From the IMG/VR virus record IMGVR_UViG_3300032516_002690, positions 40,210 through 104,209 of that record: a stretch of DNA of 64,000 nt; one strand, 5' to 3'. This DNA comes from a virus. The translations under genes and the position numbers were made by a program. Shown piece after piece: positions 1-64,000 of the stretch; position 1 is the first letter of the stretch, and the number at the start of each line of letters is the position of its first letter. The notes beneath the pieces were generated by a model. It had not been told where the DNA came from. It saw only the letters and a list, made by a program, of their open reading frames with translations, and ran no database searches.

Positions 1-1329
1 TTCAAAAATCAAGAGGTTGACGCGCTATACTGTGCTGGCCTGGTTTTTTATAACTATTTGTATGACGTAATGCCTATGCGGAGAATGCTTACGCATTTCT
101 ACGCGCAGTTCGAATCGGGAAAGACGACACTTCTTTCGGTAACCTCCAACCACCCACAGTTACGAGAGTTTTCGCTATGTGACCATGCGCTAGCTCTCGA
201 TACATTCACACAAGCTGCGTTCTACCAGACATTCACAAATACAAGACTTGTTGCCGTTTTGGATGAAATGAATGATCCGGATGATGGCTCGATAGAATCC
301 CGTAATCGAAAACTGTTCTATCAACGTACACGGTCGTTAGCCACGAGTGGTTCGACTACCCTCAACCAGGGAACGGTGGATGGCAAGGGTCGATCTTTCA
401 ATATCGCTAATACTGTGATTACTGCGAGCGGCACTCCTATTCACGATCCCATGGATGAGAGCCGTTTTAACACGGTTAACCTAAAAAAGAACGCCAACCG
501 AAATAACGTGCGCCTGTTGCTACGTGCCGCGTTTACCGCTACGGAGATACAAGACCTTCGTCTGAGCATATTGATTAACGCAATAACGTTAGCGCCTAAC
601 GTAGCGACGCAGTACGCGTATTTATACGATCGTTACGGCAGTCGCCGTGAAGCGGATGCTAAAGGCACGACTACGATACAGAACGTGGATCGGTTTACTG
701 AGAATCTCATGCCGATGGCGGCTATTCTCAATGTGTTTGGTCAAGACGGTCAAAAGTTCATTGATAAGTACCGCGATACGCGCAAGCAGCAGGTCTACGA
801 GCGTGCGCACAGCACGCCTGGCCATGCGCTCATAGATACCATCCTTACGTCTAGTATTCCTTCGCGCGAAGAAGAGAATCAAATGACGACTATCAAGGCA
901 TTACTCTTACACCCGCACGACCGTGAGAAGATAAATAACACAAAGGTTGGTGTTTATTATGATGACGCGTGTAAATGCCTTGGTGTAGTCTGGTCTGAAG
1001 TAAGGCTAAATCTACTAAAGAATCAGTACAAAACAAGAACGCCCTACGCGCTTAAGTCTGAAGCTGAGACGGTCAGTGATTGGATTGTGAGTAAGCCTGA
1101 AGCCGACAAACTCGGCATTATACGTCGACTCATGGCCAAAGGCATGACGAGTTCTTCAGATGTCTATAGCATTATCACCGTACAGTCGCTGATTGCGCGT
1201 CACGAAGAAGCAGTAGGCGCAGATCAAAAAGAAGAGGATGCTAGAGTCGCTGCACTTAATCCGCCCAAGGAGATATCGTTCCGTGAAGCTCCGGCAAGTG
1301 CGGTAGATCCAATGGAAGGGCTAGGTTGA
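1..1329 (+). CDS. P-loop ATPase, probable replicative helicase/primase C-terminal part (5' end outside window)
   Basis: The reading frame is open from the first base, so the gene starts upstream of the window; the TTG at 58 is not needed as a start. A P-loop-like segment (FESGKTTLL) is followed about 60 residues later by a hydrophobic strand ending in LDEMND, which fits Walker B. Further on, a segment ending in SRF could supply an arginine finger. This layout is typical of the SF3/D5-like ATPase half of phage primase-helicases, and the position directly upstream of the DNA polymerase supports a replication role. The stop overlaps the polymerase start by four bases, so the two are probably translationally coupled. 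The C-terminal 150 residues have no motif I recognise. The ATPase call is fairly sure; helicase rather than another motor is inference. Confidence 0.6.
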   Translation, partial: FKNQEVDALYCAGLVFYNYLYDVMPMRRMLTHFYAQFESGKTTLLSVTSNHPQLREFSLCDHALALDTFTQAAFYQTFTNTRLVAVLDEMNDPDDGSIESRNRKLFYQRTRSLATSGSTTLNQGTVDGKGRSFNIANTVITASGTPIHDPMDESRFNTVNLKKNANRNNVRLLLRAAFTATEIQDLRLSILINAITLAPNVATQYAYLYDRYGSRREADAKGTTTIQNVDRFTENLMPMAAILNVFGQDGQKFIDKYRDTRKQQVYERAHSTPGHALIDTILTSSIPSREEENQMTTIKALLLHPHDREKINNTKVGVYYDDACKCLGVVWSEVRLNLLKNQYKTRTPYALKSEAETVSDWIVSKPEADKLGIIRRLMAKGMTSSSDVYSIITVQSLIARHEEAVGADQKEEDARVAALNPPKEISFREAPASAVDPMEGLG

Positions 1330-4300
1330 TGACTGACCCCGTAAGTAAGGGACAGATTTGCAAAGGCTGTCCGAGATACGAAAACCGCCGTTGCGGTAGT
1401 GGTGATAAAAGCGGGCATGTTCAAGTCCTATTTATCGCGGAACAACCTGACGACATATCGGCGAGCACCGGGACGGCAGGTACTCCGTTTAGGGGACACG
1501 GCGGCAAGGTTGTACGTTCGGCGTTAGACTTTTTGACGCGCAAATATCCCAAATACGCGCCTATTACTTATGCGTTTACTTATGCGGCGCAATGCGTATC
1601 CCTGGACGACAGCGCGCCCAATAAAGAAGTACTGCATCACTGCCAGCCTAATGTGCAGAGCGTGATCAAGCAGTTCGAGCCTAAAGTCATTGTGGCGATG
1701 GGTGCGACGGCTTTACGCCAGCTGGGTGCTAAGCAGCAATATAGTGATTCGCGCAACAAGTTTCTCAAGCACTACAGCTACGAAGCCCCTATCTATGTAT
1801 CTTTCAGTGAAAAAGCACTGTTAGCGGCACCAGGCGTCTTCGAAACATTCAAGCTCAATTTAACCAATATATTTGATCGTGTCCTAAATGCTAGCGTGCC
1901 GCAACTTAGCCTAGATGAATTGGCTAAGTGTTATCTGGTGCCTAAAACTATGGACGAGGCCTTAGAGGCCTGTGACATGATTATGCGTTACACAAGCGGC
2001 AACTTAAGCGCGGCGGATTCACACATATCCGTGGATACCGAGACAAATACGCTATACGCCGAAAAGGCTACCTCTAAGATCATCGCATTTTGTTTCGGGT
2101 ATGATGACGGCAAGGCAGCCACATTACTGTACGACCACCCCAACGCCGGCGCGGAATATCTCCGTAGGCTCCCGGAGCTTACTGCTAAAATCAAAGAACT
2201 ACTTGCGTGCCGTAAACCCAAGATATTCCATAACGCCAAATTCGATTTGAAGTTCATAGAGCTCAAGTACGGCATGCCTGTGAACGAAGTGTTTTGGGAC
2301 ACGCTCCTGGGAGAGCATTTGCTCGATGAAGACAAGAAGGGCAATTATGGCCTGAAAGTCCTCACAGCAAATCATATACCCCAATACGGAGGTTACGAGG
2401 ATAAACTCTATGATCTTCTAGAAGAGAACGAAATCGTCTCTAAAGCAGATGAAGCGGGCAAAGAGCTAGAAGACCTACGCAAGATTATTGCGACGGAACA
2501 TCCTGGCTTTCTCAAACAACTCGAAGAATACAAAGATGCTCTCGTCATTTACGAGGTTGAGAAAGTTAAATACGACGCAGCTATGCGCGAACACGCCCTG
2601 GCCGTCGAAGACTATCACTTCTGCAAAGACTATCTAGCGGGGCAGCAAGCTGCTTGGGCTGTCGCTATAGCTAGCTGGGAGAAAGGTAAACGCGGGCGGC
2701 CCAAGAAGCCCGTCAAGTGGTTTACTAAGCCGGAAAAACCTGAGACGCTGAAAGAGCCGAAGCACCCTAAAGATCCGCGTACCAAGAAAGAGCAGCAAAT
2801 TAGCAAAGACGCGGGCTTTGAAAATATTCCCGTACATGACCTGCAAATCTACGGCGCAGTCGATGGTGACGTAACACGCCAACTTGCTAATATACAGCTT
2901 CGACGTATTTTCGTTGAGCGGTCTAAAGTACGTCCCCTAATGCGTACGCATGCTATTCCGGCGTCTCGCGTATTGGGCCGTATGGAATACGAAGGCATGC
3001 GCGTTGATCAGGCGTATATCGGCGTACTCGAAGAAGCGCTTTCGATTGTCGTTCACGATACCGAGCAAGAACTCCACCAAATGGTGGCTGCTACAAAGCC
3101 GCCGGGGCTCAAGTCGTTTAGCCTCAATGGCGCGCAGACGCTGGGCAATGTCTTGTACAACTGGGGCTGGGTACACCCCAACGGCAATAAACAAGGCGCC
3201 TACGAAGTTCGTGCTGTCACTAAGACAAACCAGCCGAGCACTTCTGAGAAAGTGCTGCGACAGTTTGTCAGCTACGAAGACGATAAAAAGACCATCCCTA
3301 CAGAGTCCGCGTACTTTATCGAGCGGCTATTGCGTTACCGCAAGGCAAGCAAGGCTCGCAATACATTTTTAGCGAATGTCCGTGCACTATCTAAGCGCGA
3401 CGGGTTTCTGCATACGCAATTTCATCTGAACGGAACGGGGACGGGAAGGCTCAGTTCCAGTGACATGAACATGCAGAATGTTCCCAAGTACCTCGCGGGG
3501 TGGAACCTCAAGAAGCTGTTCATACCGGACTCCAATGAATATTTCATCGTCAACGTCGACTACAAGGGCGCAGAGGTTCGCGTCTTTACAGCCTACGCAC
3601 GCGACGAAGCGCTGATCAAAGCCCTCAATGAAGGCCTAGATATGCACAGCTTTTTCGCTGCGCAGGTATTCAAGCGTCCTTACGAGATGTACGCGCGCCG
3701 AGATGATGCGACGTTCATACCCGACAAAAACCTGCGCCGCCTGCTGGATGTAGAGCGCTCCAATATCAAACGCGTGGTATTCGGAATTCTCTACGGAGCA
3801 GGCCCAGAGAAAATCTCGGAGACCATTGGCGTCAGCGTAGAGGAAGCTAAGGCGCTTATCGGGCTGCTCTATCAGATGTTTCCTGAGATTCAGAAATACG
3901 CTGAAATCGTCGAGCTGGAAGTTGCGAAGAACCATTTCGTAGACACCCACTTCGGACGCCGTAGACGGTTCCCGCTTGCTGCTATCGCGCGACACGCCGG
4001 CCGCGCTAAGCGTCAGGGTCGCAACTTCAAAATACAATCTACAAGCTCTGATATCGTACTTGGACAGCTCATCGAAATGGACGCGCCCTTGCGTTCTGAA
4101 TTCGGTGGGCGCATGTTGCTTACCGTGCATGATTCGCTGGTATTCCAATTCCCGAAGAAGTACATTCACCAGCTAAAGCCGTTTGTTAAAGAGTATGCAG
4201 AGGCGCGCGTAACCAAGAAGTATCCGTGGTTACCTGTACCTTTCGCAGCTGACGTAGAAGTCGGTGACAATTACGGTGAGTGTCAGTCCATCGAGAAGTA

Positions 4301-4397
4301 CCTAGCACAGCACCCTATTATCCTTCAGGAAGAAGGGATTGTAGAAGAACATGAGCTCCTCACAGAACTCCGACTTGACGCATTTGAAGCAGCTTGA
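1326..4397 (+). CDS. Family A DNA polymerase with N-terminal family 4 uracil-DNA glycosylase domain
   Basis: A 1,023-residue replicative polymerase. Residues about 10-185 match family 4 UDG: four cysteines placed like the 4Fe-4S ligands (C12, C15, C90, C106), a TPFRG segment and VIVAMGATAL. The usual GE.PG and HP active-site motifs are altered (AEQPD; no clear HP), so glycosylase activity is doubtful. The 3'-5' exonuclease follows: DTE at 237-239, HNAKFD at 302-307, and Y509/D513. Between the last two lies an insertion of about 130 residues (roughly 365-495), helical and then lysine/proline-rich, with an AT-hook-like RGRP near 456. Polymerase motif A has D745 in DYKGAEVR, motif B has R811, K815, F819 and YG, and motif C reads VHDSLV, with Ser in place of the usual Glu. 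UDG fusion to PolA is known from SPO1-like phages. The start overlaps the upstream gene. Confidence 0.93.
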   Translation: MMTDPVSKGQICKGCPRYENRRCGSGDKSGHVQVLFIAEQPDDISASTGTAGTPFRGHGGKVVRSALDFLTRKYPKYAPITYAFTYAAQCVSLDDSAPNKEVLHHCQPNVQSVIKQFEPKVIVAMGATALRQLGAKQQYSDSRNKFLKHYSYEAPIYVSFSEKALLAAPGVFETFKLNLTNIFDRVLNASVPQLSLDELAKCYLVPKTMDEALEACDMIMRYTSGNLSAADSHISVDTETNTLYAEKATSKIIAFCFGYDDGKAATLLYDHPNAGAEYLRRLPELTAKIKELLACRKPKIFHNAKFDLKFIELKYGMPVNEVFWDTLLGEHLLDEDKKGNYGLKVLTANHIPQYGGYEDKLYDLLEENEIVSKADEAGKELEDLRKIIATEHPGFLKQLEEYKDALVIYEVEKVKYDAAMREHALAVEDYHFCKDYLAGQQAAWAVAIASWEKGKRGRPKKPVKWFTKPEKPETLKEPKHPKDPRTKKEQQISKDAGFENIPVHDLQIYGAVDGDVTRQLANIQLRRIFVERSKVRPLMRTHAIPASRVLGRMEYEGMRVDQAYIGVLEEALSIVVHDTEQELHQMVAATKPPGLKSFSLNGAQTLGNVLYNWGWVHPNGNKQGAYEVRAVTKTNQPSTSEKVLRQFVSYEDDKKTIPTESAYFIERLLRYRKASKARNTFLANVRALSKRDGFLHTQFHLNGTGTGRLSSSDMNMQNVPKYLAGWNLKKLFIPDSNEYFIVNVDYKGAEVRVFTAYARDEALIKALNEGLDMHSFFAAQVFKRPYEMYARRDDATFIPDKNLRRLLDVERSNIKRVVFGILYGAGPEKISETIGVSVEEAKALIGLLYQMFPEIQKYAEIVELEVAKNHFVDTHFGRRRRFPLAAIARHAGRAKRQGRNFKIQSTSSDIVLGQLIEMDAPLRSEFGGRMLLTVHDSLVFQFPKKYIHQLKPFVKEYAEARVTKKYPWLPVPFAADVEVGDNYGECQSIEKYLAQHPIILQEEGIVEEHELLTELRLDAFEAA

Positions 4398-4914
4398 AAC
4401 GAAGACATTCGATAAGTACGGAATGACGTTTATGTACCACGTGTCGACAACGCATGTCGACGAGTGGGTTTCGCATATTGTTACAGATACTGAAGGTAAA
4501 CCCGCACGACAAGAGTGGAAGCAAACGGGTGAGGTACTTAAAGTCAGCGAAGTAATCGACGCTGTACTAAAGGACGACGGGCGTTGCCAGATAGCCCGAC
4601 CTATCTTCTTGTACTCGACAGCGGATGGGCCTTTGCTGGCCATCGCGCTGAAAAACAGCCAGGAATACGTCGAACTGCTAGATCCCTGCATTGTTGTCTA
4701 CGACGGCAAGAGCCAGTTAAATCTCGTGCCTATTTTCGGAGTCAGTCGCATATTAACCGTAGCACGGACGGCTATACGCTCGTGGCAGGCTCCGAACGAA
4801 TTGCTGCTCGCAGCATACCCTAAATTTCTAATCCAGAATCGCATGTACAAGTATCAACTACGTCCTCTTGTACCCTTCGTTACTACGCCTGAATTGACCA
4901 ACGACGGCACGTAA
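4351..4914 (+). CDS. Hypothetical protein downstream of DNA polymerase
   Basis: A 187-residue protein whose start lies 47 bases inside the polymerase gene in another frame. No family is recognised. It looks like a soluble mixed alpha/beta protein with no signal peptide, membrane segment or cysteine cluster. An internal ATG at 4423 is a possible shorter start. It is the last plus-strand gene before a structured intergenic element and the convergent terminase. Its placement suggests a replication-linked role, but nothing in the sequence shows one. Confidence 0.6.
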   Translation: MSSSQNSDLTHLKQLETKTFDKYGMTFMYHVSTTHVDEWVSHIVTDTEGKPARQEWKQTGEVLKVSEVIDAVLKDDGRCQIARPIFLYSTADGPLLAIALKNSQEYVELLDPCIVVYDGKSQLNLVPIFGVSRILTVARTAIRSWQAPNELLLAAYPKFLIQNRMYKYQLRPLVPFVTTPELTNDGT

Positions 4915-4941
4915 AACATACACATTTCTGGTACAAGTAGA

Positions 4942-5092
4942 TAGAGCAGCAACTCTAGATTATCCCTGTTTCCTCCTAGTTACAGGTACTCGTTACAATG
5001 CCTGCACGGGCCGCGGGTTCCTAACCTGTTCCCCCCGCGCGTGAGGTAGGTGTGGCCAGGCACCGAATAATCTGTTGAGTTGCTGCTCGTCT
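4942..5092. repeat. Nested inverted repeats between convergent genes
   Basis: A perfect 12-base inverted repeat (GAGCAGCAACTC at 4944-4955, complement at 5077-5088) continues inward with an 8-base arm with one mismatch (4958-4965 with 5065-5072). Inside are TGCCTG (4999-5004) with CAGGCA (5057-5062), and CGCGGG (5012-5017) with CCCGCG (5034-5039). Together they can fold into a long stem closing an inner stem and a GC-rich hairpin. The element fills the gap between the stop at 4914 and the terminase stop at 5093. It may be a bidirectional terminator or RNA-stability element. There is no clear T run on either side, and a role in packaging cannot be excluded. Confidence 0.6.
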
Positions 5093-6763
5093 CTAAGCCC
5101 CGTTGTACGTAAACATCGGGTCCATCGACATAAACTTGGCAGCCATCCAGCCGAATATTTGGCCATGCAGACAGTCGTCGGGTTGTGACGGTGCATGCCG
5201 CCACACCTTACGGCCCTGTAGCGTGACCTCTTCGTATTCATTTAGCAGGTCTTTAATCGGAATCTGCATGCTGCGTATATTGGGAAATATAACGCCTCGA
5301 CGTTTCAAATACATAAAATAATGGTCGATCATGGTCGTACGTTCAGCCATAAATCGATCTGTTCTATTCCAATAGAACGGGCGTGAATTACCTCCACCGC
5401 CGCCACTTGCGGTACCGCGATACTGCACTTGCATAGCACGATGAGGACCGAGACGTTCGCGCAAATTGGAGTTAGCTAATGCGCCCTCGCCGGCGTCTCC
5501 AATAATAAGGGATACGTTGAATCGATTGCAGATATCGACAATGTGATCTATGACGCCGCCGGATATAGGGTTTGTTTCCGGATATATCTTGAAATACAGA
5601 GTACGCAGTTTGAAATTGTGTTCGGTGGTCCCGCTGGTGACACCCCATACCCACAGCACCGTGCGGGACGTGGCGTTCTGTCCTCCTCCAGACCAATCAA
5701 CGCCAGCCACGACACTGCGGACATCCGACATGAGTAAATTGTGCGTGGGGTATTCTTGGACTTCGTATTCCTCACACATGCTCTCTAGTTCTTCTTTAGA
5801 CAATAGGCGCGTGCCGATAGCATCCGATGTGCCCATTACCTCGTTCTTGAACTTGGAGGGTGGGTAAACGCTGTGCTTATCGAGAATACGTTTCCAGCGA
5901 CTATAAGCAACATCCTGGTTCTTTTGATCTGAAGGCATCGAAACAGGTACGTTTTTAGGTAGAATTACCTGCGGTACGTGAAAACCCTTGATGCGTTTAC
6001 CTTCAAATCCTTTGGGGTAGACGTGCATGTCCACCCACTCCCCGTTACGGACGTTGAGGTATTTACCGCATTTCAAACATATAGGCCCTAATTTACCCAG
6101 GCATTTTTCATCAACAAAGAATTGATGCGTATTACAAGCTTGGCATTTAACAACCCACTCAGTCTGCGTACTCCACTGCCACAACTGCTCAATGGTGTTC
6201 TCCATTGATTTAGGCGTGCCGCAGTACGTCTCGTACGCGTAATCCGAGTTAGCCATACATTCGTTAATAACGGGTATTACCTCGTCATATAAAATATCCT
6301 GAACCTCATCGTAAGCTACGCGGTCTGCTGATACACCGCGTGCGCGGTCGGGGTCATCACTCGCATACGAGAAAGCCAACTCTGACCCGTTGGTAAACAT
6401 TTTCTGATAAACGCGACTTGATAGTTCTTTTGAGACCCAACGCTGCCTGATATCAGGAGAGTAAAATATAGTCTTCCCGACACGGGTTTGTGAGAACTTG
6501 GTCGTTTGTTCCTGACTAGGTGCTATGAAAAAACTCTTCCAGTGGGGCGTGCTACATGCCTCCATGATCAGGAAGTTTGCGAGTGTGGTGCTCTTTGCAA
6601 CCTGTCGTGCGGTCTTCAATAACATTGCCGGATATATGTTATTGTACACGTGTCGATAGAATGGAAAATGTTCTAACGAGAATGGTTTTCCATCGAGATG
6701 CAAAAGAGTAGTCACCCACTCTGACCGACGTATCGATAACTCTGAAAAATCATTCGAAGTCAT
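5093..6763 (-). CDS. Terminase large subunit
   Basis: The DNA-packaging motor and nuclease, 556 residues. The N-terminal ATPase has the terminase Walker A variant TARQVAKSTT (51-60), Walker B-like VAYDE (149-153) and a CGTP coupling motif (181-184). A zinc-ribbon-like insertion follows, with cysteines at 207, 210, 229 and 232. The C-terminal RuvC-like nuclease has GVDWS (D356), IGDAGEG (D423) and PDD (529-530), the expected acidic triad. It is transcribed against its plus-strand neighbours and starts 27 bases from the divergent AAA+ gene. No small terminase subunit was recognised nearby. Confidence 0.92.
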   Translation of the reverse strand: MTSNDFSELSIRRSEWVTTLLHLDGKPFSLEHFPFYRHVYNNIYPAMLLKTARQVAKSTTLANFLIMEACSTPHWKSFFIAPSQEQTTKFSQTRVGKTIFYSPDIRQRWVSKELSSRVYQKMFTNGSELAFSYASDDPDRARGVSADRVAYDEVQDILYDEVIPVINECMANSDYAYETYCGTPKSMENTIEQLWQWSTQTEWVVKCQACNTHQFFVDEKCLGKLGPICLKCGKYLNVRNGEWVDMHVYPKGFEGKRIKGFHVPQVILPKNVPVSMPSDQKNQDVAYSRWKRILDKHSVYPPSKFKNEVMGTSDAIGTRLLSKEELESMCEEYEVQEYPTHNLLMSDVRSVVAGVDWSGGGQNATSRTVLWVWGVTSGTTEHNFKLRTLYFKIYPETNPISGGVIDHIVDICNRFNVSLIIGDAGEGALANSNLRERLGPHRAMQVQYRGTASGGGGGNSRPFYWNRTDRFMAERTTMIDHYFMYLKRRGVIFPNIRSMQIPIKDLLNEYEEVTLQGRKVWRHAPSQPDDCLHGQIFGWMAAKFMSMDPMFTYNGA

Positions 6764-6774
6764 TGACTGTTGAA

Positions 6775-6785
6775 CCTACGGTAGG
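6775..6785. promoter_or_regulatory. Palindrome giving a Shine-Dalgarno-like GTAGG on both strands
   Basis: The 11-base palindrome CCTACGGTAGG lies in the 27-base gap between the divergent terminase and AAA+ genes. Read on the plus strand its right arm gives GTAGGA five bases before the ATG at 6791. Read on the minus strand its left arm gives GTAGG about 11 bases before the terminase ATG at 6763. Any promoters must lie inside the flanking coding sequences. Confidence 0.4.
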
Positions 6786-6790
6786 AATTT

Positions 6791-8071
6791 ATGGCTGATA
6801 AGAAAGATATCACGCAACCTTGGGAAAAGCTCGGTATTGGACCCACGGGCATGGGGCAGATACCAAAAATCCTCAACATTGTGTGGGCTATGCAAAAGAA
6901 GCTCACCGTGTGCTTGGTTGGCGAAACAGGAATCGGTAAGACTCCGATCGTACACCAATGGTGTAAAGAAAAGGGCGGGTTTATGTATCCGCTCAATTTT
7001 GGACACATGTCGCAAGAGGAAGTGTCCATGATCATGTTCACTGAAAAGGGCGATACCTTCGACTTCGTACCGCCGCAGTGGATGCATGACCTCAATACAC
7101 AGGCGGAGCAAAAGGGCTGCGCTGTGCTGTTTCTTGACGAGTGGAATCGCGGCGATAAGGCCATGGTTAACGCGCTATTCACGCTTACCGATGAGCGTCG
7201 GGTACACAACTTTCAGTTACACCCCAATGTTTTGGTAGTTGCTGCGATGAATCCCAGCGATGGCAGCTACCTGGTCAATGAAGCTGAAAAGGACCATGCT
7301 ATCCGCAAACGCCTGAATTTCGTGTACTGCGTGCACGACCTACAGGCATTCTTGGAGCATACAAAAGCTGCCGGCTGGCATCCGCTGGTACCTGCGTTTA
7401 TCAAGGCTGCGAGCACGTACCTCTACGACGTAGGCGCGCGTGATGCCGGCAAGGCCTTTGCCTGTCCTTCAAATTGGGAGAAGGTCTCGGGCATTATGAA
7501 GGCCGCCAAGAAGGCTGGCGTAGACTACGCCGACGGTGCTGTCTGCAGACTTGTCGAAGGCCAGATTGGTTCTCATGCAGCTGAGAAATTCATGGAATTC
7601 GTACAGGACCAGAATACGCTTATCCAGCCGTCGGAAATACTGAACGAGTACACGTACGGCTCAGCGGTGCGTGGCCGTGTTGCGGCTATTCTCAATTGCG
7701 CCATTGACAAGGACACCAAGAAGTTCGTCGAGAAAGAGAACAAGCAAAAGACACGTGCCAGCGTTATTAGTGATGTCAGCAAGGGTGTGGCAATCGAATT
7801 GTTCAGCTTGAACCCGGAGCCTTCTGTTGTTGCTCCGCGACTCGCGTTGTTTATGCACGACCTACCCAATGAGCTGCTTCAGACACTCACAACTAGCCTC
7901 GGTGAACAGTGCAGGGTTAAGGGTACAGACGGGGATAAATACCTCGGTCGCTTGTCCCAGAGTCTTGCAAAGATACCGGAATACAAGGGGAAGATGAAAT
8001 TCATCATGGATACGATGCGCGAATACCGCGTCCGTGCAAACATGGTGACCGACGCAGACCCAATGGCTTGA
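6791..8071 (+). CDS. MoxR-type AAA+ ATPase
   Basis: A 426-residue ATPase. Walker A is GETGIGKT (44-51) and Walker B is VLFLDEWNR (112-120). A sensor 1-like AAMNPSDG and an arginine-rich RKRLNF follow, the usual order in MoxR/RavA-type ATPases. Members of this family usually work with a VWA-domain partner as chaperones that remodel or activate other protein complexes. The metallopeptidase-like/VWA gene at 9764 is the obvious partner, although two minus-strand genes lie between them. The start is set by the GTAGGA ribosome-binding site. The stop abuts the convergent gene at 8072 without a gap. Confidence 0.85.
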   Translation: MADKKDITQPWEKLGIGPTGMGQIPKILNIVWAMQKKLTVCLVGETGIGKTPIVHQWCKEKGGFMYPLNFGHMSQEEVSMIMFTEKGDTFDFVPPQWMHDLNTQAEQKGCAVLFLDEWNRGDKAMVNALFTLTDERRVHNFQLHPNVLVVAAMNPSDGSYLVNEAEKDHAIRKRLNFVYCVHDLQAFLEHTKAAGWHPLVPAFIKAASTYLYDVGARDAGKAFACPSNWEKVSGIMKAAKKAGVDYADGAVCRLVEGQIGSHAAEKFMEFVQDQNTLIQPSEILNEYTYGSAVRGRVAAILNCAIDKDTKKFVEKENKQKTRASVISDVSKGVAIELFSLNPEPSVVAPRLALFMHDLPNELLQTLTTSLGEQCRVKGTDGDKYLGRLSQSLAKIPEYKGKMKFIMDTMREYRVRANMVTDADPMA

Positions 8072-8767
8072 TCAGCAGCTCTTGAAAGGCGCGATTTGTC
8101 GTTCGCGCATCTGAAGGCGTTTGTCAAAATAAATCTGCACAGCAGCTAGCCGTGCGAGCTGAACACCTTCGGTGGTTTCCGGGTAAGGCGCGTCTAGTAA
8201 GGCTTGTCCTCTAGGCGCGTCTGCCCATGCTTTGTGCATGGTGGCTGCTAATTCTTTAGCTCCCTTTGGCAGGAGCTTCGCTAGCTCTACTGAAGCCATT
8301 TCGAGCGTTGGCGGTGCAATAGCAAAGCCTTCGCGGTATAGCTGTACGGCTGTATAACTGATTGGCTCTCGGTCGAATTCCAATGTCTCTTTTTCATACT
8401 CTTGATGTATGAGATTAGCCTCAAATACAGCCCAATTGATGTAGACCACGGGCGCGTCCTCTACGCCCATGTACGTAGGTTCCTCGTTATTGAACGCGAT
8501 GCACGTTGCTTCGAAAGCATTCGCGTCGTACCAAAAACGCCCTGTGGTGAGTAGAGAACGAGCGGCCATGATCTGCGAGCGATTGCCAATAGGCACGTCT
8601 ACTTTTTGATGATTTAGCTCAATCCAGAGAGTCTGCGGTTCCCAGTTGAGCCAGTCGTTATCAAATAGGCAAAACATGGCTTTCATGCACGCACTCGCGC
8701 ACGTCTCATCGAGCCGCAAAGCTTCGCGCGCTAATTTGTCGTGCTCACCCATTGGTGACGTAATCAC
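8072..8767 (-). CDS. Hypothetical protein, second gene of minus-strand pair
   Basis: A 231-residue protein with no recognised domain. The tryptophan-rich N-terminal part is followed by a mostly helical C-terminal half. It overlaps the end of the gene at 8745 by 23 bases in another frame, so the two form one transcription unit. A second Met at residue 6 is an alternative start. The pair is inserted, in opposite orientation, between the MoxR ATPase and the VWA gene. Confidence 0.65.
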   Translation of the reverse strand: MITSPMGEHDKLAREALRLDETCASACMKAMFCLFDNDWLNWEPQTLWIELNHQKVDVPIGNRSQIMAARSLLTTGRFWYDANAFEATCIAFNNEEPTYMGVEDAPVVYINWAVFEANLIHQEYEKETLEFDREPISYTAVQLYREGFAIAPPTLEMASVELAKLLPKGAKELAATMHKAWADAPRGQALLDAPYPETTEGVQLARLAAVQIYFDKRLQMRERQIAPFKSC

Positions 8768-9737
8768 GCAGTGAAGATTTCACATCAAGCGGCAGAGTCT
8801 CGAACACTTGCTTGAAGGACATAGGATCACCGGATTGCGCAACTTGCGCCAGCTCGGGTGCGTCTACCTGCTGCCATACTTCCTCGGGCAGCTGCATCAG
8901 CGCTGAGCAAGGCACTTGCACGCCGGCCACGTCGCACATATCTTCTGCTATCTTTTCCGTGTTGAACACGGTCTGCAGCGGGTCGGGAATCTTACGGTCG
9001 TAAAACTTCGTAAGTCCTGCGGTCTTATCGAGCTCTGCAATGACCACCGCAAGTTTTACCAGGTCACGACGATTGGTAATTACATTCGGCATCTTGTGCG
9101 TAGCGTTGGCGAGCTTTTCGAAAGCTACTTTGTGCGTAGGTTCCGTAGTGGCATCTGCTCGCGCTTCAAGCCAATCACGGATCAACGCAGGATTACTCAC
9201 CGTAGCGCCGGCCATTTTCAACGAAAATGGCCGGAGAGTTACGTTATGTTTTTTTGCGGCTTCATATAACCGACTAAATGCATCAGCTCGCTTTTCGAGC
9301 GTAATCAAATCGTAATCACGGTGTAGTACTTCTTCAGCTACCTTGATTTGTGCAGCACTGTCTAAGGGCAGACGCCTGCTCTCGGGCAACGCGTATGTAG
9401 TCTCTACCGCACTCGCGCATTTCATAGGCGAGAAGACTGACTCCTCGATACTGTACACGGTGCGCGCTGTTTCCAGCTTAGCGTCCACGTGCCTAGGTAC
9501 AAAAGATCCGACCTTACTGCGGTAAAAGATACTAGCAATACAATCCTCACGTGTATGTATTGGGAAGCGTCTTTCGTCTTCCCACGCGAAAGCAGTGCTC
9601 GGCAAATTGTCGGACGCGACTTTCGCGGTATCAAATGACGCTGTTTTTAGCATTTCGCGAGCAAGGGGGAAATCACGCGTAAGCACATGCAAGTGTGCGT
9701 AGACCGGATCACCATTGTACTGGTCGATAATCGTCAT
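8745..9737 (-). CDS. Hypothetical protein, possibly virion-associated
   Basis: A 330-residue protein. Near residue 48 it has STAFAWEDERRFPIHT, followed by a helix. This resembles the short 'FA-P---R-YPI' signature found in several phage head-protein and prohead-protease fusions, which is the only hint of function and is weak. The remainder is predicted to be mainly helical with no catalytic motif. It starts 26 bases from the divergent VWA gene and is followed by the overlapping gene at 8072. Confidence 0.65.
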   Translation of the reverse strand: MTIIDQYNGDPVYAHLHVLTRDFPLAREMLKTASFDTAKVASDNLPSTAFAWEDERRFPIHTREDCIASIFYRSKVGSFVPRHVDAKLETARTVYSIEESVFSPMKCASAVETTYALPESRRLPLDSAAQIKVAEEVLHRDYDLITLEKRADAFSRLYEAAKKHNVTLRPFSLKMAGATVSNPALIRDWLEARADATTEPTHKVAFEKLANATHKMPNVITNRRDLVKLAVVIAELDKTAGLTKFYDRKIPDPLQTVFNTEKIAEDMCDVAGVQVPCSALMQLPEEVWQQVDAPELAQVAQSGDPMSFKQVFETLPLDVKSSLRDYVTNG

Positions 9738-9763
9738 GGCTGGATTATAGCAGGAGGCGCGGG

Positions 9764-11509
9764 ATGGGAACAGGTGTAGAAAATGCTATGTTACATAAAA
9801 AACTGACCGTAGATGAGGCCATAGCTAAAGGACGTGACACCGTAGCGGATGCACTCACGTACTTGACGAGTAACCAAGTCAAGAATTTCTACGCACGTGT
9901 CATCAATTTGATGGACCGCTACGCTATTCCCGGCATGGGTACCATGGGTGTCAGCGTACAGCGTGGACGCTATATATTTATCTACGATCCGATTTTCGCA
10001 GCTACGGTGTCCTACGAGGAAGTCTGCGCGACTTGTGAGCACGAGGTTCTGCACTTAGTGCTGGAGCAGATTCCTAGGTCTCTGACGCTGCGTAAGATTT
10101 TCGCCTCAGACGATGACGTAGCGTTGTTTGACATCACCAGTAATCTGGCAGTCGATCTAGCTGCGAATGAGCTGCTAGCCCGCTCGTGGCCCAAGATAAA
10201 ACACAAAGACAAGCCGCTTGGTGAGTGGGTCACGCCTGATAAGTATGACCCGCCGTTACCCGCTGACTTGTCCTACGAGAATTATCATCGATTACTCATG
10301 GAACTCTTGAGTAAGCGTCTTACTGCCTCGCCAAAGCAGTTGTATAAACTGGCGAAACAGATACTAAAAGACAAAAACGATAAAGTACAAAGCACCATCA
10401 ATAAACCGAATGAAGCAGATCCGTCGAAAGATGATGAGCAGGGCGGCGGTGAAGGCGAGAGTGACAAGCCAGGGCCGGAAGACGGTGAGGGCGAAGGTCA
10501 AGGCGACGGGCCCGGCGAAGGCCAAGATGGATCTGGGCAAGGGTCCGGGGACGGGCAGGGTTCGCCGCAAGGTTCGGGCAAGGGCCAAGGACAGAGCCAA
10601 GCGCCAGAACCAAACATGACCCCCGAGGAACTCGCGAAAGAAATCGGTGACCTCGACCCGGTAGACCATAAAATACTGGAAATGCTAGTCAACTCCATGA
10701 AAAGTCATATGGGGTGGAATGCGGCAAATCCCGATGAGAGCGATACGCATAAGGCGCAGGAACACGGCAAAGAACTAATTAAGTCTGCTATTTCGGGTAT
10801 GGACCAGAAGTCCCGCGGGACTATTCCGGGACATATGATGGAACTTATCCGTAGGATGCTGACACCGCCGTCTATTTCGTGGACGGAGTTCTTGCATAAT
10901 ATCGTCCAGCGTACGCGGCAAACAAAGCGTATGCGTGGCATGTCCCGCCCGTCTAAGAAACTCTCTGCTCTGAAGATATACGCGCGAAAGAAGCTCGAAG
11001 AAGACAAAGACGAACGCTTTTTACGCTACGCCAAGATCAGACAGATGTCTGTATTTCCAGGCATTAAACAAGACAATAAATTCACGATTGTATACGCTGT
11101 GGATACCTCGGGTTCCATGAGCACTAAAGATCTGCAGTTAGGTTTAGCAGAGCTGCAGCACATACAGAAATCAGATTCAGACGTGTCCATCTGCGTGATT
11201 TACGCAGATACGCATATCTGTACTGAGTATTGGATTGACGCAACTGCCCAGATTGATCCTAATCTGACTGGACGGGGTGGCACAGACTTCGAGGCTGTGT
11301 TTGTTCACGTACAGAAATTACTCGGTAACCAAGACAAAGCGCCTGACGTGCTGGTGTACTGCACCGACGGTTACGCTCCACCGCCTACTACGCGCTTGCC
11401 CCTGCCTACCGTATGGTTGCTCACCCCGAGGGGACAGCCTGTGATGGCTGATAGTGGACACATCACGATCATGATGAAGGACTATCAACTAGAGGATTCG
11501 TATGTCTAA
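9764..11509 (+). CDS. Metallopeptidase-like/VWA protein, partner of MoxR ATPase
   Basis: A 581-residue, three-part protein. The N-terminal domain carries a zinc-peptidase HExxH (HEVLH, 93-97) with an acidic NLAVDLAANELL further on that may complete the site. Residues about 217-288 are a Gly/Gln/Glu/Asp-rich low-complexity linker. The C-terminal VWA domain has an intact MIDAS motif, DTSGSMS (from D447), and a matching GGTD near residue 506. This arrangement matches the DUF2201-type putative metallopeptidase plus VWA-like family, whose members are often found near MoxR ATPases. A strong AGGAGG six bases before the ATG sets the start. The end overlaps the next gene by eight bases. Confidence 0.85.
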   Translation: MGTGVENAMLHKKLTVDEAIAKGRDTVADALTYLTSNQVKNFYARVINLMDRYAIPGMGTMGVSVQRGRYIFIYDPIFAATVSYEEVCATCEHEVLHLVLEQIPRSLTLRKIFASDDDVALFDITSNLAVDLAANELLARSWPKIKHKDKPLGEWVTPDKYDPPLPADLSYENYHRLLMELLSKRLTASPKQLYKLAKQILKDKNDKVQSTINKPNEADPSKDDEQGGGEGESDKPGPEDGEGEGQGDGPGEGQDGSGQGSGDGQGSPQGSGKGQGQSQAPEPNMTPEELAKEIGDLDPVDHKILEMLVNSMKSHMGWNAANPDESDTHKAQEHGKELIKSAISGMDQKSRGTIPGHMMELIRRMLTPPSISWTEFLHNIVQRTRQTKRMRGMSRPSKKLSALKIYARKKLEEDKDERFLRYAKIRQMSVFPGIKQDNKFTIVYAVDTSGSMSTKDLQLGLAELQHIQKSDSDVSICVIYADTHICTEYWIDATAQIDPNLTGRGGTDFEAVFVHVQKLLGNQDKAPDVLVYCTDGYAPPPTTRLPLPTVWLLTPRGQPVMADSGHITIMMKDYQLEDSYV

Positions 11510-12155
11510 TGTCATAGACATTCACATTCAGCGCAACGTTGTCGGTACCGTAATACCCTTCGACAAGTTGTATCTCTTCGATAGGGCGGATCGAGAGCTG
11601 ATACCGAAGATATTCGGGTACGCAATCGTCTTGCCGTTTTCGGATGACATGCGCGATACACTCTACAAACTAAAGGTCGCGGAAGTAACGCATAAGCGTT
11701 TCCAACGGGATGACTCATCTAAAAAGATAGAGCCGCTGCTGGATGGCGAGAGCTTAGACAAGAAACCTAGCATTCTTGCCTGGTGGGAAGCTTTTGCTGT
11801 ACAGCATGATTTACTAAATCGCGTAGCTGTGGTGCCTGTATTGACTTCAGTTGCACGCAAGAAAATACGACCGCGTTACATCGCGTCGCACAAATGGTTT
11901 ACGGACCAACAAAAGAATGCCAAGCGTACGCGTCCTTTACCTGTGGTTCCTGCGGTCAGCGAAATGGGATATCTCGCAACACCCCTCGCTGCGCCACAGG
12001 ATAAAATCCGTCCTATTTGTTCTATATGCCCGCGAATGCTTATGCACCTTCAGGGTGAGTGCGTACCGGGGCAAGCTGTTTGCTATAAATCGCTAGACTT
12101 TTCTGAGATCGAGGAAACGCCAGCAGATGTCAGCTTACAGCAAGACAACGATTAA
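11502..12155 (+). CDS. Hypothetical protein with C-terminal cysteine cluster, upstream of reverse transcriptase
   Basis: A 217-residue protein of unknown function. The last 45 residues hold C-x2-C-x9-C-x6-C (starting in CSICPRML), a plausible zinc site. The rest is basic and soluble. A GAGG precedes the ATG, and the gene overlaps both neighbours: the VWA gene by eight bases and the reverse transcriptase by 29. Such coupling suggests that it acts with one of them. No family is recognised. Confidence 0.65.
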   Translation: MSNVIDIHIQRNVVGTVIPFDKLYLFDRADRELIPKIFGYAIVLPFSDDMRDTLYKLKVAEVTHKRFQRDDSSKKIEPLLDGESLDKKPSILAWWEAFAVQHDLLNRVAVVPVLTSVARKKIRPRYIASHKWFTDQQKNAKRTRPLPVVPAVSEMGYLATPLAAPQDKIRPICSICPRMLMHLQGECVPGQAVCYKSLDFSEIEETPADVSLQQDND

Positions 12156-13176
12156 CATCATCGAGCTGCCGCATGTGTCTAAAATACCGGAGGGGGTCCC
12201 TCCGGTGTTCGATACCATGTCGTTGGCGCATTCGTTGGGTATTCGAAACCGTACGCTGATGGGGCTCATCGTACGCCGGGCGAAGCTGTACAAGAAGTTT
12301 GTTATACCGAAGAAGTCGGGCGGTAAGCGAGTTATCCACTCACCTGATCCGAAACTCAAATATGTACAGGCGCGTGTGCTCGAACGCTTCTTTACCAAGA
12401 TAAAGTATCCAGAGCATATTGCTGCGTACGTGCCAGAACGTACTACGCGTTATAGTGCTGAAAAGCACGCGGGAAAGCCTTTGCTAATCGTTATCGATTT
12501 AAAGGACTTTTTCCCAAGTACTCGGCGTGCATGGATTCGACGCGCCCTACAAGCGGAGTTCAATCTACCTTTTGAGGTAGTGAGCGCTATTGCAGATATT
12601 GCTACTATTCCTGTCGATACGCTGACAGGCACACGTTACGTAGTTCCCCAAGGGGCGCCAACCAGCGGTGCTATTTGCAATTGGGTAGCTCACCATCGTA
12701 TCGATAAGCCTGTGCTCGAAGAGTGCGCTAAGTGGAATATGGCATATACCCGATATGCTGATGACCTAGCTTTTTCATCGAACGTACAATTAACACGCGA
12801 CGACACCAACAAGTTTATTCGCGCAATCTGTAAGATCATAAAGAAGTCGGGCTACGAAGTTAATCGTAAGAAGCTCCGTGTAACACGTCCAGGACGACAG
12901 CAGCGTTTGTTGGGTATGACGATCAACGCAAAGCCCAATATTATTCGTCTACATTACCGTAAATTACGCGCACGTATTCACAACTGCAAGATAAAGGGCT
13001 TTGACGCTGTAGCTCACGAAATGCGCATGGAGTCTGGCGAGCAGCTAAAGTCGCAAATCATGGGTAAAATTTCATACTACCACATGATCAACCCCGTGAA
13101 GGCTGCGAAGCTCAAGCAGCAATTCCAAGCAGCTGAAGGGCTTCCGCAACATGGCACGCTACTACACACTGTGTGA
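12127..13176 (+). CDS. Retron-like reverse transcriptase
   Basis: A 349-residue RNA-directed DNA polymerase. Visible motifs in order: KRVIHSPDPKLKYVQ (about 67-81), SAEKH (110-114) resembling the retron NAxxH motif, DLKDFFPS (D124), PQGAPTSGA (174-182) in place of the common QGxPxSP, YTRYADDLAFS with YADD at 210-213, and GYEVNRKK followed by LLGMTIN. The catalytic aspartates are intact. The VTG motif typical of retron enzymes is not present. No maturase or endonuclease domain follows. The start at 12127 has GAGG 12 bases upstream; ATG 12217 (Met31) is an alternative that would place the 12186-12206 hairpin in the leader. It overlaps both neighbours. Retron-like or 'unknown group' RT is the best class. 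Confidence 0.9.
   Translation: MSAYSKTTINIIELPHVSKIPEGVPPVFDTMSLAHSLGIRNRTLMGLIVRRAKLYKKFVIPKKSGGKRVIHSPDPKLKYVQARVLERFFTKIKYPEHIAAYVPERTTRYSAEKHAGKPLLIVIDLKDFFPSTRRAWIRRALQAEFNLPFEVVSAIADIATIPVDTLTGTRYVVPQGAPTSGAICNWVAHHRIDKPVLEECAKWNMAYTRYADDLAFSSNVQLTRDDTNKFIRAICKIIKKSGYEVNRKKLRVTRPGRQQRLLGMTINAKPNIIRLHYRKLRARIHNCKIKGFDAVAHEMRMESGEQLKSQIMGKISYYHMINPVKAAKLKQQFQAAEGLPQHGTLLHTV
12186..12206 (+). promoter_or_regulatory. Perfect 9-bp GC-rich hairpin at the reverse transcriptase 5' end
   Basis: ACCGGAGGG (12186-12194) pairs fully with CCCTCCGGT (12198-12206) around a GGT loop. It lies 60 bases inside the annotated RT frame, ahead of the second in-frame ATG at 12217. No T run follows, so it is not a standard terminator. 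It could control RT translation or be an RNA landmark for the enzyme. Confidence 0.5.
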
Positions 13177-14608
13177 AACGACTCCTGGTAAGGAAGCCGG
13201 CAAGTCAGGCGGTCAACGTCGATACTTACGTGTGTACTATGCGTCGGAAGGCTTCCTCTTCCACGATACAGAAGATTCGCTGACGTTTACAGATATACAA
13301 AAAGCGCTCTGGATGTTGTCAGACCTTTACGAGGATGCGCAACGTGTCATAGCTATTTGCGTCGATGATAACACTATCATGGCGACATTCAGTACGTACG
13401 CACTACCTAGACCAACACGCCCCGGATTCAATCTCTACAGCAGCGTAAAGCCGGACGAGTACTTAGAAAGTAGCGGGTTAGCCGGTTGGTTGTTACGTGA
13501 CATAAAAAACCCCGCGTCTGAGCCGATTCCCGTAGACTATAACGATCTGTACAATGATTGCATTATGCTTGAACGCGTTACGGATAATTGCCCGTGCGTA
13601 AAACAAGCCGAAGGTACGTGTTTTCCGAGTACAGTATACCTGCGATATCCGTGGTTAGCCGCTAACACTACGAATTACAGCGCTACAGAAGTAAGTAAGT
13701 TCCATACTAAACGCTATGAAAACGTAGGGGGTTTCGAATACATATCAGGGCAGCTCGCAACCAGCGCAGACTTTAGCGAGGCGATACGCCCTTGGGATAA
13801 CTACGACTTCCGTTTGGTACCAAAACGTGAAACGCAATTCGCCGAACGCGGGCAGGAACTATCGCATCGTTCCACCCACCGCAAGGTTGAATGCTCGCAA
13901 TGCACGTTTGCCACCAAGAAACACGGTGGCGGTTACGAAGACTGTGGTCGCATTAAAGACTGTCGTACACATACAACCGAAGAACAAGCGTGGGTTACGC
14001 TTTTCGATTGGTTGAAAACAGATACCGATTTTGTTACAGGAACGCCTGGGTTTTCGCCGGGCGAAATAAATTACCTGATCAAAGAAGCGGGGCGTGCAGA
14101 GCACAGTAAATCGATTAGCGATACTCGAAAGGTACCGACTTACCTAGCGGGCTTTCATTCCGGCTACTCGACCGAATACATGCAATACATGGTGACTGCA
14201 GCCCGCGGACATTTGTCACGGCACAAGTACTACGTCAGCTACAAAGACCTTCGGATGGATTATCCGATGTTACTTGCAAGTGCAGATATACCACCAATAA
14301 CCGTCGAACCAAAGATGCTACTGGCGCACGCTATTTACTCAGGGTGGCCGTATATCCGCGGCGAATCGGGCGGTTGGGGTCACCGCAATCATCCCTTTTG
14401 GCGGATGGAATTGCAGCACGGTACGATGTCAACGTATGGCCATACCTCGAATGGGTATTTCCACGGCCCGTCGTTAAGCGTGGCTTCGCATGTATCTGAT
14501 TACATACAGGCGAAGTGGCCCGGACAGCAAAACGATATATGCAACAAATACATAAGCGCCGTTAGGCGCCAGGCACAAAGTCAGGGCACACTGCCAATAC
14601 TAGCGTGA
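13151..14608 (+). CDS. Hypothetical protein downstream of reverse transcriptase
   Basis: A 485-residue protein that starts 26 bases inside the RT gene, so the two are probably co-translated. No family is recognised. There is a cysteine/histidine cluster near residues 240-275 (CSQC, then GYEDC and DC), suggesting metal binding, and two earlier cysteines in NCPC. The C-terminal third is rich in Trp, Tyr, His and Gly. Its 3' end overlaps the convergent gene at 14562 by 47 bases. As the close partner of the RT it is a candidate accessory protein, but that is inference. Confidence 0.65.
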   Translation: MARYYTLCETTPGKEAGKSGGQRRYLRVYYASEGFLFHDTEDSLTFTDIQKALWMLSDLYEDAQRVIAICVDDNTIMATFSTYALPRPTRPGFNLYSSVKPDEYLESSGLAGWLLRDIKNPASEPIPVDYNDLYNDCIMLERVTDNCPCVKQAEGTCFPSTVYLRYPWLAANTTNYSATEVSKFHTKRYENVGGFEYISGQLATSADFSEAIRPWDNYDFRLVPKRETQFAERGQELSHRSTHRKVECSQCTFATKKHGGGYEDCGRIKDCRTHTTEEQAWVTLFDWLKTDTDFVTGTPGFSPGEINYLIKEAGRAEHSKSISDTRKVPTYLAGFHSGYSTEYMQYMVTAARGHLSRHKYYVSYKDLRMDYPMLLASADIPPITVEPKMLLAHAIYSGWPYIRGESGGWGHRNHPFWRMELQHGTMSTYGHTSNGYFHGPSLSVASHVSDYIQAKWPGQQNDICNKYISAVRRQAQSQGTLPILA

Positions 14609-15548
14609 GCGCCGCAGCTCGCGCAGCTTGTGCCTGCGTAACTGCCGCCTGAAGAGAAGCATCTTCAGCGCGGCAATTATTTAGGTCAACGAATAGCGCA
14701 TTCTTCGCCTGTGTTAGCGTAGTTACGCGTAGTTGCAAAGTTGTTACCATTGTACTGATGGTGCCGGACGATAGCGTAGCGAGGGCCGTATTCTGTACGT
14801 TGAACTGCGCTAAGTATGCATCATTGGATGTGAAATAAACTTCTAGCGCGTCCTTTTCAGCATCTGTAGCAGAAGTTATCTGATTCAACGCGCGGGCATT
14901 GCTGTTGTTGGCGTTGAGGGTACCGTAAACAGTGGTGTAAATACTGTTCGCGGTTGAAATACCCGCTTGAACAGTTAGTGCGTTTGTGAGATCTGATTGA
15001 GCCAGCTGTAGGCTTGTCTCGGTCGTAGCAATATTTGTTTCAATAGATGTGCAGCTATGCGCGTCGCGTGCAGTAGTAGCTGTAGCTAGTGCCGTGTTAG
15101 TTGCGTAAAACGCGTCTTTGAGACCTTGTTTTGCGGACTCGTCGACCGTCGGATAGATGATAATATCACCTCCTTCGAAAGTCTCGTACTCCGTCAAAAA
15201 CGCGTCGTAGTTTGCAGTCAGCGCATTAATGCGACTGGACAGTTCTTTCCAAGCCGCGTTGGCCGTTTCAATATCGTCGTACGTGAGCGTCGTACTACTC
15301 GCACGCCAGAGTTCATCGCTATTTACAATCGCGGTGTCCCGATTCGTGACATAGGTCAGCGAATCCGCGATCTCCACAACACGATTAAATGTGTCATCTT
15401 TTGGATCATCTGGCGTGACTATATTCAGCAAAAATATAGCGGTATCCTGCAGGGTGCCTGCGACAGTACACGTCGTTTTAATCGTATATTGTGCTGTGCC
15501 GGATACGACAACAGCTTTGCGTTCCATGACTACTTGCGTACCCGACAT
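14562..15548 (-). CDS. Putative virion protein, Ala/Thr-rich with coiled coils
   Basis: A 328-residue protein. The first 70 residues look like a beta-strand domain; the rest is rich in Ala, Thr, Asn, Leu and Gln with heptad-like spacing, so long coiled coils are likely. This composition is common in phage fibre and structural proteins. It lies at the end of a minus-strand group with two other probable structural genes. Its 3' end overlaps the convergent plus-strand gene by 47 bases. No specific homology is recognised. Confidence 0.6.
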   Translation of the reverse strand: MSGTQVVMERKAVVVSGTAQYTIKTTCTVAGTLQDTAIFLLNIVTPDDPKDDTFNRVVEIADSLTYVTNRDTAIVNSDELWRASSTTLTYDDIETANAAWKELSSRINALTANYDAFLTEYETFEGGDIIIYPTVDESAKQGLKDAFYATNTALATATTARDAHSCTSIETNIATTETSLQLAQSDLTNALTVQAGISTANSIYTTVYGTLNANNSNARALNQITSATDAEKDALEVYFTSNDAYLAQFNVQNTALATLSSGTISTMVTTLQLRVTTLTQAKNALFVDLNNCRAEDASLQAAVTQAQAARAAALTLVLAVCPDFVPGA

Positions 15549-15579
15549 GATTTACTCGCGGTGATTATTGTACGTGTAC

Positions 15580-15786
15580 TTAGACTAGTAGTTTTGTCTT
15601 AACAGGCAGCTCGATATCATCGGAGTCCTGCATCAGTACGTCTACCACTTCCGGCGTCCACTTCAATTGCACGCCTTTGTGATCGCTATGCTCAGCTTGA
15701 TACGCCACGGCACCTGCATAGGCTTTCCCGTCCTCGGTAGGCTCCCACTTCTTGCCGGCCTTTTTTCTGCAGTCCGCGGGATTCAA
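15580..15786 (-). CDS. C-terminal part of BRO-type antirepressor, in shifted frame
   Basis: A short frame whose only candidate start is a TTG. Read from the A run onwards it gives KKAGKKWEPTEDGKAYA and then a conserved-looking tail, the kind of ending expected after LESRGLQ in the upstream frame. Removing one A from the run of six (15761-15766) joins the two into one protein of about 271 residues. It is therefore better read as the displaced C-terminus of the antirepressor than as a separate gene. Confidence 0.6.
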   Translation of the reverse strand: MNPADCRKKAGKKWEPTEDGKAYAGAVAYQAEHSDHKGVQLKWTPEVVDVLMQDSDDIELPVKTKLLV

Positions 15787-16396
15787 GCATTTTGTTTACT
15801 AGAGCCGGTTTGACGCCGCCTAGCTTCTGCCCGATCTCTGTTGGGGTTAGAGATGGCGCCTTGTCCCAGTCGACGGATATTAAGTTGCGCATCTCTTCGT
15901 GTCCGACCTTAGGCATCAGGCCGCAAGCAGCGAGTGCGCGCATGGTGCACGCAGCTGCCATTTCCGGGCGCGTGGTCGGAATGATTTTAAGGATGAAAGC
16001 GGCGGTCTCTAAGATTGTCGCCCGCACTTCAGCGTCTTTGCTCAGCATCATCGGCTGCGGCGCAGGTTCGCGCGAATAACTGCCGGTCTTGCGGATGGAC
16101 GGCAGGACTTCACCGGCTAACCATTCTTGGAATGGGAACGCTTTGGGTTTGTCACTACGCATGACGTAGAAGTTTAGACCTGACTCAGATAGAGCAACTA
16201 TTGACTGATTCCCGCCGGGGGTGATAACGGATCTCTCCCCTTTCCAACGCGCGGGTACATGTTCGACCGCTGTGCTACACCACACGCTGCCAAGTGCGGC
16301 TACGACATCCTTAGCCACAAACCAAGGCTCTCCCTTCTCATCCATCGAAACTCGAACCTGCGTACCTTCGAAATTGAACACCGTGATAGCTGACAT
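15692..16396 (-). CDS. BRO-N domain antirepressor, frame broken near its C-terminus
   Basis: A 234-residue frame. The N-terminal 100 residues fit the BRO-N/antirepressor fold: a strand pair, PWFVAKDVVAALG, a SESGLNFYVMRSDKP segment, then FQEWLAGEVLPSIRKTGSY. Such proteins regulate phage genes or bind host repressors. The C-terminal helix-turn-helix-like part (LTPTEIGQKLGGVKPALVN) runs well to LESRGLQKK and then changes to an arginine/cysteine-rich tail that looks out of frame. The sensible continuation is in the +1 frame (15580-15786). The break falls on AAAAAA, so an indel, a phase-variable run or slippage are all possible. Confidence 0.8.
   Translation of the reverse strand: MSAITVFNFEGTQVRVSMDEKGEPWFVAKDVVAALGSVWCSTAVEHVPARWKGERSVITPGGNQSIVALSESGLNFYVMRSDKPKAFPFQEWLAGEVLPSIRKTGSYSREPAPQPMMLSKDAEVRATILETAAFILKIIPTTRPEMAAACTMRALAACGLMPKVGHEEMRNLISVDWDKAPSLTPTEIGQKLGGVKPALVNKMLESRGLQKKGRQEVGAYRGRESLCRCRGVSS
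15761..15766 (-). other. Six-A run at the antirepressor frame break
   Basis: On the coding strand the sequence is CTGCAG followed by AAAAAA and GGCC. The upstream frame reads CAG AAA AAA GGC; the conserved-looking continuation reads AGA AAA AAG GCC. One base must be skipped (+1), so the classic -1 slippery mechanism does not give the right product. Loss of one A in DNA or in the transcript would. Confidence 0.55.
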
Positions 16397-16419
16397 TGCG
16401 ATGATTTCCTTAACTGAAC

Positions 16420-16806
16420 TTACGGCGTAATATTAGAATCGACGGATACTATATCAGTACCCTCGAAGGCGTCTACTATAGATGCCCATGCAACCGCAAG
16501 TATTTTAAACCTATTACGCGTAATAATCTCAAAGCCGGTGGCGTCTTTAATGGTTGCAAAATTTAATTGCGCACCGCGGCCCCTGTAAAAGTCCAGACCC
16601 GCAGAGATAGCTGCAGTTTTACCCACAGGAAAGGATTCCAGGTCGTAGACGCTAGCTACGCGTGAGAATGTATCGTGCTCTGCATCGAATACGAGCACGT
16701 CAAAATCAATGTTTACCGTGTCGATAATGTCTAGTTGAAAGCGGTACACGCTCTCAGACGGTATAGACCGAATAAATTGGCTTTTGATTTGTACGAGCGT
16801 ACTCAT
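16420..16806 (-). CDS. Hypothetical protein, probably structural
   Basis: A 128-residue protein of mixed strands and helices with no recognised motif. It overlaps the upstream minus-strand gene by four bases, so the two are coupled. Size and position beside beta-rich virion-like genes suggest a small structural or assembly protein. Confidence 0.55.
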   Translation of the reverse strand: MSTLVQIKSQFIRSIPSESVYRFQLDIIDTVNIDFDVLVFDAEHDTFSRVASVYDLESFPVGKTAAISAGLDFYRGRGAQLNFATIKDATGFEIITRNRFKILAVAWASIVDAFEGTDIVSVDSNITP

Positions 16807-17486
16807 ATCGACGAGCTCACGGTGACGGTTTCGCTTACCAGATTTGCGCCGGCTACTTCGTTAGTGAGAGACAACATGTCTGCTTTCGTGGCAATGACCG
16901 CGTTTTCGGCTGTAGCTACTTCGTCAAATACGCGGTTAAATCGCCGATCACGAAAGTTGCCAGCACCCGGCGCACCGTTGCGCAATGTCTTGCCAGCATA
17001 TGCAGTCAAACTCAAACGTGATATTGTCCAGCTAAATCCATTGTAGAAAGCAGGAAAGGGCGCATACAACTCCAAGCGGTTTACGTTACCGCCCGGCGCA
17101 ACTGTCTTGACTACAAACGTAAAGGGGTTTGTGCCGGGATATTCTGCAGAAGTCCAATAGGCAGGGTCCGTGATGCTAACGCCTATCAAGTCATCAACAA
17201 GCACGCCTGCAGTGCTAAAATTGACTGTCGTATCCTCCATGTAGTCAAGCGCGCGTGCAGTGATGCTGGTGAGTTGCGCGAGAGTTGACACACCTACGTA
17301 GGCTTCCGCGCCACCGCTGTAATTCCCTACAATAAAATATTGCATATTGTTGGGATGCGTAGGAAAGTACGTAGGCCCTGGTGTTGGGGGCACCACACCG
17401 TCATCGCGATTTCTAGTGATGACCCTTATTTTACCGGCTGTTATAAGACGGTCTTTCTCGAAAACGGCGGATATGTACGCACTCAT
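16803..17486 (-). CDS. Hypothetical virion-like protein
   Basis: A beta-rich protein of about 227 residues when started at the ATG at 17486 (MSAYISAVFEK). The frame stays open to 17555, but that would run into the divergent resolvase gene at 17503, so the shorter start is preferred. A proline-rich turn (PPTPGPTYFP) precedes a likely sandwich domain, and a helical segment ends the protein. No specific family is recognised. Confidence 0.55.
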   Translation of the reverse strand: MSAYISAVFEKDRLITAGKIRVITRNRDDGVVPPTPGPTYFPTHPNNMQYFIVGNYSGGAEAYVGVSTLAQLTSITARALDYMEDTTVNFSTAGVLVDDLIGVSITDPAYWTSAEYPGTNPFTFVVKTVAPGGNVNRLELYAPFPAFYNGFSWTISRLSLTAYAGKTLRNGAPGAGNFRDRRFNRVFDEVATAENAVIATKADMLSLTNEVAGANLVSETVTVSSSI

Positions 17487-17502
17487 AGCAGTACTATAGC
17501 CT

Positions 17503-18060
17503 ATGTCCTTTGTAATAGGCATAGACCAATCGGTGCTACACACAGGTATCTGCATCCTGAACGAGGACGCATCTGTGAACTATCTGGGTTTAATAGAGCC
17601 TGACAAGCTCAAAAACCGAGATCGGTTGGCGTATATTCGCGATGAACTCAATGCTGTCCTAGGAGCTAGGCGGTTTGCTGTTGGTGTCATGGAGGGCTAT
17701 TCGTACGGCAGTATGAATAAGAAGTTCCTGTTGGGTGAAGTAGGCTCAGTTGTAAAACTGGCCTTCCATGATCACTGCCTGCGTGCCTACGAAGTAGCAC
17801 CCGCAGCACTAAAGAAGTTTGTGACGTCTAAGGGCAGCGCGTCCAAAGAAGACGTGATGGTTGCAGTTGAGAAGCAGTGGGGAGTCATGCTAAAGGATGA
17901 CAACCTCGCTGACGCGTACGGCTTAGCCCGAATCGCCTACGAAATCGCAAAGCCCACCTCTACTAAGCGCCATCAATTAGACGTACTCAAAGGCTTGCTT
18001 AAAGAAGTGTCACGCAAAAAAGTACCTAGACGTAAGATCTTATTTAAAGATGCCATTTAA
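17503..18060 (+). CDS. RuvC-like Holliday junction resolvase
   Basis: A 185-residue nuclease of the RNase H-like fold. The acidic positions are in order: GIDQS at the N-terminus, VMEGYSYG near residue 63, and DDNLADAYGLA near residue 131. A basic KKFVTSKGSASKED region lies between, as in phage RuvC-like enzymes. It would resolve recombination and replication intermediates before packaging. There is no clear Shine-Dalgarno sequence, and only 16 bases separate it from the divergent ATG at 17486. Confidence 0.82.
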   Translation: MSFVIGIDQSVLHTGICILNEDASVNYLGLIEPDKLKNRDRLAYIRDELNAVLGARRFAVGVMEGYSYGSMNKKFLLGEVGSVVKLAFHDHCLRAYEVAPAALKKFVTSKGSASKEDVMVAVEKQWGVMLKDDNLADAYGLARIAYEIAKPTSTKRHQLDVLKGLLKEVSRKKVPRRKILFKDAI

Positions 18061-18086
18061 TACCCGCCTGACTATCGGAGTCTAAA

Positions 18087-18338
18087 ATGAGACACATCGG
18101 CTGCATGGTTTCTGGTAATACCGTTAATATTGATCCTGGTACACACGGCGAAAATACAGATGCTATTATTGTTATGCGTCGCGGTGAGATCATCGGAGTA
18201 GTCAGTCCCCGCGCACAAGATGACGTACAGACGCTACGCATGACTTTCACGCGCGACAGACCCAAGGAAGGGTTTGTGCCGCTCCAGGGTGTAGCGGTGC
18301 AGCATTTCATGCCCGTTGTTACAGATGACTATATCTAA
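18087..18338 (+). CDS. Small hypothetical protein
   Basis: An 83-residue beta-rich protein with no recognised domain. A GGAG precedes the ATG by six bases. It is first in a run of three small plus-strand genes after the resolvase, a typical phage accessory cluster. Confidence 0.6.
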   Translation: MRHIGCMVSGNTVNIDPGTHGENTDAIIVMRRGEIIGVVSPRAQDDVQTLRMTFTRDRPKEGFVPLQGVAVQHFMPVVTDDYI

Positions 18339-18351
18339 GGAAGATCACCGT

Positions 18352-18612
18352 ATGGGGATTACGCCGATTTTACTTCGGCGAGCTTCGTACTATATACGTC
18401 TTGGTGAAGGCGAATATTTTCCCGTACATCCACACTACGATAGAGTTGTAGTTGATAAAATATATGATCTAACCCAAAACCCGCTGGATAAAAATCACTG
18501 GGGTATGGGTTTACGTGTTTCATTCTATAGCGAAGGCCGCCGAATACGTTGGGTTGAATTCGGCTGTCATGTTGTTGGTGCAGGAGGAGATGACCTCCTG
18601 CGTGAAGTTTGA
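18352..18612 (+). CDS. Small hypothetical protein
   Basis: 86 residues when started at ATG 18352, which has AAGGAAG at a good distance and lies just after the previous stop. The frame extends upstream to 18316, but that part overlaps the preceding gene and lacks a ribosome-binding site. No domain is recognised. Confidence 0.55.
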   Translation: MGITPILLRRASYYIRLGEGEYFPVHPHYDRVVVDKIYDLTQNPLDKNHWGMGLRVSFYSEGRRIRWVEFGCHVVGAGGDDLLREV

Positions 18613-18626
18613 AAGAGGTCCTGACA

Positions 18627-18887
18627 ATGACTAAGTACCTAGTGACTCACGAAGCAACCGTAGGCCGCACGCGCGAAGAAGGTGCGGTCATTCCGTCAAT
18701 TACGTTGACCTACTACAGCATGGTTGAGGCAGAGACAGTCGAAGCTGCCAACGACATGGTTGTGGTTTATCGCGACCCGGGCTTTAGCACGCGCGTTATA
18801 GCCGTAACCGAGGTGGCTGATATTTTGTCAGCAGACGACCTCTTCGCGTTGCTCAATCACGCGAACATTATCAAAGAGGGGCTCTGA
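18627..18887 (+). CDS. Small hypothetical protein
   Basis: 86 residues from ATG 18627, preceded by AGAGG; an in-frame ATG at 18609 lies upstream but overlaps the previous gene. The sequence alternates strands and helices, with an acidic C-terminal helix. No domain is recognised. It ends three bases before the convergent spanin-like gene. Confidence 0.55.
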   Translation: MTKYLVTHEATVGRTREEGAVIPSITLTYYSMVEAETVEAANDMVVVYRDPGFSTRVIAVTEVADILSADDLFALLNHANIIKEGL

Positions 18888-18890
18888 GCT

Positions 18891-19382
18891 TCATCGAATA
18901 ATACTGCCTAAAAACGCACCTAGGCCAAGTAAACCAAAGGTGCCACCTACCCACAGAGGCCATGTGGGTGGGCTTTCTGCTTTTGCACGCCACATGTTTT
19001 TAGCTTCGATTTCTTCCGTGAGGCGGTTATTCAATACCAGGATTTGATCCTGATCTTGACGCTCCATGGAATAGTGTAAGCTAATTTGATCTTGCGACTT
19101 GAGTAACTCAGCTTCTTTTACGGCTAGCAGGCTTGTATAGTCTTCCCACTGGCTATGCCAATAACGCGCTTGTATTTCTAGCACGTTGAGTTCGACCGTC
19201 TGTGCCGCATCAAAGCACGCATATCGTACGTCTTTGTATACGCACGCAATGTATTCCGGAATTAGCCGTGTAGGCAGTGGCCGTAACTGAAATAATTTGG
19301 CGTGTTCCTGCGCTTGTGCACTAGACGTCGCCAATAAAACTAAGAGCGCGACTTTTGATTGTACGCGTCTAAATCTTTCCAT
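18891..19382 (-). CDS. Exported protein with C-terminal membrane segment, possible spanin component
   Basis: A 163-residue protein. The N-terminus is a signal peptide with a likely cleavage after AQA (VALLVLLATSSAQAQ); there is no lipobox cysteine. A long helical stretch with coiled-coil character (about 65-135) is followed by a C-terminal hydrophobic segment (WVGGTFGLLGLGAFLG). Overlap of 43 bases with an inner-membrane coiled-coil gene recalls Rz/Rz1-type spanin pairs, but the lack of a lipobox is atypical. The role in outer-membrane disruption is inference. Confidence 0.5.
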   Translation of the reverse strand: MERFRRVQSKVALLVLLATSSAQAQEHAKLFQLRPLPTRLIPEYIACVYKDVRYACFDAAQTVELNVLEIQARYWHSQWEDYTSLLAVKEAELLKSQDQISLHYSMERQDQDQILVLNNRLTEEIEAKNMWRAKAESPPTWPLWVGGTFGLLGLGAFLGSIIR

Positions 19383-19726
19383 GATTCGAGTGCCTTTACT
19401 TGCTTGTATTCTGCCTCGAATTCTTTTTCATTCTTGGCAATTTCTGCGTTTTTGGCGTCTGCGATGCGCTGTAACGCGTGCGCCTGTTTTAGCAGATCCG
19501 CTAACTTAGCTGCGTTTTTCTCATGTAGCATATCGAAACGCACTTGCTCAGCTTTAACACCCGCTAAGTCCACTTCGTTGTGCAATTTAGCTAGCTGATC
19601 TTTACGTTTACTTAACCGCACGTAAAGTGCGAAGCATGCTACAAACGCCGCTACAGACACTACCAGCCACAGTATCCATTTTTTAGGTCCGGACGCTGCG
19701 TGATAATTTAATATTTTAGGGGTCAT
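19340..19726 (-). CDS. Inner-membrane coiled-coil protein, possible i-spanin
   Basis: About 128 residues from the ATG at 19726, just after the tail-spike stop; the longer frame to 19798 overlaps that gene. A short cytoplasmic N-terminus is followed by one membrane segment (WILWLVVSVAAFVACFALYV) and then a charged Ala/Lys/Glu coiled coil to the end. This is the architecture of Rz-type i-spanins. It overlaps the exported protein at 18891. No holin is evident next to it. Confidence 0.55.
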   Translation of the reverse strand: MTPKILNYHAASGPKKWILWLVVSVAAFVACFALYVRLSKRKDQLAKLHNEVDLAGVKAEQVRFDMLHEKNAAKLADLLKQAHALQRIADAKNAEIAKNEKEFEAEYKQVKALESWKDLDAYNQKSRS

Positions 19727-19727
19727 G

Positions 19728-22700
19728 TTAATCCATGTAGAATTTCGGGGTGTCATAGACGACTTCAAGACTGTACAGCACGTTAGATACGGTACCACCC
19801 GCTGACGCTACGACGTATGCCACTACGGTGGCAATGCTCTTGTTAATTGGAACACTTATAGTACCTGAAGATATAGGTCGATCACCTGTAATTACACCAA
19901 TAGGATCGAACACAGGGGCAAGTGAAACGGTAATTGCGCCGACATTGTCTAATGTGTATATTTTTATACTCATACGATTACCGCTTATAGTGTAGTCGGT
20001 ATTCGTTGTGGGTAAGACCAGTGCGTTTATTTCTCTAATAACAGCACCGTTTGGCACATAAGTATTCAGCGAATAGGCGTAGGTGGCACCTAGGGTAATC
20101 GCGGTTGTAAAACTATTATTCTTAGTCCACTGGCTTGGATTTAGGGGCTCCCCATCAATTGCATTAAGTAAACGGCGTGTGGTTGCTTTTTGGATACCGT
20201 CCGAATTACCAAATACGAGGTTTGGATAATTCGATATATTGCCATTGTTGACTACAAGTAGTGTCCCAGTGTCGCCGTTGGTAAACGTATTGCCCGTCAC
20301 TACGTTGGCGGAGCTGGTCGTATCCAGGAGTACTGCGGTATCTGCGCCAGCACTGAATGTCATCACGGTATTCGCAGTAACCGTACAATCACTACGATCT
20401 ATAGTTAGAAACTTAACTGCGGCCGTATTACAACGTGCGTTGTTGCCTGTGATAATCGCGCCGTACTGTTCCGCGTACACTAACGCGTGGTTAGCCGTCG
20501 CCATTAAGAGGTTTTGCGCGCTACCCGTTATGTGGATAGTATTGTGCGCTACTTTTGCTTGATTCCCGGTAATGTATGCAAACCAACCGGGTGTATTTTC
20601 ACCTGTAGCAAACAAGGCACCATTTACGGTATTACCGAGTACCTTACCTCTCGTAGTTGCACGAAATAACCGACCTTTATTTGCAGTACCGCTATTTTCG
20701 TAAAAAGAAATCCCCTCTACAGTAGCGGCGGTGCTGAGGTCGTATAGGGCGAGCCACGCGGAAACGTTGCTACCTGCAGGGGTTCCATTAATAGACCCGC
20801 CGGTTATGCGAACTCCGGTACCTACCGAGATTAGCGAACACGTGAGTGTTGTCGCACCTGCGCTAGTGTCGGGTTCTGTTACGTTCTTTACGTGTAAGCC
20901 ATTTACGGTTAGATTACCGCTATTGGGTGCGTCCAGGACTATAGCGTTTGATGCAGCGCCTGCTAAACGTTTACCTTGCAGGTCCACCGTTATATTACGC
21001 GCGTTAATGGTGGACGACGTGACGGTTCCCGTGAGTAGGCTTAGCGTATGACTCGCTAATTGCGTGATATTAGCGTAATTGAGATTTAAATGGAAACCAT
21101 CTAGGGTGTACGACCCGTTACCCGTCGAAACTCCGGCGACCGAGCCGATTTCAACTCGGCGTGTTGCAGCTCCGCCTACAACGGTGCCAAACCTTAACTC
21201 TACGTAGCAGTCTTCAAATACTATGTTTTGTCCCGGATCGGTCGCCGAAGCCTGGCTACACACTACGCCGATTTCTGGATAATTAACTGCGACAGTACTC
21301 GTGTAAAATTTGCAGCTTCGGAATCTAATGTGATTAGAATCTCCGCTTATTGCGAGGACTTTACCGTATCCGTCCTGTATGAACGTACAGTTATCGAACT
21401 CAATGTTTGTTGAATTCGTTATTGTCAAGACCGTCGGTGTGATAGACGCATTTGATTGGCTGCAGCGGAATATACAGTTCCGGTAAATCTGAGGCTGGTG
21501 TACGCTACTCATGCATGCCACAGAACCGTCGTCTACGCCCACATCGCCGAATCCTGCAGAGATATCGAAAATAGAATCTTCGATTACTAGGGGCTCGTAA
21601 TTCCTAGAGGCTGCTTTCGTACCGATGTTAACGAGTAACAACGCGTATTTCTGAGTTGCACCGCTAGACCCTGATGGGATAGCGGTGACGCGCAGGCGGC
21701 GTAACGTACCGGTTACGGCGTTGGTATTCGCCGGGTTGGTGTGATAAAAGAAGATACTGGCCCAGTTAATCCCGGCGGGTGTGTCGTCATCTATTACCAG
21801 GTTATCGATATCTACTCTGACATGGCCAGTAGGCTGGAACTGGAAAGCGCCTGCAGTAGCCCTACAGTTGTGTAACTTATACGAACCGCCCGTGAAGTAA
21901 TAGCTAAAGACTCCTGCAGCGCTTCCCTTCAAGAAAATATTTTCGAATGAAAATTCGTCGTTAGCATCTGCGCCTAGGAAGGTGACATGCCCACTCTTTG
22001 TGAGCGTCAATGTTACCTTTGTATTGTCTTCACCAATCAAATGCGTATTTTTAGATGTCGTGAAATTTGTGCTTACGTTGTACGCGCCACGGCGCAGGAG
22101 ATACGTACCTCCTGTAGCGGCCAGTGTATTAATAGCAGGTACGACATCGACGACATTGATATCTCCGCCAACGGAATTAGTACCGTCGGTACACACTGCG
22201 GTAAACGCACGTCGCGCAATTGCGGAGCTGTGTAGCTGGGATAAGGCTGAGCGAATAGTTGTATTGGTGGTGAGTGCACCGCCGCCGCCTTGGGCAGTGA
22301 GGGCGGTCCCGAAGATTGTCGGCGCGTCTACACCTACCCGAATAGCCCCGGGTAGTGTCGCAGTCATATCGGCTAAGTCAGCTACGATTTCGTCGAGAGC
22401 TGTTTCGACGGTGGACGCCGTAACTGCGGTTGAGCCGTCAGCCCATGGACCGCTACCGTTGTAACCTACCGTCGCTGCTCCCAGCACCGAAGCTTGCAAC
22501 GCAACGTGTGCCGCGAGGGCTATTGAAGCCACGCTAGTCGGGCTTTTAAATTGAAAACTTTCGCCGGCTTCGAGCCGCGTACCGTCGTACCAAATCAATT
22601 GTCCGTTATAGCCAATGCGACACAGTGGGATTGCCCCCGGTATTTTGTCAGGACTAACATGCGTGACAAATAAAGCAGCTGCGGGGATAGCACTCGTGCC

Positions 22701-23555
22701 ACGATCACCCGAGGACTCTGCTCGTCCGCCCGCAAGGCCACCTTTAGGGTCCGCACCAAAACCCGCCGGCTCAATAACGTACTTGTACCAAATTGCAATG
22801 CCCATGCCGGGTTGCAGTGGCGTAGTTGTCGTGAGCGTCTGGATATCTGAGCCCGCAATGACGTGCTTTTCGTCATCAGCTGTGGTGTCGAGACGTGTTT
22901 CTGCAAGCGCAATGACGGCTACGTTGGCAACCGCGCTGGTTGTAATAACCAGACGTCCGACGAGTATGGTGTCCGCGGCAATGGCTGACGCAAGTGCGGT
23001 TTGCACAGCTGCCGCATCGTGCGAGGCGGTGCTCGTATTTAGCGTAACCACAATGCGCTTAACCGGCCCCGCGGAAATAGCGACACTGACGGACCCTGCA
23101 GACGCTGAGTGTAAATGCTTGATTGTTACGGCGTTCATGCCGTGGGTGGCGTACGACGTAGCTGCGACTGTGTAGATAACCCGATTACTTGAAGGCGTAC
23201 CTACAGATAATGTACCTTTCTTGGCTTGGTACGGAGCGAGCATAGGCGTGACCGTAAAACTGCCCGCAGTAACCGATATTTTACCGAGCGGCGGGGCGCC
23301 GGGAGCTGCGCCGTTCCAGGTAATAGTACCGCCGGTGTACTCAATCATTAGATGACTGTAGTCGCGGTAATAAAGCAGCTCTTCAGCGACATCTCGCAAT
23401 GTCTCTGTGCGTTCGCGGAGATTCTCAGAAGGCCGGCGCAACACTACTTGTGTCGCTCCTTCACCATCGCTGAGAGGCTGAATAGCCGCTAAATTGTCCT
23501 CGCCGTTATCACCGAGACCTACGTTGAAATCAACGAACTCTTTTTGTTCCGTCAT
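19728..23555 (-). CDS. Tail spike with right-handed beta-helix
   Basis: A 1,275-residue virion protein. The N-terminal 450 residues form several beta-rich modules likely to attach to the baseplate. From about residue 455 there is a pectate-lyase-like start (NVVDVVPAINTLAATGGTYL) and then many short Asn/Val/Ile-rich strands separated by turns, typical of a parallel beta-helix such as polysaccharide-binding or degrading spikes. The C-terminal 130 residues are a separate beta domain. It would recognise host surface glycans. Catalytic residues cannot be assigned by eye. Confidence 0.8.
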   Translation of the reverse strand: MTEQKEFVDFNVGLGDNGEDNLAAIQPLSDGEGATQVVLRRPSENLRERTETLRDVAEELLYYRDYSHLMIEYTGGTITWNGAAPGAPPLGKISVTAGSFTVTPMLAPYQAKKGTLSVGTPSSNRVIYTVAATSYATHGMNAVTIKHLHSASAGSVSVAISAGPVKRIVVTLNTSTASHDAAAVQTALASAIAADTILVGRLVITTSAVANVAVIALAETRLDTTADDEKHVIAGSDIQTLTTTTPLQPGMGIAIWYKYVIEPAGFGADPKGGLAGGRAESSGDRGTSAIPAAALFVTHVSPDKIPGAIPLCRIGYNGQLIWYDGTRLEAGESFQFKSPTSVASIALAAHVALQASVLGAATVGYNGSGPWADGSTAVTASTVETALDEIVADLADMTATLPGAIRVGVDAPTIFGTALTAQGGGGALTTNTTIRSALSQLHSSAIARRAFTAVCTDGTNSVGGDINVVDVVPAINTLAATGGTYLLRRGAYNVSTNFTTSKNTHLIGEDNTKVTLTLTKSGHVTFLGADANDEFSFENIFLKGSAAGVFSYYFTGGSYKLHNCRATAGAFQFQPTGHVRVDIDNLVIDDDTPAGINWASIFFYHTNPANTNAVTGTLRRLRVTAIPSGSSGATQKYALLLVNIGTKAASRNYEPLVIEDSIFDISAGFGDVGVDDGSVACMSSVHQPQIYRNCIFRCSQSNASITPTVLTITNSTNIEFDNCTFIQDGYGKVLAISGDSNHIRFRSCKFYTSTVAVNYPEIGVVCSQASATDPGQNIVFEDCYVELRFGTVVGGAATRRVEIGSVAGVSTGNGSYTLDGFHLNLNYANITQLASHTLSLLTGTVTSSTINARNITVDLQGKRLAGAASNAIVLDAPNSGNLTVNGLHVKNVTEPDTSAGATTLTCSLISVGTGVRITGGSINGTPAGSNVSAWLALYDLSTAATVEGISFYENSGTANKGRLFRATTRGKVLGNTVNGALFATGENTPGWFAYITGNQAKVAHNTIHITGSAQNLLMATANHALVYAEQYGAIITGNNARCNTAAVKFLTIDRSDCTVTANTVMTFSAGADTAVLLDTTSSANVVTGNTFTNGDTGTLLVVNNGNISNYPNLVFGNSDGIQKATTRRLLNAIDGEPLNPSQWTKNNSFTTAITLGATYAYSLNTYVPNGAVIREINALVLPTTNTDYTISGNRMSIKIYTLDNVGAITVSLAPVFDPIGVITGDRPISSGTISVPINKSIATVVAYVVASAGGTVSNVLYSLEVVYDTPKFYMD

Positions 23556-23567
23556 GGGGGTCTCTTT

Positions 23568-24107
23568 TCAAACAGTAAGGGTGAGGCGCCAGCGGAACTC
23601 AAGTTCGACTGCGGCAGTTTTAACTTGATCAGGATAAACCTGACGCGAAAACATGATGGACGAGGCTGTCAACTGCGGGTCGTTGAGGGTACCCCGTGTA
23701 AAGAGACCCGCTTCGCGATACGTCAGGCCATTACCGTAACCCGTCGTCATCGTCGCAGTAAATTCTACCGTACCTGATACGCCTACGACGCGATTCGCGT
23801 CCGCGAATTGAATACGCACATAGCTACCGGACACAAAGCCTTCAGCAGCAAGCCCTGTGTCCGTACGCTGCGGGCTAGTACTGTTGGTCCCGAAGCGCAT
23901 AGAGAACAGTTGATTCTCTTGCTGCGCGTTCACGCCGAAAGCGGCGTTGGGAGCCATTAGTTTTACAAGGGCCTCGGTGCCCAGATACGTAATGACGTTC
24001 TTCTTTTCCCAAACCGAAAGAATATCTTGCGTCCGGGCGTCTCGCCGCAGAATGCGCAAATCGCCGCGCATGGGCAGTACGGTCTCATGGGGAAAGCGCG
24101 TCATCAT
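23568..24107 (-). CDS. Tail fibre/collar-like protein
   Basis: A 179-residue beta-rich protein. The C-terminal pattern LTYREAGLF, then FSRQVYP, K and a final ELEFRWRLTLTV is the ending seen in phage tail-collar and fibre-attachment domains. Two start codons are adjacent (24107 and 24104); AGAGG fits the second better. It lies between the big baseplate protein and the tail spike, so it may connect them. Confidence 0.65.
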   Translation of the reverse strand: MMTRFPHETVLPMRGDLRILRRDARTQDILSVWEKKNVITYLGTEALVKLMAPNAAFGVNAQQENQLFSMRFGTNSTSPQRTDTGLAAEGFVSGSYVRIQFADANRVVGVSGTVEFTATMTTGYGNGLTYREAGLFTRGTLNDPQLTASSIMFSRQVYPDQVKTAAVELEFRWRLTLTV

Positions 24108-24173
24108 GTCCTCTTGATTTGAATCGGGTCTTCTCGCAGATCAGTGTCGCGAGCAGTACGGCTACGGCCTTGT

Positions 24174-27100
24174 TTAGGATTGCTGGATAGTTAAAGTTTC
24201 ATCTACGCGCAGCGTCTCTTTAAACAACGACGAAGGTGATAGGACAATATACGTGTACGCAGGCTTAGCGACAAATACGAGGGCCTGTAGATCAACGAGG
24301 AGTTCGGCACCGAGCTGCCCCAGTATCGATGGGTTGAATGAGACGTAGAATAGATGATATTTAAGCCATTGGTCTAAAATCACGAATGCTGCTTTATGCC
24401 GCAAAACGAGAGCTTTACTTTCTATTTGCCAGTGGCCTGCCGTAATCGTTTCGTCAGGTACGTTGACGAAAGCTTCGAGCAATACCTTGCTACTACTTAC
24501 GACGCTTAAAATCCTGAATCTCCGCAACTCAATCACTCCGTTGGTGATGACCACGTAATTATCAAGATCGGCAGCAGTAAATAGTGCGTCTGCAATATTG
24601 GTAGTTTCCAGATATACACTGTTACTAGCAGGATACTGTATATCCCCAATAAGGCTTCCAGCGAACAGTCCAACGCGTTGTATAACCGACGGCGGTATGA
24701 AACCTTGCGAGTCCGCACCGATGAGAAAACCCGGGTCACCAATGCGTGCATCGTCGCTCGGGTTGAGGATATTTTCGACGAGCGTGGGGCTCGCTTGTCT
24801 GCGGAGGCCATCTTCACCTACCCAGAGGTTTTCAGGAATTCTTACGCGTTCCCACCACGTAGGCGTCTCTAGGTAATCCGTTACTGTAAATACATCCGTC
24901 AGTACTTCGAACGCCCTGAATATTTTTACGCCTGCGTTAGCCGTATCCGTAACGGCTGCGCGTAGAGGTATAGCCCTGTCAAAAGTATAAGTCTGTTTGG
25001 ATGTAGTTACAGTTTGTAGTGCGCTAACACTGAGCTCCCAGCTGACGGGGCCCTCGGTTGTCGGCGAGGCATCTAACAACAGCGTATTGCTGTTGATAAC
25101 TTGTGTTATCTTGAAGGACCTATTTGCATTAAGACCTGACGAAATAAATAGAAAATCAGATATCGTGTCTGCCACGAAACTGCCGGAGCCTGCTGTAAAT
25201 TGGTAGGTCGCGCCACTCAAGTAACCGTCAGTCCCTGATGCGTAGCTATCAGTTTCGTACGAGATGAGTAATTCGCCGTTATCGCGAATAACGCTAAGCC
25301 CTGCGACGGTATTTACGGCGGATTCAAAGCGTTCGAGTGTCGGCCCCAACATAAACAGCTGAAATACGCCACGTATCAGCGAACGGTATTCTTCACTAGA
25401 TCGGTCGTATCGGTTAATCAAATATCCGAAAGTCGTGTAAAGCTGAAAGCGGTCGACTAACACATCAGGGGCCCAGAAAGCAGCCTCGCGCACCGTACGC
25501 GTAACTGACTCAGTAGCTAAAACTCCGCGGCGCTTTAGCTGCCAAACGAGAGATCCGTTGCTAGGTTCCACTGTCGACAATACTGCGCGGTCGGTGGTCA
25601 GTTGCACGGACGTACTGCTCAATACTGCGCTAATTATGTACGTACCGTTGTTATTCGGGAAACCCTGCGCGTACCCGGAATTCGATATCGTTAGCGCCTG
25701 CCCGATGTGTTGGTATGTAAATGACGCCGTTGAGGCATTAAACGTACTCGGAAAACCATACGTTAGAATGCCTGTCGCACCCGTTTGTAGGGTTGCATTA
25801 TTCGACAGAATTACCAGTCGAAATGAATAATCAACCGTCAGTTCTAAATCGGTGCGCCACACCGTTTTCGGCATGATCGTAGCGGCATCTTCCAAGAGCG
25901 TGTAGTCAACACCCTCGACAACCGTGCTATCGTCAACTAAACGCCGGGCAGTAAGAACAGCGCCCTTCTTTATCTGCGGATACAAAAGATACGTCGTGCC
26001 AGCAAAGCCGTTAGCCCAGGCCCATGTAAGGGTCACGCCGTCAGCGTCACTAATAGGCGCGGTTACCGTAACTTGTGTACCGCTAATTTTGGTCAATATC
26101 GCGTATTTGTACAATACGCCGGAACGTACCACTTTAATTACAGTACCTACGGTGCTTGTAAATACGGCGCTCGCAGCGCTGAATAACGCCGTTCCGTCTC
26201 CGTTATTGGTGAAAACACCGTCGGTGTATACCATGCCCGGTGTTGTCGTCCAGAGATTCCAAGTAACGCTTGCTTCATCGACGGGAGCCTGTAGTGCAAG
26301 CGTAACACTCGTCACGCTGTTGTATCCAATTATTCGTGCGTACCCAACGTTATTTAGCCCTTGGAGCTCAATAATGTCTCCAATATAAATCGGATAAAAC
26401 AGCGCACTAGCGGATGTAAATAGCCGTGTTGCCGCAGTAATAACCCCGTTGACACCAAGTTGCGCGACACTTCCGCTAGCCGCAATAGATTCGGCCGTTA
26501 TGGTATTATTAGAAGGCTCGCGCAGTACGGAAAACTCTAATTTGCTGGCAGCTGAAGTCGCTGTAATCGCGCCGTTAACTTCTAGATATAGCGCTTCGGG
26601 CTTGACCAACGATATGTCAAACTCTAGAGGCGTACCCACCGTCGGACTTATTAGTAGACGTAAGATATCACCTTTCTGAATGGCTAGGCTGGCGTCAGAC
26701 CAATCCGGTATGGTCGAATTGGTAAATGACCCACCGAAACTCACGTCGATAATCCGCGTCGGATAACCATCCAGCGGATTTACATGCGTGCGCAGTAAAG
26801 GCAGTGCAGTACCTACCGGAGACCCGTAACCCTTGTCATCGTCGGTTAGACTTGCGAATAACAATCCGCTAAATAGAGGATGGGTATTAATGCTCGCTAC
26901 GATATCACGTGTTAGTGTCGTAGACCCGTTGGCCGGCCCGTCGTACGCAATGACAAGCGTATCCGCTGCAGTATTTAGTGTAAATGTAAACGGGCTTGTG
27001 CCGTCGTCCAATAATTGAACGGTAAATAGCGTTGTTAGCGGGTCGCGCGTACGTAACGTAAACTCAGTGTTACCGGTACCGAATGTCCGCTGAAGATAGG

Positions 27101-27515
27101 CATTCAACGGGTCGTATTTGAATTCAAAAGAACGCGTCGTATCGTTAAAATCGTAGTCAATGTCTTGTTCAAGCGACGCGGTTACACTGAATATTTTGTT
27201 ATGTAAGGCCCGTGCATATACGAGATCATTCTCGGCTAAGTACACGTAACGGTTCTGAGTAGCATTCGCGCGTTGAGAGTAGCGCGTCTCTGTCTCATTG
27301 ATCTGTATTAATTTGAAATATTCTTTGTTGAACAACGGTGCATCTTGAACGCTATTATTGAGAAGTAGCGCCAATAGGTCTAGATACGACTGGCCCAGCA
27401 GAATCTCTGTACCCGTATACAGGGCTCTAAGCTGATCGATATCTTTAAAATACAATAACCAAAAGTCGGAAAGACCCTCGATTATGGACTGCATTTTATT
27501 GTTGTAGTTAGCCAT
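24174..27515 (-). CDS. Large baseplate/tail structural protein
   Basis: A 1,113-residue protein. The N-terminal 120 residues are helical and charged; the remainder is beta-rich and built of similar modules with repeated phrases like 'IVGY/KITQVNS..VLLEA'. Near residue 720 a segment ending in VNTVAGLSVIRDNGELLISY resembles the tail-end pattern of contractile-phage baseplate proteins. It begins one base inside the end of the J-like gene, consistent with coupled expression. The precise role is not known. Confidence 0.65.
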   Translation of the reverse strand: MANYNNKMQSIIEGLSDFWLLYFKDIDQLRALYTGTEILLGQSYLDLLALLLNNSVQDAPLFNKEYFKLIQINETETRYSQRANATQNRYVYLAENDLVYARALHNKIFSVTASLEQDIDYDFNDTTRSFEFKYDPLNAYLQRTFGTGNTEFTLRTRDPLTTLFTVQLLDDGTSPFTFTLNTAADTLVIAYDGPANGSTTLTRDIVASINTHPLFSGLLFASLTDDDKGYGSPVGTALPLLRTHVNPLDGYPTRIIDVSFGGSFTNSTIPDWSDASLAIQKGDILRLLISPTVGTPLEFDISLVKPEALYLEVNGAITATSAASKLEFSVLREPSNNTITAESIAASGSVAQLGVNGVITAATRLFTSASALFYPIYIGDIIELQGLNNVGYARIIGYNSVTSVTLALQAPVDEASVTWNLWTTTPGMVYTDGVFTNNGDGTALFSAASAVFTSTVGTVIKVVRSGVLYKYAILTKISGTQVTVTAPISDADGVTLTWAWANGFAGTTYLLYPQIKKGAVLTARRLVDDSTVVEGVDYTLLEDAATIMPKTVWRTDLELTVDYSFRLVILSNNATLQTGATGILTYGFPSTFNASTASFTYQHIGQALTISNSGYAQGFPNNNGTYIISAVLSSTSVQLTTDRAVLSTVEPSNGSLVWQLKRRGVLATESVTRTVREAAFWAPDVLVDRFQLYTTFGYLINRYDRSSEEYRSLIRGVFQLFMLGPTLERFESAVNTVAGLSVIRDNGELLISYETDSYASGTDGYLSGATYQFTAGSGSFVADTISDFLFISSGLNANRSFKITQVINSNTLLLDASPTTEGPVSWELSVSALQTVTTSKQTYTFDRAIPLRAAVTDTANAGVKIFRAFEVLTDVFTVTDYLETPTWWERVRIPENLWVGEDGLRRQASPTLVENILNPSDDARIGDPGFLIGADSQGFIPPSVIQRVGLFAGSLIGDIQYPASNSVYLETTNIADALFTAADLDNYVVITNGVIELRRFRILSVVSSSKVLLEAFVNVPDETITAGHWQIESKALVLRHKAAFVILDQWLKYHLFYVSFNPSILGQLGAELLVDLQALVFVAKPAYTYIVLSPSSLFKETLRVDETLTIQQS

Positions 27516-29485
27516 CAGCCCCTGTTGTCCACGTAAATACGATCAAGTGTCGTAACATAACGGACAGTGCGGTCGCTAACGCCGTTTCCTGCAGGGTCGG
27601 ACAGCGTAGCATTAGTCTGTCCCGCCGCGATGTTTGCGGAATTCAGTCGAACCTCGTCAGACGTCACGTACTTTATCGTACGGCCATCCGGAACAATCAG
27701 GGTGTAACTAATTTCGAATGGTAGGACTGCACCGATTTCAGTACTATAGGCCCGGGTAACGTAGGAAATGTCTGAGACATCCAGTACATCGTTGGGATCA
27801 AACGAATTGATGAAATCTGTAATCGTTTGCCTTAGCGCGGTTTCGTCAATAATGCTTGTCGAATTAGGCCGCAAACGATAAGGCACTGTCATAGCCAGGT
27901 AAGCCTGGTGAAACCCTTTTACTAGAATATTACCTGCTAGAACACGTTCAAACCTGTCACGCGTAAAGTCGTGAATTACGTCTAGACTGGCGAGCGTGTC
28001 GTAGATCACCCGTACGTTCTTGCCGTTAAATGCCGGTTCAAGAACTAGCTCGTCCATCGCAAGCATTGACTGCGCGGCGTTAGGGTAACTGTTCGTGAGC
28101 TGGTATTCCAGCGCGGCTTGCGTAGCAGTAAACACGGGTGTTTGATTTACGCGTATGGGGAAATGTATGTACCCGTCCGAAGGGTTTATGCGTAAATCGC
28201 CCGAATCAGGGTCCAACACTGCGACATCGATTACGTCGTAATGTGCGCTACCTGGCAGTATCAAGCGGTTGTCAATTTGAATATACCGCGAAGTTTCGCC
28301 GGTTACGCTAACACCAACAGCGGGCTGGATCTGCAGGTCTGAACCAAACAGAGGGCGGTAGATATAATAATCTACGTACGTATTTGCTTCGTCAGTAGGT
28401 GTCGAAAACGGCGTATTCGTACTTACGCGTAGTTCAGTCGCAGTTATTTCCTTAATCACAAAGTCTTTTGGCGCTTCGTCCAAACCCGCACCAACGCGAA
28501 TAACGTCTCCCGCCTGTACACTAGTCATAGTCCAGTCAGGTATCGCTAAGTCGCGAAAGATATTGATAAGCCCGTCTGGACGCAGATACGGAACACCGAG
28601 CCGCCCTTCAAAAGTTGCTTGAATACGTTGCATCTCCAGATACACATCGTAGTGTCCGCCGACGTGCAGCGTTGTCACTGTGCCGTAATCGAGCTTTTTG
28701 TCGCGCTGCATTTCAGGTTCGCCCATGCCTACAACGAGCATGCGGTTTAGCGAACTGAATTTCTCACGAAGAGTTGCTTCGATCGAGCGCGAATTAATCA
28801 GGTTACGTACAGAGATGGCCGTATTAGAGCGAGCAATTATTTCAGAAGTCGTCTCTTTACCGCGACCACCTTCGAATTTCGCTGAACTGAAGATACGGGT
28901 TGCGAATGGGCTGAAGTTTGTACCGCTAACCCAGTTACCCGTAGCGACGTTGAAGTCAGTACCCGTCTTTGCAGCTACTACGCGAATTGAAAATTGGTAT
29001 GCTTGAATAGAGCCATCTAATCCAATGACGGGGAATAAACTCGCCGAGTTTACGATAATGTTCTGCGTAGGGTCGGTTACATCGGGATAAAATATATGGT
29101 CTTTGTCGTACGCAAAGCGATGGTTACCCGAGAGAATATAATCTTGGCGCTTGGAGACTTCAGCGAATAATATACCGCGTGCGAAACTGCCCGACTTGCG
29201 GTTGATGAACCAATTGGACATGATTGCGTCGGTGGCGTTTGCCACTGCGCGGTCTGAGTCGGGATCTACGGTTGCGATATTACGGACGTTGAGTAAACTC
29301 TGCAACGACTTGACGGTAGTATTTTCCTTCTGCAGGTGTGCAAACGTAAAAGCCATCGACTTGACAACGAGATCACGCAACGCGCTGCCCTGTGTAAAGC
29401 GTCCTGTTGGGATTTCCTCAGTGAGGAGAGCCTCTAGGAAAGACTCTGCACTACTAACGTCGTCCGCGTCGATCTCGATAGCCAT
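27515..29485 (-). CDS. Baseplate J-like protein
   Basis: A 656-residue protein matching the gpJ/gp6-type baseplate wedge layout: a helical N-terminus with GSALRDLVVKSMA, a beta domain with FNVATGNW, then GGRGKETTSEIIAR, a hallmark region of J-like proteins, and a long C-terminal beta/alpha part. It lies next to a gp25-like gene, as in contractile tails. It would build the wedges that transmit the contraction signal. Confidence 0.82.
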   Translation of the reverse strand: MAIEIDADDVSSAESFLEALLTEEIPTGRFTQGSALRDLVVKSMAFTFAHLQKENTTVKSLQSLLNVRNIATVDPDSDRAVANATDAIMSNWFINRKSGSFARGILFAEVSKRQDYILSGNHRFAYDKDHIFYPDVTDPTQNIIVNSASLFPVIGLDGSIQAYQFSIRVVAAKTGTDFNVATGNWVSGTNFSPFATRIFSSAKFEGGRGKETTSEIIARSNTAISVRNLINSRSIEATLREKFSSLNRMLVVGMGEPEMQRDKKLDYGTVTTLHVGGHYDVYLEMQRIQATFEGRLGVPYLRPDGLINIFRDLAIPDWTMTSVQAGDVIRVGAGLDEAPKDFVIKEITATELRVSTNTPFSTPTDEANTYVDYYIYRPLFGSDLQIQPAVGVSVTGETSRYIQIDNRLILPGSAHYDVIDVAVLDPDSGDLRINPSDGYIHFPIRVNQTPVFTATQAALEYQLTNSYPNAAQSMLAMDELVLEPAFNGKNVRVIYDTLASLDVIHDFTRDRFERVLAGNILVKGFHQAYLAMTVPYRLRPNSTSIIDETALRQTITDFINSFDPNDVLDVSDISYVTRAYSTEIGAVLPFEISYTLIVPDGRTIKYVTSDEVRLNSANIAAGQTNATLSDPAGNGVSDRTVRYVTTLDRIYVDNRG

Positions 29486-29488
29486 GCA

Positions 29489-29941
29489 TTACCCCGTTAG
29501 CGCTGCAGTCGGAAGATTCAAAATCAGGCGCTCTCCTGCCTGATTCTTGAGCTCAATGTACACTGAAAACCCTGGCGCTGACGTATTTTCTATGAAGTTA
29601 ACAATTGCGGCGCTAGCTAGACGTTCGGTAGGGTTGAGCGTATTATCGTCGATCTGAAACGCGCCTACCTGGTCATTGCAGTTATCGATGGCGATGTTGA
29701 CGACATCCTGGGCGTCTTGCAGGGGTAAATTACTACCGATTAATTTAGTAAAATCGGTACCGCGCTGCAAGTCTGTAGGGTCAGAACCTCGTGGCGTTAG
29801 GAAGCACAACAACCACTGGTTGATGAGCATCTGAAAACCCTTCACGGCGATAGCAGGATTGTATGTCCAACCTACAAACTTAAACGTGTTGAGTTGTTCA
29901 GCCTCGGTTAGCGCTTGAAAATGTATGTCAAAGCGAGCCAT
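29489..29941 (-). CDS. Baseplate wedge protein, gp25-like
   Basis: A 150-residue protein. The segment NQWLLCFLTPRGSDPTD, then GTDFTKLIG and a helix with AIDNC, matches the gp25/W lysozyme-like baseplate family; a C-terminal strand pair with YIELKNQAGE completes the fold. These proteins sit in the inner baseplate and initiate sheath assembly. It is next to the J-like gene, four bases apart. Confidence 0.75.
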   Translation of the reverse strand: MARFDIHFQALTEAEQLNTFKFVGWTYNPAIAVKGFQMLINQWLLCFLTPRGSDPTDLQRGTDFTKLIGSNLPLQDAQDVVNIAIDNCNDQVGAFQIDDNTLNPTERLASAAIVNFIENTSAPGFSVYIELKNQAGERLILNLPTAALTG

Positions 29942-29948
29942 CGAACCC

Positions 29949-31901
29949 TCACGCTAGGCGTTGCTTAACAAAGGAGTCACGCGCATCATCGACCAACGTA
30001 CGCAGTACGTTTGCATCCTTGTCCGTGACAGCTTGGACGTGAGGTCGATCCAGAGCGCCATTGCCATTAACACGTATTCCCCACGTAAGTCCCAGCGTTG
30101 TCGCTAGTTCACCGAGGGCTACGTAGAATTGTGGGTACTCGTATCCGAGTGAAGCGCTGATAATATCTACGGCAGCTCCGTAAATGTGCAACGACGTACT
30201 ACTGCCTACGCCGCGTTCATCCAACAATTGTGCACGTTCCGGAGTACGGTAGCCCTCTTGCAGCACGGGATCGTACCCAGCGGCGCGCATAGCATTGAAG
30301 AGATCTTGTACGCGGTCAGCAAAACTAGGAACCAGCAGGTACGGGTTCCGCGAAACAGGCATGTTGTTTAGTTTAGCGTCCGACCCGTCAGGCCTGCCGT
30401 AATCGTAAACACCCCGCGGGGATGTAGATACAGACATACCGCCACTTAACGGCGGTAGGGCTGAAACTATCTCTGTAGGATTCTGACTATCCGAACGTCC
30501 CCACAATCCTGTGTTGGGGTCCAGGAACAACGCATTTATAATTGTCGGTGATTCTGAAGCTGTACGCTGGGTAATGCTCGATAAATTAGCAGTATTGCGC
30601 GCCCACGCAGTGCTTGACGCATTAGCAGTCGCTTGTGCCGCGGTGGAGAAACCAGGACGCGTAATAGCCTGCGCTTGTTGTGCTCGAATTACCGTCAACA
30701 GTTTATTCTGGCTGATACTCTGCGCTACGGACAGGGCCCCAGAACCCGTAATCGCAGGTACCTTTATGTTGAGCGACAGCGTCTTTAGTGTAGGATCGAA
30801 TAGCTCCGTTGTTACGTCGAAACTACGCAGTTTTTCTACCTTGGCAAAGATGCGCGCATACGCACTTATATACTCGCCTCTTGCGGCATTTTTATACCAG
30901 ATTTCAAATCGTCGATCCCATGCTGCCGTGTCATCGCCGTAAATAGCAGTGATCAACGGCACTGAAGTTACAGGCGTAATCCCGAGTCTAAAATCTGGGG
31001 GTAGAAAAAACTCTGCACCTGGATCAAGCGCGTTAGAACCAGACGCATGCGCAAAACAACCAGGTATGTTACTGTTGACATTTGTTTTTAGCTGCGCACC
31101 GTGCCCTAGATATCTGGTGAATTTATCGCCAGTGTAGACTTCGAGCTTTTTCAGCAGGAAAGCATCGAGCACATACTGCTGCTCAGAGTAGGGTCCGTGA
31201 TCTTCAACAGATCGTAATTCACCAGTGCCCTGATTATCGTAGTACCATTCTTCGTGATTAATCCCGATAGACTTTTGGTTAATACCGGCCAGGTTATACT
31301 TAGCGCCTGTGCTATTTACATGAGTACAGGCTGAATCCCACGATGCTGAATTAACCAAATCACCGCGCAGGCTCACTAAGTGGTGCATGCCTATTTGCGC
31401 GGGAGTCGATGGTGTCACATACTGCAATAACCCCGATGCGAAGCGCTCTGCGTTGTAAGCAGTTGCAGGGTCGGTAGTATTAAATCCGGCACCCTCAGCA
31501 GGTGCTGCTTTTGTACCTTTTCGCCGCGTCTGCGCGTAGTCGTATGCACGGCCAAAACTATGCATAACTACGAACTTGATGCTCGGATTGAACTTTTTAA
31601 AGGTTGCGCCGCTTAGCGGAGGTACGTAATAACTAACCGGATCGGTCAAAGGACCGCTGCGTTTAACTCCGCAGGAATACCCAGTAGGTAGTGTTACACC
31701 TTGCAACGCAAGGGCTGCCTTTAACACATCGGGTTTAAAAAGACCTTCAGCGCCGGCAATAGACACAATGCGCAGATTAGTTGCGACACTGTTCTTTTGA
31801 GCTTGGATATTGCGATACGCAGGCACTGCGCCTTCGTAGTGTGCAATTAATTTAGCCAGCTCTGCGGCAAAGTCTTGCCCTAATGTATCTAGTCCACTCA
31901 C
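29949..31901 (-). CDS. Two-domain tail lysin: amidase plus M15 peptidase
   Basis: A 650-residue peptidoglycan hydrolase encoded among baseplate genes. The N-terminal half has an amidase 2-type zinc site: FVVMHSFG (H114), MHHLVSLRGDLV (172-183) and IGINHEEW. The C-terminal domain carries the M15 D-Ala-D-Ala or L-Ala-D-Glu peptidase signature: GYRTPERAQ, SLHIYGAAVDI and RPHVQ. The linker between them is Ala/Ser/Thr-rich. There is no signal peptide, which fits a virion-carried lysin that opens the cell wall during infection. It overlaps the sigma-like gene by four bases. Confidence 0.85.
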   Translation of the reverse strand: MSGLDTLGQDFAAELAKLIAHYEGAVPAYRNIQAQKNSVATNLRIVSIAGAEGLFKPDVLKAALALQGVTLPTGYSCGVKRSGPLTDPVSYYVPPLSGATFKKFNPSIKFVVMHSFGRAYDYAQTRRKGTKAAPAEGAGFNTTDPATAYNAERFASGLLQYVTPSTPAQIGMHHLVSLRGDLVNSASWDSACTHVNSTGAKYNLAGINQKSIGINHEEWYYDNQGTGELRSVEDHGPYSEQQYVLDAFLLKKLEVYTGDKFTRYLGHGAQLKTNVNSNIPGCFAHASGSNALDPGAEFFLPPDFRLGITPVTSVPLITAIYGDDTAAWDRRFEIWYKNAARGEYISAYARIFAKVEKLRSFDVTTELFDPTLKTLSLNIKVPAITGSGALSVAQSISQNKLLTVIRAQQAQAITRPGFSTAAQATANASSTAWARNTANLSSITQRTASESPTIINALFLDPNTGLWGRSDSQNPTEIVSALPPLSGGMSVSTSPRGVYDYGRPDGSDAKLNNMPVSRNPYLLVPSFADRVQDLFNAMRAAGYDPVLQEGYRTPERAQLLDERGVGSSTSLHIYGAAVDIISASLGYEYPQFYVALGELATTLGLTWGIRVNGNGALDRPHVQAVTDKDANVLRTLVDDARDSFVKQRLA

Positions 31902-32578
31902 TGCGACTCCCGAAGAAGCGCGTTAATTTTGTTTTTCTCGTAGCTCAATACCCCTTGCGTAATACTGAGCTTTTTCATTATCTTGGTATTGTTGAGTATC
32001 GGATTACCTTGATAACCCGTCGTATGTTCGAAAATCTGCTGCTGTCTCGGGGACATGCTGTAATAAGCGTACCCAATACTCGCATCGTGTTCGTAAGGTA
32101 CAAAGAGCTCGCTAGGCGAGTCTTTTGACTCAACCAGCTCCGACCGTCCAAATTGAGTACGAAGTTGCTCTACCTTTTTAGGGCTCCAACGCAACGCATC
32201 AGCGAGTTCTTCAGTAGAGGGCTCACGGCCATTTTCTGCCATGAAGTCTTCTTGCGCTGCCGTAAAGGTCGTATGCAGAGTCATTGAGTGCTCAGGAATA
32301 CGTGCTGCATCTTTATGCGCGTAATTCATGCGACTTAATTTTTGAATCTGATTCACGACGTGTGTCGACAGCTTAATACCCAGTGTAGGCTGATACGATT
32401 TAATCGCTTTTACAGCTAGCGATTTAGCCTGAAGCTCTAGTACGTTGCGCGATAGCGAACCTGCGCGTTTGTTGACCTCGGATTGGATCAACGGATCGAG
32501 TTGCTTGACCAGCTTCTCTAGATCCAGGGGCGCCCGAGTCTGCGACCATGTCTTGTAGAGCTCGACATCTTTTTCCAT
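31898..32578 (-). CDS. Sigma-70-family RNA polymerase sigma factor
   Basis: A 226-residue protein. Residues about 50-95 fit sigma region 2 (LGIKLSTHVVNQIQKLSRMNY, split here by length), followed by RIPEHS and the very typical region 3 phrase NGREPSTEELADAL. The C-terminus (MSPRQQQIFEHTTGY, then KKLSITQGVLSYEKNKI) fits region 4, with its helix-turn-helix for the -35 element. It would direct host RNA polymerase to phage promoters. Its place inside the late operon, between hub and lysin genes, would give positive feedback on late expression. Confidence 0.8.
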   Translation of the reverse strand: MEKDVELYKTWSQTRAPLDLEKLVKQLDPLIQSEVNKRAGSLSRNVLELQAKSLAVKAIKSYQPTLGIKLSTHVVNQIQKLSRMNYAHKDAARIPEHSMTLHTTFTAAQEDFMAENGREPSTEELADALRWSPKKVEQLRTQFGRSELVESKDSPSELFVPYEHDASIGYAYYSMSPRQQQIFEHTTGYQGNPILNNTKIMKKLSITQGVLSYEKNKINALLRESQ

Positions 32579-32580
32579 GT

Positions 32581-35427
32581 CTATTTACCCGGGGCTAGTC
32601 GAGACAAAACATTACTACGATAGACCTGCAGTACCGCATCCCAGTCCTGAGATGTTTGCGGGAAGTCGTCAGGAACTCCCTGCACCTTGTTTGTTACTTT
32701 AGCCGGATCGTTAACCAAAGCCGCAATGTTTTCTTGTCGCTGAGCAAGATTAAGCTCCGTTGGAGTTGGCAAGACTATCCAAACCCCATCGGGTGTAGTA
32801 ACACCTGTGGCGTTGGTGAGGTTTAGTCCTGTGTCGGGGATAGCTTTCGGCGGACCCGCGCGGTATTTTCGTATACGCCGATAGTAAACAGCGGGGAACG
32901 TGCGTTCGTCATCCGCAGCAAGCGCTACACCAGGCAGCACTGTGCCGCGATCTTTCTTTTCAACAGCCTCTTCACCCAGAAACACCAAGTACTCATCGAG
33001 CGTGCATATCGGCCGCGCGTTGTAAAACATGGCAGCTTCAAAGCTTTCAAACAACGGGCCTGCAGTAGGGGCAGGGTCGATGTCTACGTTGCCGTTCAGG
33101 TTGGTGCTGGTAGTGCTGTTCTGTATCTCTTCGTCGAGCAGGTTTAGCCGCTGAATAATATTCGGATCTGCGTTGCCATCCGCGGGCAATTGCTGCAATT
33201 CAGGCTGTGCCGTAGCTCCGCGTATAAAGGTTAGGTCTTCAGCGGTTGCTGAACCCGAACGCATTTTCTCGATGACGGATAGCGTCTTCAAGCGGGTTGT
33301 CGTATCGATGCCCTGAAGTTTAACAGCCTCAGATTTACCTTTTTCTGACGTGAGCTGTATAATTTTCTGATACTGAAAAGACGCGTCTTTAGTGCCTAGA
33401 TATGCGTCAACGTCCGGTGCTTGCTTAGCGTCTTGCGCTAATGCAGGCACAATCATGCCTTCTACTTCGTCAGCGCGACGAATAATATCTGCGCGTTGCT
33501 GCGCTTGTGATATCTCATCGACGTTTTTGGGCTTGCTTCTGTACAGCAGAGATCTGTAGAACGCTTCCGCTCGATCAAAGTTCTGGATAGTGTCCCGAAC
33601 CTCTATCAGAGGCTCAGCGGGACCTACCGCAATAGGCCCGACGCGCTCCATTTGCGGGTCCGTATTGGTCGAGCTTGTTCCATCATTTTCGTTAATGCTA
33701 CGCGCTACATCAGCACGCTTCGTAATAATATCCGCATTTTCCATCTCGATGGATTTACGCAGTAGCGCGAAGGCTTCCTGCATTGTGCGGCCATACGACA
33801 TGCTCACGTCAGTCTGCATCATGCGCGAACTAAGCACGTGCCGAACGTTCATTACGTACGCAAAAATATCTATCTTCGTAGACCGTCTGTCAAATACTGC
33901 GCACGGAAAACCAGGCATCGGATATGGATTAAACGCCATGCTTACACCAGCAGTGCGGCGAGCGTAGCGTTCCTTCTGATACTCATATGCTGCGTACAAC
34001 CTAAATATGTTGTGTTGCGTATCTCCCGGCATGACGCTTCGGGCTACTTCAATACGCTGCTCTTCCGTAAGAGTTTTATCGTTGATGTCCACGCCGGGCT
34101 GGTTGCGCGCGTTGTTCAAAAACAAGAACCATCGCGGCATAGATCTACGATCTACAACAGGTCCTCGAAAGAATTCCTCGGGATAAACCAATACGTTTTT
34201 AGCGTTGAGCTTGGGGTCTTGCAGCGCTGCCCGCATTGCAATATTGACTTCTTCAGGGTGCGCAACAGTTAGCGCCGCACGCACTACTGCATCTAAACCA
34301 CTGGAATTATTGCTCTGATTTACGCTTAGATACGACGTCCAACTCTCGTCGTTGAAATACATGCGCGTAGGTTGAGTCGCGTAATTCTCTTGATAGCCGA
34401 ACTGCGTAATCTGTGATGGATAAAAGACATTGCACGTAGGAGGTAACCCAAACAGAAATTGCGGCTTGACGAAGTAAGCAGCTAGATTATTTACGATTTC
34501 GGGAGCGTATGCCTTAGGGGGAGCTCCTAAAATGTTGAGTTCTCGGTCTACTGTAACGGACGGCGGCGTAGGAATCATCGCCAATTCCATCATGAGCGTA
34601 GACAGTACTTGCTCGAATACCTGCCAAATAGAGCCCGCTGTGCCTATGTTCGACGTAAGCCCTGCGACAGCGCTAATAGCCCAATCAGCCTGTACGGCCC
34701 TCAGTATTGGGAATACCCCCTTACTACCTGCTTTACCGTCTTCAAGATACGGCAGCGCTACAAAACGCTTATCGAACTTTGTGCGCTTAGCCCAAGGTGA
34801 GAAGAAGTTTGCAGCGGGCACGCTTCGGCGATCTAAATCTGCAGTTAACCCCGTGACCACGTTACGTACGTATTCAATAGGTCGTGTGATTAACGGAGAC
34901 TCAATATTCTGCGAGCCTTCGGCTTTGGCCTGCACTAAACCCTTCGAGAACAACGAGTACGGGAATAATGGTGCAAAACCCGGCGTATTCACCGTGGTTA
35001 GGCTTACACCCGTTGTTTGTCCGAACGCGCCTACGGCAAGGTCGTCGATACTCGACATAAAAAAGAAAAACAATTGCGTGAATATCTGTATATAGTCGAC
35101 AGCAGTAAATGAAAGGCTGCGCCCACGCTGTACGTTGACATAACTCCAACCGATTATTTCGCCATCGAATAATAGCCTAAACTCTGGCTTTTGCGGCTTA
35201 ATCCAGTGGTCACAAAAGAAAATCTGTACAGCGACACGATCTTCAGACCCTAAGCGTTGAATGCTCGGGTCTGGTATCATCACAATCTCAGCCTGTGGTA
35301 TTTGCCATACGCCGTAGCTCACGCTAACGGACGCTACGGGAACCTCTAAGCCGTTAATGTATACGAGCCATGCGTTCTGATACGCGCGATTGGCATTTAC
35401 TCTATCTTCGCGTTCAGTAGCCATCAC
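32581..35427 (-). CDS. Large baseplate hub-like protein
   Basis: A 948-residue protein. The start AWLVYINGLEVPVASVSVSY followed by PQAEIVMIPDP and a LLFDGEIIGW strand pair resembles the first beta barrel of tail hub proteins. A long middle region is mixed, and the last 350 residues are charged, helical and proline-containing. Position next to lysin and wedge genes supports a hub or tail-tip role. No catalytic motif is seen. Confidence 0.65.
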   Translation of the reverse strand: MMATEREDRVNANRAYQNAWLVYINGLEVPVASVSVSYGVWQIPQAEIVMIPDPSIQRLGSEDRVAVQIFFCDHWIKPQKPEFRLLFDGEIIGWSYVNVQRGRSLSFTAVDYIQIFTQLFFFFMSSIDDLAVGAFGQTTGVSLTTVNTPGFAPLFPYSLFSKGLVQAKAEGSQNIESPLITRPIEYVRNVVTGLTADLDRRSVPAANFFSPWAKRTKFDKRFVALPYLEDGKAGSKGVFPILRAVQADWAISAVAGLTSNIGTAGSIWQVFEQVLSTLMMELAMIPTPPSVTVDRELNILGAPPKAYAPEIVNNLAAYFVKPQFLFGLPPTCNVFYPSQITQFGYQENYATQPTRMYFNDESWTSYLSVNQSNNSSGLDAVVRAALTVAHPEEVNIAMRAALQDPKLNAKNVLVYPEEFFRGPVVDRRSMPRWFLFLNNARNQPGVDINDKTLTEEQRIEVARSVMPGDTQHNIFRLYAAYEYQKERYARRTAGVSMAFNPYPMPGFPCAVFDRRSTKIDIFAYVMNVRHVLSSRMMQTDVSMSYGRTMQEAFALLRKSIEMENADIITKRADVARSINENDGTSSTNTDPQMERVGPIAVGPAEPLIEVRDTIQNFDRAEAFYRSLLYRSKPKNVDEISQAQQRADIIRRADEVEGMIVPALAQDAKQAPDVDAYLGTKDASFQYQKIIQLTSEKGKSEAVKLQGIDTTTRLKTLSVIEKMRSGSATAEDLTFIRGATAQPELQQLPADGNADPNIIQRLNLLDEEIQNSTTSTNLNGNVDIDPAPTAGPLFESFEAAMFYNARPICTLDEYLVFLGEEAVEKKDRGTVLPGVALAADDERTFPAVYYRRIRKYRAGPPKAIPDTGLNLTNATGVTTPDGVWIVLPTPTELNLAQRQENIAALVNDPAKVTNKVQGVPDDFPQTSQDWDAVLQVYRSNVLSRLAPGK

Positions 35428-35432
35428 AACCT

Positions 35433-36341
35433 TTATGACAAGATGACAGGCGTAGAATCTGCGATGAGTATACTTTGCGTTAACTCATATGCCTTGGCAT
35501 ATAGCAATATGTTTGCCACCAAACTAACCCGGTAAATATACAGAGTAGAATCCAGATAATCGCTAAAGGACGCCAGGTAGGCCGTGTCTAATCCACTCAG
35601 TTCGTGAAATGCTTGGATGTCCGTCTTAAGCGTTTTTGAATTATCGGCTAGAACTTTGTCAATTGCCCGCGTATTTTGCCTCTCACTGACTACAGAGTCC
35701 AGTGCGTCCTTGTTGCGTAGATCGTACGGGTTTAATAGAGTGCAAAGTTCGGTTGCAAATGCGGACTGGTAAATAACCCGCGCTGCTTTATTTCCCGGCT
35801 GTGAACTAGCGGTAGCTTGTAGCCGTAAAGCGTTGTCCAGAAACAGTGTGCGGTACTGCTCTAAACTTATAAATCGCTCCATCGGAGTCTGAAGCGCTAC
35901 TTCGACAGGTAGCGGGCTCAGGCCCGTATAGTTGTTTGGATCTGCTCGTATTCTGAAAGACCAGTTAGCGATTCCGGACAGGTCAGTTAGATCGCGGGTG
36001 TAGGCTGCCATATTTACATGTTTAAGGAAATCAAAGCCTACCGTCCCGCGTAACCGTACCGTAAGTATGCCCGCTGCGTAGCTTACTCTACCCACGAATC
36101 CGGCGGAAAAACCTGTAGTCCCGCTGTACGCTTGCGTACCGTCGACTAAAATAATGACAGACAGCGTATCTAGGTTGTACGTAGGGTCAAAGAATTTGAC
36201 AGTAATGAACGTGTCTTCTTGTACGTCTAGTTGGCTATCAATTGGATTGATTGATATGACTACAGGGCCGTCCGTGCTCGGCCGGACTACGTTACCGTAA
36301 CCCCACCGGGTCGTGCCCCATCCGTACAGATCTAACACCAT
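35433..36341 (-). CDS. Structural protein with Ig-like domain
   Basis: A 302-residue protein. Residues about 27-140 look like an Ig-like beta sandwich (VVISINPIDSQLDVQ, then FITVKFFDP), and the C-terminal half is helical. It lies in the baseplate/fibre operon five bases upstream of the hub-like gene. A tail or baseplate component is likely. Confidence 0.6.
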   Translation of the reverse strand: MVLDLYGWGTTRWGYGNVVRPSTDGPVVISINPIDSQLDVQEDTFITVKFFDPTYNLDTLSVIILVDGTQAYSGTTGFSAGFVGRVSYAAGILTVRLRGTVGFDFLKHVNMAAYTRDLTDLSGIANWSFRIRADPNNYTGLSPLPVEVALQTPMERFISLEQYRTLFLDNALRLQATASSQPGNKAARVIYQSAFATELCTLLNPYDLRNKDALDSVVSERQNTRAIDKVLADNSKTLKTDIQAFHELSGLDTAYLASFSDYLDSTLYIYRVSLVANILLYAKAYELTQSILIADSTPVILS

Positions 36342-36376
36342 CTAAACGCCCCCTACACCGTAAAGACTTACGTAAA

Positions 36377-36649
36377 TCAAGCCCCTTCGGTCGCCGGCAC
36401 AACTGCCGCAGGCTCAAGCGTAGGCGCAGCGGGGAGCGTCTCCGTAATCATTTCTTCTTTGTGTGCGGCGTAAAGCGTCGCAAATGCCACGAGCTGCTCA
36501 CGTATTACGGCTAGTGCCTGCGCAAGTACTTCGTGGGTATCTGCATTCACGTTGACTGAGCGCACGCTGGCCGTTACGTGCCTGAAGGCTACGTCGGCAT
36601 TCATTTTCTCAGACAACGGTAGCTCTACATTAGGGCGGTTCCTGGACAT
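36377..36649 (-). CDS. Small hypothetical protein
   Basis: A 90-residue protein with a central helical stretch and an Ala/Pro/Glu-rich tail. A clear AGGAG precedes its ATG. The 84 bases upstream hold a hairpin (CAGGCT at 36687-36692 with AGCCTG at 36700-36705) but no T run. No domain is recognised. Confidence 0.6.
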   Translation of the reverse strand: MSRNRPNVELPLSEKMNADVAFRHVTASVRSVNVNADTHEVLAQALAVIREQLVAFATLYAAHKEEMITETLPAAPTLEPAAVVPATEGA

Positions 36650-36733
36650 TTAAATTCTCCTATTTATTGAGCGCAACACGCAGCGCCAGGCTCTTAGTTA
36701 GCCTGTTGTATACATTTACGCAAGCGCAATGAC

Positions 36734-37168
36734 TCAGTAGCTTAATACTACATAACCCGAGGTGGTAACGCCGAAAACGCCTGGTCCAGGGTAACGCGTG
36801 CCTGCTCTGTCCGGAATAATGGACGGCCATGTCACGAATTTGTTCGCGACTGCGTCGAACACACGGTTTATGAATCTCGAATCTCCGAAAAATACTAACG
36901 AAGAGGAGACGCTACCGCCGCCAGCCGGGCCAGTGGGTACCGCAGGCACTGTGACTATCACCGAGGCTACGGTACCCGTACCAACAGAAGCCCCTACCAA
37001 GATGGCTGCGTTGGCTAGAAAGTTCGCGGAAATGGTGCCAACACTTACTACGCCGCCTGATAAGATGGCTGCGTTAGCTAGAAAGTTCGCGCCAACAGTG
37101 CCGCCGCTTTCGACGTCCGCGAACGTTAGCGCCTGGTTGCTAATTAAATTTGCGTCGAAATCGGCCAC
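36734..37168 (-). CDS. Small fibre-like protein with internal repeat
   Basis: A 144-residue protein. The phrase ANFLANAAIL occurs twice, 21 residues apart, matching a direct DNA repeat. A Gly/Pro/Val-rich middle is followed by a compact C-terminal part with FVTWPSIIPDRAG. It precedes three tandem fibre paralogues on the template and is probably a fibre or fibre-adaptor protein. Confidence 0.55.
   Translation of the reverse strand: MADFDANLISNQALTFADVESGGTVGANFLANAAILSGGVVSVGTISANFLANAAILVGASVGTGTVASVIVTVPAVPTGPAGGGSVSSSLVFFGDSRFINRVFDAVANKFVTWPSIIPDRAGTRYPGPGVFGVTTSGYVVLSY
36999..37091. repeat. Direct repeat, two 30-base copies inside a fibre-like gene
   Basis: Copies at 36999-37028 and 37062-37091 begin AAGATGGCTGCGTT and differ at one base. 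The period is 63 bases, so it encodes a 21-residue unit in frame. It probably arose by tandem duplication. Confidence 0.7.
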
Positions 37169-37183
37169 GACCCACCTAACCTT

Positions 37184-38176
37184 TCACAAGCTCGGCGAAA
37201 CAGCCTCAGGCCACGACGGCAGTAATGCCCCGAAATAGACGTACGCATTGGTAGCGTTGAGGACGGTCGCTGGATAGCTTCGCGCCGTATTGGTGACAAG
37301 CTTTATGTCTGCGCAAAAGCCTTTTAGACCTGGCTGAGCGCCCTGAGTTGCGTTGCGGCCGAGCAGCAACGGGAGCGGCTGATCCTCTGTTGCGTAAGGT
37401 CCGGTGCTCATGTTCTCACCGCCTGAAGGGTGGCCTAAATAACTGCCGCTACCTGCGCCAAGTGAATAGGCAGACATGGCTACGCGCCTAAACGCTGCGG
37501 TGCTTAGTCCGTAAGCAATCCATGCTCGGGCGTAGAATCCCGCATCGCTGTTAAAGCCCCAGCCGGCTACTACAGGTCCCGTCGCAACGTACCATGTGAT
37601 GATAGCCCTAGGCGCCACGTCTAGCGTATTATACGTGCCGTTCGCCATGCCATCCAGCCCGAAGAAGCTGGCCGCCACACCTGTCGCATTAACAGAACCT
37701 CCAAACCAGAATGGGTAGGTGCCGCTGCCGGCTTGAGCGGTGCTGTTGGCAACGACGTGAAACCTGTACAGGTTGTCTGTGTGAAGCATTTGCGTGCCTG
37801 CGGGCGACGCATCCGTGCCGGCTCCATAGAGGACTTGTTCGTCCGTAGCGGACCCTACCGTCGTAGAGTTAGGGCTGCCTCCAGCCATGACTCCAGTTTC
37901 CGAATACTTCACACGGTAAGTCGTGTTGGATATGGTCTGAAAGGACAAGCAAACCTTGGTAGCTGCGTCGGTAACTGTAAAATATGCACGCGTGGTTCCG
38001 AGCCCGCCGGCAACCGCGCCGCCACCTGTAATAATATCTCCGCTTGCGCTATACAGCGCGAGTCCGTCTCCCGACTTAGTGACGGTCCAACCTGCTGCAA
38101 CCAGCGTAGTTTTTACGGAAAACATGGCCAGAGGGCCTGTCAGAGGCAGTTGATTTACGGTATGGAACTTTGCCAT
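37184..38176 (-). CDS. Fibre-like protein, paralogue 3 of 3
   Basis: A 330-residue beta-rich protein sharing most of its sequence with the next two genes upstream. Conserved parts include WTVTKSGDGLALYSASGD, the FTVTDA.TKVCLSFQ strand, QMLHTDN.YRFHVVANSTAQ and MSTGPYATEDQPLPL. Divergence is concentrated in about residues 210-300, likely exposed loops. It may cover ligand-binding or decorating roles in the tail. No catalytic motif is seen. Confidence 0.7.
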   Translation of the reverse strand: MAKFHTVNQLPLTGPLAMFSVKTTLVAAGWTVTKSGDGLALYSASGDIITGGGAVAGGLGTTRAYFTVTDAATKVCLSFQTISNTTYRVKYSETGVMAGGSPNSTTVGSATDEQVLYGAGTDASPAGTQMLHTDNLYRFHVVANSTAQAGSGTYPFWFGGSVNATGVAASFFGLDGMANGTYNTLDVAPRAIITWYVATGPVVAGWGFNSDAGFYARAWIAYGLSTAAFRRVAMSAYSLGAGSGSYLGHPSGGENMSTGPYATEDQPLPLLLGRNATQGAQPGLKGFCADIKLVTNTARSYPATVLNATNAYVYFGALLPSWPEAVSPSL

Positions 38177-38186
38177 GGGTGATCCT

Positions 38187-39170
38187 TCACAGGCTCGGCG
38201 AAACAGATTCGGGCCACAGAACGAGCAGCCCGCCGTAATAAACGTACGCGTTGGTTGCGTTTAGAATTGTCGAAGGGTAGTTCCTTGCGTTATTGCTTGT
38301 TGTTTTGTAGTCTGTGCACGTACCCTTAGGTCCAGACAGCGTGCCGTTTGCTGCTGAGCGACCGAGCAGCAGAGGCAACGGCTGATCCTCGGTCGCATAA
38401 GGCCCAGTACTCATGGTGAGTACGCCAGCCGGACCCCCCAGTATACTGGCGTTACTTGTATACGGGAGAATACATAGCCGTTTGAAGGCTGCAGCTCCGA
38501 GGCCGTACGCAATCCATCCGCGGGCGTAAAGGTTTGTGTCGACAGTCTGTGCCCAGTTGGCGACAATAGGACCTGTCGCGACATACCAAGTAATGATCGC
38601 TCTCGGCACTACATCCAGGGGGTGGTACGTACCTGTAAACATCCCTTCGAGCCCGAAGAAGCTTGCTACTACCCCTGTTGCGTTCACAGTGCAACCGAAC
38701 CAAAACGGGTAAGTACCGTTGCTTGTTTGCGCCGTGCTGTTCGCGACCACATGAAAGCGGTACGAGTTGTCCGTATGAAGCATCTGCGTACCCGTTGGCG
38801 AAGAATCCGTACCTGCGCCATAAAGGATCTGCTCGTCTGGAGCGGTTCCGGTTGTCGTCGAGTTTGGAGACCCGCCCGCCATGGCACCTGTTTCCGAATA
38901 TTTTACACGCCACGTGGTGGTCGTGATCATCTGGAAAGACAGGCATACTTTCGTGGAAGCGTCCGTAACTGTGAAGTACGCCCGGTTATTTCCGAGGCCG
39001 CCGGCAACAGCGCCGCCGCCTGTGAGGATGTCCCCGCTTGCGCTATACAAAGCAAGGCCGTCACCAGATTTAGTGACAGTCCATCCGGCACTAACGAGCA
39101 CAGTTTTGACTGTGAACATGCCCAGAGGGCCTGTAGTGGGTAGTTGGTTTACGTTGCTAAATTTTGCCAT
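38187..39170 (-). CDS. Fibre-like protein, paralogue 2 of 3
   Basis: 327 residues, colinear with its two neighbours. The N-terminal MAKFSNVNQLPTTGPLGMF and the C-terminal NATNAYVYYGG and SPSL are close to those of the other two copies. The variable region reads CILPYTSNASILGG. It is more like the 39194 copy than the 37184 copy in the final 100 residues (KGTCTDYK), so that pair is probably the more recent duplication. Confidence 0.7.
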   Translation of the reverse strand: MAKFSNVNQLPTTGPLGMFTVKTVLVSAGWTVTKSGDGLALYSASGDILTGGGAVAGGLGNNRAYFTVTDASTKVCLSFQMITTTTWRVKYSETGAMAGGSPNSTTTGTAPDEQILYGAGTDSSPTGTQMLHTDNSYRFHVVANSTAQTSNGTYPFWFGCTVNATGVVASFFGLEGMFTGTYHPLDVVPRAIITWYVATGPIVANWAQTVDTNLYARGWIAYGLGAAAFKRLCILPYTSNASILGGPAGVLTMSTGPYATEDQPLPLLLGRSAANGTLSGPKGTCTDYKTTSNNARNYPSTILNATNAYVYYGGLLVLWPESVSPSL

Positions 39171-39193
39171 GGGTGATCCTTACGCGCGTATGC

Positions 39194-40180
39194 TCACAGG
39201 CTCGGCGCAACAGTCTCGGGCCACATAACCATCAATCCCCCGAAAAGGATGTAGGCGTTCGTTGCGTTCAAAATAGTCGTTGGGTAGGTTCGAGCCGTGT
39301 TGGTGTTCTGCTTATAGTCTGTGCAGGTACCCTTAGGCCCTGGCAGCGTACCGTTTCCGGTGAAACGCCCAATCAGTATAGGTAACGGTTGATCCTCTGT
39401 CGCATAAGGACCCGTGCCCATATTACTAGTGCCTGTAATCATGCCTAGGATGCTGCTGTTGCCTGCAGCATAGCCGAACATACATAGCCGCTTGAAAGCC
39501 GCTGCGCCTAATCCGTACGCAATCCATCCGCGTGCGTAAAGCGTCGTGTCGGTGACTTGTGCCCAATCAGCTTGGACGGGGCCTGTCGCAACGTACCAAG
39601 TAATAATCACTCTCGGCACGACATCTAACGGGTGGAACGTACCTGCGAGCATTCCTTCGAGTCCAAAGAAACTCGCCTGCACCCCCGTCGCCACTATACT
39701 GCAACCGAACCAGAACGGGTAAGTACCGTTGCTTGCCTGCGCCGTGGAGTTTGCAACAACGTGAAAACGGTACAAGTTGTCCGTATGCAGCATCTGCGTG
39801 CCCGTGGGAGACGCGTCTGTTCCAGCACCGTAGAGAATCTGCTCATCAGCGGCGGTTCCGGTCGTCGTCGAGTTCGGAGATCCACCAGCCATGGCGCCCG
39901 TCTCAGAATACTTCACACGGTAAGTCGTGTTGGAAATGGTCTGAAAGGACAGACATACTTTCGTAGATGCGTCCGTAACTGTGAAATACGCGCGCGTAGT
40001 GCCTAGCCCGCCGGCAACAGCACCGCCACCTGTAATAATATCTCCGCTTGCACTATACAAAGCAAGGCCGTCACCAGATTTAGTGACAGTCCAACCCGCT
40101 GCAACCAGCGTGGTCTTCACCGAGTACATGGCCAGGGGCCCTGTGGCAAGTAGTTGGTTTACGTTGCTAAATTTTGCCAT
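39194..40180 (-). CDS. Fibre-like protein, paralogue 1 of 3
   Basis: 328 residues and first transcribed of the three copies, directly after the 1,870-residue repeat protein. The shared core is as in the other two. Its variable segment reads CMFGYAAGNSSILGM. Retention of three full-length copies without frameshifts suggests that all are used, for example in a hetero-oligomeric tail appendage or for host-range variation. Confidence 0.7.
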   Translation of the reverse strand: MAKFSNVNQLLATGPLAMYSVKTTLVAAGWTVTKSGDGLALYSASGDIITGGGAVAGGLGTTRAYFTVTDASTKVCLSFQTISNTTYRVKYSETGAMAGGSPNSTTTGTAADEQILYGAGTDASPTGTQMLHTDNLYRFHVVANSTAQASNGTYPFWFGCSIVATGVQASFFGLEGMLAGTFHPLDVVPRVIITWYVATGPVQADWAQVTDTTLYARGWIAYGLGAAAFKRLCMFGYAAGNSSILGMITGTSNMGTGPYATEDQPLPILIGRFTGNGTLPGPKGTCTDYKQNTNTARTYPTTILNATNAYILFGGLMVMWPETVAPSL

Positions 40181-40204
40181 ATAAAATCCTCGTTATCGTA
40201 CAGA

Positions 40205-43200
40205 TCAAACCACTACAAAGCCCGCCCACGCCACGGTCATTGCGGGAGAAGCGTCTGTCGCGTTCAAATACATGCGCAGCTCGTACACCCTGGCTACGTC
40301 GTGAATCTCATTCAAATCGACACCTGGCGTAGTGACCTTCACCAAAGCTTGATCAACCTTCATCTGTGCTCCGACCGACGCAAATGGAATCGATACAACA
40401 GCTCTACGTACCGGGACAAACACGCCGGTTCCAGGCCCCATGTCGTACAAATATACGCGAGCACTGCTGGCAGCGTCAACTGACGTGTAATTTCCAACTA
40501 AACGCAGTGTGACCGTGCCGGGCACAGCGGTTGGGTCGAAATACATACCACCGCCGGTTACTTCAGTAACCTTAAGGTTGGTGGTTTCTTTCAACGTCAT
40601 TACGAGATTCTGTGCGCTGCTGCTACCGCTACTTACGGCCCACGTAAGGCCGCCCGAGCCGTCATTTTGTAGGAAAGTCGAAGCAGCGCCCTGGGCTGCG
40701 GGCCACGTCATCGCATGCGCTGTTACAACAGCAGGTGCTTTGATTGAAAGCGTATTGCCGTTGTCACCTACGAATTCGAGCCTAGTGGCCCTGTTACTAA
40801 CAGGTACCCTTTGTAGAACTACAGCGCTATCGTTAGCTGCGTTTGATCCGCGCCCACCTGTCAACCAGATGGGTTTTGCCACGCCTGTAATAAACGGAGC
40901 ACCGTTGATGAATACCGTACCCGGTCCAGCCCCACCAGACCCCGCTTCAATGGTGACGTGCCCGCCAGTACCCGTGGCATTAAAATTAGACCCGCCACCT
41001 AGAATAACAGAGCCTCCTGGTGTAGCTGCGCTGAGTGCGTAGCCCCCGGTCAATGTCAGCGTACCGCCGCCCGCCGCACTGGAGCCCCCCGCTTGTACGG
41101 TAACATCACGGCCTGTGCCTGTAGCCTCGTCAGCCGTGAATATAGCAGCTGTACCTGAGGTGATCGTACCTGTTGGTGTAATACGGAAACCACTATTGTT
41201 TAACGCTGATCCGTCTACGCCGTTCCATGTCGGAATGGCTTTGTCAGTACTTCCACCGACTCCAGGTCCTGACACATCAGCGGCTCCGCCTCCGGTCCAG
41301 GTCAGGTTACCCGATCCATCGTTACGCAAGAAGGTGGCGGCGGCACCCTGTGTGCCTGGGAGGACTAGTGCGTAAGACGCCGTGACCGTTACAGGTGCTT
41401 TTAGTGAAATCGTGCTTCCGTTGTCGCCTGTAAACCGAAGACGCGCTGCTCGGTTGCTGCCCCCTTCACGCGGTATACTAATAACGCCGTCGTTAGCTGC
41501 GCTGCTTCCGCTTCCGACGCGCAGTATGATGTCACCGGCTACAGTCCCGCCGATTGCTATGTCAGCCCCGAATATCGTAACAGATCCGGGGGCGCCGGTA
41601 GTTAAAGGTGTACCCCCGCCTATTGTAACGTTGCCGCCCGGGTTGGTCGCGGTTACCGCATTACCTCCGCCTATTGTAACGTTACCAGCTATGTTACCAG
41701 CACTAAGGCCGCCGTCGCCGCCGTAGAGATCTAGATGGCCACCCCTGCCATTCCCACCACCTATTCCGCCCTTTACAGAAGTATCACCTGCGGAACCAAG
41801 GGCCGTACCCCCTACACCGCCGACAATGTATACCGGCCCGCCGTTAAAGTTACTTCCAGGAATACCTCCTCGTAGGTGGAGGCCACCGCCACTTTGCGTA
41901 CCTTCACCTGCGTATAGCCGTAGGTCGAACCCCGTTAATGCTGCTATAGAGGGAGTAATCGTCTGCGCCGAAAGGGTAATATTTGTATCAAATAGGAACG
42001 CGCCTCCAGCACCGTTCCACGTAGCAATAGCGTTATTTGTCGAAGTACCTGGACCCGTTATACCCGTGGACCCCGGAATATTTAGCGTTGCTGTGGCTCC
42101 TGAGCCGGATATCGTCGCTCCCGTACCCGTGACATTTAGAATAGAGACGGTCGTGGATTGTGTAGCGCCTTCATCTTGAGTAGTTAGGGTCCCAGCTCCA
42201 GCGGTTGCCCAAGAAAGAACTCCAGAACCGTTGTTCTGCAGCAACGATGAGACTGCTCCCTGTGCCGTAGGCCATGTCAGGGCGTACGTTGTAACTGCTG
42301 CGGGTGCTTTAATTGAGACAAAATTGCCGTCATCACCGACAAACTGAAGGCGTGTGGCTCTATTATCTGTTGTTGTCCGCAATAGTCGAACGTAACCGTC
42401 ATCTACCAAAGTAGACCCGCGTCCCCCGCGTAGAAGTACGTTTCCACCAATCCCGCCCGACACTTGGCTTGCGCCCTGGATCGTAACTGAACCAGGCGTT
42501 CCTGTTGTTCCCGGGTTACCTCCGGTGATACTAACCGCACCGCCGTCGCCTCCAGAAGCACCCCCGGTACCTCCGGTTACCGTAGCCTGTCCGCCCGCTG
42601 AAGCGCTTGAGCCTGGGCCACCAGATAACTCAGCACCGCCTCCGCCGGAGACATTGCCCGCCCCTCCAATTAACTTAGCGAAGCCGCCGCTGGAGCCGTT
42701 TCCAGTACCTCCCTGGATAGTAACCGATCCCCCAAAGCTTGTATTACCGCCGGTACCTGCGAGTACACTTATACTACCACCCGTTACGCTGCTACCAAAA
42801 GAGTTACCCGCCTGTAGCGTTAACGCACCGCCTAAACCTGACCCTGAGCTATGGGCGCCCCCCGCTTGGATCAGGAAAGCTCCGCCGTTCCCCGTTCCAA
42901 TTGCGCCGATACCCGAGTAAAGGCTTACAGCGCCGCCATTACCAACAGCTCCACCCGCGGTGCTTGCGTTACCTGCGGTGAACCCCAACGGGCCGCCTGA
43001 GTGGGTGCCTGTACCGGTTGCCGCACCTGCGGTTATACCAACACCCCCGCCATTCCCAGACGCACCAGCGTCGCCGGCTGTCAGTGTTATAGCACCACCA
43101 TGACCGAAACTACCCGCTCCGGGCCCGCCTAGGAGGGTGACACCTCCGCCTAATCCTCCGCCTCCGGCTGCACCTGCCTGCAGCAGGACAGAACCTCCGT

Positions 43201-45817
43201 TATTGGTTATCGAACCGCCTGTTCCGGCTACAAAGCGGATTTCACCGCCTACACCGTTAGGCCCTCCAATGCCCGCTAATCCGACTACGCCGCCACCGGC
43301 ACCACCGAAAAAGCCTGCGCCGGTAATAAAGCGAACACTTCCGCCGTCCCCTGCAATAGATGCCGCGGCGCCACCCGTAAGTACAACAGCCCCACCCGCA
43401 CCGGACGTTGCGTCACCGGCTGTTATATTTATGGGCGCACCTACTACGGCCGTAGGCGTTGAAAGGGTCTGACCTGAAATAGTAAGGTTGTTGTTAAACA
43501 ACGCGGTACCGCCGGTACCATTCCAGGTGGCAATGCCGAGATTTAAAGAGGTGCCTGGCCCTGTAACACCGCCACCTCCACCCGCGGCCCACGACAACAC
43601 GCCAGAACCGTTATTTTGCAGAAATGTCGATGCAGCACCCTGCGCAGTCGGCAATGTGAGCGCATAGCTTGTAACTGCGGCAGGCGCCTTTATTGAGACC
43701 GTAGTTGCATCATCTGCGACAAATACCAACCGTGTAGCTCTGTTGTCCGTAACAGTACGTGCGATCTGCACTGCGCCGTCATTGGCGAGCGTGGAACCCC
43801 GGCCACCACGTAAAAATACGTCTGAGCCTACCGTGCCGCCTGTGCCAAACGCGGCACCCGAAATAGTAACGGACCCAGGCAGGCCTGTCGTAGCCGGCGC
43901 ACCCCCGGTTATGGTAACAGGGCCACCGATCTGTGCTGCACCTGCTCCAGCGCCGCCTACAAGTGTAAGCCCGCCACCCCCACCTGCGGTCTGCGCATTT
44001 CCACCGCGGACCGTCGCGGTGCCGCCTGCGCCTGACGTAACTCCGCCGTCACCTCCTGCAAAGGACGCAGGTCCGCCGCTACCTGTACCACCACCCGTGC
44101 CGCCGAAGAAAGTAGATGCCCCGCCGACACTGGAACCGGTACCTGAACCACCCAGAATAAGAGCAGAACCTCCGGAAACGGCGCCTTGCGCGTCTGCCCC
44201 GCGCACGAGCACACCCCCAGGAATACCTGTTCCCGTAGAGTTTCCACCCATAACGTTTACGGTGGCGCCGTTTTGGTTAGTCCCCAACGCCGCGCCACCC
44301 GTGAGGTTAAGCGCACCGCCTGGACCTGTACTCGTCGAATTTCCGCCGCGTACTGTTAGTATACCGCCTGTAGCCGCAGCAGTCCCTGCGAGTAGTACCG
44401 TGCCGGACGACGCACTGCTGTCCTGCAGAGCCGACGAACTCGACCATGTAGGTACGGTATTTGCGGTGCCGGTACCTGAAATACCTCCGCCACCGCCAGC
44501 AGCCCACGACAGCCCGCCAGAACCGTCATTCTGAAGAACTGTCGAAACTCCGCCTTGCGCTGTAGGGAGTACGAGTGCGTAGTTTACGTTTATAGTCGCG
44601 GGGGCTTTAATCGAAACCGTGCCCGCATTGTCCGCTTGAAATTGTAAGCGAGACGCTCGCGCGCTCTGTATGCGCGCAATTTGCACAACACCGTCTGTAG
44701 CGGAGCCGCTGCCCGCACCTCCCAATAACGCAACGTTTGAACCTGTCGCCGACACGTTATCGGCACCGGAAACAGTTACCAAGCCCGGTAGTCCCGTACC
44801 GGTTGGCGCGCCCCCTGTGATAGTTACGGGGCCACCGGCCATGTTGGTGCCCGCGGCATTACCACCCGTGAGGTTAGCGCCACCGCCTATGCCGCTCGTT
44901 GTGGCATTTCCGCCCTTGACCAATGCAAGGCCGCCGGGGCCCGATGTAAAACCACCATTACCTGCTTGAAACGTAGCGCTTCCGCCCGTCCCGTTTACGT
45001 TACCGCCGTAACCCGCACCGATTAAAACGTAGCCGCCTGATAGTCCAGTGCCGCTGCTGCTACCGGCACTGAAAATTGCGTTACCTCCGAAGCCGAAGCC
45101 GCCTGCATTGCTTGCGGCAAAGTCAAGCGACCCTGCATCTCCCGACGCGCCGCCACCTAAGCCGGAGCGAAGATATACGTCACCCCCAGCGCCAATACCC
45201 GCGCTGCTGGCGTTACCTGCAACGAGGTATAGTACCCCGCCGCTACCGTCGGCCGAGCCGCCAGCCGCAGCTTCGATAAAAATATGGGCGCCTGGACCTG
45301 TAGCGCCTGAGATACCCCCCGAAATGTCGACGTTACCGCCCTGGTTAGCCCCAAACCCAGGGCCGCCTATAAAAGTAAGATTTCCGCCCGCGTTAGCCGT
45401 TGCGGTACCGCCAGTAATACTGATAGCCAAGCCAGTAGCTGCGGTGTCAGCCGTCAAAGTCAGCGCGGTAGACGCGGTGATTGTACCCGCGGGGTTAATA
45501 CGTAACCCGCTATTATTAAGAGCGGTACCACCAGTACCATTCCAGGTCGGAATGGCTAAATTTGTCGAGCTACCGGGACCTGTGAGACTGCCTGAACTAT
45601 CAAGTGCCCAGTCACCGTTGGTTAGCCCCGGCCCTAATTTCCACCGCTGTGACGTTGCTTGGGTGTATACAAGCATGCCATCTTTGCGGGACGTAGCCGC
45701 TATTGCGTCGCGCGCAGTAACGTTTACAACAACTTGATAGCCCCCTTTCAGGTAGTTATCATCGAGTAGTGGGAACGCTCCAAGAGGCGCGAGGTCGTTC
45801 GTAAGGCCGATACTCAT
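40205..45817 (-). CDS. Giant glycine-rich repeat fibre protein
   Basis: A 1,870-residue protein. After a head/tail-fibre-like N-terminus (KGGYQVVVNVTARDAI, then GMLVYTQ) it has five copies of a module reading approximately NRATRLxFVGDDGxxVSIKAPA and then LPTAQGAxSTFLQNNGSGxLSWA. Between modules are long Gly-rich stretches of short GG-x repeats (such as GGNATTSGIGGGANLTGG and TTGxPGSVTIxGA), which suit a polyglycine-II or beta-helical rod. The C-terminal 150 residues form a distinct beta domain. It is most likely a long fibre; the repeats should make it prone to recombination. Confidence 0.8.
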   Translation of the reverse strand: MSIGLTNDLAPLGAFPLLDDNYLKGGYQVVVNVTARDAIAATSRKDGMLVYTQATSQRWKLGPGLTNGDWALDSSGSLTGPGSSTNLAIPTWNGTGGTALNNSGLRINPAGTITASTALTLTADTAATGLAISITGGTATANAGGNLTFIGGPGFGANQGGNVDISGGISGATGPGAHIFIEAAAGGSADGSGGVLYLVAGNASSAGIGAGGDVYLRSGLGGGASGDAGSLDFAASNAGGFGFGGNAIFSAGSSSGTGLSGGYVLIGAGYGGNVNGTGGSATFQAGNGGFTSGPGGLALVKGGNATTSGIGGGANLTGGNAAGTNMAGGPVTITGGAPTGTGLPGLVTVSGADNVSATGSNVALLGGAGSGSATDGVVQIARIQSARASRLQFQADNAGTVSIKAPATINVNYALVLPTAQGGVSTVLQNDGSGGLSWAAGGGGGISGTGTANTVPTWSSSSALQDSSASSGTVLLAGTAAATGGILTVRGGNSTSTGPGGALNLTGGAALGTNQNGATVNVMGGNSTGTGIPGGVLVRGADAQGAVSGGSALILGGSGTGSSVGGASTFFGGTGGGTGSGGPASFAGGDGGVTSGAGGTATVRGGNAQTAGGGGGLTLVGGAGAGAAQIGGPVTITGGAPATTGLPGSVTISGAAFGTGGTVGSDVFLRGGRGSTLANDGAVQIARTVTDNRATRLVFVADDATTVSIKAPAAVTSYALTLPTAQGAASTFLQNNGSGVLSWAAGGGGGVTGPGTSLNLGIATWNGTGGTALFNNNLTISGQTLSTPTAVVGAPINITAGDATSGAGGAVVLTGGAAASIAGDGGSVRFITGAGFFGGAGGGVVGLAGIGGPNGVGGEIRFVAGTGGSITNNGGSVLLQAGAAGGGGLGGGVTLLGGPGAGSFGHGGAITLTAGDAGASGNGGGVGITAGAATGTGTHSGGPLGFTAGNASTAGGAVGNGGAVSLYSGIGAIGTGNGGAFLIQAGGAHSSGSGLGGALTLQAGNSFGSSVTGGSISVLAGTGGNTSFGGSVTIQGGTGNGSSGGFAKLIGGAGNVSGGGGAELSGGPGSSASAGGQATVTGGTGGASGGDGGAVSITGGNPGTTGTPGSVTIQGASQVSGGIGGNVLLRGGRGSTLVDDGYVRLLRTTTDNRATRLQFVGDDGNFVSIKAPAAVTTYALTWPTAQGAVSSLLQNNGSGVLSWATAGAGTLTTQDEGATQSTTVSILNVTGTGATISGSGATATLNIPGSTGITGPGTSTNNAIATWNGAGGAFLFDTNITLSAQTITPSIAALTGFDLRLYAGEGTQSGGGLHLRGGIPGSNFNGGPVYIVGGVGGTALGSAGDTSVKGGIGGGNGRGGHLDLYGGDGGLSAGNIAGNVTIGGGNAVTATNPGGNVTIGGGTPLTTGAPGSVTIFGADIAIGGTVAGDIILRVGSGSSAANDGVISIPREGGSNRAARLRFTGDNGSTISLKAPVTVTASYALVLPGTQGAAATFLRNDGSGNLTWTGGGAADVSGPGVGGSTDKAIPTWNGVDGSALNNSGFRITPTGTITSGTAAIFTADEATGTGRDVTVQAGGSSAAGGGTLTLTGGYALSAATPGGSVILGGGSNFNATGTGGHVTIEAGSGGAGPGTVFINGAPFITGVAKPIWLTGGRGSNAANDSAVVLQRVPVSNRATRLEFVGDNGNTLSIKAPAVVTAHAMTWPAAQGAASTFLQNDGSGGLTWAVSSGSSSAQNLVMTLKETTNLKVTEVTGGGMYFDPTAVPGTVTLRLVGNYTSVDAASSARVYLYDMGPGTGVFVPVRRAVVSIPFASVGAQMKVDQALVKVTTPGVDLNEIHDVARVYELRMYLNATDASPAMTVAWAGFVVV

Positions 45818-45818
45818 G

Positions 45819-47162
45819 TCACGTTACTCCAAAAGCGAGACTGGTACCCGTCAGCAGGTTGGTGCTCTCGTAGACGTAGTACGTAGAGGTTAATCCGTTG
45901 ACATTTGTCAGTCCCAATTCGAATGCTGTATTAAACGCAGCTGGAAATCCATTAAGCGTAAATGTGGCGACTCCGTACGCTTTAGGAAAAGCGTAATAGA
46001 CCTTCTCATTAGCCGGCGATACCGTAATGGTACGTGTTCTTCCGGTTGCTAAAGCATTGGATGCCAGGCCTTCAATGGCGGCTTCCGTGTTCAAACCGGC
46101 AACGCCGACTCCAAAATAGACATCGCGTGTCCAGGTAATAACAACAGTAGCCACCGCCGCAGCTGTGCCGGTCGCGTTGAGTTGAATTGTCCAGGTAGGA
46201 TCCGCGCCTAGATCTGTGCCATCACGCTTTACGTTTGTGGGCTGTGTGCCGGTCGCAAAGGGCGAGCTAAATGTCCACGCGGTAGGGTTTACGTCTCCGC
46301 CACCAACGCTTCCGGCTAGAATATTCGCGAGGGTACCTGCGGTAGGCGGCCCTGCTATATACGTAGCGGATACCGTGATGCCCGTCAGCGTAGATCCGCG
46401 CCGATACAGCACCGTGCCAGGATTAGGCGTTGCTTTAGTAAAACTCGCGATTGAAAAGCCTGGACCAATCTCGTCTTGGTTTAGCGTGCGCCAGGCGCCT
46501 CCCGCGGATAGGTACTTGTGAAGCGCAAAATCACCCGCCATGGGTGCAGGCACGGAACCTTGCACGCCTCCAGCACCTGAGTCGCCTACAAAAGGAACGC
46601 CTGCTACCGTAGGTATTAAAGTGGCGTCGAATTTGCCGGTGGCGGTATTGAGTTTGGCCAGAGGTGCGGTGCCGGGACCGGGAGACGTGACTACTGCACC
46701 TTGTACAGCAGCGACGATTGTTTCTATTTCCTCGTAAACAAGGTCTTCGTCAGTAGCCCAACCGCGGGTATTTACGTTGCTTGGAAAACCCAGCCCGGTA
46801 TATACCAGGTTGTCTTCGTCGATCTCACCTGCAGCTTTGTACCGCCAGACTGCTCCGGTGCTTAAAACCGCGCAGAATGAGCGTGCAGTATCTGTCACAA
46901 ACGGAGAGCCGTTTACGGTCAGACTAACTAGATACGTGCCTTTAACATCTGGCGTGAATGAAAAAGAAGCCCCTACGCCCGTAGAACCGCGCACTAGTGC
47001 CGAACGGATAGGTACATCCACGAGCGTCCACAGATAGGACGTCTCTACCGTGAAGTTTGTGCAAACAACCACGGTGAGTGGGCTGATTACGAAATCTTTT
47101 CGAGCCTTGCCTGCTACGCCTGCCGGAGTACCCGATTGGTTGAAAATGATAGAGGCGGGCAT
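45819..47162 (-). CDS. Tail fibre protein
   Basis: A 447-residue protein. The N-terminal 100 residues resemble a PKD/Ig-like sandwich. The middle contains LNTATGKFDATLIPTVAGVPF, then GDSGAGGVQGSVPAPMAGD and KYLSAGGAWR, a phrase common to many phage fibre proteins. The C-terminus is beta-rich and ends in a likely receptor or trimerisation domain. It lies one base from the giant repeat fibre gene. Confidence 0.7.
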   Translation of the reverse strand: MPASIIFNQSGTPAGVAGKARKDFVISPLTVVVCTNFTVETSYLWTLVDVPIRSALVRGSTGVGASFSFTPDVKGTYLVSLTVNGSPFVTDTARSFCAVLSTGAVWRYKAAGEIDEDNLVYTGLGFPSNVNTRGWATDEDLVYEEIETIVAAVQGAVVTSPGPGTAPLAKLNTATGKFDATLIPTVAGVPFVGDSGAGGVQGSVPAPMAGDFALHKYLSAGGAWRTLNQDEIGPGFSIASFTKATPNPGTVLYRRGSTLTGITVSATYIAGPPTAGTLANILAGSVGGGDVNPTAWTFSSPFATGTQPTNVKRDGTDLGADPTWTIQLNATGTAAAVATVVITWTRDVYFGVGVAGLNTEAAIEGLASNALATGRTRTITVSPANEKVYYAFPKAYGVATFTLNGFPAAFNTAFELGLTNVNGLTSTYYVYESTNLLTGTSLAFGVT

Positions 47163-47170
47163 AGGTAGTC

Positions 47171-48361
47171 CTATTGTAGCTTATAGATGGCGCGGGCGCC
47201 GCGAGTCCGACCGTGCTTTGCTTTGACCAATTTATTTGGATCTACGTCAGTAAGCGGGCCCATTACGTTGGTCGTGCCCGCAGCACCGTCGTTGGTCGAT
47301 GATTGCGGATTCGTAGCGGTCGTGCCGGTGCCTTGGGTCTGTTCAGCAACACGGTCAGTTCCTGCTTTTACTGCGGTATCGCTGAGTTCTCGTGAATCAA
47401 TCTCTGCCGTCTCCGACGCTGCGTTTGCTGCTTGATACGAAGCTTCGATTTGCGTGTCTGTCAAGCCTAGTTGACGCAGTGTTCGGCGGTTGAGTAATTC
47501 CCGCGCTGCGTTGGCCTTGATACGATCGCTGGACGCCGCGGGCCCGACAGTAGCGGTGGGCGGTGACTCTGACGTAGTGACGCCTGTACGCTGAATAAGT
47601 GTGCTGGCGAGACTATCGTCACTCTGTTTAATCGCAGATTCAGAGACTGCGGCGGTCTCTAGAATAGTCGGCGACCCCAGCGCAGGAGTAATCACGGTCA
47701 TGCGCTTTACACGCATCGTGAATGAGAACTGCGACGCCGTATGCTCCGTCTCCCCCATGAGACCTAGTGACAGGGTCTCCATGTAGCCCGAGACAATAAA
47801 GCTGTCGTAGCGCAGCTTCATGATTAAATTACGCGATGCGAGTTTTGTGCCGCGCAAGATCTCTCTATAGAGACGAAGCATCCATACACGTTGGTCGTCC
47901 TGATACGTATTGAGCAAGACACCCGAATATTGAAACAGTGGCGGCTCCTGGCCCGAATAGAAGGCCACGTAGTTGTCCGTCAAGGTGTCCGCGATCTGTG
48001 CTTTCTCTTGAAAGTTTTCGTTTGCATTTGTCAGCAAAAAGTCTACAAAGCCGGTACCTCCTCCGCCTCCCGTGCCGGTGGCCGACACAAGCACGTCAGC
48101 CAGGGGGCGTGCGGCTGCCGACACAGTCTTCTTAAAGTCCGCTATAGCTTTGTTATTAGGCAACTCAATAAACATGCGCGCCATACTCTCTGAGTATTCA
48201 GCGTCGCGCGGACCTCTATTAATTGCGTATTTAGCAGTTGATCCTGGATTTACGCCGAATACACCTAGACGCGTAGCAGGCGCAGGCACGGTTTCCGTAG
48301 CTCCAAACGTACGGAAAATCTGTCCCTTTGCGCCGCCAGTGAGTATTCCAGGAGTTGCCAT
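47171..48361 (-). CDS. Tail structural protein
   Basis: A 396-residue protein. The N-terminal 230 residues are folded, including LFQYSGVLLNTYQDDQRVW and FSFTMRVKRMTVI, which look like a tail or baseplate barrel. The C-terminal 165 residues are Ala/Ser/Thr-rich and probably extended, ending in a basic KHGRTRGARA. Location just after the tape measure gene suggests a tail-tip or baseplate component. No specific family is recognised. Confidence 0.6.
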   Translation of the reverse strand: MATPGILTGGAKGQIFRTFGATETVPAPATRLGVFGVNPGSTAKYAINRGPRDAEYSESMARMFIELPNNKAIADFKKTVSAAARPLADVLVSATGTGGGGGTGFVDFLLTNANENFQEKAQIADTLTDNYVAFYSGQEPPLFQYSGVLLNTYQDDQRVWMLRLYREILRGTKLASRNLIMKLRYDSFIVSGYMETLSLGLMGETEHTASQFSFTMRVKRMTVITPALGSPTILETAAVSESAIKQSDDSLASTLIQRTGVTTSESPPTATVGPAASSDRIKANAARELLNRRTLRQLGLTDTQIEASYQAANAASETAEIDSRELSDTAVKAGTDRVAEQTQGTGTTATNPQSSTNDGAAGTTNVMGPLTDVDPNKLVKAKHGRTRGARAIYKLQ

Positions 48362-48375
48362 GGCTTTCTACTTTC

Positions 48376-48615
48376 CTACAGAACCGTGATAATGTTTACG
48401 GTATTTTCACGGCCCTGAGTCGCGGATTCATCGGGAGCCACAAAACCGTCTGTAATAGGTAACTCGCCTGTTTCATGCGTAAGCATATATGCGTATTGAT
48501 ATAAACTTGGCATAATGACAAACGCAGAGCGCCCTGCTAGCGCGTTATCGATCAAATTACTGTTGATCAAACGAATATGGTCGATGGCGTTTGGAAAGAG
48601 AATATGGTCTGCCAT
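48376..48615 (-). CDS. Small hypothetical protein
   Basis: A 79-residue protein between the tape measure and a tail structural gene. No domain is recognised. Size and position suggest a small baseplate component. Confidence 0.5.
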   Translation of the reverse strand: MADHILFPNAIDHIRLINSNLIDNALAGRSAFVIMPSLYQYAYMLTHETGELPITDGFVAPDESATQGRENTVNIITVL

Positions 48616-48624
48616 GGGTGACTC

Positions 48625-51600
48625 CTACTGTGTTAGGCGCAGTGTTTCACGTAAATCACCGCGGTCGCCGGTATGAGCTAGACTACTCGCGGCTTCGAGT
48701 AATTTTGCGGACGCTGCATCTAAGTTACTAGCCGCTGCACCGAGACCCTCACCGCCAGCTGCTCCAGCAGCGGCTCTTTCTTGCATATCTTCGAGTTCAG
48801 ATATTCCTTCCTCGACGAAATCACCCAGACCTAACTTGTCGGCTATTCGAACTAGGCCGCCTTCGAATGTACCTGATGCTCGGCCTTCACGCCGTTTCTG
48901 GATTTTACGATCTACGTCAGCGGGGGTCAGCGCACCTTCGCGAATTTGCTTAACCAGAGATTCGCTAGCACCATCCAGCTCACCGCCGCTATCCAGATGT
49001 TTTTTAAGACCGCGTACGCCGTCTTTTGCAAAGATAGCAGCGCCTTCTACGCCAAGGACGTTCTTACGCGCCTGTAGTTGCTCTTCATTCAAAACGTCCT
49101 CTGTTGATTTGGCGTAGCTTCCTACAGTTTTAGCAATTAGATCGCGTCCGCCCTTTTTGTAAAGGGCGCTAAACTTATCGCCTACCGATTTTTTATCGGA
49201 TTCATCCATGCCAGCAATAATTTTACGTACACCGCTCTCAGCGCCAGCACGTTGTTCGTCGGTGTAGCGCTTGTCCCTACGCAATTGTGTACGGAGAGTA
49301 TCTGCTCCCTCTCTGTTGCCTGCAGCATCCATAGTTGCGGCAGCCAGGAATTGCTGTTGCAGCGCGTTGTCTTCTTTGGAAAATACACCTAGTACGTCAC
49401 GTTGCGACTCGGTGTTACCAAAGAAGCCTGTATCCATTCCTAGCAAACCGATAATAGTTTCACGTTTAAACTCGGCCCTATTGGCGTGCTGTTGCCGATC
49501 CCCCGCTTGTTGATTGGCAGCTATGGCAGCTCCGCCTTTAGCTATTTTATCGAGCACTGTTTTCTCAGCCGCTCCGGCAGAGTTCCCTACTGTACGTATA
49601 ACTTCAGAACGCATTTCTTTGGCTAATGCTGCTCTTTTTCCGGCGTCTAATCCCGGTACACTGCCGATGGCTGCGTGTATAGTGCGGTCAATTTCATCAC
49701 CGGTTGTACGCCCAGTAACGTAAGTACCGCCCCAGCCTAAAGTGGTGGTTTTATCCTTCAAAAGAGCACTAACAGCTGCGCTCGCTTTTCCAACAGCGTT
49801 AGCTATGTCTTTATCTTTTAATCCGTACTTATCGGTGATCCGATTTAATTCACGCGTGTCGTTGGGAGTGGCGAGGCCTTGTTCAACTTGCCGGCCAAGC
49901 AACTTTCTGTTTTCTTGACGGCGTTCAAGCTGGCCCATTGTGAGCTTATCATTAAGGCCAAATGTCGTGCCTAACGTACCGTTACGCCAGCGCGTACCAA
50001 AATCCTCGCTCTCCATCAGAGTTTCAGCTGCAGATTCTCCGCCGCGTCCTATATTGGTTAAGCCAACGGTACCGTCAGGTCCGATAAAGTTGCGTGACAT
50101 TATCCCAGCCGCTACTTCAAAGGGGTTAGCGCTCCGCATCTGTTCCGCTTCTTCAAGATATCTTCGATTCTCTTGACGGAGCCTATTACCAGGACGTTGC
50201 GTCCGCTGCGCATACCTATTCACTTGTTCATTGAATTCTCTAGCACCCTTATCGGACGTCAAGCGCTTCGCTAGGCCTGTCTGTTCTTCAGCACTAGTCA
50301 GCTGCCCAGGGCGTACAGCGCGTAATAATCTCCCGCCACCCGATGCTATTTGCTGTTCTTCTAAATCAGCGTCTTCTGCCTCGGCACGCAGCCAATTATC
50401 CGCAGCATTTCCCATGAACCGTGTGCTTCTACGCAATCCTGCTCCAGACAGGTTGCCTGAGAAAGGGAGTACTAGTCGCGCTGTGCCAACAGCGGCATCT
50501 GCAAGCCCGCGTGAAAACCTAGCGGACCCAACATCGTCTGCTGCATCGGCCAAGCTCTGACTGCGGACGCTGCGTATTTTTTGCTGTTCAATGGCTAACG
50601 TGCGCTGTTGCTGGCGTATGCTCTTATAAAAATCAGGCGATTCAAATGTAAGCTGAATGGTCTCAGCTTGTTTCTCATCAAGCCCGATGCCGCGTAAACC
50701 CGCACCCAAATCCTTAATGCCCGTCTGCGACATAAAGCGCTTTGCCAGTAATACAGGCATGAGTATTGCGCCCATCGGACCCATTTTATTCATGAGCTCG
50801 TCTTGCAACGCGCCCTTGCGATGCGAGTATTCTTCGATGAATTGACGATCTACTCGGGACGCGCTACCGCGTACCAATTCGTCTATACCGCCTGGTCGGG
50901 TTAATTTACCCATTGCGTCTTCGTCTACTGTCAATTTGCCGTCTTTTCCTCGCTTGAGCATTCCCGGCAAAATGGCAGTAATTTGTGACATCTGCGCGGC
51001 GGCACCTGTCAGAGTTTGTGCAACACCTTCGCGTCCACCTAATAGATTTAATGTACGGGGGTCTAGAATAGTACCCATTGTACCGGCGGCACCTGCAGCA
51101 GCCATACCGACACCCATACCCGTTGCGCCTGACATTCCATACTGCTGAAACATCCCCGCGCCTTGCATACCCGCCTGCATAACACCCTGCACAGTAGTGC
51201 CTGCCATACGTGCATAGGTGCGTGCATTTGCAGCAGCGACATTTGTCTCAGGGATGCTCATGCCCAGCTGCCGCATATTGCCCATCATCTGCAGGGCTTT
51301 GCGAACGTCGGGTTCTTCGACGACCTTCATAAAGGTAGAAAGCGCACGACCTATTTTACCCATATCACGCGATATTTGATCTACACTTTGAGAGCCATCG
51401 AGCAGTCCGACTTGCGACGAGATATCTGTCAATTTCATCATGTCTTGGCGATTAAACATGCCGCCAGTGTCACGCTTAAAATTGCGATTATCCACAGTGC
51501 GCATCAAGTTGCGCTCTAAATCCATCGACGCAGTGAGTGACAAGCCCATACCCGACGCGCTTAAATCAGAGCCGCGTCGAACATTGTTCATGGACATGTT

Positions 51601-52149
51601 TTGCAACTGCATGGCGCGTTGCTGCTGATCAATCATCGGCTTGAAGGGCATCTGCGCCATGCGCTCGACCATATCGCCCATTAAATAGTCGGCACCCGCG
51701 CTAGCAGCTAAGCCCATCCAGGGGTTCATAGTGGCACCCCCGACAAGCGCACCTACGCCTAAACCAAAGGCTCCGCGTGCTCCAAAACCCGTCGTTGCTT
51801 GCGCGCTGGTCAAGAACTTAGACGCGTTGCCTTGTGCCTGCTGGCGCGCCATGCCCCAACCACCGCCCATGGTTGGACCGGGCAAGTAACCTTGCGCTTC
51901 TTGCGTGCGAGGTACTGGCGTGATGCCGCCAAACATCGGCGGGGTCATTGCCTGATACGAAAAAGTGTTGCGCAGATTAATCGAGAGGTCATTCGAAAAC
52001 TGCGCAGGCGTCGCGACAGGCGGGGGGCGATACGTGTTCTGGTTGTTTAACGCAGGCACGCCTCCTGGCATGAGCCCGGACTGCATCTGCATGGTGTTCA
52101 TGCCGGTCAATAGCTGCTGTAAGACCTGCTGGTCTCCGATACCGGGCAT
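48625..52149 (-). CDS. Tail tape measure protein
   Basis: A 1,174-residue protein. The N-terminal 150 residues are Met/Gln/Pro/Gly-rich, followed by a hydrophobic Gly/Ala segment (GLGVGALVGGATMNPWMGL). The bulk is helical with many charged coiled-coil stretches and a second Gly/Met-rich hydrophobic region near 335-365. Length, composition and position directly after a frameshifted chaperone pair identify the tape measure, which sets tail length and may help DNA cross the inner membrane. Confidence 0.75.
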   Translation of the reverse strand: MPGIGDQQVLQQLLTGMNTMQMQSGLMPGGVPALNNQNTYRPPPVATPAQFSNDLSINLRNTFSYQAMTPPMFGGITPVPRTQEAQGYLPGPTMGGGWGMARQQAQGNASKFLTSAQATTGFGARGAFGLGVGALVGGATMNPWMGLAASAGADYLMGDMVERMAQMPFKPMIDQQQRAMQLQNMSMNNVRRGSDLSASGMGLSLTASMDLERNLMRTVDNRNFKRDTGGMFNRQDMMKLTDISSQVGLLDGSQSVDQISRDMGKIGRALSTFMKVVEEPDVRKALQMMGNMRQLGMSIPETNVAAANARTYARMAGTTVQGVMQAGMQGAGMFQQYGMSGATGMGVGMAAAGAAGTMGTILDPRTLNLLGGREGVAQTLTGAAAQMSQITAILPGMLKRGKDGKLTVDEDAMGKLTRPGGIDELVRGSASRVDRQFIEEYSHRKGALQDELMNKMGPMGAILMPVLLAKRFMSQTGIKDLGAGLRGIGLDEKQAETIQLTFESPDFYKSIRQQQRTLAIEQQKIRSVRSQSLADAADDVGSARFSRGLADAAVGTARLVLPFSGNLSGAGLRRSTRFMGNAADNWLRAEAEDADLEEQQIASGGGRLLRAVRPGQLTSAEEQTGLAKRLTSDKGAREFNEQVNRYAQRTQRPGNRLRQENRRYLEEAEQMRSANPFEVAAGIMSRNFIGPDGTVGLTNIGRGGESAAETLMESEDFGTRWRNGTLGTTFGLNDKLTMGQLERRQENRKLLGRQVEQGLATPNDTRELNRITDKYGLKDKDIANAVGKASAAVSALLKDKTTTLGWGGTYVTGRTTGDEIDRTIHAAIGSVPGLDAGKRAALAKEMRSEVIRTVGNSAGAAEKTVLDKIAKGGAAIAANQQAGDRQQHANRAEFKRETIIGLLGMDTGFFGNTESQRDVLGVFSKEDNALQQQFLAAATMDAAGNREGADTLRTQLRRDKRYTDEQRAGAESGVRKIIAGMDESDKKSVGDKFSALYKKGGRDLIAKTVGSYAKSTEDVLNEEQLQARKNVLGVEGAAIFAKDGVRGLKKHLDSGGELDGASESLVKQIREGALTPADVDRKIQKRREGRASGTFEGGLVRIADKLGLGDFVEEGISELEDMQERAAAGAAGGEGLGAAASNLDAASAKLLEAASSLAHTGDRGDLRETLRLTQ

Positions 52150-52165
52150 GTTCGATTACCTCAGG

Positions 52166-52615
52166 TTACTTTGGGCTGCGTAAATGACTTCGTCGCATTC
52201 TACGCCTAAATTCTTCAAGTTCGGCAGGAGTTGCGACGCGCATGTCGTCATCAGAAGTAGTGATCGAATGTAGTTTCTTGAACATCCGAACCTGATGCCC
52301 GTGTTTCTGCGTGACGTTCTCTTGAATCAATTTTAGTGCTTGTTCCTTCTCTTTCACCACCTCTGGTTGATACGATTCTTGAAAGACTTCCATCGTCAAC
52401 ATGGTGGTCCACAGCTGGAAAAGCTTCTCAGGTAGATTAATGCCTGAAGAAAGTATCCGGGCTAAGTAAACGTGCTCAGTCACGCTCCTGCGACGCTCAC
52501 GGATCAGGATCTCGCATGCAATGCGGTCTTGAATGGAACCCCGAGGAGGCATCCCGCGTGTAGGGATTGTCCGCACGAAAAGCTCGGCGCGGACGGACCC
52601 CCTCGGGGTGCCTAA
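52166..52615 (-). CDS. Tail assembly chaperone extension, expressed by -1 frameshift
   Basis: A frame with no good start of its own: the nearest candidate is GTG at 52576 without a ribosome-binding site. It stays open upstream past the stop of the previous gene. A -1 shift on AAATTTT joins it there, giving a fusion of about 353 residues, as in the lambda G-GT arrangement. The extension is helical and very basic near its end (EEFRRRMRRSH). In G-GT-type phages both forms bind the tape measure and recruit tail-tube subunits. Confidence 0.75.
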   Translation of the reverse strand, partial: LGTPRGSVRAELFVRTIPTRGMPPRGSIQDRIACEILIRERRRSVTEHVYLARILSSGINLPEKLFQLWTTMLTMEVFQESYQPEVVKEKEQALKLIQENVTQKHGHQVRMFKKLHSITTSDDDMRVATPAELEEFRRRMRRSHLRSPK

Positions 52616-52621
52616 AAATTT
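52597..52621 (-). promoter_or_regulatory. Programmed -1 ribosomal frameshift signal
   Basis: On the minus strand the upstream frame ends GAA AAT TTT TAG. The heptamer A-AAT-TTT (52621-52615) is a canonical X-XXY-YYZ slippery site directly before the stop. After a five-base spacer comes a hairpin, ACCCC-GAG-GGGGT (52609-52597). The -1 frame is open across this region and continues into the downstream gene. The length to the downstream stop is a whole number of codons once one base is reread. Confidence 0.8.
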
Positions 52622-53226
52622 TCGACAATACCTTCGCTCATAATTGTCTGTATTTGCTGATCAAACTTCGATAGCTTAACAGCTATTAGTCTGATTACCG
52701 TTTCGGGTTGAGCTTCAATCCATTCTAGCTTTCGGTCGAAAAACTTTTCTGCATCCTCACCGGAGGCTACCTTAAATACCGTACCCTTAAACGACACTAA
52801 TGAGGCTGCTAAGAAATATCGAATCTGTATTTCTTGTTGTTCTTCGACGTACTTTGGATTATACGTCTCAAGCGCACGTAAATAACGTACGTAATCGGCA
52901 TGCGCACGCGTGCGAAAGGTAGCGACTACACTCTTAGTAATAGGTACAGACTCTTCGTAAAAACCCTTTTCCAACATGGCGTCCACTACTGTATGCGCCT
53001 TCTGAACAGTAATGTCGTGTTCCGAAAGGATTTCATCGTATGACTTCGATTTTTCAACGCCGTCTTTTGTACGGTCAATGCTGTCCTTCAAGTCCTCCTG
53101 GACTCCTGTAGATAGCGACGTAGCGGGCGTTTCTACTTTCTGACGCTTGTCTACAATTTCCAAATCGACATCTTGTTCAGGGACCTGCGGCTTCTTGTAT
53201 GAGCCGATGACCGGAGCCTTGTTCAT
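52612..53226 (-). CDS. Tail assembly chaperone
   Basis: A 204-residue protein, first gene of the late minus-strand operon in this window. The N-terminal 60 residues are charged and probably flexible. The core (VPITKSVVATFRTRAHADYVRYL) resembles the G-type chaperone fold of tailed phages. It ends exactly at a slippery site, so a fraction of ribosomes produce the longer fusion. It would hold the tape measure soluble during tail assembly. It is divergent from the transglycosylase gene with a 46-base gap. Confidence 0.72.
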   Translation of the reverse strand: MNKAPVIGSYKKPQVPEQDVDLEIVDKRQKVETPATSLSTGVQEDLKDSIDRTKDGVEKSKSYDEILSEHDITVQKAHTVVDAMLEKGFYEESVPITKSVVATFRTRAHADYVRYLRALETYNPKYVEEQQEIQIRYFLAASLVSFKGTVFKVASGEDAEKFFDRKLEWIEAQPETVIRLIAVKLSKFDQQIQTIMSEGIVENF

Positions 53227-53272
53227 TTCCTACTCCTGAGTGAATTCATGGTAAAAGGTAATGGAGGCACTA

Positions 53273-54070
53273 ATGCGTGTAGCATTGTTTGCGTTTTTAA
53301 CAATCGTTCTTAGCTGTATCACTTCTACGACTGCGAGTGCACAAGATCCGAGAGTAATCCATCTGAAGGCAAAAATACTAGAGAAAATGCCGGACTCGCG
53401 GTGGACCCGTGATGCGTTGGGTACGACTGTCGAACGCGAAGCGCGTGCTACTGAGCATGCTGAATCTATCATCAAAGCGGCTGACCGCTATATCGAGGAG
53501 TGGCAAGTATTTGCAGCTGATGCGGGTTGGACTGAATTTGAGCCGAAGCGTGATCTACCAGCACTCGTGAGTGCAGTCGCGTATTCCGAATCGTCATTTC
53601 GTTCAGTAATTCGTCTTGACGATGACACGCTAGTGAAGAAAGCCCCTAAATCTGGAAGGGCTGATATGGGCGTACTGCAGGTGCGGGCGCCTTCTACAAC
53701 TGCTGCCAATTGCGGCGTTAAAAATAAAGCAGACGTTCAACGCTTAGTCGACGATCTGCCTTTTGCTTATATGACAGGTACGTGCATTCTAACAAGACGT
53801 GTAGCGGCGTATATCAACCGATATAAATCGCAAGCCTTTACACGGTTTCAGCGGACAGAGCGCGCTAATTTCGATCTCGCGTTCTACGGTGTTGGTGTCC
53901 GACGCGAGAGTCCCGAACACTACAAACTCGCGCGTGAGCTTGTCATTGTTGAGAGGTACAATTGGGGAGACAAAGATTTGTATTTGCACAAATTGCACGG
54001 GGGGTATGCCCGGCGTGTCGTCTCATTGTTTGAGTTTTTCCGACTTCCAGTGCATGATTGCGGAGCTTAA
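53273..54070 (+). CDS. Secreted lytic transglycosylase
   Basis: About 265 residues from the ATG at 53273, chosen because GGAGG lies seven bases upstream; the in-frame ATG at 53261 overlaps that site. The N-terminus is a signal peptide (VALFAFLTIVLSCITS, then TASAQ). The catalytic segment AVAYSESSFRSVI has the SLT-type Glu, and the following GRADMGVLQVR matches the 'GLMQV' motif. It would cut glycan strands from the periplasm, so it is the likely endolysin, exported by Sec rather than through a holin. A lone start on the plus strand suggests separate regulation from the tail genes. Confidence 0.8.
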   Translation: MRVALFAFLTIVLSCITSTTASAQDPRVIHLKAKILEKMPDSRWTRDALGTTVEREARATEHAESIIKAADRYIEEWQVFAADAGWTEFEPKRDLPALVSAVAYSESSFRSVIRLDDDTLVKKAPKSGRADMGVLQVRAPSTTAANCGVKNKADVQRLVDDLPFAYMTGTCILTRRVAAYINRYKSQAFTRFQRTERANFDLAFYGVGVRRESPEHYKLARELVIVERYNWGDKDLYLHKLHGGYARRVVSLFEFFRLPVHDCGA

Positions 54071-54086
54071 GTCGGGGAGATAACGC

Positions 54087-56228
54087 ATGAAATGTAACGG
54101 GTGTGCTGCGGTTATGCCTTTTATGGAGGAAACACCGCAGGGATTCGGCTGTGTATTCTGTGAAGGGAAGCAATTCCCTGATGCTGTAGATATATTGACA
54201 GAGCCCTCTCTAGGGTTTGTAAACGAAACTCGGCATGGACAAATAACCATGGCCGACGAAATAAATACATCCATCGAATCCACCACACCCACGCTTTTTG
54301 AAGCGGGTACAGGTGTTGGCAAAAGCTTTGCCTACCTGTTACCTGCTATTTTATCTGGCAAGCGCACTGTCGTAAGCACAGCCAAAATTACGCTACAGCA
54401 GCAGTTGGTAGACAAAGATCTACCGCGTATCCAGCAATATTTAGCGCAAATCGGGCACCCACGCGCAACTTTTGAATATGCAGCAGCGTATGGCAAGAAT
54501 AAATATGCGTGTTACGCGGAGTGCGTAAAAGAGAGAAGTAATCACAAAGATTGGCCCAAATACCTCAAATTCTTCAAGCACAGCGAGTATGGTCTCTGGG
54601 AAGACGCGGATAAATTACATTTACGGTTAGACAATAATCTCAACGCCACCGACTGTATTGGCCCCGACTGCGCCCATTATAAGACCTGCGGATATATAAA
54701 AAGTCGCAAGACTATGCTTGCAGCGGATATTGTAGTTACCAATAACTGGCTGTTGGGCTTCCATTACAAGCTACGGCGCACGATGCCTCTTTTCCATCTG
54801 CTTGGTGAATTTGCGCACGTCATAATCGACGAAGCTCACAAAGTTGAAGACGGCATTCGCACTGCATTTACCAACGAAACGTCGCTAAATGCGCTAGATA
54901 AAATTCAATACAGATTCGATAGACTGCTCGATGTATCAAACGAACAATTTGAGCTTCCAGAGTTGGCTACGCTTGATCCACTCTGGAAAGCCGGGTTCGC
55001 TTCGTTAAATAGGCTACATCAAGCCAAATCGAATATCATAGATGCAAATACCTCTGCAGTAATACAAGACCTAATCAAAGGTCTCGACGACGTAACTAAC
55101 AGGTTGCTCGATAAAACTACGCTCGACACGATGTTCGAGCAACTGAGTCCTGTTACACATACAGAGTTAATTCGACGCTGGATTACGAAGACTCCGGCAC
55201 TTGCAAACGCGCCTTTAGCGGTGCCCGTAGCGTCTTCGCCCGTGGGCATGCCGCCGCGTCAGGGCTTTCCAAACATCTCTGACGATCAATGTGTATTTCT
55301 ATCCCTCGAAAAAATACTCGAACTCGTCGAAGATAGCCGTGAGACGTTCAGCAATATCCTGAAGGCGCAACCAAACCGCACCTGGATGATCGAACAGAAA
55401 ACGTTTAACGGCAAAACTAACCTCGTGCTCAAAGACATGCCCGTCAATATCGGCGGGTACATGCCTGACAAGTCAGTGACCTATGTATCAGCGACGTTGG
55501 CACTGGACGACAACTTTGATGTGTTCGCGGACCGTGTGGGGCTTCGAGGTAAAAATTACAAGAGCGATATATTTCCCTCGCCCTTCAACATACGAAAACA
55601 AGCATATCTGTACATCCCGCCGATCAAAGCAGTGCCAGAGCCTAAGACAATGGGCCCGGATGTTACGGCGTATCGCGAAGCCATGGCGTCGCAAATATAC
55701 GAGCTACTGCTGGCATGCGAAGGCGACACATTCGTACTTTTTACGTCCAACGCAGAACAAGACTACGTAAAAAACTACCTAATCTCTCGCGGGTACCCGC
55801 ATCCAATTATCGACAAAGCCACTTACCCTACTGACGCGCTCGCGCGCTACAGAGCTACGCCGAAAGCTACGTTGCTCGGCTCGAAGAGCTTTTGGGAAGG
55901 CGTAGATGTTGCCGGCAATAAATTGTTTATGGTCATAATCACAAAGTTGCCATTTCCGCTGCAGTCTGATCCGATCATCAAAGCGCGACACGCAATATTC
56001 AAAGGCGACAATGCTTGGCCGTTCATAGATCTGCCAGAAATGCTTTTTGATCTTCGACAAGGCGCGGGGCGTCTAATTCGAACACAAAAAGACCGAGGCA
56101 TGCTCGTCGTGCTGGATACACGGCTCCGTACAAAATACTACCGTGCACGTGCGATTAAAGCACTGGGCTTGACACCTGTTGATAATTTAGCGATGGTCTG
56201 CAAGGGGCTGCGTGAACGTAATGGGTGA
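54087..56228 (+). CDS. DinG/XPD-type DNA helicase
   Basis: A 713-residue superfamily 2 helicase. An N-terminal CxxC pair (C3/C6 and C22/C25) may form a small zinc finger. Walker A is GTGVGKS (74-80). Cysteines in KYACYAEC and TDCIGPDCAHYKTC are placed like the 4Fe-4S ligands of this family. Motif II is IIDEAHK, and motif VI is QGAGRLIRTQKDRG. These helicases unwind 5'-3', including forks, D-loops and G-quadruplexes. A GGGGAGA precedes the ATG. The next gene overlaps its end. Confidence 0.9.
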   Translation: MKCNGCAAVMPFMEETPQGFGCVFCEGKQFPDAVDILTEPSLGFVNETRHGQITMADEINTSIESTTPTLFEAGTGVGKSFAYLLPAILSGKRTVVSTAKITLQQQLVDKDLPRIQQYLAQIGHPRATFEYAAAYGKNKYACYAECVKERSNHKDWPKYLKFFKHSEYGLWEDADKLHLRLDNNLNATDCIGPDCAHYKTCGYIKSRKTMLAADIVVTNNWLLGFHYKLRRTMPLFHLLGEFAHVIIDEAHKVEDGIRTAFTNETSLNALDKIQYRFDRLLDVSNEQFELPELATLDPLWKAGFASLNRLHQAKSNIIDANTSAVIQDLIKGLDDVTNRLLDKTTLDTMFEQLSPVTHTELIRRWITKTPALANAPLAVPVASSPVGMPPRQGFPNISDDQCVFLSLEKILELVEDSRETFSNILKAQPNRTWMIEQKTFNGKTNLVLKDMPVNIGGYMPDKSVTYVSATLALDDNFDVFADRVGLRGKNYKSDIFPSPFNIRKQAYLYIPPIKAVPEPKTMGPDVTAYREAMASQIYELLLACEGDTFVLFTSNAEQDYVKNYLISRGYPHPIIDKATYPTDALARYRATPKATLLGSKSFWEGVDVAGNKLFMVIITKLPFPLQSDPIIKARHAIFKGDNAWPFIDLPEMLFDLRQGAGRLIRTQKDRGMLVVLDTRLRTKYYRARAIKALGLTPVDNLAMVCKGLRERNG

Positions 56229-56646
56229 TCTACAAATAGAAGCGCTTGCGCAACAATGCGTAAGCTGTGGCAAACCATTCAAAGACGGACACTTGGTCTT
56301 CGCTGCGTACTGGTGTAATGCGCTCTCGTCTTTTGAAAAACAAGTTGACCTCGGTCTAATAGGCTCTGAAGTACGCAACACGTGGCTACATTTCAATTGT
56401 GACAAACCTCTACGTACGGATTGGGCCATGTACCCTGATTTACACAGCTGCATTCGATGCAAGAAAAAACTTGAGACTGCCGATCTTGTACAGCCGGTAT
56501 TTCAAGTGACCAATCCGAGGGCTGTAAATCCAAATGACTTCACTGACGTGGGTATTGCTCTCAACGAACGTGTTTATATGGTGCACTGTGATTGCTTCAA
56601 TCCGCAGCTCACCCATCGCAGTACCAACATACTCGTTACACCCTGA
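56212..56646 (+). CDS. Small protein with two zinc-ribbon-like CxxC pairs
   Basis: A protein of 144 residues from GTG 56212, or 141 from ATG 56221; both overlap the helicase end, and AAGGGG fits the GTG better. Cysteine pairs occur in CVSCGKPF and CIRCKKKL, each followed by further Cys/His (HFNC, HCDC), so two treble-clef or ribbon-like sites are likely. No family is recognised. Coupling to the helicase suggests a nucleic-acid role. Confidence 0.6.
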   Translation: MNVMGDLQIEALAQQCVSCGKPFKDGHLVFAAYWCNALSSFEKQVDLGLIGSEVRNTWLHFNCDKPLRTDWAMYPDLHSCIRCKKKLETADLVQPVFQVTNPRAVNPNDFTDVGIALNERVYMVHCDCFNPQLTHRSTNILVTP

Positions 56647-57140
56647 TGGCCGACGCCCCTAAGAAAGTACCGGGCATGTTGCAGGACCCTTGGCGTTCTG
56701 CGCAAGCTCCTGTAGCGGCTAAAGCGGCTAAGACCGCGCAGCCTGTTAAAGAAGTGCGCGACGATAGTGACGGCGAGGAGTCTGAACACACTCCGCTAGC
56801 AACCATCGACCTCAAAGGTTACGGCGCCATTACCGTAGCTAACGCTACAACGTCGATGAGTGCCGCCGCGCGCATTCTGGAATTCACCGTCAATAATCGC
56901 AAAGATCTAGAGAAAACATTTACGGATTTCGGCGTCGTGATCGCGCAAATGCCTTTACGCGGAAGCGAAAAGCTAAAATTCTATATACAGCGCGCGGACG
57001 GTTGGATACTCGCAATACCCGGCGCCTTGACACGCGACGCGGGTTGTTTACAGCTCATACAGGCACTCTTACAGCTCAATACGATCCCGGCCCTTAAGAA
57101 AAAACTTGAGGATGCAAAGATTAGTGTCTATAAGTTCTAG
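56646..57140 (+). CDS. Hypothetical protein
   Basis: 164 residues from ATG 56646, which overlaps the previous stop as TGATG; the longer frame to 56592 lies inside the upstream gene. An Ala/Lys-rich flexible N-terminus leads to a compact domain from about residue 60. No motif is recognised. It is part of the coupled run after the helicase. Confidence 0.6.
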   Translation: MADAPKKVPGMLQDPWRSAQAPVAAKAAKTAQPVKEVRDDSDGEESEHTPLATIDLKGYGAITVANATTSMSAAARILEFTVNNRKDLEKTFTDFGVVIAQMPLRGSEKLKFYIQRADGWILAIPGALTRDAGCLQLIQALLQLNTIPALKKKLEDAKISVYKF

Positions 57141-57142
57141 AT

Positions 57143-57472
57143 ATGGCTGCCTATAACGACAAGTCTTGCGATACGTGCGAACACTACGACCCAGTTATGC
57201 GCGGACAAACTGCAAAAGGCGGTGTCCGTGAGACAAACTGGGCGTGGTGTGCGTTGCGCAGCAAATACCCTGCTACTGAAGGTCCGGGGCAACGCTTCCC
57301 GGCCAACGTACAACGTGTGAGCGGCAGCGAGCTTGCTGAACCGTACATTGTGCGGCGTGGCCAAATCGTAGACCATTGCGACACGTACAGCGCTCGCACC
57401 CTGCGCGTCTCTAAAGCAGACTTGCTCAAGCAACTGCAGGAGAAGACCGGCGGGCGCGTAATCGGGTCCTAG
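57143..57472 (+). CDS. Small Cys-rich protein, putative metal binding
   Basis: 109 residues. Cysteines occur at CDTC (9-12), in NWAWC and in VDHC, consistent with one zinc or iron-sulfur site. It is otherwise hydrophilic. It starts two bases after the preceding stop. No family is recognised. Confidence 0.6.
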   Translation: MAAYNDKSCDTCEHYDPVMRGQTAKGGVRETNWAWCALRSKYPATEGPGQRFPANVQRVSGSELAEPYIVRRGQIVDHCDTYSARTLRVSKADLLKQLQEKTGGRVIGS

Positions 57473-57473
57473 C

Positions 57474-57689
57474 ATGTGGATCACTGTATTTGTGATTGAT
57501 CAGAAGGAAAACCTTTCTGATAAGAGCTTTCCTGCGTTTCAAGTAGGAGGGAAGCTGTTTCTGCGCATGCACGACAAATTTACAAACATGCCCGTGAATA
57601 TGGGTTATCGCATTACGGAGGTCTTCTACGATCTCCACTCTAAATTACCAAAACAATACGTATATTTAGATAAGCTGGAGGGCTACTAA
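57474..57689 (+). CDS. Small hypothetical protein
   Basis: 71 residues, beta-rich, no recognised domain. It is packed between coupled genes, and its stop codon overlaps the next start by one base. Confidence 0.55.
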   Translation: MWITVFVIDQKENLSDKSFPAFQVGGKLFLRMHDKFTNMPVNMGYRITEVFYDLHSKLPKQYVYLDKLEGY

Positions 57690-58102
57690 TGGCCAAAAAA
57701 GACGAGATTTCCATCAAGGGCTTAGATAGCCTCAGCAAGGCTTTTCTAGCTTCCGACCCCGCAACCAAGGAAGTTGAGTACGTTGCTGTCCAGAAAGGAC
57801 AACAGATAAAGCCCGAAGCTCTGCAGCACTACGAAGATGAGCGTAAACGCGAGTTTATCCAGCGCTCAGGGCGTTTCACCGAAGACCTCGTAGCGTTCAT
57901 TGTACAGCAACGGCGTGCACGCGAGCTCAGCGATACTGAAGCTATTTTCGGAATAGCGCTTGCGAACATCAATCTGCGCGACTCTTTCGGCATGCCCCAA
58001 GAAGGAGAGAAAGCTCCTACAGAGCAGGAACGCAAGCGCTTGTTTGACCAATTCGACGCCATTTGCTTCGGTGCGCAAGAATATTACGATGCAAATACGT
58101 AA
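57689..58102 (+). CDS. Small hypothetical protein
   Basis: 137 residues, mainly helical and highly charged, with ERKREFIQRSGRFTEDLV near the middle. No recognised domain. It is the last gene of the run after the helicase, followed by a promoter/leader region. Confidence 0.55.
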   Translation: MAKKDEISIKGLDSLSKAFLASDPATKEVEYVAVQKGQQIKPEALQHYEDERKREFIQRSGRFTEDLVAFIVQQRRARELSDTEAIFGIALANINLRDSFGMPQEGEKAPTEQERKRLFDQFDAICFGAQEYYDANT

Positions 58103-58108
58103 TTGTGC

Positions 58109-58175
58109 TTGACAGCCATATCTAATCTACCTACCTTGTAAATAATAGTAAAGACGTAATAGGTAGGAGATTAGA
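58109..58175 (+). promoter_or_regulatory. Possible promoter and ribosome-site hairpin ahead of AT-hook gene
   Basis: TTGACA at 58109-58114 is a perfect -35 hexamer; the best spaced -10 (TACCTT, 58132-58137) is weak. TCTAATC plus TACCTA (58121-58133) pairs with TAGGTA plus GATTAGA (58160-58175), leaving a GGA bulge. The right arm contains the AGGAG ribosome-binding site of the gene at 58178. In RNA the hairpin would limit translation; in DNA it could be an operator. Which applies depends on where transcription starts. Confidence 0.5.
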
Positions 58176-58177
58176 CC

Positions 58178-58966
58178 ATGGCCGCGCGCCCCAATGCACT
58201 CCGTACGATTGAGTATGGAAAGCGTCTCGCATCAAACCAAATCAAGCGTCTAGACGAGATGGTCAAAATGACCACCGCCGTTCTGGAAGAGAACAAGACG
58301 TTAACCGCTAGTGATATTGCGGGCTACAAAGCCTGTATTTCGGCTGCGAATAAGCAGCTTACGCAATTCCGTAAGCTCGACGAATTGACACTGCCTGTCA
58401 TTGCTGAGCCCTCGCCACGTAAGCGCGGTCGTCCGAGTCAGGCAGACCTACAGACCATCGCGGCAACGCACGGTAAAAAGGGTGCAACGCGCGCGCAAGT
58501 AGCTGCCGCTCCTGTAGTTATTGTTAGCGCTCCTAAAAAGCGTGGCCGTAAGTCCAAGGCCGAGATTGCCGCGATCGAGGCAATGGCAGCCGCTGCGCTA
58601 GCCGCTGCTACGCCTGTGCCCAAAAAGCGCGGCCGTCCTGCCAAGGTCAAGACGGATGCCGTTACCGCCGCACAAGCTGCTACGGTAAATCAAGGCCCGC
58701 CGGCAAAGCGTCGCGGTCGCCCGCCCAAGGTTAAAAGCACGGAAGCAGAAACTGACAGTGGCGCGACTTTGGAAACTGTACAATCCGCAGCTGACGCACC
58801 CAAGCGTGCTCCTCGCAAGCCCAAGTCCGCTACTCCCGAGATTAATGTCGCTGCTATCGGCGAAGACGGCGAGCCCGTCAAGCGCGGCCCCGGTCGTCCC
58901 AAGGGGAGCAAAAATATCTCGAAGTCGTTGAACGGACAGCACTCAGAGATTATCACGGTAAACTAA
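58178..58966 (+). CDS. AT-hook nucleoid-like DNA-binding protein
   Basis: 262 residues. The N-terminal 70 residues are helical and may oligomerise. Five AT-hook-type motifs follow: RKRGRPS (81-87), KKRGRKSK (120-127), KKRGRPAK (149-156), KRRGRPPK (177-184) and KRGPGRPKG near 235-243. They are joined by Ala/Lys/Pro-rich linkers as in eukaryotic HMGA and some bacterial regulators. It would bind the minor groove of AT-rich DNA and may compact or bridge phage DNA, or silence or regulate transcription. It has its own leader and a strong terminator, so it is a single-gene unit. Confidence 0.82.
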   Translation: MAARPNALRTIEYGKRLASNQIKRLDEMVKMTTAVLEENKTLTASDIAGYKACISAANKQLTQFRKLDELTLPVIAEPSPRKRGRPSQADLQTIAATHGKKGATRAQVAAAPVVIVSAPKKRGRKSKAEIAAIEAMAAAALAAATPVPKKRGRPAKVKTDAVTAAQAATVNQGPPAKRRGRPPKVKSTEAETDSGATLETVQSAADAPKRAPRKPKSATPEINVAAIGEDGEPVKRGPGRPKGSKNISKSLNGQHSEIITVN

Positions 58967-58995
58967 TTTTCGAGCTGAGTTGCCCCTCGGCCTTG

Positions 58996-59032
58996 CCCTT
59001 GTACGTAGACCCCCTACGTACAGGGGTTTTTT
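58996..59032 (+). terminator. Rho-independent terminator after AT-hook gene
   Basis: CCCTTGTACGTAG (58996-59008) pairs with CTACGTACAGGGG (59014-59026), 13 pairs with one G-T wobble, around an ACCCC loop. Six T follow directly. This is the strongest intrinsic terminator seen in the window. Confidence 0.9.
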
Positions 59033-59047
59033 ATTTGGAGTTATCTT

Positions 59048-59314
59048 ATGGCGAAGAAAGTGTTTAGCAAAGATATGTTTGCGGGGATATGGCCGATGTT
59101 ATGCGCGGCGCCTATTACTCAGATATCTGAGGAACTACAAGAAGAGTTGCGTGACTTTGAATTCGATAAAGCTACGGATCTCGAAGTATACCTATTCTGC
59201 TCAGAGCTAGCGACGCACGCTTTTGCGACGCATGACATATCTCCGTTTGTTTGTGTGTTACTGGACGTAGCCAATTTCTATGAAAGGCCTGTGGATAATG
59301 AAACAGTACATTGA
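59048..59314 (+). CDS. Small hypothetical protein
   Basis: 88 residues, mostly helical and acidic. A GGAG precedes the ATG. It overlaps the thymidylate synthase start, so it is read with the nucleotide-metabolism genes. No domain is recognised. Confidence 0.6.
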   Translation: MAKKVFSKDMFAGIWPMLCAAPITQISEELQEELRDFEFDKATDLEVYLFCSELATHAFATHDISPFVCVLLDVANFYERPVDNETVH

Positions 59315-60164
59315 TCTCGTGCAGCATGTTCTAGATAATGGAACAATTAAACCTAACCGTACAGGCACCGACACGCTTGGACTTTTTGGTTACTTTTACA
59401 AATGCGATATGGCAGATGGGTTTCCGCTGCTTACTACGAAGAGGATTAAGTGGGAGTTGATAGTACTAGAGAATCTTTGGTTTATGTCGGGATCAAACAA
59501 GGCTGATTTTCTTAGACACTACAACGTGAAGTTTTGGGAGCCCTGGACTAACGAAGATGGGGTAGTAGCGAATTGTTACGGTCCAGCCTGGATGCAGTTC
59601 CCGGTACATACGCAACTAGGTAACAAGACGCTCCCTGACTTCAACAATCAAATTGATTGGGCTATCAACGAGCTTCGCAACAACCCCTTCTCACGTCGCA
59701 TTGTTATATCTGCGTGGAGTCCGGGTGTTGCACAGAAAGCTATTTTGCCGCCATGCCATGTTACTTTTGTACTCAACACTCAGGTAGACAGGCAGGGAGA
59801 TCTCTGCCTAAACCTCGCGTTGTTACAACGATCGGCGGATATCGCTATAGGAATTCCCTTTAACGTAGCCGGCTATTCGTTCCTACTTCATCTGTTTGCA
59901 CATCTAACGGGTTTAAAGGTAGGGAGCTTCGCCCATACGCTGGTAGATGCTCACATTTACGTAGACCATTTGCCCAACATTAAAGAGCAAATAGCTCGTC
60001 AACCCAAGCCTTTACCTAAGTTGTGTATTTCGCCTGACATTAAAGAGCTCAGCGACATACAAGAATTGATTGTATCCAGGCCGGCTATAGCCGATATTCT
60101 TAACATCTTCAGACTTGAAGATTACGATCCGCATCCGGCGGTTACCTATAACGTCGCGGTTTAA
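59280..60164 (+). CDS. thyA: Thymidylate synthase
   Basis: A 294-residue ThyA-type enzyme that methylates dUMP to dTMP with methylene-tetrahydrofolate. Visible motifs: RTGTD (27-31), W86 and W89 in the FWEPW loop, SRR (138-140), catalytic C159 in PPCH, and QRSADIAIGIPFN with the dUMP-selecting N195. The C-terminal PHPAVTYNVAV is intact. The tryptophans and asparagine retained here differ from hydroxymethylating relatives, so ordinary dTMP synthesis is favoured. ATG 59298 is an alternative start, since the first lies in the preceding gene. DHFR follows immediately. Confidence 0.92.
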   Translation: MKGLWIMKQYIDLVQHVLDNGTIKPNRTGTDTLGLFGYFYKCDMADGFPLLTTKRIKWELIVLENLWFMSGSNKADFLRHYNVKFWEPWTNEDGVVANCYGPAWMQFPVHTQLGNKTLPDFNNQIDWAINELRNNPFSRRIVISAWSPGVAQKAILPPCHVTFVLNTQVDRQGDLCLNLALLQRSADIAIGIPFNVAGYSFLLHLFAHLTGLKVGSFAHTLVDAHIYVDHLPNIKEQIARQPKPLPKLCISPDIKELSDIQELIVSRPAIADILNIFRLEDYDPHPAVTYNVAV

Positions 60165-60165
60165 T

Positions 60166-60705
60166 ATGCTTCCAGATGTAGAGATCAGCCTCTTGGCTGG
60201 TCTGGGCCAAAATAGACTTTGGCTCAACAATCCATGGCAATATCCAGGATTTACTGAATTAACCCAGATGTTTTTGAAAGGACATACGGTCCTCATGGGA
60301 AGGGAAGCGTGGTTTGATTTCCCCTTAAAAGAAGATAAAACCATCACACCCTGGGTGTTGAGTCACAACCAGCATTTTCATATGTATACAAGAGCACGCT
60401 ATGCTCACGTACGCTTCGTAGATACCTGTGACATTCTACACCGCGTAATCCCTGCAAAAGGTATATGGTGGGTATTAGGCGGGCACTCCACCTACCGCGC
60501 TGTTCTGCCTTATGCGCACAGTGTTGAAGCGACTATTGTAACAGGTGCCGTAGGTCATGTAGACTTGCTAAAGCCAAGCACGTTTAAGCAGACGCATGCG
60601 TGCCCGCACCCTTTCCGTTCAACACTAGAGTGCGTACGATATGAACGACAATACATTACACCGCGCGATCTTACGCTTCAGGTGCAGCAAATGCAGGCGA
60701 ACTGA
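60166..60705 (+). CDS. folA: Dihydrofolate reductase
   Basis: 179 residues from ATG 60166, one base after the thymidylate synthase stop; the longer frame to 60115 lies in that gene. Core motifs: ISLLAGLGQNRLW at the start, GHTVLMGREAWFDFP and WWVLGGHSTYRAVLP. It regenerates tetrahydrofolate consumed by thymidylate synthase, and the pairing is common in phages. It overlaps the next gene by 65 bases. Confidence 0.85.
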   Translation: MLPDVEISLLAGLGQNRLWLNNPWQYPGFTELTQMFLKGHTVLMGREAWFDFPLKEDKTITPWVLSHNQHFHMYTRARYAHVRFVDTCDILHRVIPAKGIWWVLGGHSTYRAVLPYAHSVEATIVTGAVGHVDLLKPSTFKQTHACPHPFRSTLECVRYERQYITPRDLTLQVQQMQAN

Positions 60706-61024
60706 GTTCGTTGACGCGCAGCAAGATCCAGCGGACGGCGGATATATCATCGACGACAGTTGGGCGCCAGTGCAGGGTTGGTTGCGTATTCAGAGCACGG
60801 CGGTTGGTTTGCGTGCAGGCGTGCAGAATATGTACTGCAGAACCTGCAAGGTAGAAGTACTTGCGATGTTGGGCTATCCAACCGTTAATTCATTTGAGAT
60901 TGTGGTAAAAGACAATGAGATACTTGATAGCCGCGTGAACGTTGATTCGTCACGCATTGACTTGGACGACGATACTGAAGAGTTTCCTTTTTACCTTCTT
61001 GAATCTGAAGAAGAGTACAACTGA
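60641..61024 (+). CDS. Small zinc-ribbon-like protein
   Basis: 127 residues with CSKC near residue 15 and CRTC near residue 66, a spacing suited to a zinc ribbon, and an acidic C-terminus. It begins inside the DHFR gene. It is the last gene before the 1.2-kb structured gap. No family is recognised. Confidence 0.55.
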   Translation: MNDNTLHRAILRFRCSKCRRTEFVDAQQDPADGGYIIDDSWAPVQGWLRIQSTAVGLRAGVQNMYCRTCKVEVLAMLGYPTVNSFEIVVKDNEILDSRVNVDSSRIDLDDDTEEFPFYLLESEEEYN

Positions 61025-62237
61025 TCTGAGTACGCACGTAGATATAAATAGCTGTGCAGAGATGTTTCGTCTCTGTCGCGTAAGCTTCAGACAAATCTCC
61101 GTTTTATTCGGCTTTCGCTTGAATAAAATCTTATATGAAAGTTACTTCGGAACTTCCATATAAGAATGATCACAGGTACAACATCAGTGTGCAATTGGCA
61201 TAAGCCAAGACGGCGTTGTTTCGACGCTGAATTACAAAGATATACTGCCAAGCGCATCGCTGTGCTATAAAAAGATTTAATAGACGCAGACGAGTCTATT
61301 AAATCTTTTGCAGCCTAGACACTGTAAACAGCTAAGCCGCTACAAAGCAAACGCGGTGCTTCGCCGCGATCACGCAATACCCCTCTCCCCTGCCTAAGCA
61401 CTTACTGCGTCGTGCTATTAGCAGTCCAGTGCATGGGATGATATACAGGGGGCCAACACAGTTAGCTGTAGTAAAAACAACGTAGTATTTAAGTTCGCTA
61501 CCCCTGGTTGGTGTTTCGCCAACTGAGTACCACTACGCGGTAACGCGTAGCGTTTTATGTTTAAAGGCAGGCGCTTTAAACTGTAAAACTAGTACGTTGT
61601 TAGATTTAGAACACTCGCATGGATGCAATCCAACAGCTGATGCTCCGTCAGCAATAGCGTTGAATGCGGTCAGCGCTTAAGAAATTGTTACTGACGTACC
61701 GGCTTTTTAAACAGCTCCGTAGTCGCTGGTTAAACGCCTACAATTTCTCTGTGCTAACGTGCTCATTGCACGCCGCTCGGGAAACCGGGGGACGCTCCGC
61801 AGCAAATATGCCTAATTAAGATACAGCCTTTAATTAGACATAATTGCTCTGCTCCGCGGTACCAATCCCCCTAGTCCTTCGGACTTTCCCCTCGCTTCGC
61901 TTCACCACAACAATAGGTGTGTTCAATCGAAATAATCAATTAGGCTGGCGTTCCGCCAATCTACTGCATGCGCTGTAACTGAGAATCATTGGTGGACATT
62001 ACGCTTGCCAATGACCGAGGATTGAGCCGCTTAACTTGAGCTAGTGTAAATACGCCGGAAAATTCCGAGACGTGGTGCTTAATTGGGGTAGCCGTTGGGA
62101 GCGGTTATGCTGTCCGCCACGCATGCTGCTTGTTAGGGCTGAAATACTTGACACGCTCCGCCGAGTCAAATATTTACGTCATTAAGAAGAACACCATAGG
62201 TATTTACACTTTTCTTTAGGTTTGCTAAGGTGCTGCA
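61025..62237 (+). ncRNA. Candidate large ornate structured RNA region
   Basis: No credible gene lies in these 1,213 bases, in a genome where genes otherwise overlap. About twenty hairpins are visible. Examples: 61057-61075; 61101-61129; 61131-61163 with a C(UUCG)G loop; 61195-61208; 61213-61227; 61352-61368; 61507-61523; 61533-61550 with a GUAA loop; 61559-61581; 61636-61652; 61656-61677; a two-stem domain at 61680-61748; 61758-61772; 61776-61789 with a GAAA loop; 61808-61841; 61873-61885; 61946-61958; 61986-62014; 62142-62175. GNRA and UUCG loops and G-U pairs favour function as RNA, not DNA. The plus strand is chosen because flanking genes run that way and because G-U pairs are placed correctly on it. 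A TATAAATA at 61042-61049 could be a -10 element but lacks a clear -35. Transcript ends are unknown. Confidence 0.65.
61270..61309 (+). repeat. Perfect 16-bp inverted repeat
   Basis: AAAAGATTTAATAGAC (61270-61285) pairs without mismatch with its complement at 61294-61309 around an eight-base loop. The right arm ends in TTTT, so it could act as an AT-rich bidirectional terminator, or be the longest helix of the structured RNA region. Confidence 0.75.
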
Positions 62238-62831
62238 ATGAAATTGCAATACCCAATCATTGGCTTTACAGGACGTGCTTCCGCAGGCAAAGACACCGTA
62301 GGTAATTACATTTGTGAGGCGGGACAACTAAAAGGTAAGACTGTCGCAAAGATGGCCTGTGCGGATCAGTTAAAGCGTATTTGTTCCGAGGTATTCTACG
62401 ATGCTTTTGGTGTATCTTCGGCGGCTTTCTTCGGTACTCAAGAAGACAAAGAGGCTCCTCTCGAAGAAGTCCCTGGTTGGTCTGGAAGACGGATACTTCA
62501 GTACGTAGGTACAGAAGGATTCCGGCATGTGCACGAAGACGTTTGGGCCCGCGCTATGATCGGGCGCGCTCGCAGCTTAATCAACGGTAACCTCTGTAAA
62601 ATGGTCGTCGTGTGTGACGTACGCTTTTTGACTGAAGCAGCGGTAATCAAAGAAGCCGGCGGGATCATCGTTCGCATCAAGCGTCCCGAGGCAGACAGGG
62701 TAGTTTCTACACACGCATCGGAAACGCAACTAGCTCTTATACAAGAAGATTATGTCATAGACAATCAGGGCAAGGAATTGTATCTTCTGGAAAAACTCGT
62801 TGGGGAGTTCCTATGCCAATTGAATTTCTAG
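62238..62831 (+). CDS. Deoxynucleoside monophosphate kinase
   Basis: 197 residues. The P-loop is FTGRASAGKDT (10-20), followed by a lid and substrate region with the FFGTQEDKEAP and GRRILQYVGTEGFR phrases typical of phage dNMP kinases. VVVCDVRFLTEAA fits the Walker B strand. It phosphorylates dTMP and other dNMPs made by the upstream enzymes. AAGG precedes the ATG. It overlaps the exonuclease gene by 19 bases. Confidence 0.85.
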   Translation: MKLQYPIIGFTGRASAGKDTVGNYICEAGQLKGKTVAKMACADQLKRICSEVFYDAFGVSSAAFFGTQEDKEAPLEEVPGWSGRRILQYVGTEGFRHVHEDVWARAMIGRARSLINGNLCKMVVVCDVRFLTEAAVIKEAGGIIVRIKRPEADRVVSTHASETQLALIQEDYVIDNQGKELYLLEKLVGEFLCQLNF

Positions 62832-63622
62832 CTATCGACACCGAGACAACAGGTCTAGACAGTAGTACTGACCAGGTCATCGACATTTGTTTAATCCTGC
62901 TGGACAACAACCTTAAGCAGGTCGATGCGTTGAATTTGTTCGCGCTGCCTGACTCCCATATTGTGGTGTCTCCAGGAGCGGCTAAGGCTAATGGTTATAC
63001 GCCAGAGAAATGGGCAGGGCTCGAAGCTATTTCGCAAGACGAGCTGGCTAAACAAGTCTACGAGTTCGTGTACCGCTACAACAGTCTAAAGCTCATTGCG
63101 CACAACGTGCCTTTTGATCAAGGTTTTTTAAAGCAGCTTTTAGATCGGCATGTCGCGAGTACTCCCGAAGCACGTACGTACAGTAAAATTTTTGGCTATC
63201 ACCACATCGACACCATCCCTATTAGCTTGTTCATGGACCACGCTGTTCAGGGCAGTTTCAGGCGTTCTTATAGCTTGGTCAACTTGACTAAGGACTTTGG
63301 AATTGCGCATGAGTCCGCGCACACAGCAAACTCTGACATCAACGCGTGTCTGAATTTGCTGCGTTACCACAAGCAGGTAGTCCAAGGTCTTGTACCGATG
63401 GTCAAGGCTGGCACTGCGTACTACAGCAAGATCATCTCCAAAATAGACAGCGAAACAAATACCTGGGTATTCTCGCAGGGCAAGTACGAAGGCCGGCCTG
63501 TTACGTCTGTGCTCGCCGACGACCATACGTACATTCGTCACGTACTAGGTTTTGGGGACCTATCGCCTGAACAGCGCACGTACCTTGAACATGTGTACCA
63601 GGTACATGCGGGTATTAAGTAG
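62813..63622 (+). CDS. DnaQ-like 3'-5' exonuclease
   Basis: 269 residues of the DEDDh family: AIDTETTGLD (D9, E11), a central IAHNVPFDQGF, and HTANSDINACL, with the catalytic His and Asp in order. The C-terminal 70 residues are a small extra domain. It may proofread or process DNA ends or RNA. The main polymerase already has its own exonuclease, so a repair or nucleotide-recycling role is plausible. It is followed by an intrinsic terminator. Confidence 0.87.
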   Translation: MPIEFLAIDTETTGLDSSTDQVIDICLILLDNNLKQVDALNLFALPDSHIVVSPGAAKANGYTPEKWAGLEAISQDELAKQVYEFVYRYNSLKLIAHNVPFDQGFLKQLLDRHVASTPEARTYSKIFGYHHIDTIPISLFMDHAVQGSFRRSYSLVNLTKDFGIAHESAHTANSDINACLNLLRYHKQVVQGLVPMVKAGTAYYSKIISKIDSETNTWVFSQGKYEGRPVTSVLADDHTYIRHVLGFGDLSPEQRTYLEHVYQVHAGIK

Positions 63623-63670
63623 CTTTAAGTAATAAAAATTCACAGTATTCCGGTAAAAGAAGATATACAG

Positions 63671-63696
63671 CGATACGCTAAATGCTATCGTTTTTT
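63671..63696 (+). terminator. Rho-independent terminator after DnaQ-like gene
   Basis: CGATA (63671-63675) plus GC pairs with GC plus TATCG (63684-63690), with one bulged C, followed by six T. It lies 48 bases after the stop. Confidence 0.75.
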
Positions 63697-63697
63697 A

Positions 63698-63940
63698 ACA
63701 CGTAAGACAGACTAATAGTCTAAGCCTGTGCTCCGCAGGCGCGAATGTACGTGGCTGCTGCTCCTGTCCTCAATTTCCGCGTATACTATGTTAAATACAT
63801 CCGCTAGCGGTTGTATCTAAAATAGTATCCACAGCAAATTGGGCGGACGTACAGCGAGCTGCGTCCCTACCCATCACAGTTACGTGCTATATACTCTACA
63901 TAACCCCCCATTCTTTATATGACACTTTTTAGCAGGATCT
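63698..63940 (+). other. Second structured gap: hairpins and 46-base near-palindrome
   Basis: After the terminator the gap holds four structures. AGACT-AAT-AGTCT is at 63709-63721. GCCTGTG-CTC-CGCAGGC at 63724-63740 is of the same type as five hairpins in the 61-kb region. A near-palindrome at 63783-63828 has 22-base arms, 19 pairs and three mismatches, centred on CCGCTAGCGG. A bulged stem at 63845-63866 is closed by GGACG/CGTCC. No reading frame is supported. It may be a leader or small RNA ahead of the gene at 63948. Confidence 0.55.
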
Positions 63941-63947
63941 AACGCAA

Positions 63948-64000
63948 ATGACCGACGAAACCAAAGTACCCGAGACCATGACCGTCGCCGACAACTCGAC
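63948..64000 (+). CDS. Start of a gene cut by the window end
   Basis: An ATG at 63948 has AGGA about ten bases upstream and opens a frame reading MTDETKVPETMTVADNS to the window edge. It is too short to assign. The acidic, flexible N-terminus is typical of many phage proteins. Confidence 0.5.
   Translation, partial: MTDETKVPETMTVADNS

Follow-up and report, generated by a model that had tools for sequence, protein, structure and literature searches.

The gene-free locus and its neighbourhood

The window, by which we mean the whole stretch of 64,000 nucleotides that was analysed, corresponds to positions 40210–104209 of a 104,209-bp virus record. With open reading frames (ORFs) of at least 80 aa taken as genes, the segment from 61025 to 62237 is the sole gap of more than 400 bp in the 104-kb phage contig. 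As the initial annotation had described, the setting is one of nucleotide metabolism, with thymidylate synthase (TS, encoded three genes upstream of the locus) and DHFR on the upstream side and a deoxynucleotide monophosphate (dNMP) kinase and an exonuclease on the downstream side. The locus and the two ORFs that flank it are as follows.

60641–61024, + strand: upstream ORF of 127 aa, with no family match and no relative in phage records
61025–62237, + strand: the structured noncoding RNA locus as a whole, identified from the gap, the fold z score and syntenic homologues; its bounds are those of the gap
62238–62831, + strand: downstream gene for dNMP kinase, the syntenic marker for two related contigs, G001 and G009

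No ORF longer than 73 aa lies mostly within 61025–62237, and the codon-usage signal falls below that of shuffled sequence in all six frames; the best 40-codon window of the region scores 0.126, compared with a shuffled mean of 0.20 and values of 0.40–0.42 for the two flanking genes. These results bear out the earlier claim that the region holds no plausible gene, and six-frame (tblastx) comparison of the region with related phages gave nothing significant. We regard it as extremely improbable that the region is a decayed gene or an ordinary long operon spacer with terminators and folds. Its location in an operon and an excess of terminator-like sites (13 observed against 4.4 expected over 59–64 kb) fit such an origin, but the region lacks a coding signal and any significant tblastx match to the related genomes, and it retains covarying hairpins across very diverged genomes, as described below. 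The initial annotation had named a strong match to a protein-coding remnant among the findings that would count against its reading; with coding signal absent and no related gene matching the region, a decayed gene is rejected.

Folding of the region

The + strand of the whole region folds with a z score of −5.6 (30 shuffles, base-pair span of at most 185 nt), the first half scoring −4.5 and the second −2.25, and local fold windows have a mean z of −1.7 inside the region versus −0.4 in the rest of the window. The structural elements singled out in the initial annotation were recovered at exactly the positions given there: the loops CTTCGG (C(UUCG)G in the RNA, 61145–61150), GTAA (GUAA, 61540–61543) and GAAA (61781–61784), and a long-range helix in which AGAAATTGT at 61680–61688 pairs with ACAATTTCT at 61740–61748. 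Two long hairpins also stand out.

61129–61165, + strand: 15-bp hairpin, 93% paired, with one A·C mismatch and a 7-nt loop
61270–61309, + strand: perfect 16-bp hairpin with an 8-nt loop; a 21-bp hairpin with a loop of the same size occurs in G001

Related phages carry copies of the region

A search with the helicase from the same region as query identified the 180-kb contig G001, which is collinear with the phage over nearly all of the 104 kb, with protein identities mostly of 35–80%. At the syntenic position in G001, between an AT-hook-like gene and the dNMP kinase gene, there is a 1,159-nt gene-free stretch with a fold z of −10.8 as a whole at limited span and of −16 (20 shuffles) for its 997-nt core; a strong intrinsic terminator of the same orientation closes the region. 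Thirteen contigs were reached through a terminase alignment, among them G009 (190 kb), whose proteins are again mostly 35–80% identical and which has the dNMP kinase and, upstream of it, two structured gene-free regions, the first directly after TS. The syntenic region of G009 is about 1.2 kb long and folds with a z of −8.4, and this genome carries two further copies besides it (the three regions are referred to as G009a, G009b and G009c). The third of them, at reverse-complement coordinates 53700–54700, is found past the exonuclease gene, about 5 kb further on than the second, and has a weaker fold z of −2.9. Contig G011 has one copy, abutting the terminase gene, and the nearly identical contig G012 confirms its place. 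There are thus six regions in all, one in the window, one in G001, three in G009 and one in G011, totalling 5.6 kb, and the comparison is one of four diverged genomes. The presence of the RNA at several sites among related phages goes unmentioned in the initial annotation.

Sequence similarity among these regions is slight. No region-length DNA similarity was found between the window and G001, and in a whole-length RNA alignment sequence homology was confined to short blocks. A nucleotide search of phage records for relatives of the region gave no match, early protein-level scans against viral contigs returned no relative or G001 only, and scans of GTDB genomes did not find relatives. Beyond G001 and G009, the start-codon pattern of the AT-hook-like gene retrieved only unrelated contigs, and a pattern search with the conserved 39-nt block described below retrieved G009 only, plus two chance matches in coding DNA. 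Salmonella phage Arash is distantly related by its terminase; its genes are ordered differently, and its first 50 kb hold no region of this kind.

The ORFs that neighbour the RNA vary from genome to genome. In the window, G001 and G009 alike, a KRGRP-repeat (AT-hook-like) protein is encoded upstream of the RNA (58178–58966 in the window and 16801–17688 in G001 locus L006), and its gene directly adjoins the RNA in G001. Small Cys-rich, zinc-ribbon-like proteins without a convincing family match are encoded next to the RNA or close by, both in the window (60641–61024) and in G001 (L006, 19281–19685). With ORFs of at least 90 aa taken as genes, G001 has several further gaps of 0.8–2.4 kb at reverse-complement coordinates 109–128 kb, and these lack a hairpin cluster.

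A conserved triloop hairpin is repeated in all six regions

Common to all six regions is a 7-bp triloop hairpin, NNYGRYG-NWY-CGYCRNN, an organising feature that is absent from the initial annotation. The window has six copies.

61058–61074, + strand: copy 1, AGAGAUG-UUU-CGUCUCU, matching the consensus and the covariance model
61212–61228, + strand: copy 2, GGCGUUG-UUU-CGACGCU, off the GRYG consensus, with the same cap (at 61217) and a 7-bp stem
61352–61368, + strand: copy 3, CGCGGUG-CUU-CGCCGCG, matching the consensus and the covariance model
61507–61523, + strand: copy 4, GUUGGUG-UUU-CGCCAAC, matching the consensus and the covariance model
61636–61652, + strand: copy 5, GCUGAUG-CUC-CGUCAGC, matching the consensus and the covariance model
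61944–61960, + strand: copy 6, GCUGGCG-UUC-CGCCAAU, with one stem mismatch, matching the consensus and the covariance model

Perfect triloop hairpins of at least 7 bp have the cap YG-NNY-CG in nearly all cases in the window and G001 regions and in most cases in the G009 regions, and every capped hairpin of the G001 region has the loop UAC. A scan of all the contigs under comparison placed clusters of the cap exclusively at the six regions (one each for the window, G001 and G011, and three for G009), with between three and eight hairpin copies per RNA (for example three in G009b and seven in G001). An 11-nt consensus has 23 matches within the 5.6 kb of the regions, compared with 24 in about 770 kb outside them and a single match on the minus strand inside them. 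Of the 23 matches, 14 fall within the 3.6 kb made up by the window region, the G001 region and G009a, which had been selected before the motif was known; G009b, G009c and G011 are not independent of the motif because they were found through hairpin clusters. Stem positions 5–7 are paired in 96, 91 and 91% of cases inside the regions versus 17, 25 and 46% outside, and pairing beyond stem position 7 drops to 57 and 35%. Outside the hairpin, an alignment of 29 copies shows no conservation at any position.

The stems covary. Over the 23 copies, 96.9% of cells are paired compared with 75.3% in shuffles, and two-sided changes account for 42 cells compared with 13; the covariation score is 0.70 against 0.25 in shuffles, a value that no shuffle out of 500 reached, and slid controls stayed at 0.18 or below. 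The search consensus leaves free only the outer three pairs and the G-C/A-U pair, and it is these that carry the covariation. Covariation among homologues, which the initial annotation had proposed as one check on its reading, is present. A covariance model was run over 840 kb and its best 25 matches all fall within the regions, including the G012 copy of the G011 region, whereas the first match elsewhere has an E value of 0.9; because these very copies had been used to build the model, it is the lack of matches elsewhere that is informative. The triloop is closed by G-C, and the second pair is U·G in 12 of the 23 copies, C-G in the other 11, and never U-A.

Syntenic homologues, fold significance and covariation together uphold the core of the earlier interpretation, that the region is a long ornate structured RNA. 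We conclude that 61025–62237 is a genuine structured noncoding RNA of an undescribed family; its structure is directly evident from these comparisons and we infer its transcription.

Strand and the possibility of a DNA element

The fold significance of the region is equally strong on its minus strand. Similar folding of both strands is to be expected of nearly perfect palindromes, and the assignment to the + strand thus comes from the strand bias of the hairpin and from its U·G pairs. The occurrence of U·G or C-G at the second pair, without U-A, seems natural for a + strand RNA and would be odd for DNA. An alternative explanation, which we consider very improbable, is that the region is a DNA element such as a replication origin, a packaging site or an array of hairpin promoters, whose inverted repeats would act in single- or double-stranded DNA. 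The similar folding of the two strands would agree with this, as would the interior mismatches, which favour no strand overall (19 G·U versus 16 A·C), and the position of the G011 copy next to the terminase gene; however, the consensus is specific to the + strand (23 matches versus 1) with the second-pair preference just described, a strong intrinsic terminator of matching orientation closes the G001 region, and three separate copies in one genome are unusual for an origin. An operator array in double-stranded DNA is likewise unlikely, given the strand bias and the stem covariation.

Domain architecture

Most of the hairpins in G001 and G009 lie in units of about 115–160 nt closed by a helix of 8–12 bp, so that each domain has its own closing helix and one repeated hairpin, and successive closed units adjoin within a few nucleotides. 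We scored this arrangement by dynamic programming over non-overlapping closed units around hairpins, in comparison with shuffles. The z scores are 3.3 for G001, 3.2 for G009a and 4.4 for G009b, and the score is not above shuffles in the window (z −0.1) or in G011 (z 0.4); we therefore hold the domain reading firmly in the window only for 61476–61601. The domains of the window and the conserved block are listed here.

61476–61601, + strand: domain with a 9-bp closing helix, AACAACGUA/UACGUUGUU, orthologous to the G009 domain closed by GACAGCUAUG/CAUAGCUGUU
61502–61540, + strand: most conserved block, CCCUGG-hairpin-GUACCNCUACGCGG, with 82% identity to G009 over 39 nt (E 8.5e-6)
61328–61469, + strand: predicted domain with the closing helix ACAGCUAA/UUAGCUGU, which by itself lacks significance in the window sequence
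61185–61324, + strand: tentatively predicted domain closed by CAGUGU/ACACUG
61606–61757, + strand: tentatively predicted domain with the helix 61680–61688/61740–61748 inside it

The domain at 61476–61601 and its G009 orthologue have the same rank, each holding the fourth hairpin, and the orthologue of copy 4 (GUUGACG-UUC-CGUCAAC) has A-U in place of G-C, a compensatory change, and C-G in place of U·G. Their closing helices are unrelated in sequence and the pairing is kept; MAFFT did not align these helices, with input coordinates that were slightly shifted. Local tests of the closing helix and of the neighbouring hairpins are weak singly and give combined p values of 0.005 and 0.03.

The domains might instead be the products of a polycistronic array, the transcript being cut between them and each 115–150-nt domain acting alone as a small RNA. 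The independent closing helices and close spacing of the G001 and G009 domains are compatible with this, as is the variable number of hairpins between copies (three in G009b and seven in G001). We think it rather unlikely, however, as the presence of the same hairpin in all domains suggests one common role, and no known processing site or tRNA-like element is present.

Comparison with known RNA families

Rfam 15 at the gathering score gave no family in the window, in G001 locus L006 or in 120 kb of G001, in agreement with the failure of the initial annotation to match the region to a named family; at relaxed thresholds there were only matches far below the cut-off, or none. GOLLD, ROOL, OLE, HEARO and the group I and II introns had no match at the gathering score in the window or at E of 5 or less in the region, and the GOLLD and ROOL models had none in the G001 or G009 regions. 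Neither the window nor the first 38.9 kb of the contig has a tRNA gene by ARAGORN or Rfam, and G001 likewise has none; the tRNA genes of G009 lie more than 40 kb from the RNA. A permuted-tmRNA match reached 20.1 bits against a cut-off of 47.

To our knowledge only a handful of giant ornate phage RNAs have been described, and their functions are poorly understood. GOLLD, many members of which exceed 800 nt, is often found near tRNA islands, and ROOL is a large ornate RNA of phages and prophages, ROOL env-120 being 659 nt long; the function of both is unknown. OLE is a large ornate bacterial RNA that binds proteins. The region described here is long, free of genes and carried by phages, with a structure that is conserved and covaries, and so counts as a large ornate phage RNA in the wide sense. 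It shares with GOLLD its phage location, large size and highly ornate structure, but differs in lacking an Rfam match and a nearby tRNA island and in being organised by a repeated, near-identical hairpin and, in the relatives, by tandem domains. ROOL is likewise a large ornate phage RNA, but the RNA here is about twice the length of ROOL env-120, has another organising motif and has no Rfam match, and it differs from OLE, which is also large and ornate, in its phage operon and again in the absence of an Rfam match. The resemblance to GOLLD and ROOL drawn in the initial annotation thus stands for size and style, and does not extend to a match with either Rfam model or to a tRNA island. The RNA is like GOLLD and ROOL in kind (PMC12286853) and by the tests applied is a member of neither.

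Possible roles of the RNA

Conservation of the hairpin alone in sequence, while its surroundings change, most likely reflects recognition in trans, which would be by one protein. If the hairpin had its partner within the same molecule, a conserved receptor sequence would be expected, and we see none, hence a model in which the RNA is a multivalent scaffold or decoy. In this model a + strand RNA would be made from the nucleotide-metabolism operon as a string of folded domains, of 115–150 nt where they are clear, and would gather or titrate many copies of a hairpin-binding protein during infection. An undescribed RNA family of 180–190-kb phages, built as a string of domains and acting as such a scaffold or decoy, is our best explanation overall, and we give it an even chance of being correct.

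A different possibility is that the assembly is of RNA only, with the domains forming a particle or cage by RNA-RNA contacts as in GOLLD and ROOL, and the hairpin serving as a docking element. GOLLD, ROOL and OLE form homo-oligomers (PMC12286853), the size, complexity and phage location are similar, and identical repeated hairpins would suit a repeated contact, the G-UAC-C loops of G001 being self-complementary. Loops of the window and G009 (UUU, CUU, CUC and AAC) are not self-complementary, however, and with neither a conserved receptor nor Rfam similarity we consider this assembly unlikely, if still a serious candidate.

Short stems with a triloop are recognised by proteins in the Roquin CDE and in TS ligands (PMC5603727, PMC10380284). 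The stem-triloop CG(UGU)CG is the one selected by eukaryotic TS; the hairpin enriched by E. coli ThyA is also a triloop and has a strict G-U pair, but did not show specific binding by EMSA (PMC10380284). The TS-selected CG(UGU)CG resembles the YG(NWY)CG seen here, by analogy only and in different organisms. TS is encoded near the RNA in two of the three genomes where the locus is visible: its gene immediately precedes the RNA in G009 and lies three genes before it in the window. The hairpins could be ligands of the phage or host TS that regulate or sequester the enzyme; the U·G pair in 12 of 23 copies also recalls the TS-selected triloops (PMC10380284). We rate this reading as improbable because G001 has the RNA yet encodes neither family of TS; in addition, the E. 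coli ThyA hairpin lacked specific binding by EMSA (PMC10380284), and stable triloop hairpins may be frequent in selections. More broadly, the scaffold or decoy model can be stated as a new class of beads-on-a-string RNA, with the same protein-binding hairpin in each domain, that collects or sequesters many copies of one protein during infection, possibly an enzyme of nucleotide synthesis such as TS, and in this specific form we put it forward only tentatively.

The family adds an undescribed giant phage RNA in which one short, sequence-conserved hairpin is repeated through an otherwise fast-changing molecule. The conserved hairpin offers a bait of about 20 nt for a binding partner, so that the function of giant phage RNAs becomes a testable question.

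Two further features of the phage were recorded. Another gene-free stretch extends from 63623 to 64000 in the window, up to the end of the contig; its fold z as a whole is only −0.3, and it holds one hairpin with the family cap, GCCTGTG-CTC-CGCAGGC, with its loop at 63731. Elsewhere, at L004:3876–8282 on the minus strand (G000:C1:22876–27282), a 1468-aa protein joins in a single chain the Rpb2 (beta) domains of RNA polymerase and, after them, the Rpb1 (beta-prime) domains. The phage is therefore likely to have a multi-subunit-type RNA polymerase of its own, in the form of a beta/beta-prime fusion.
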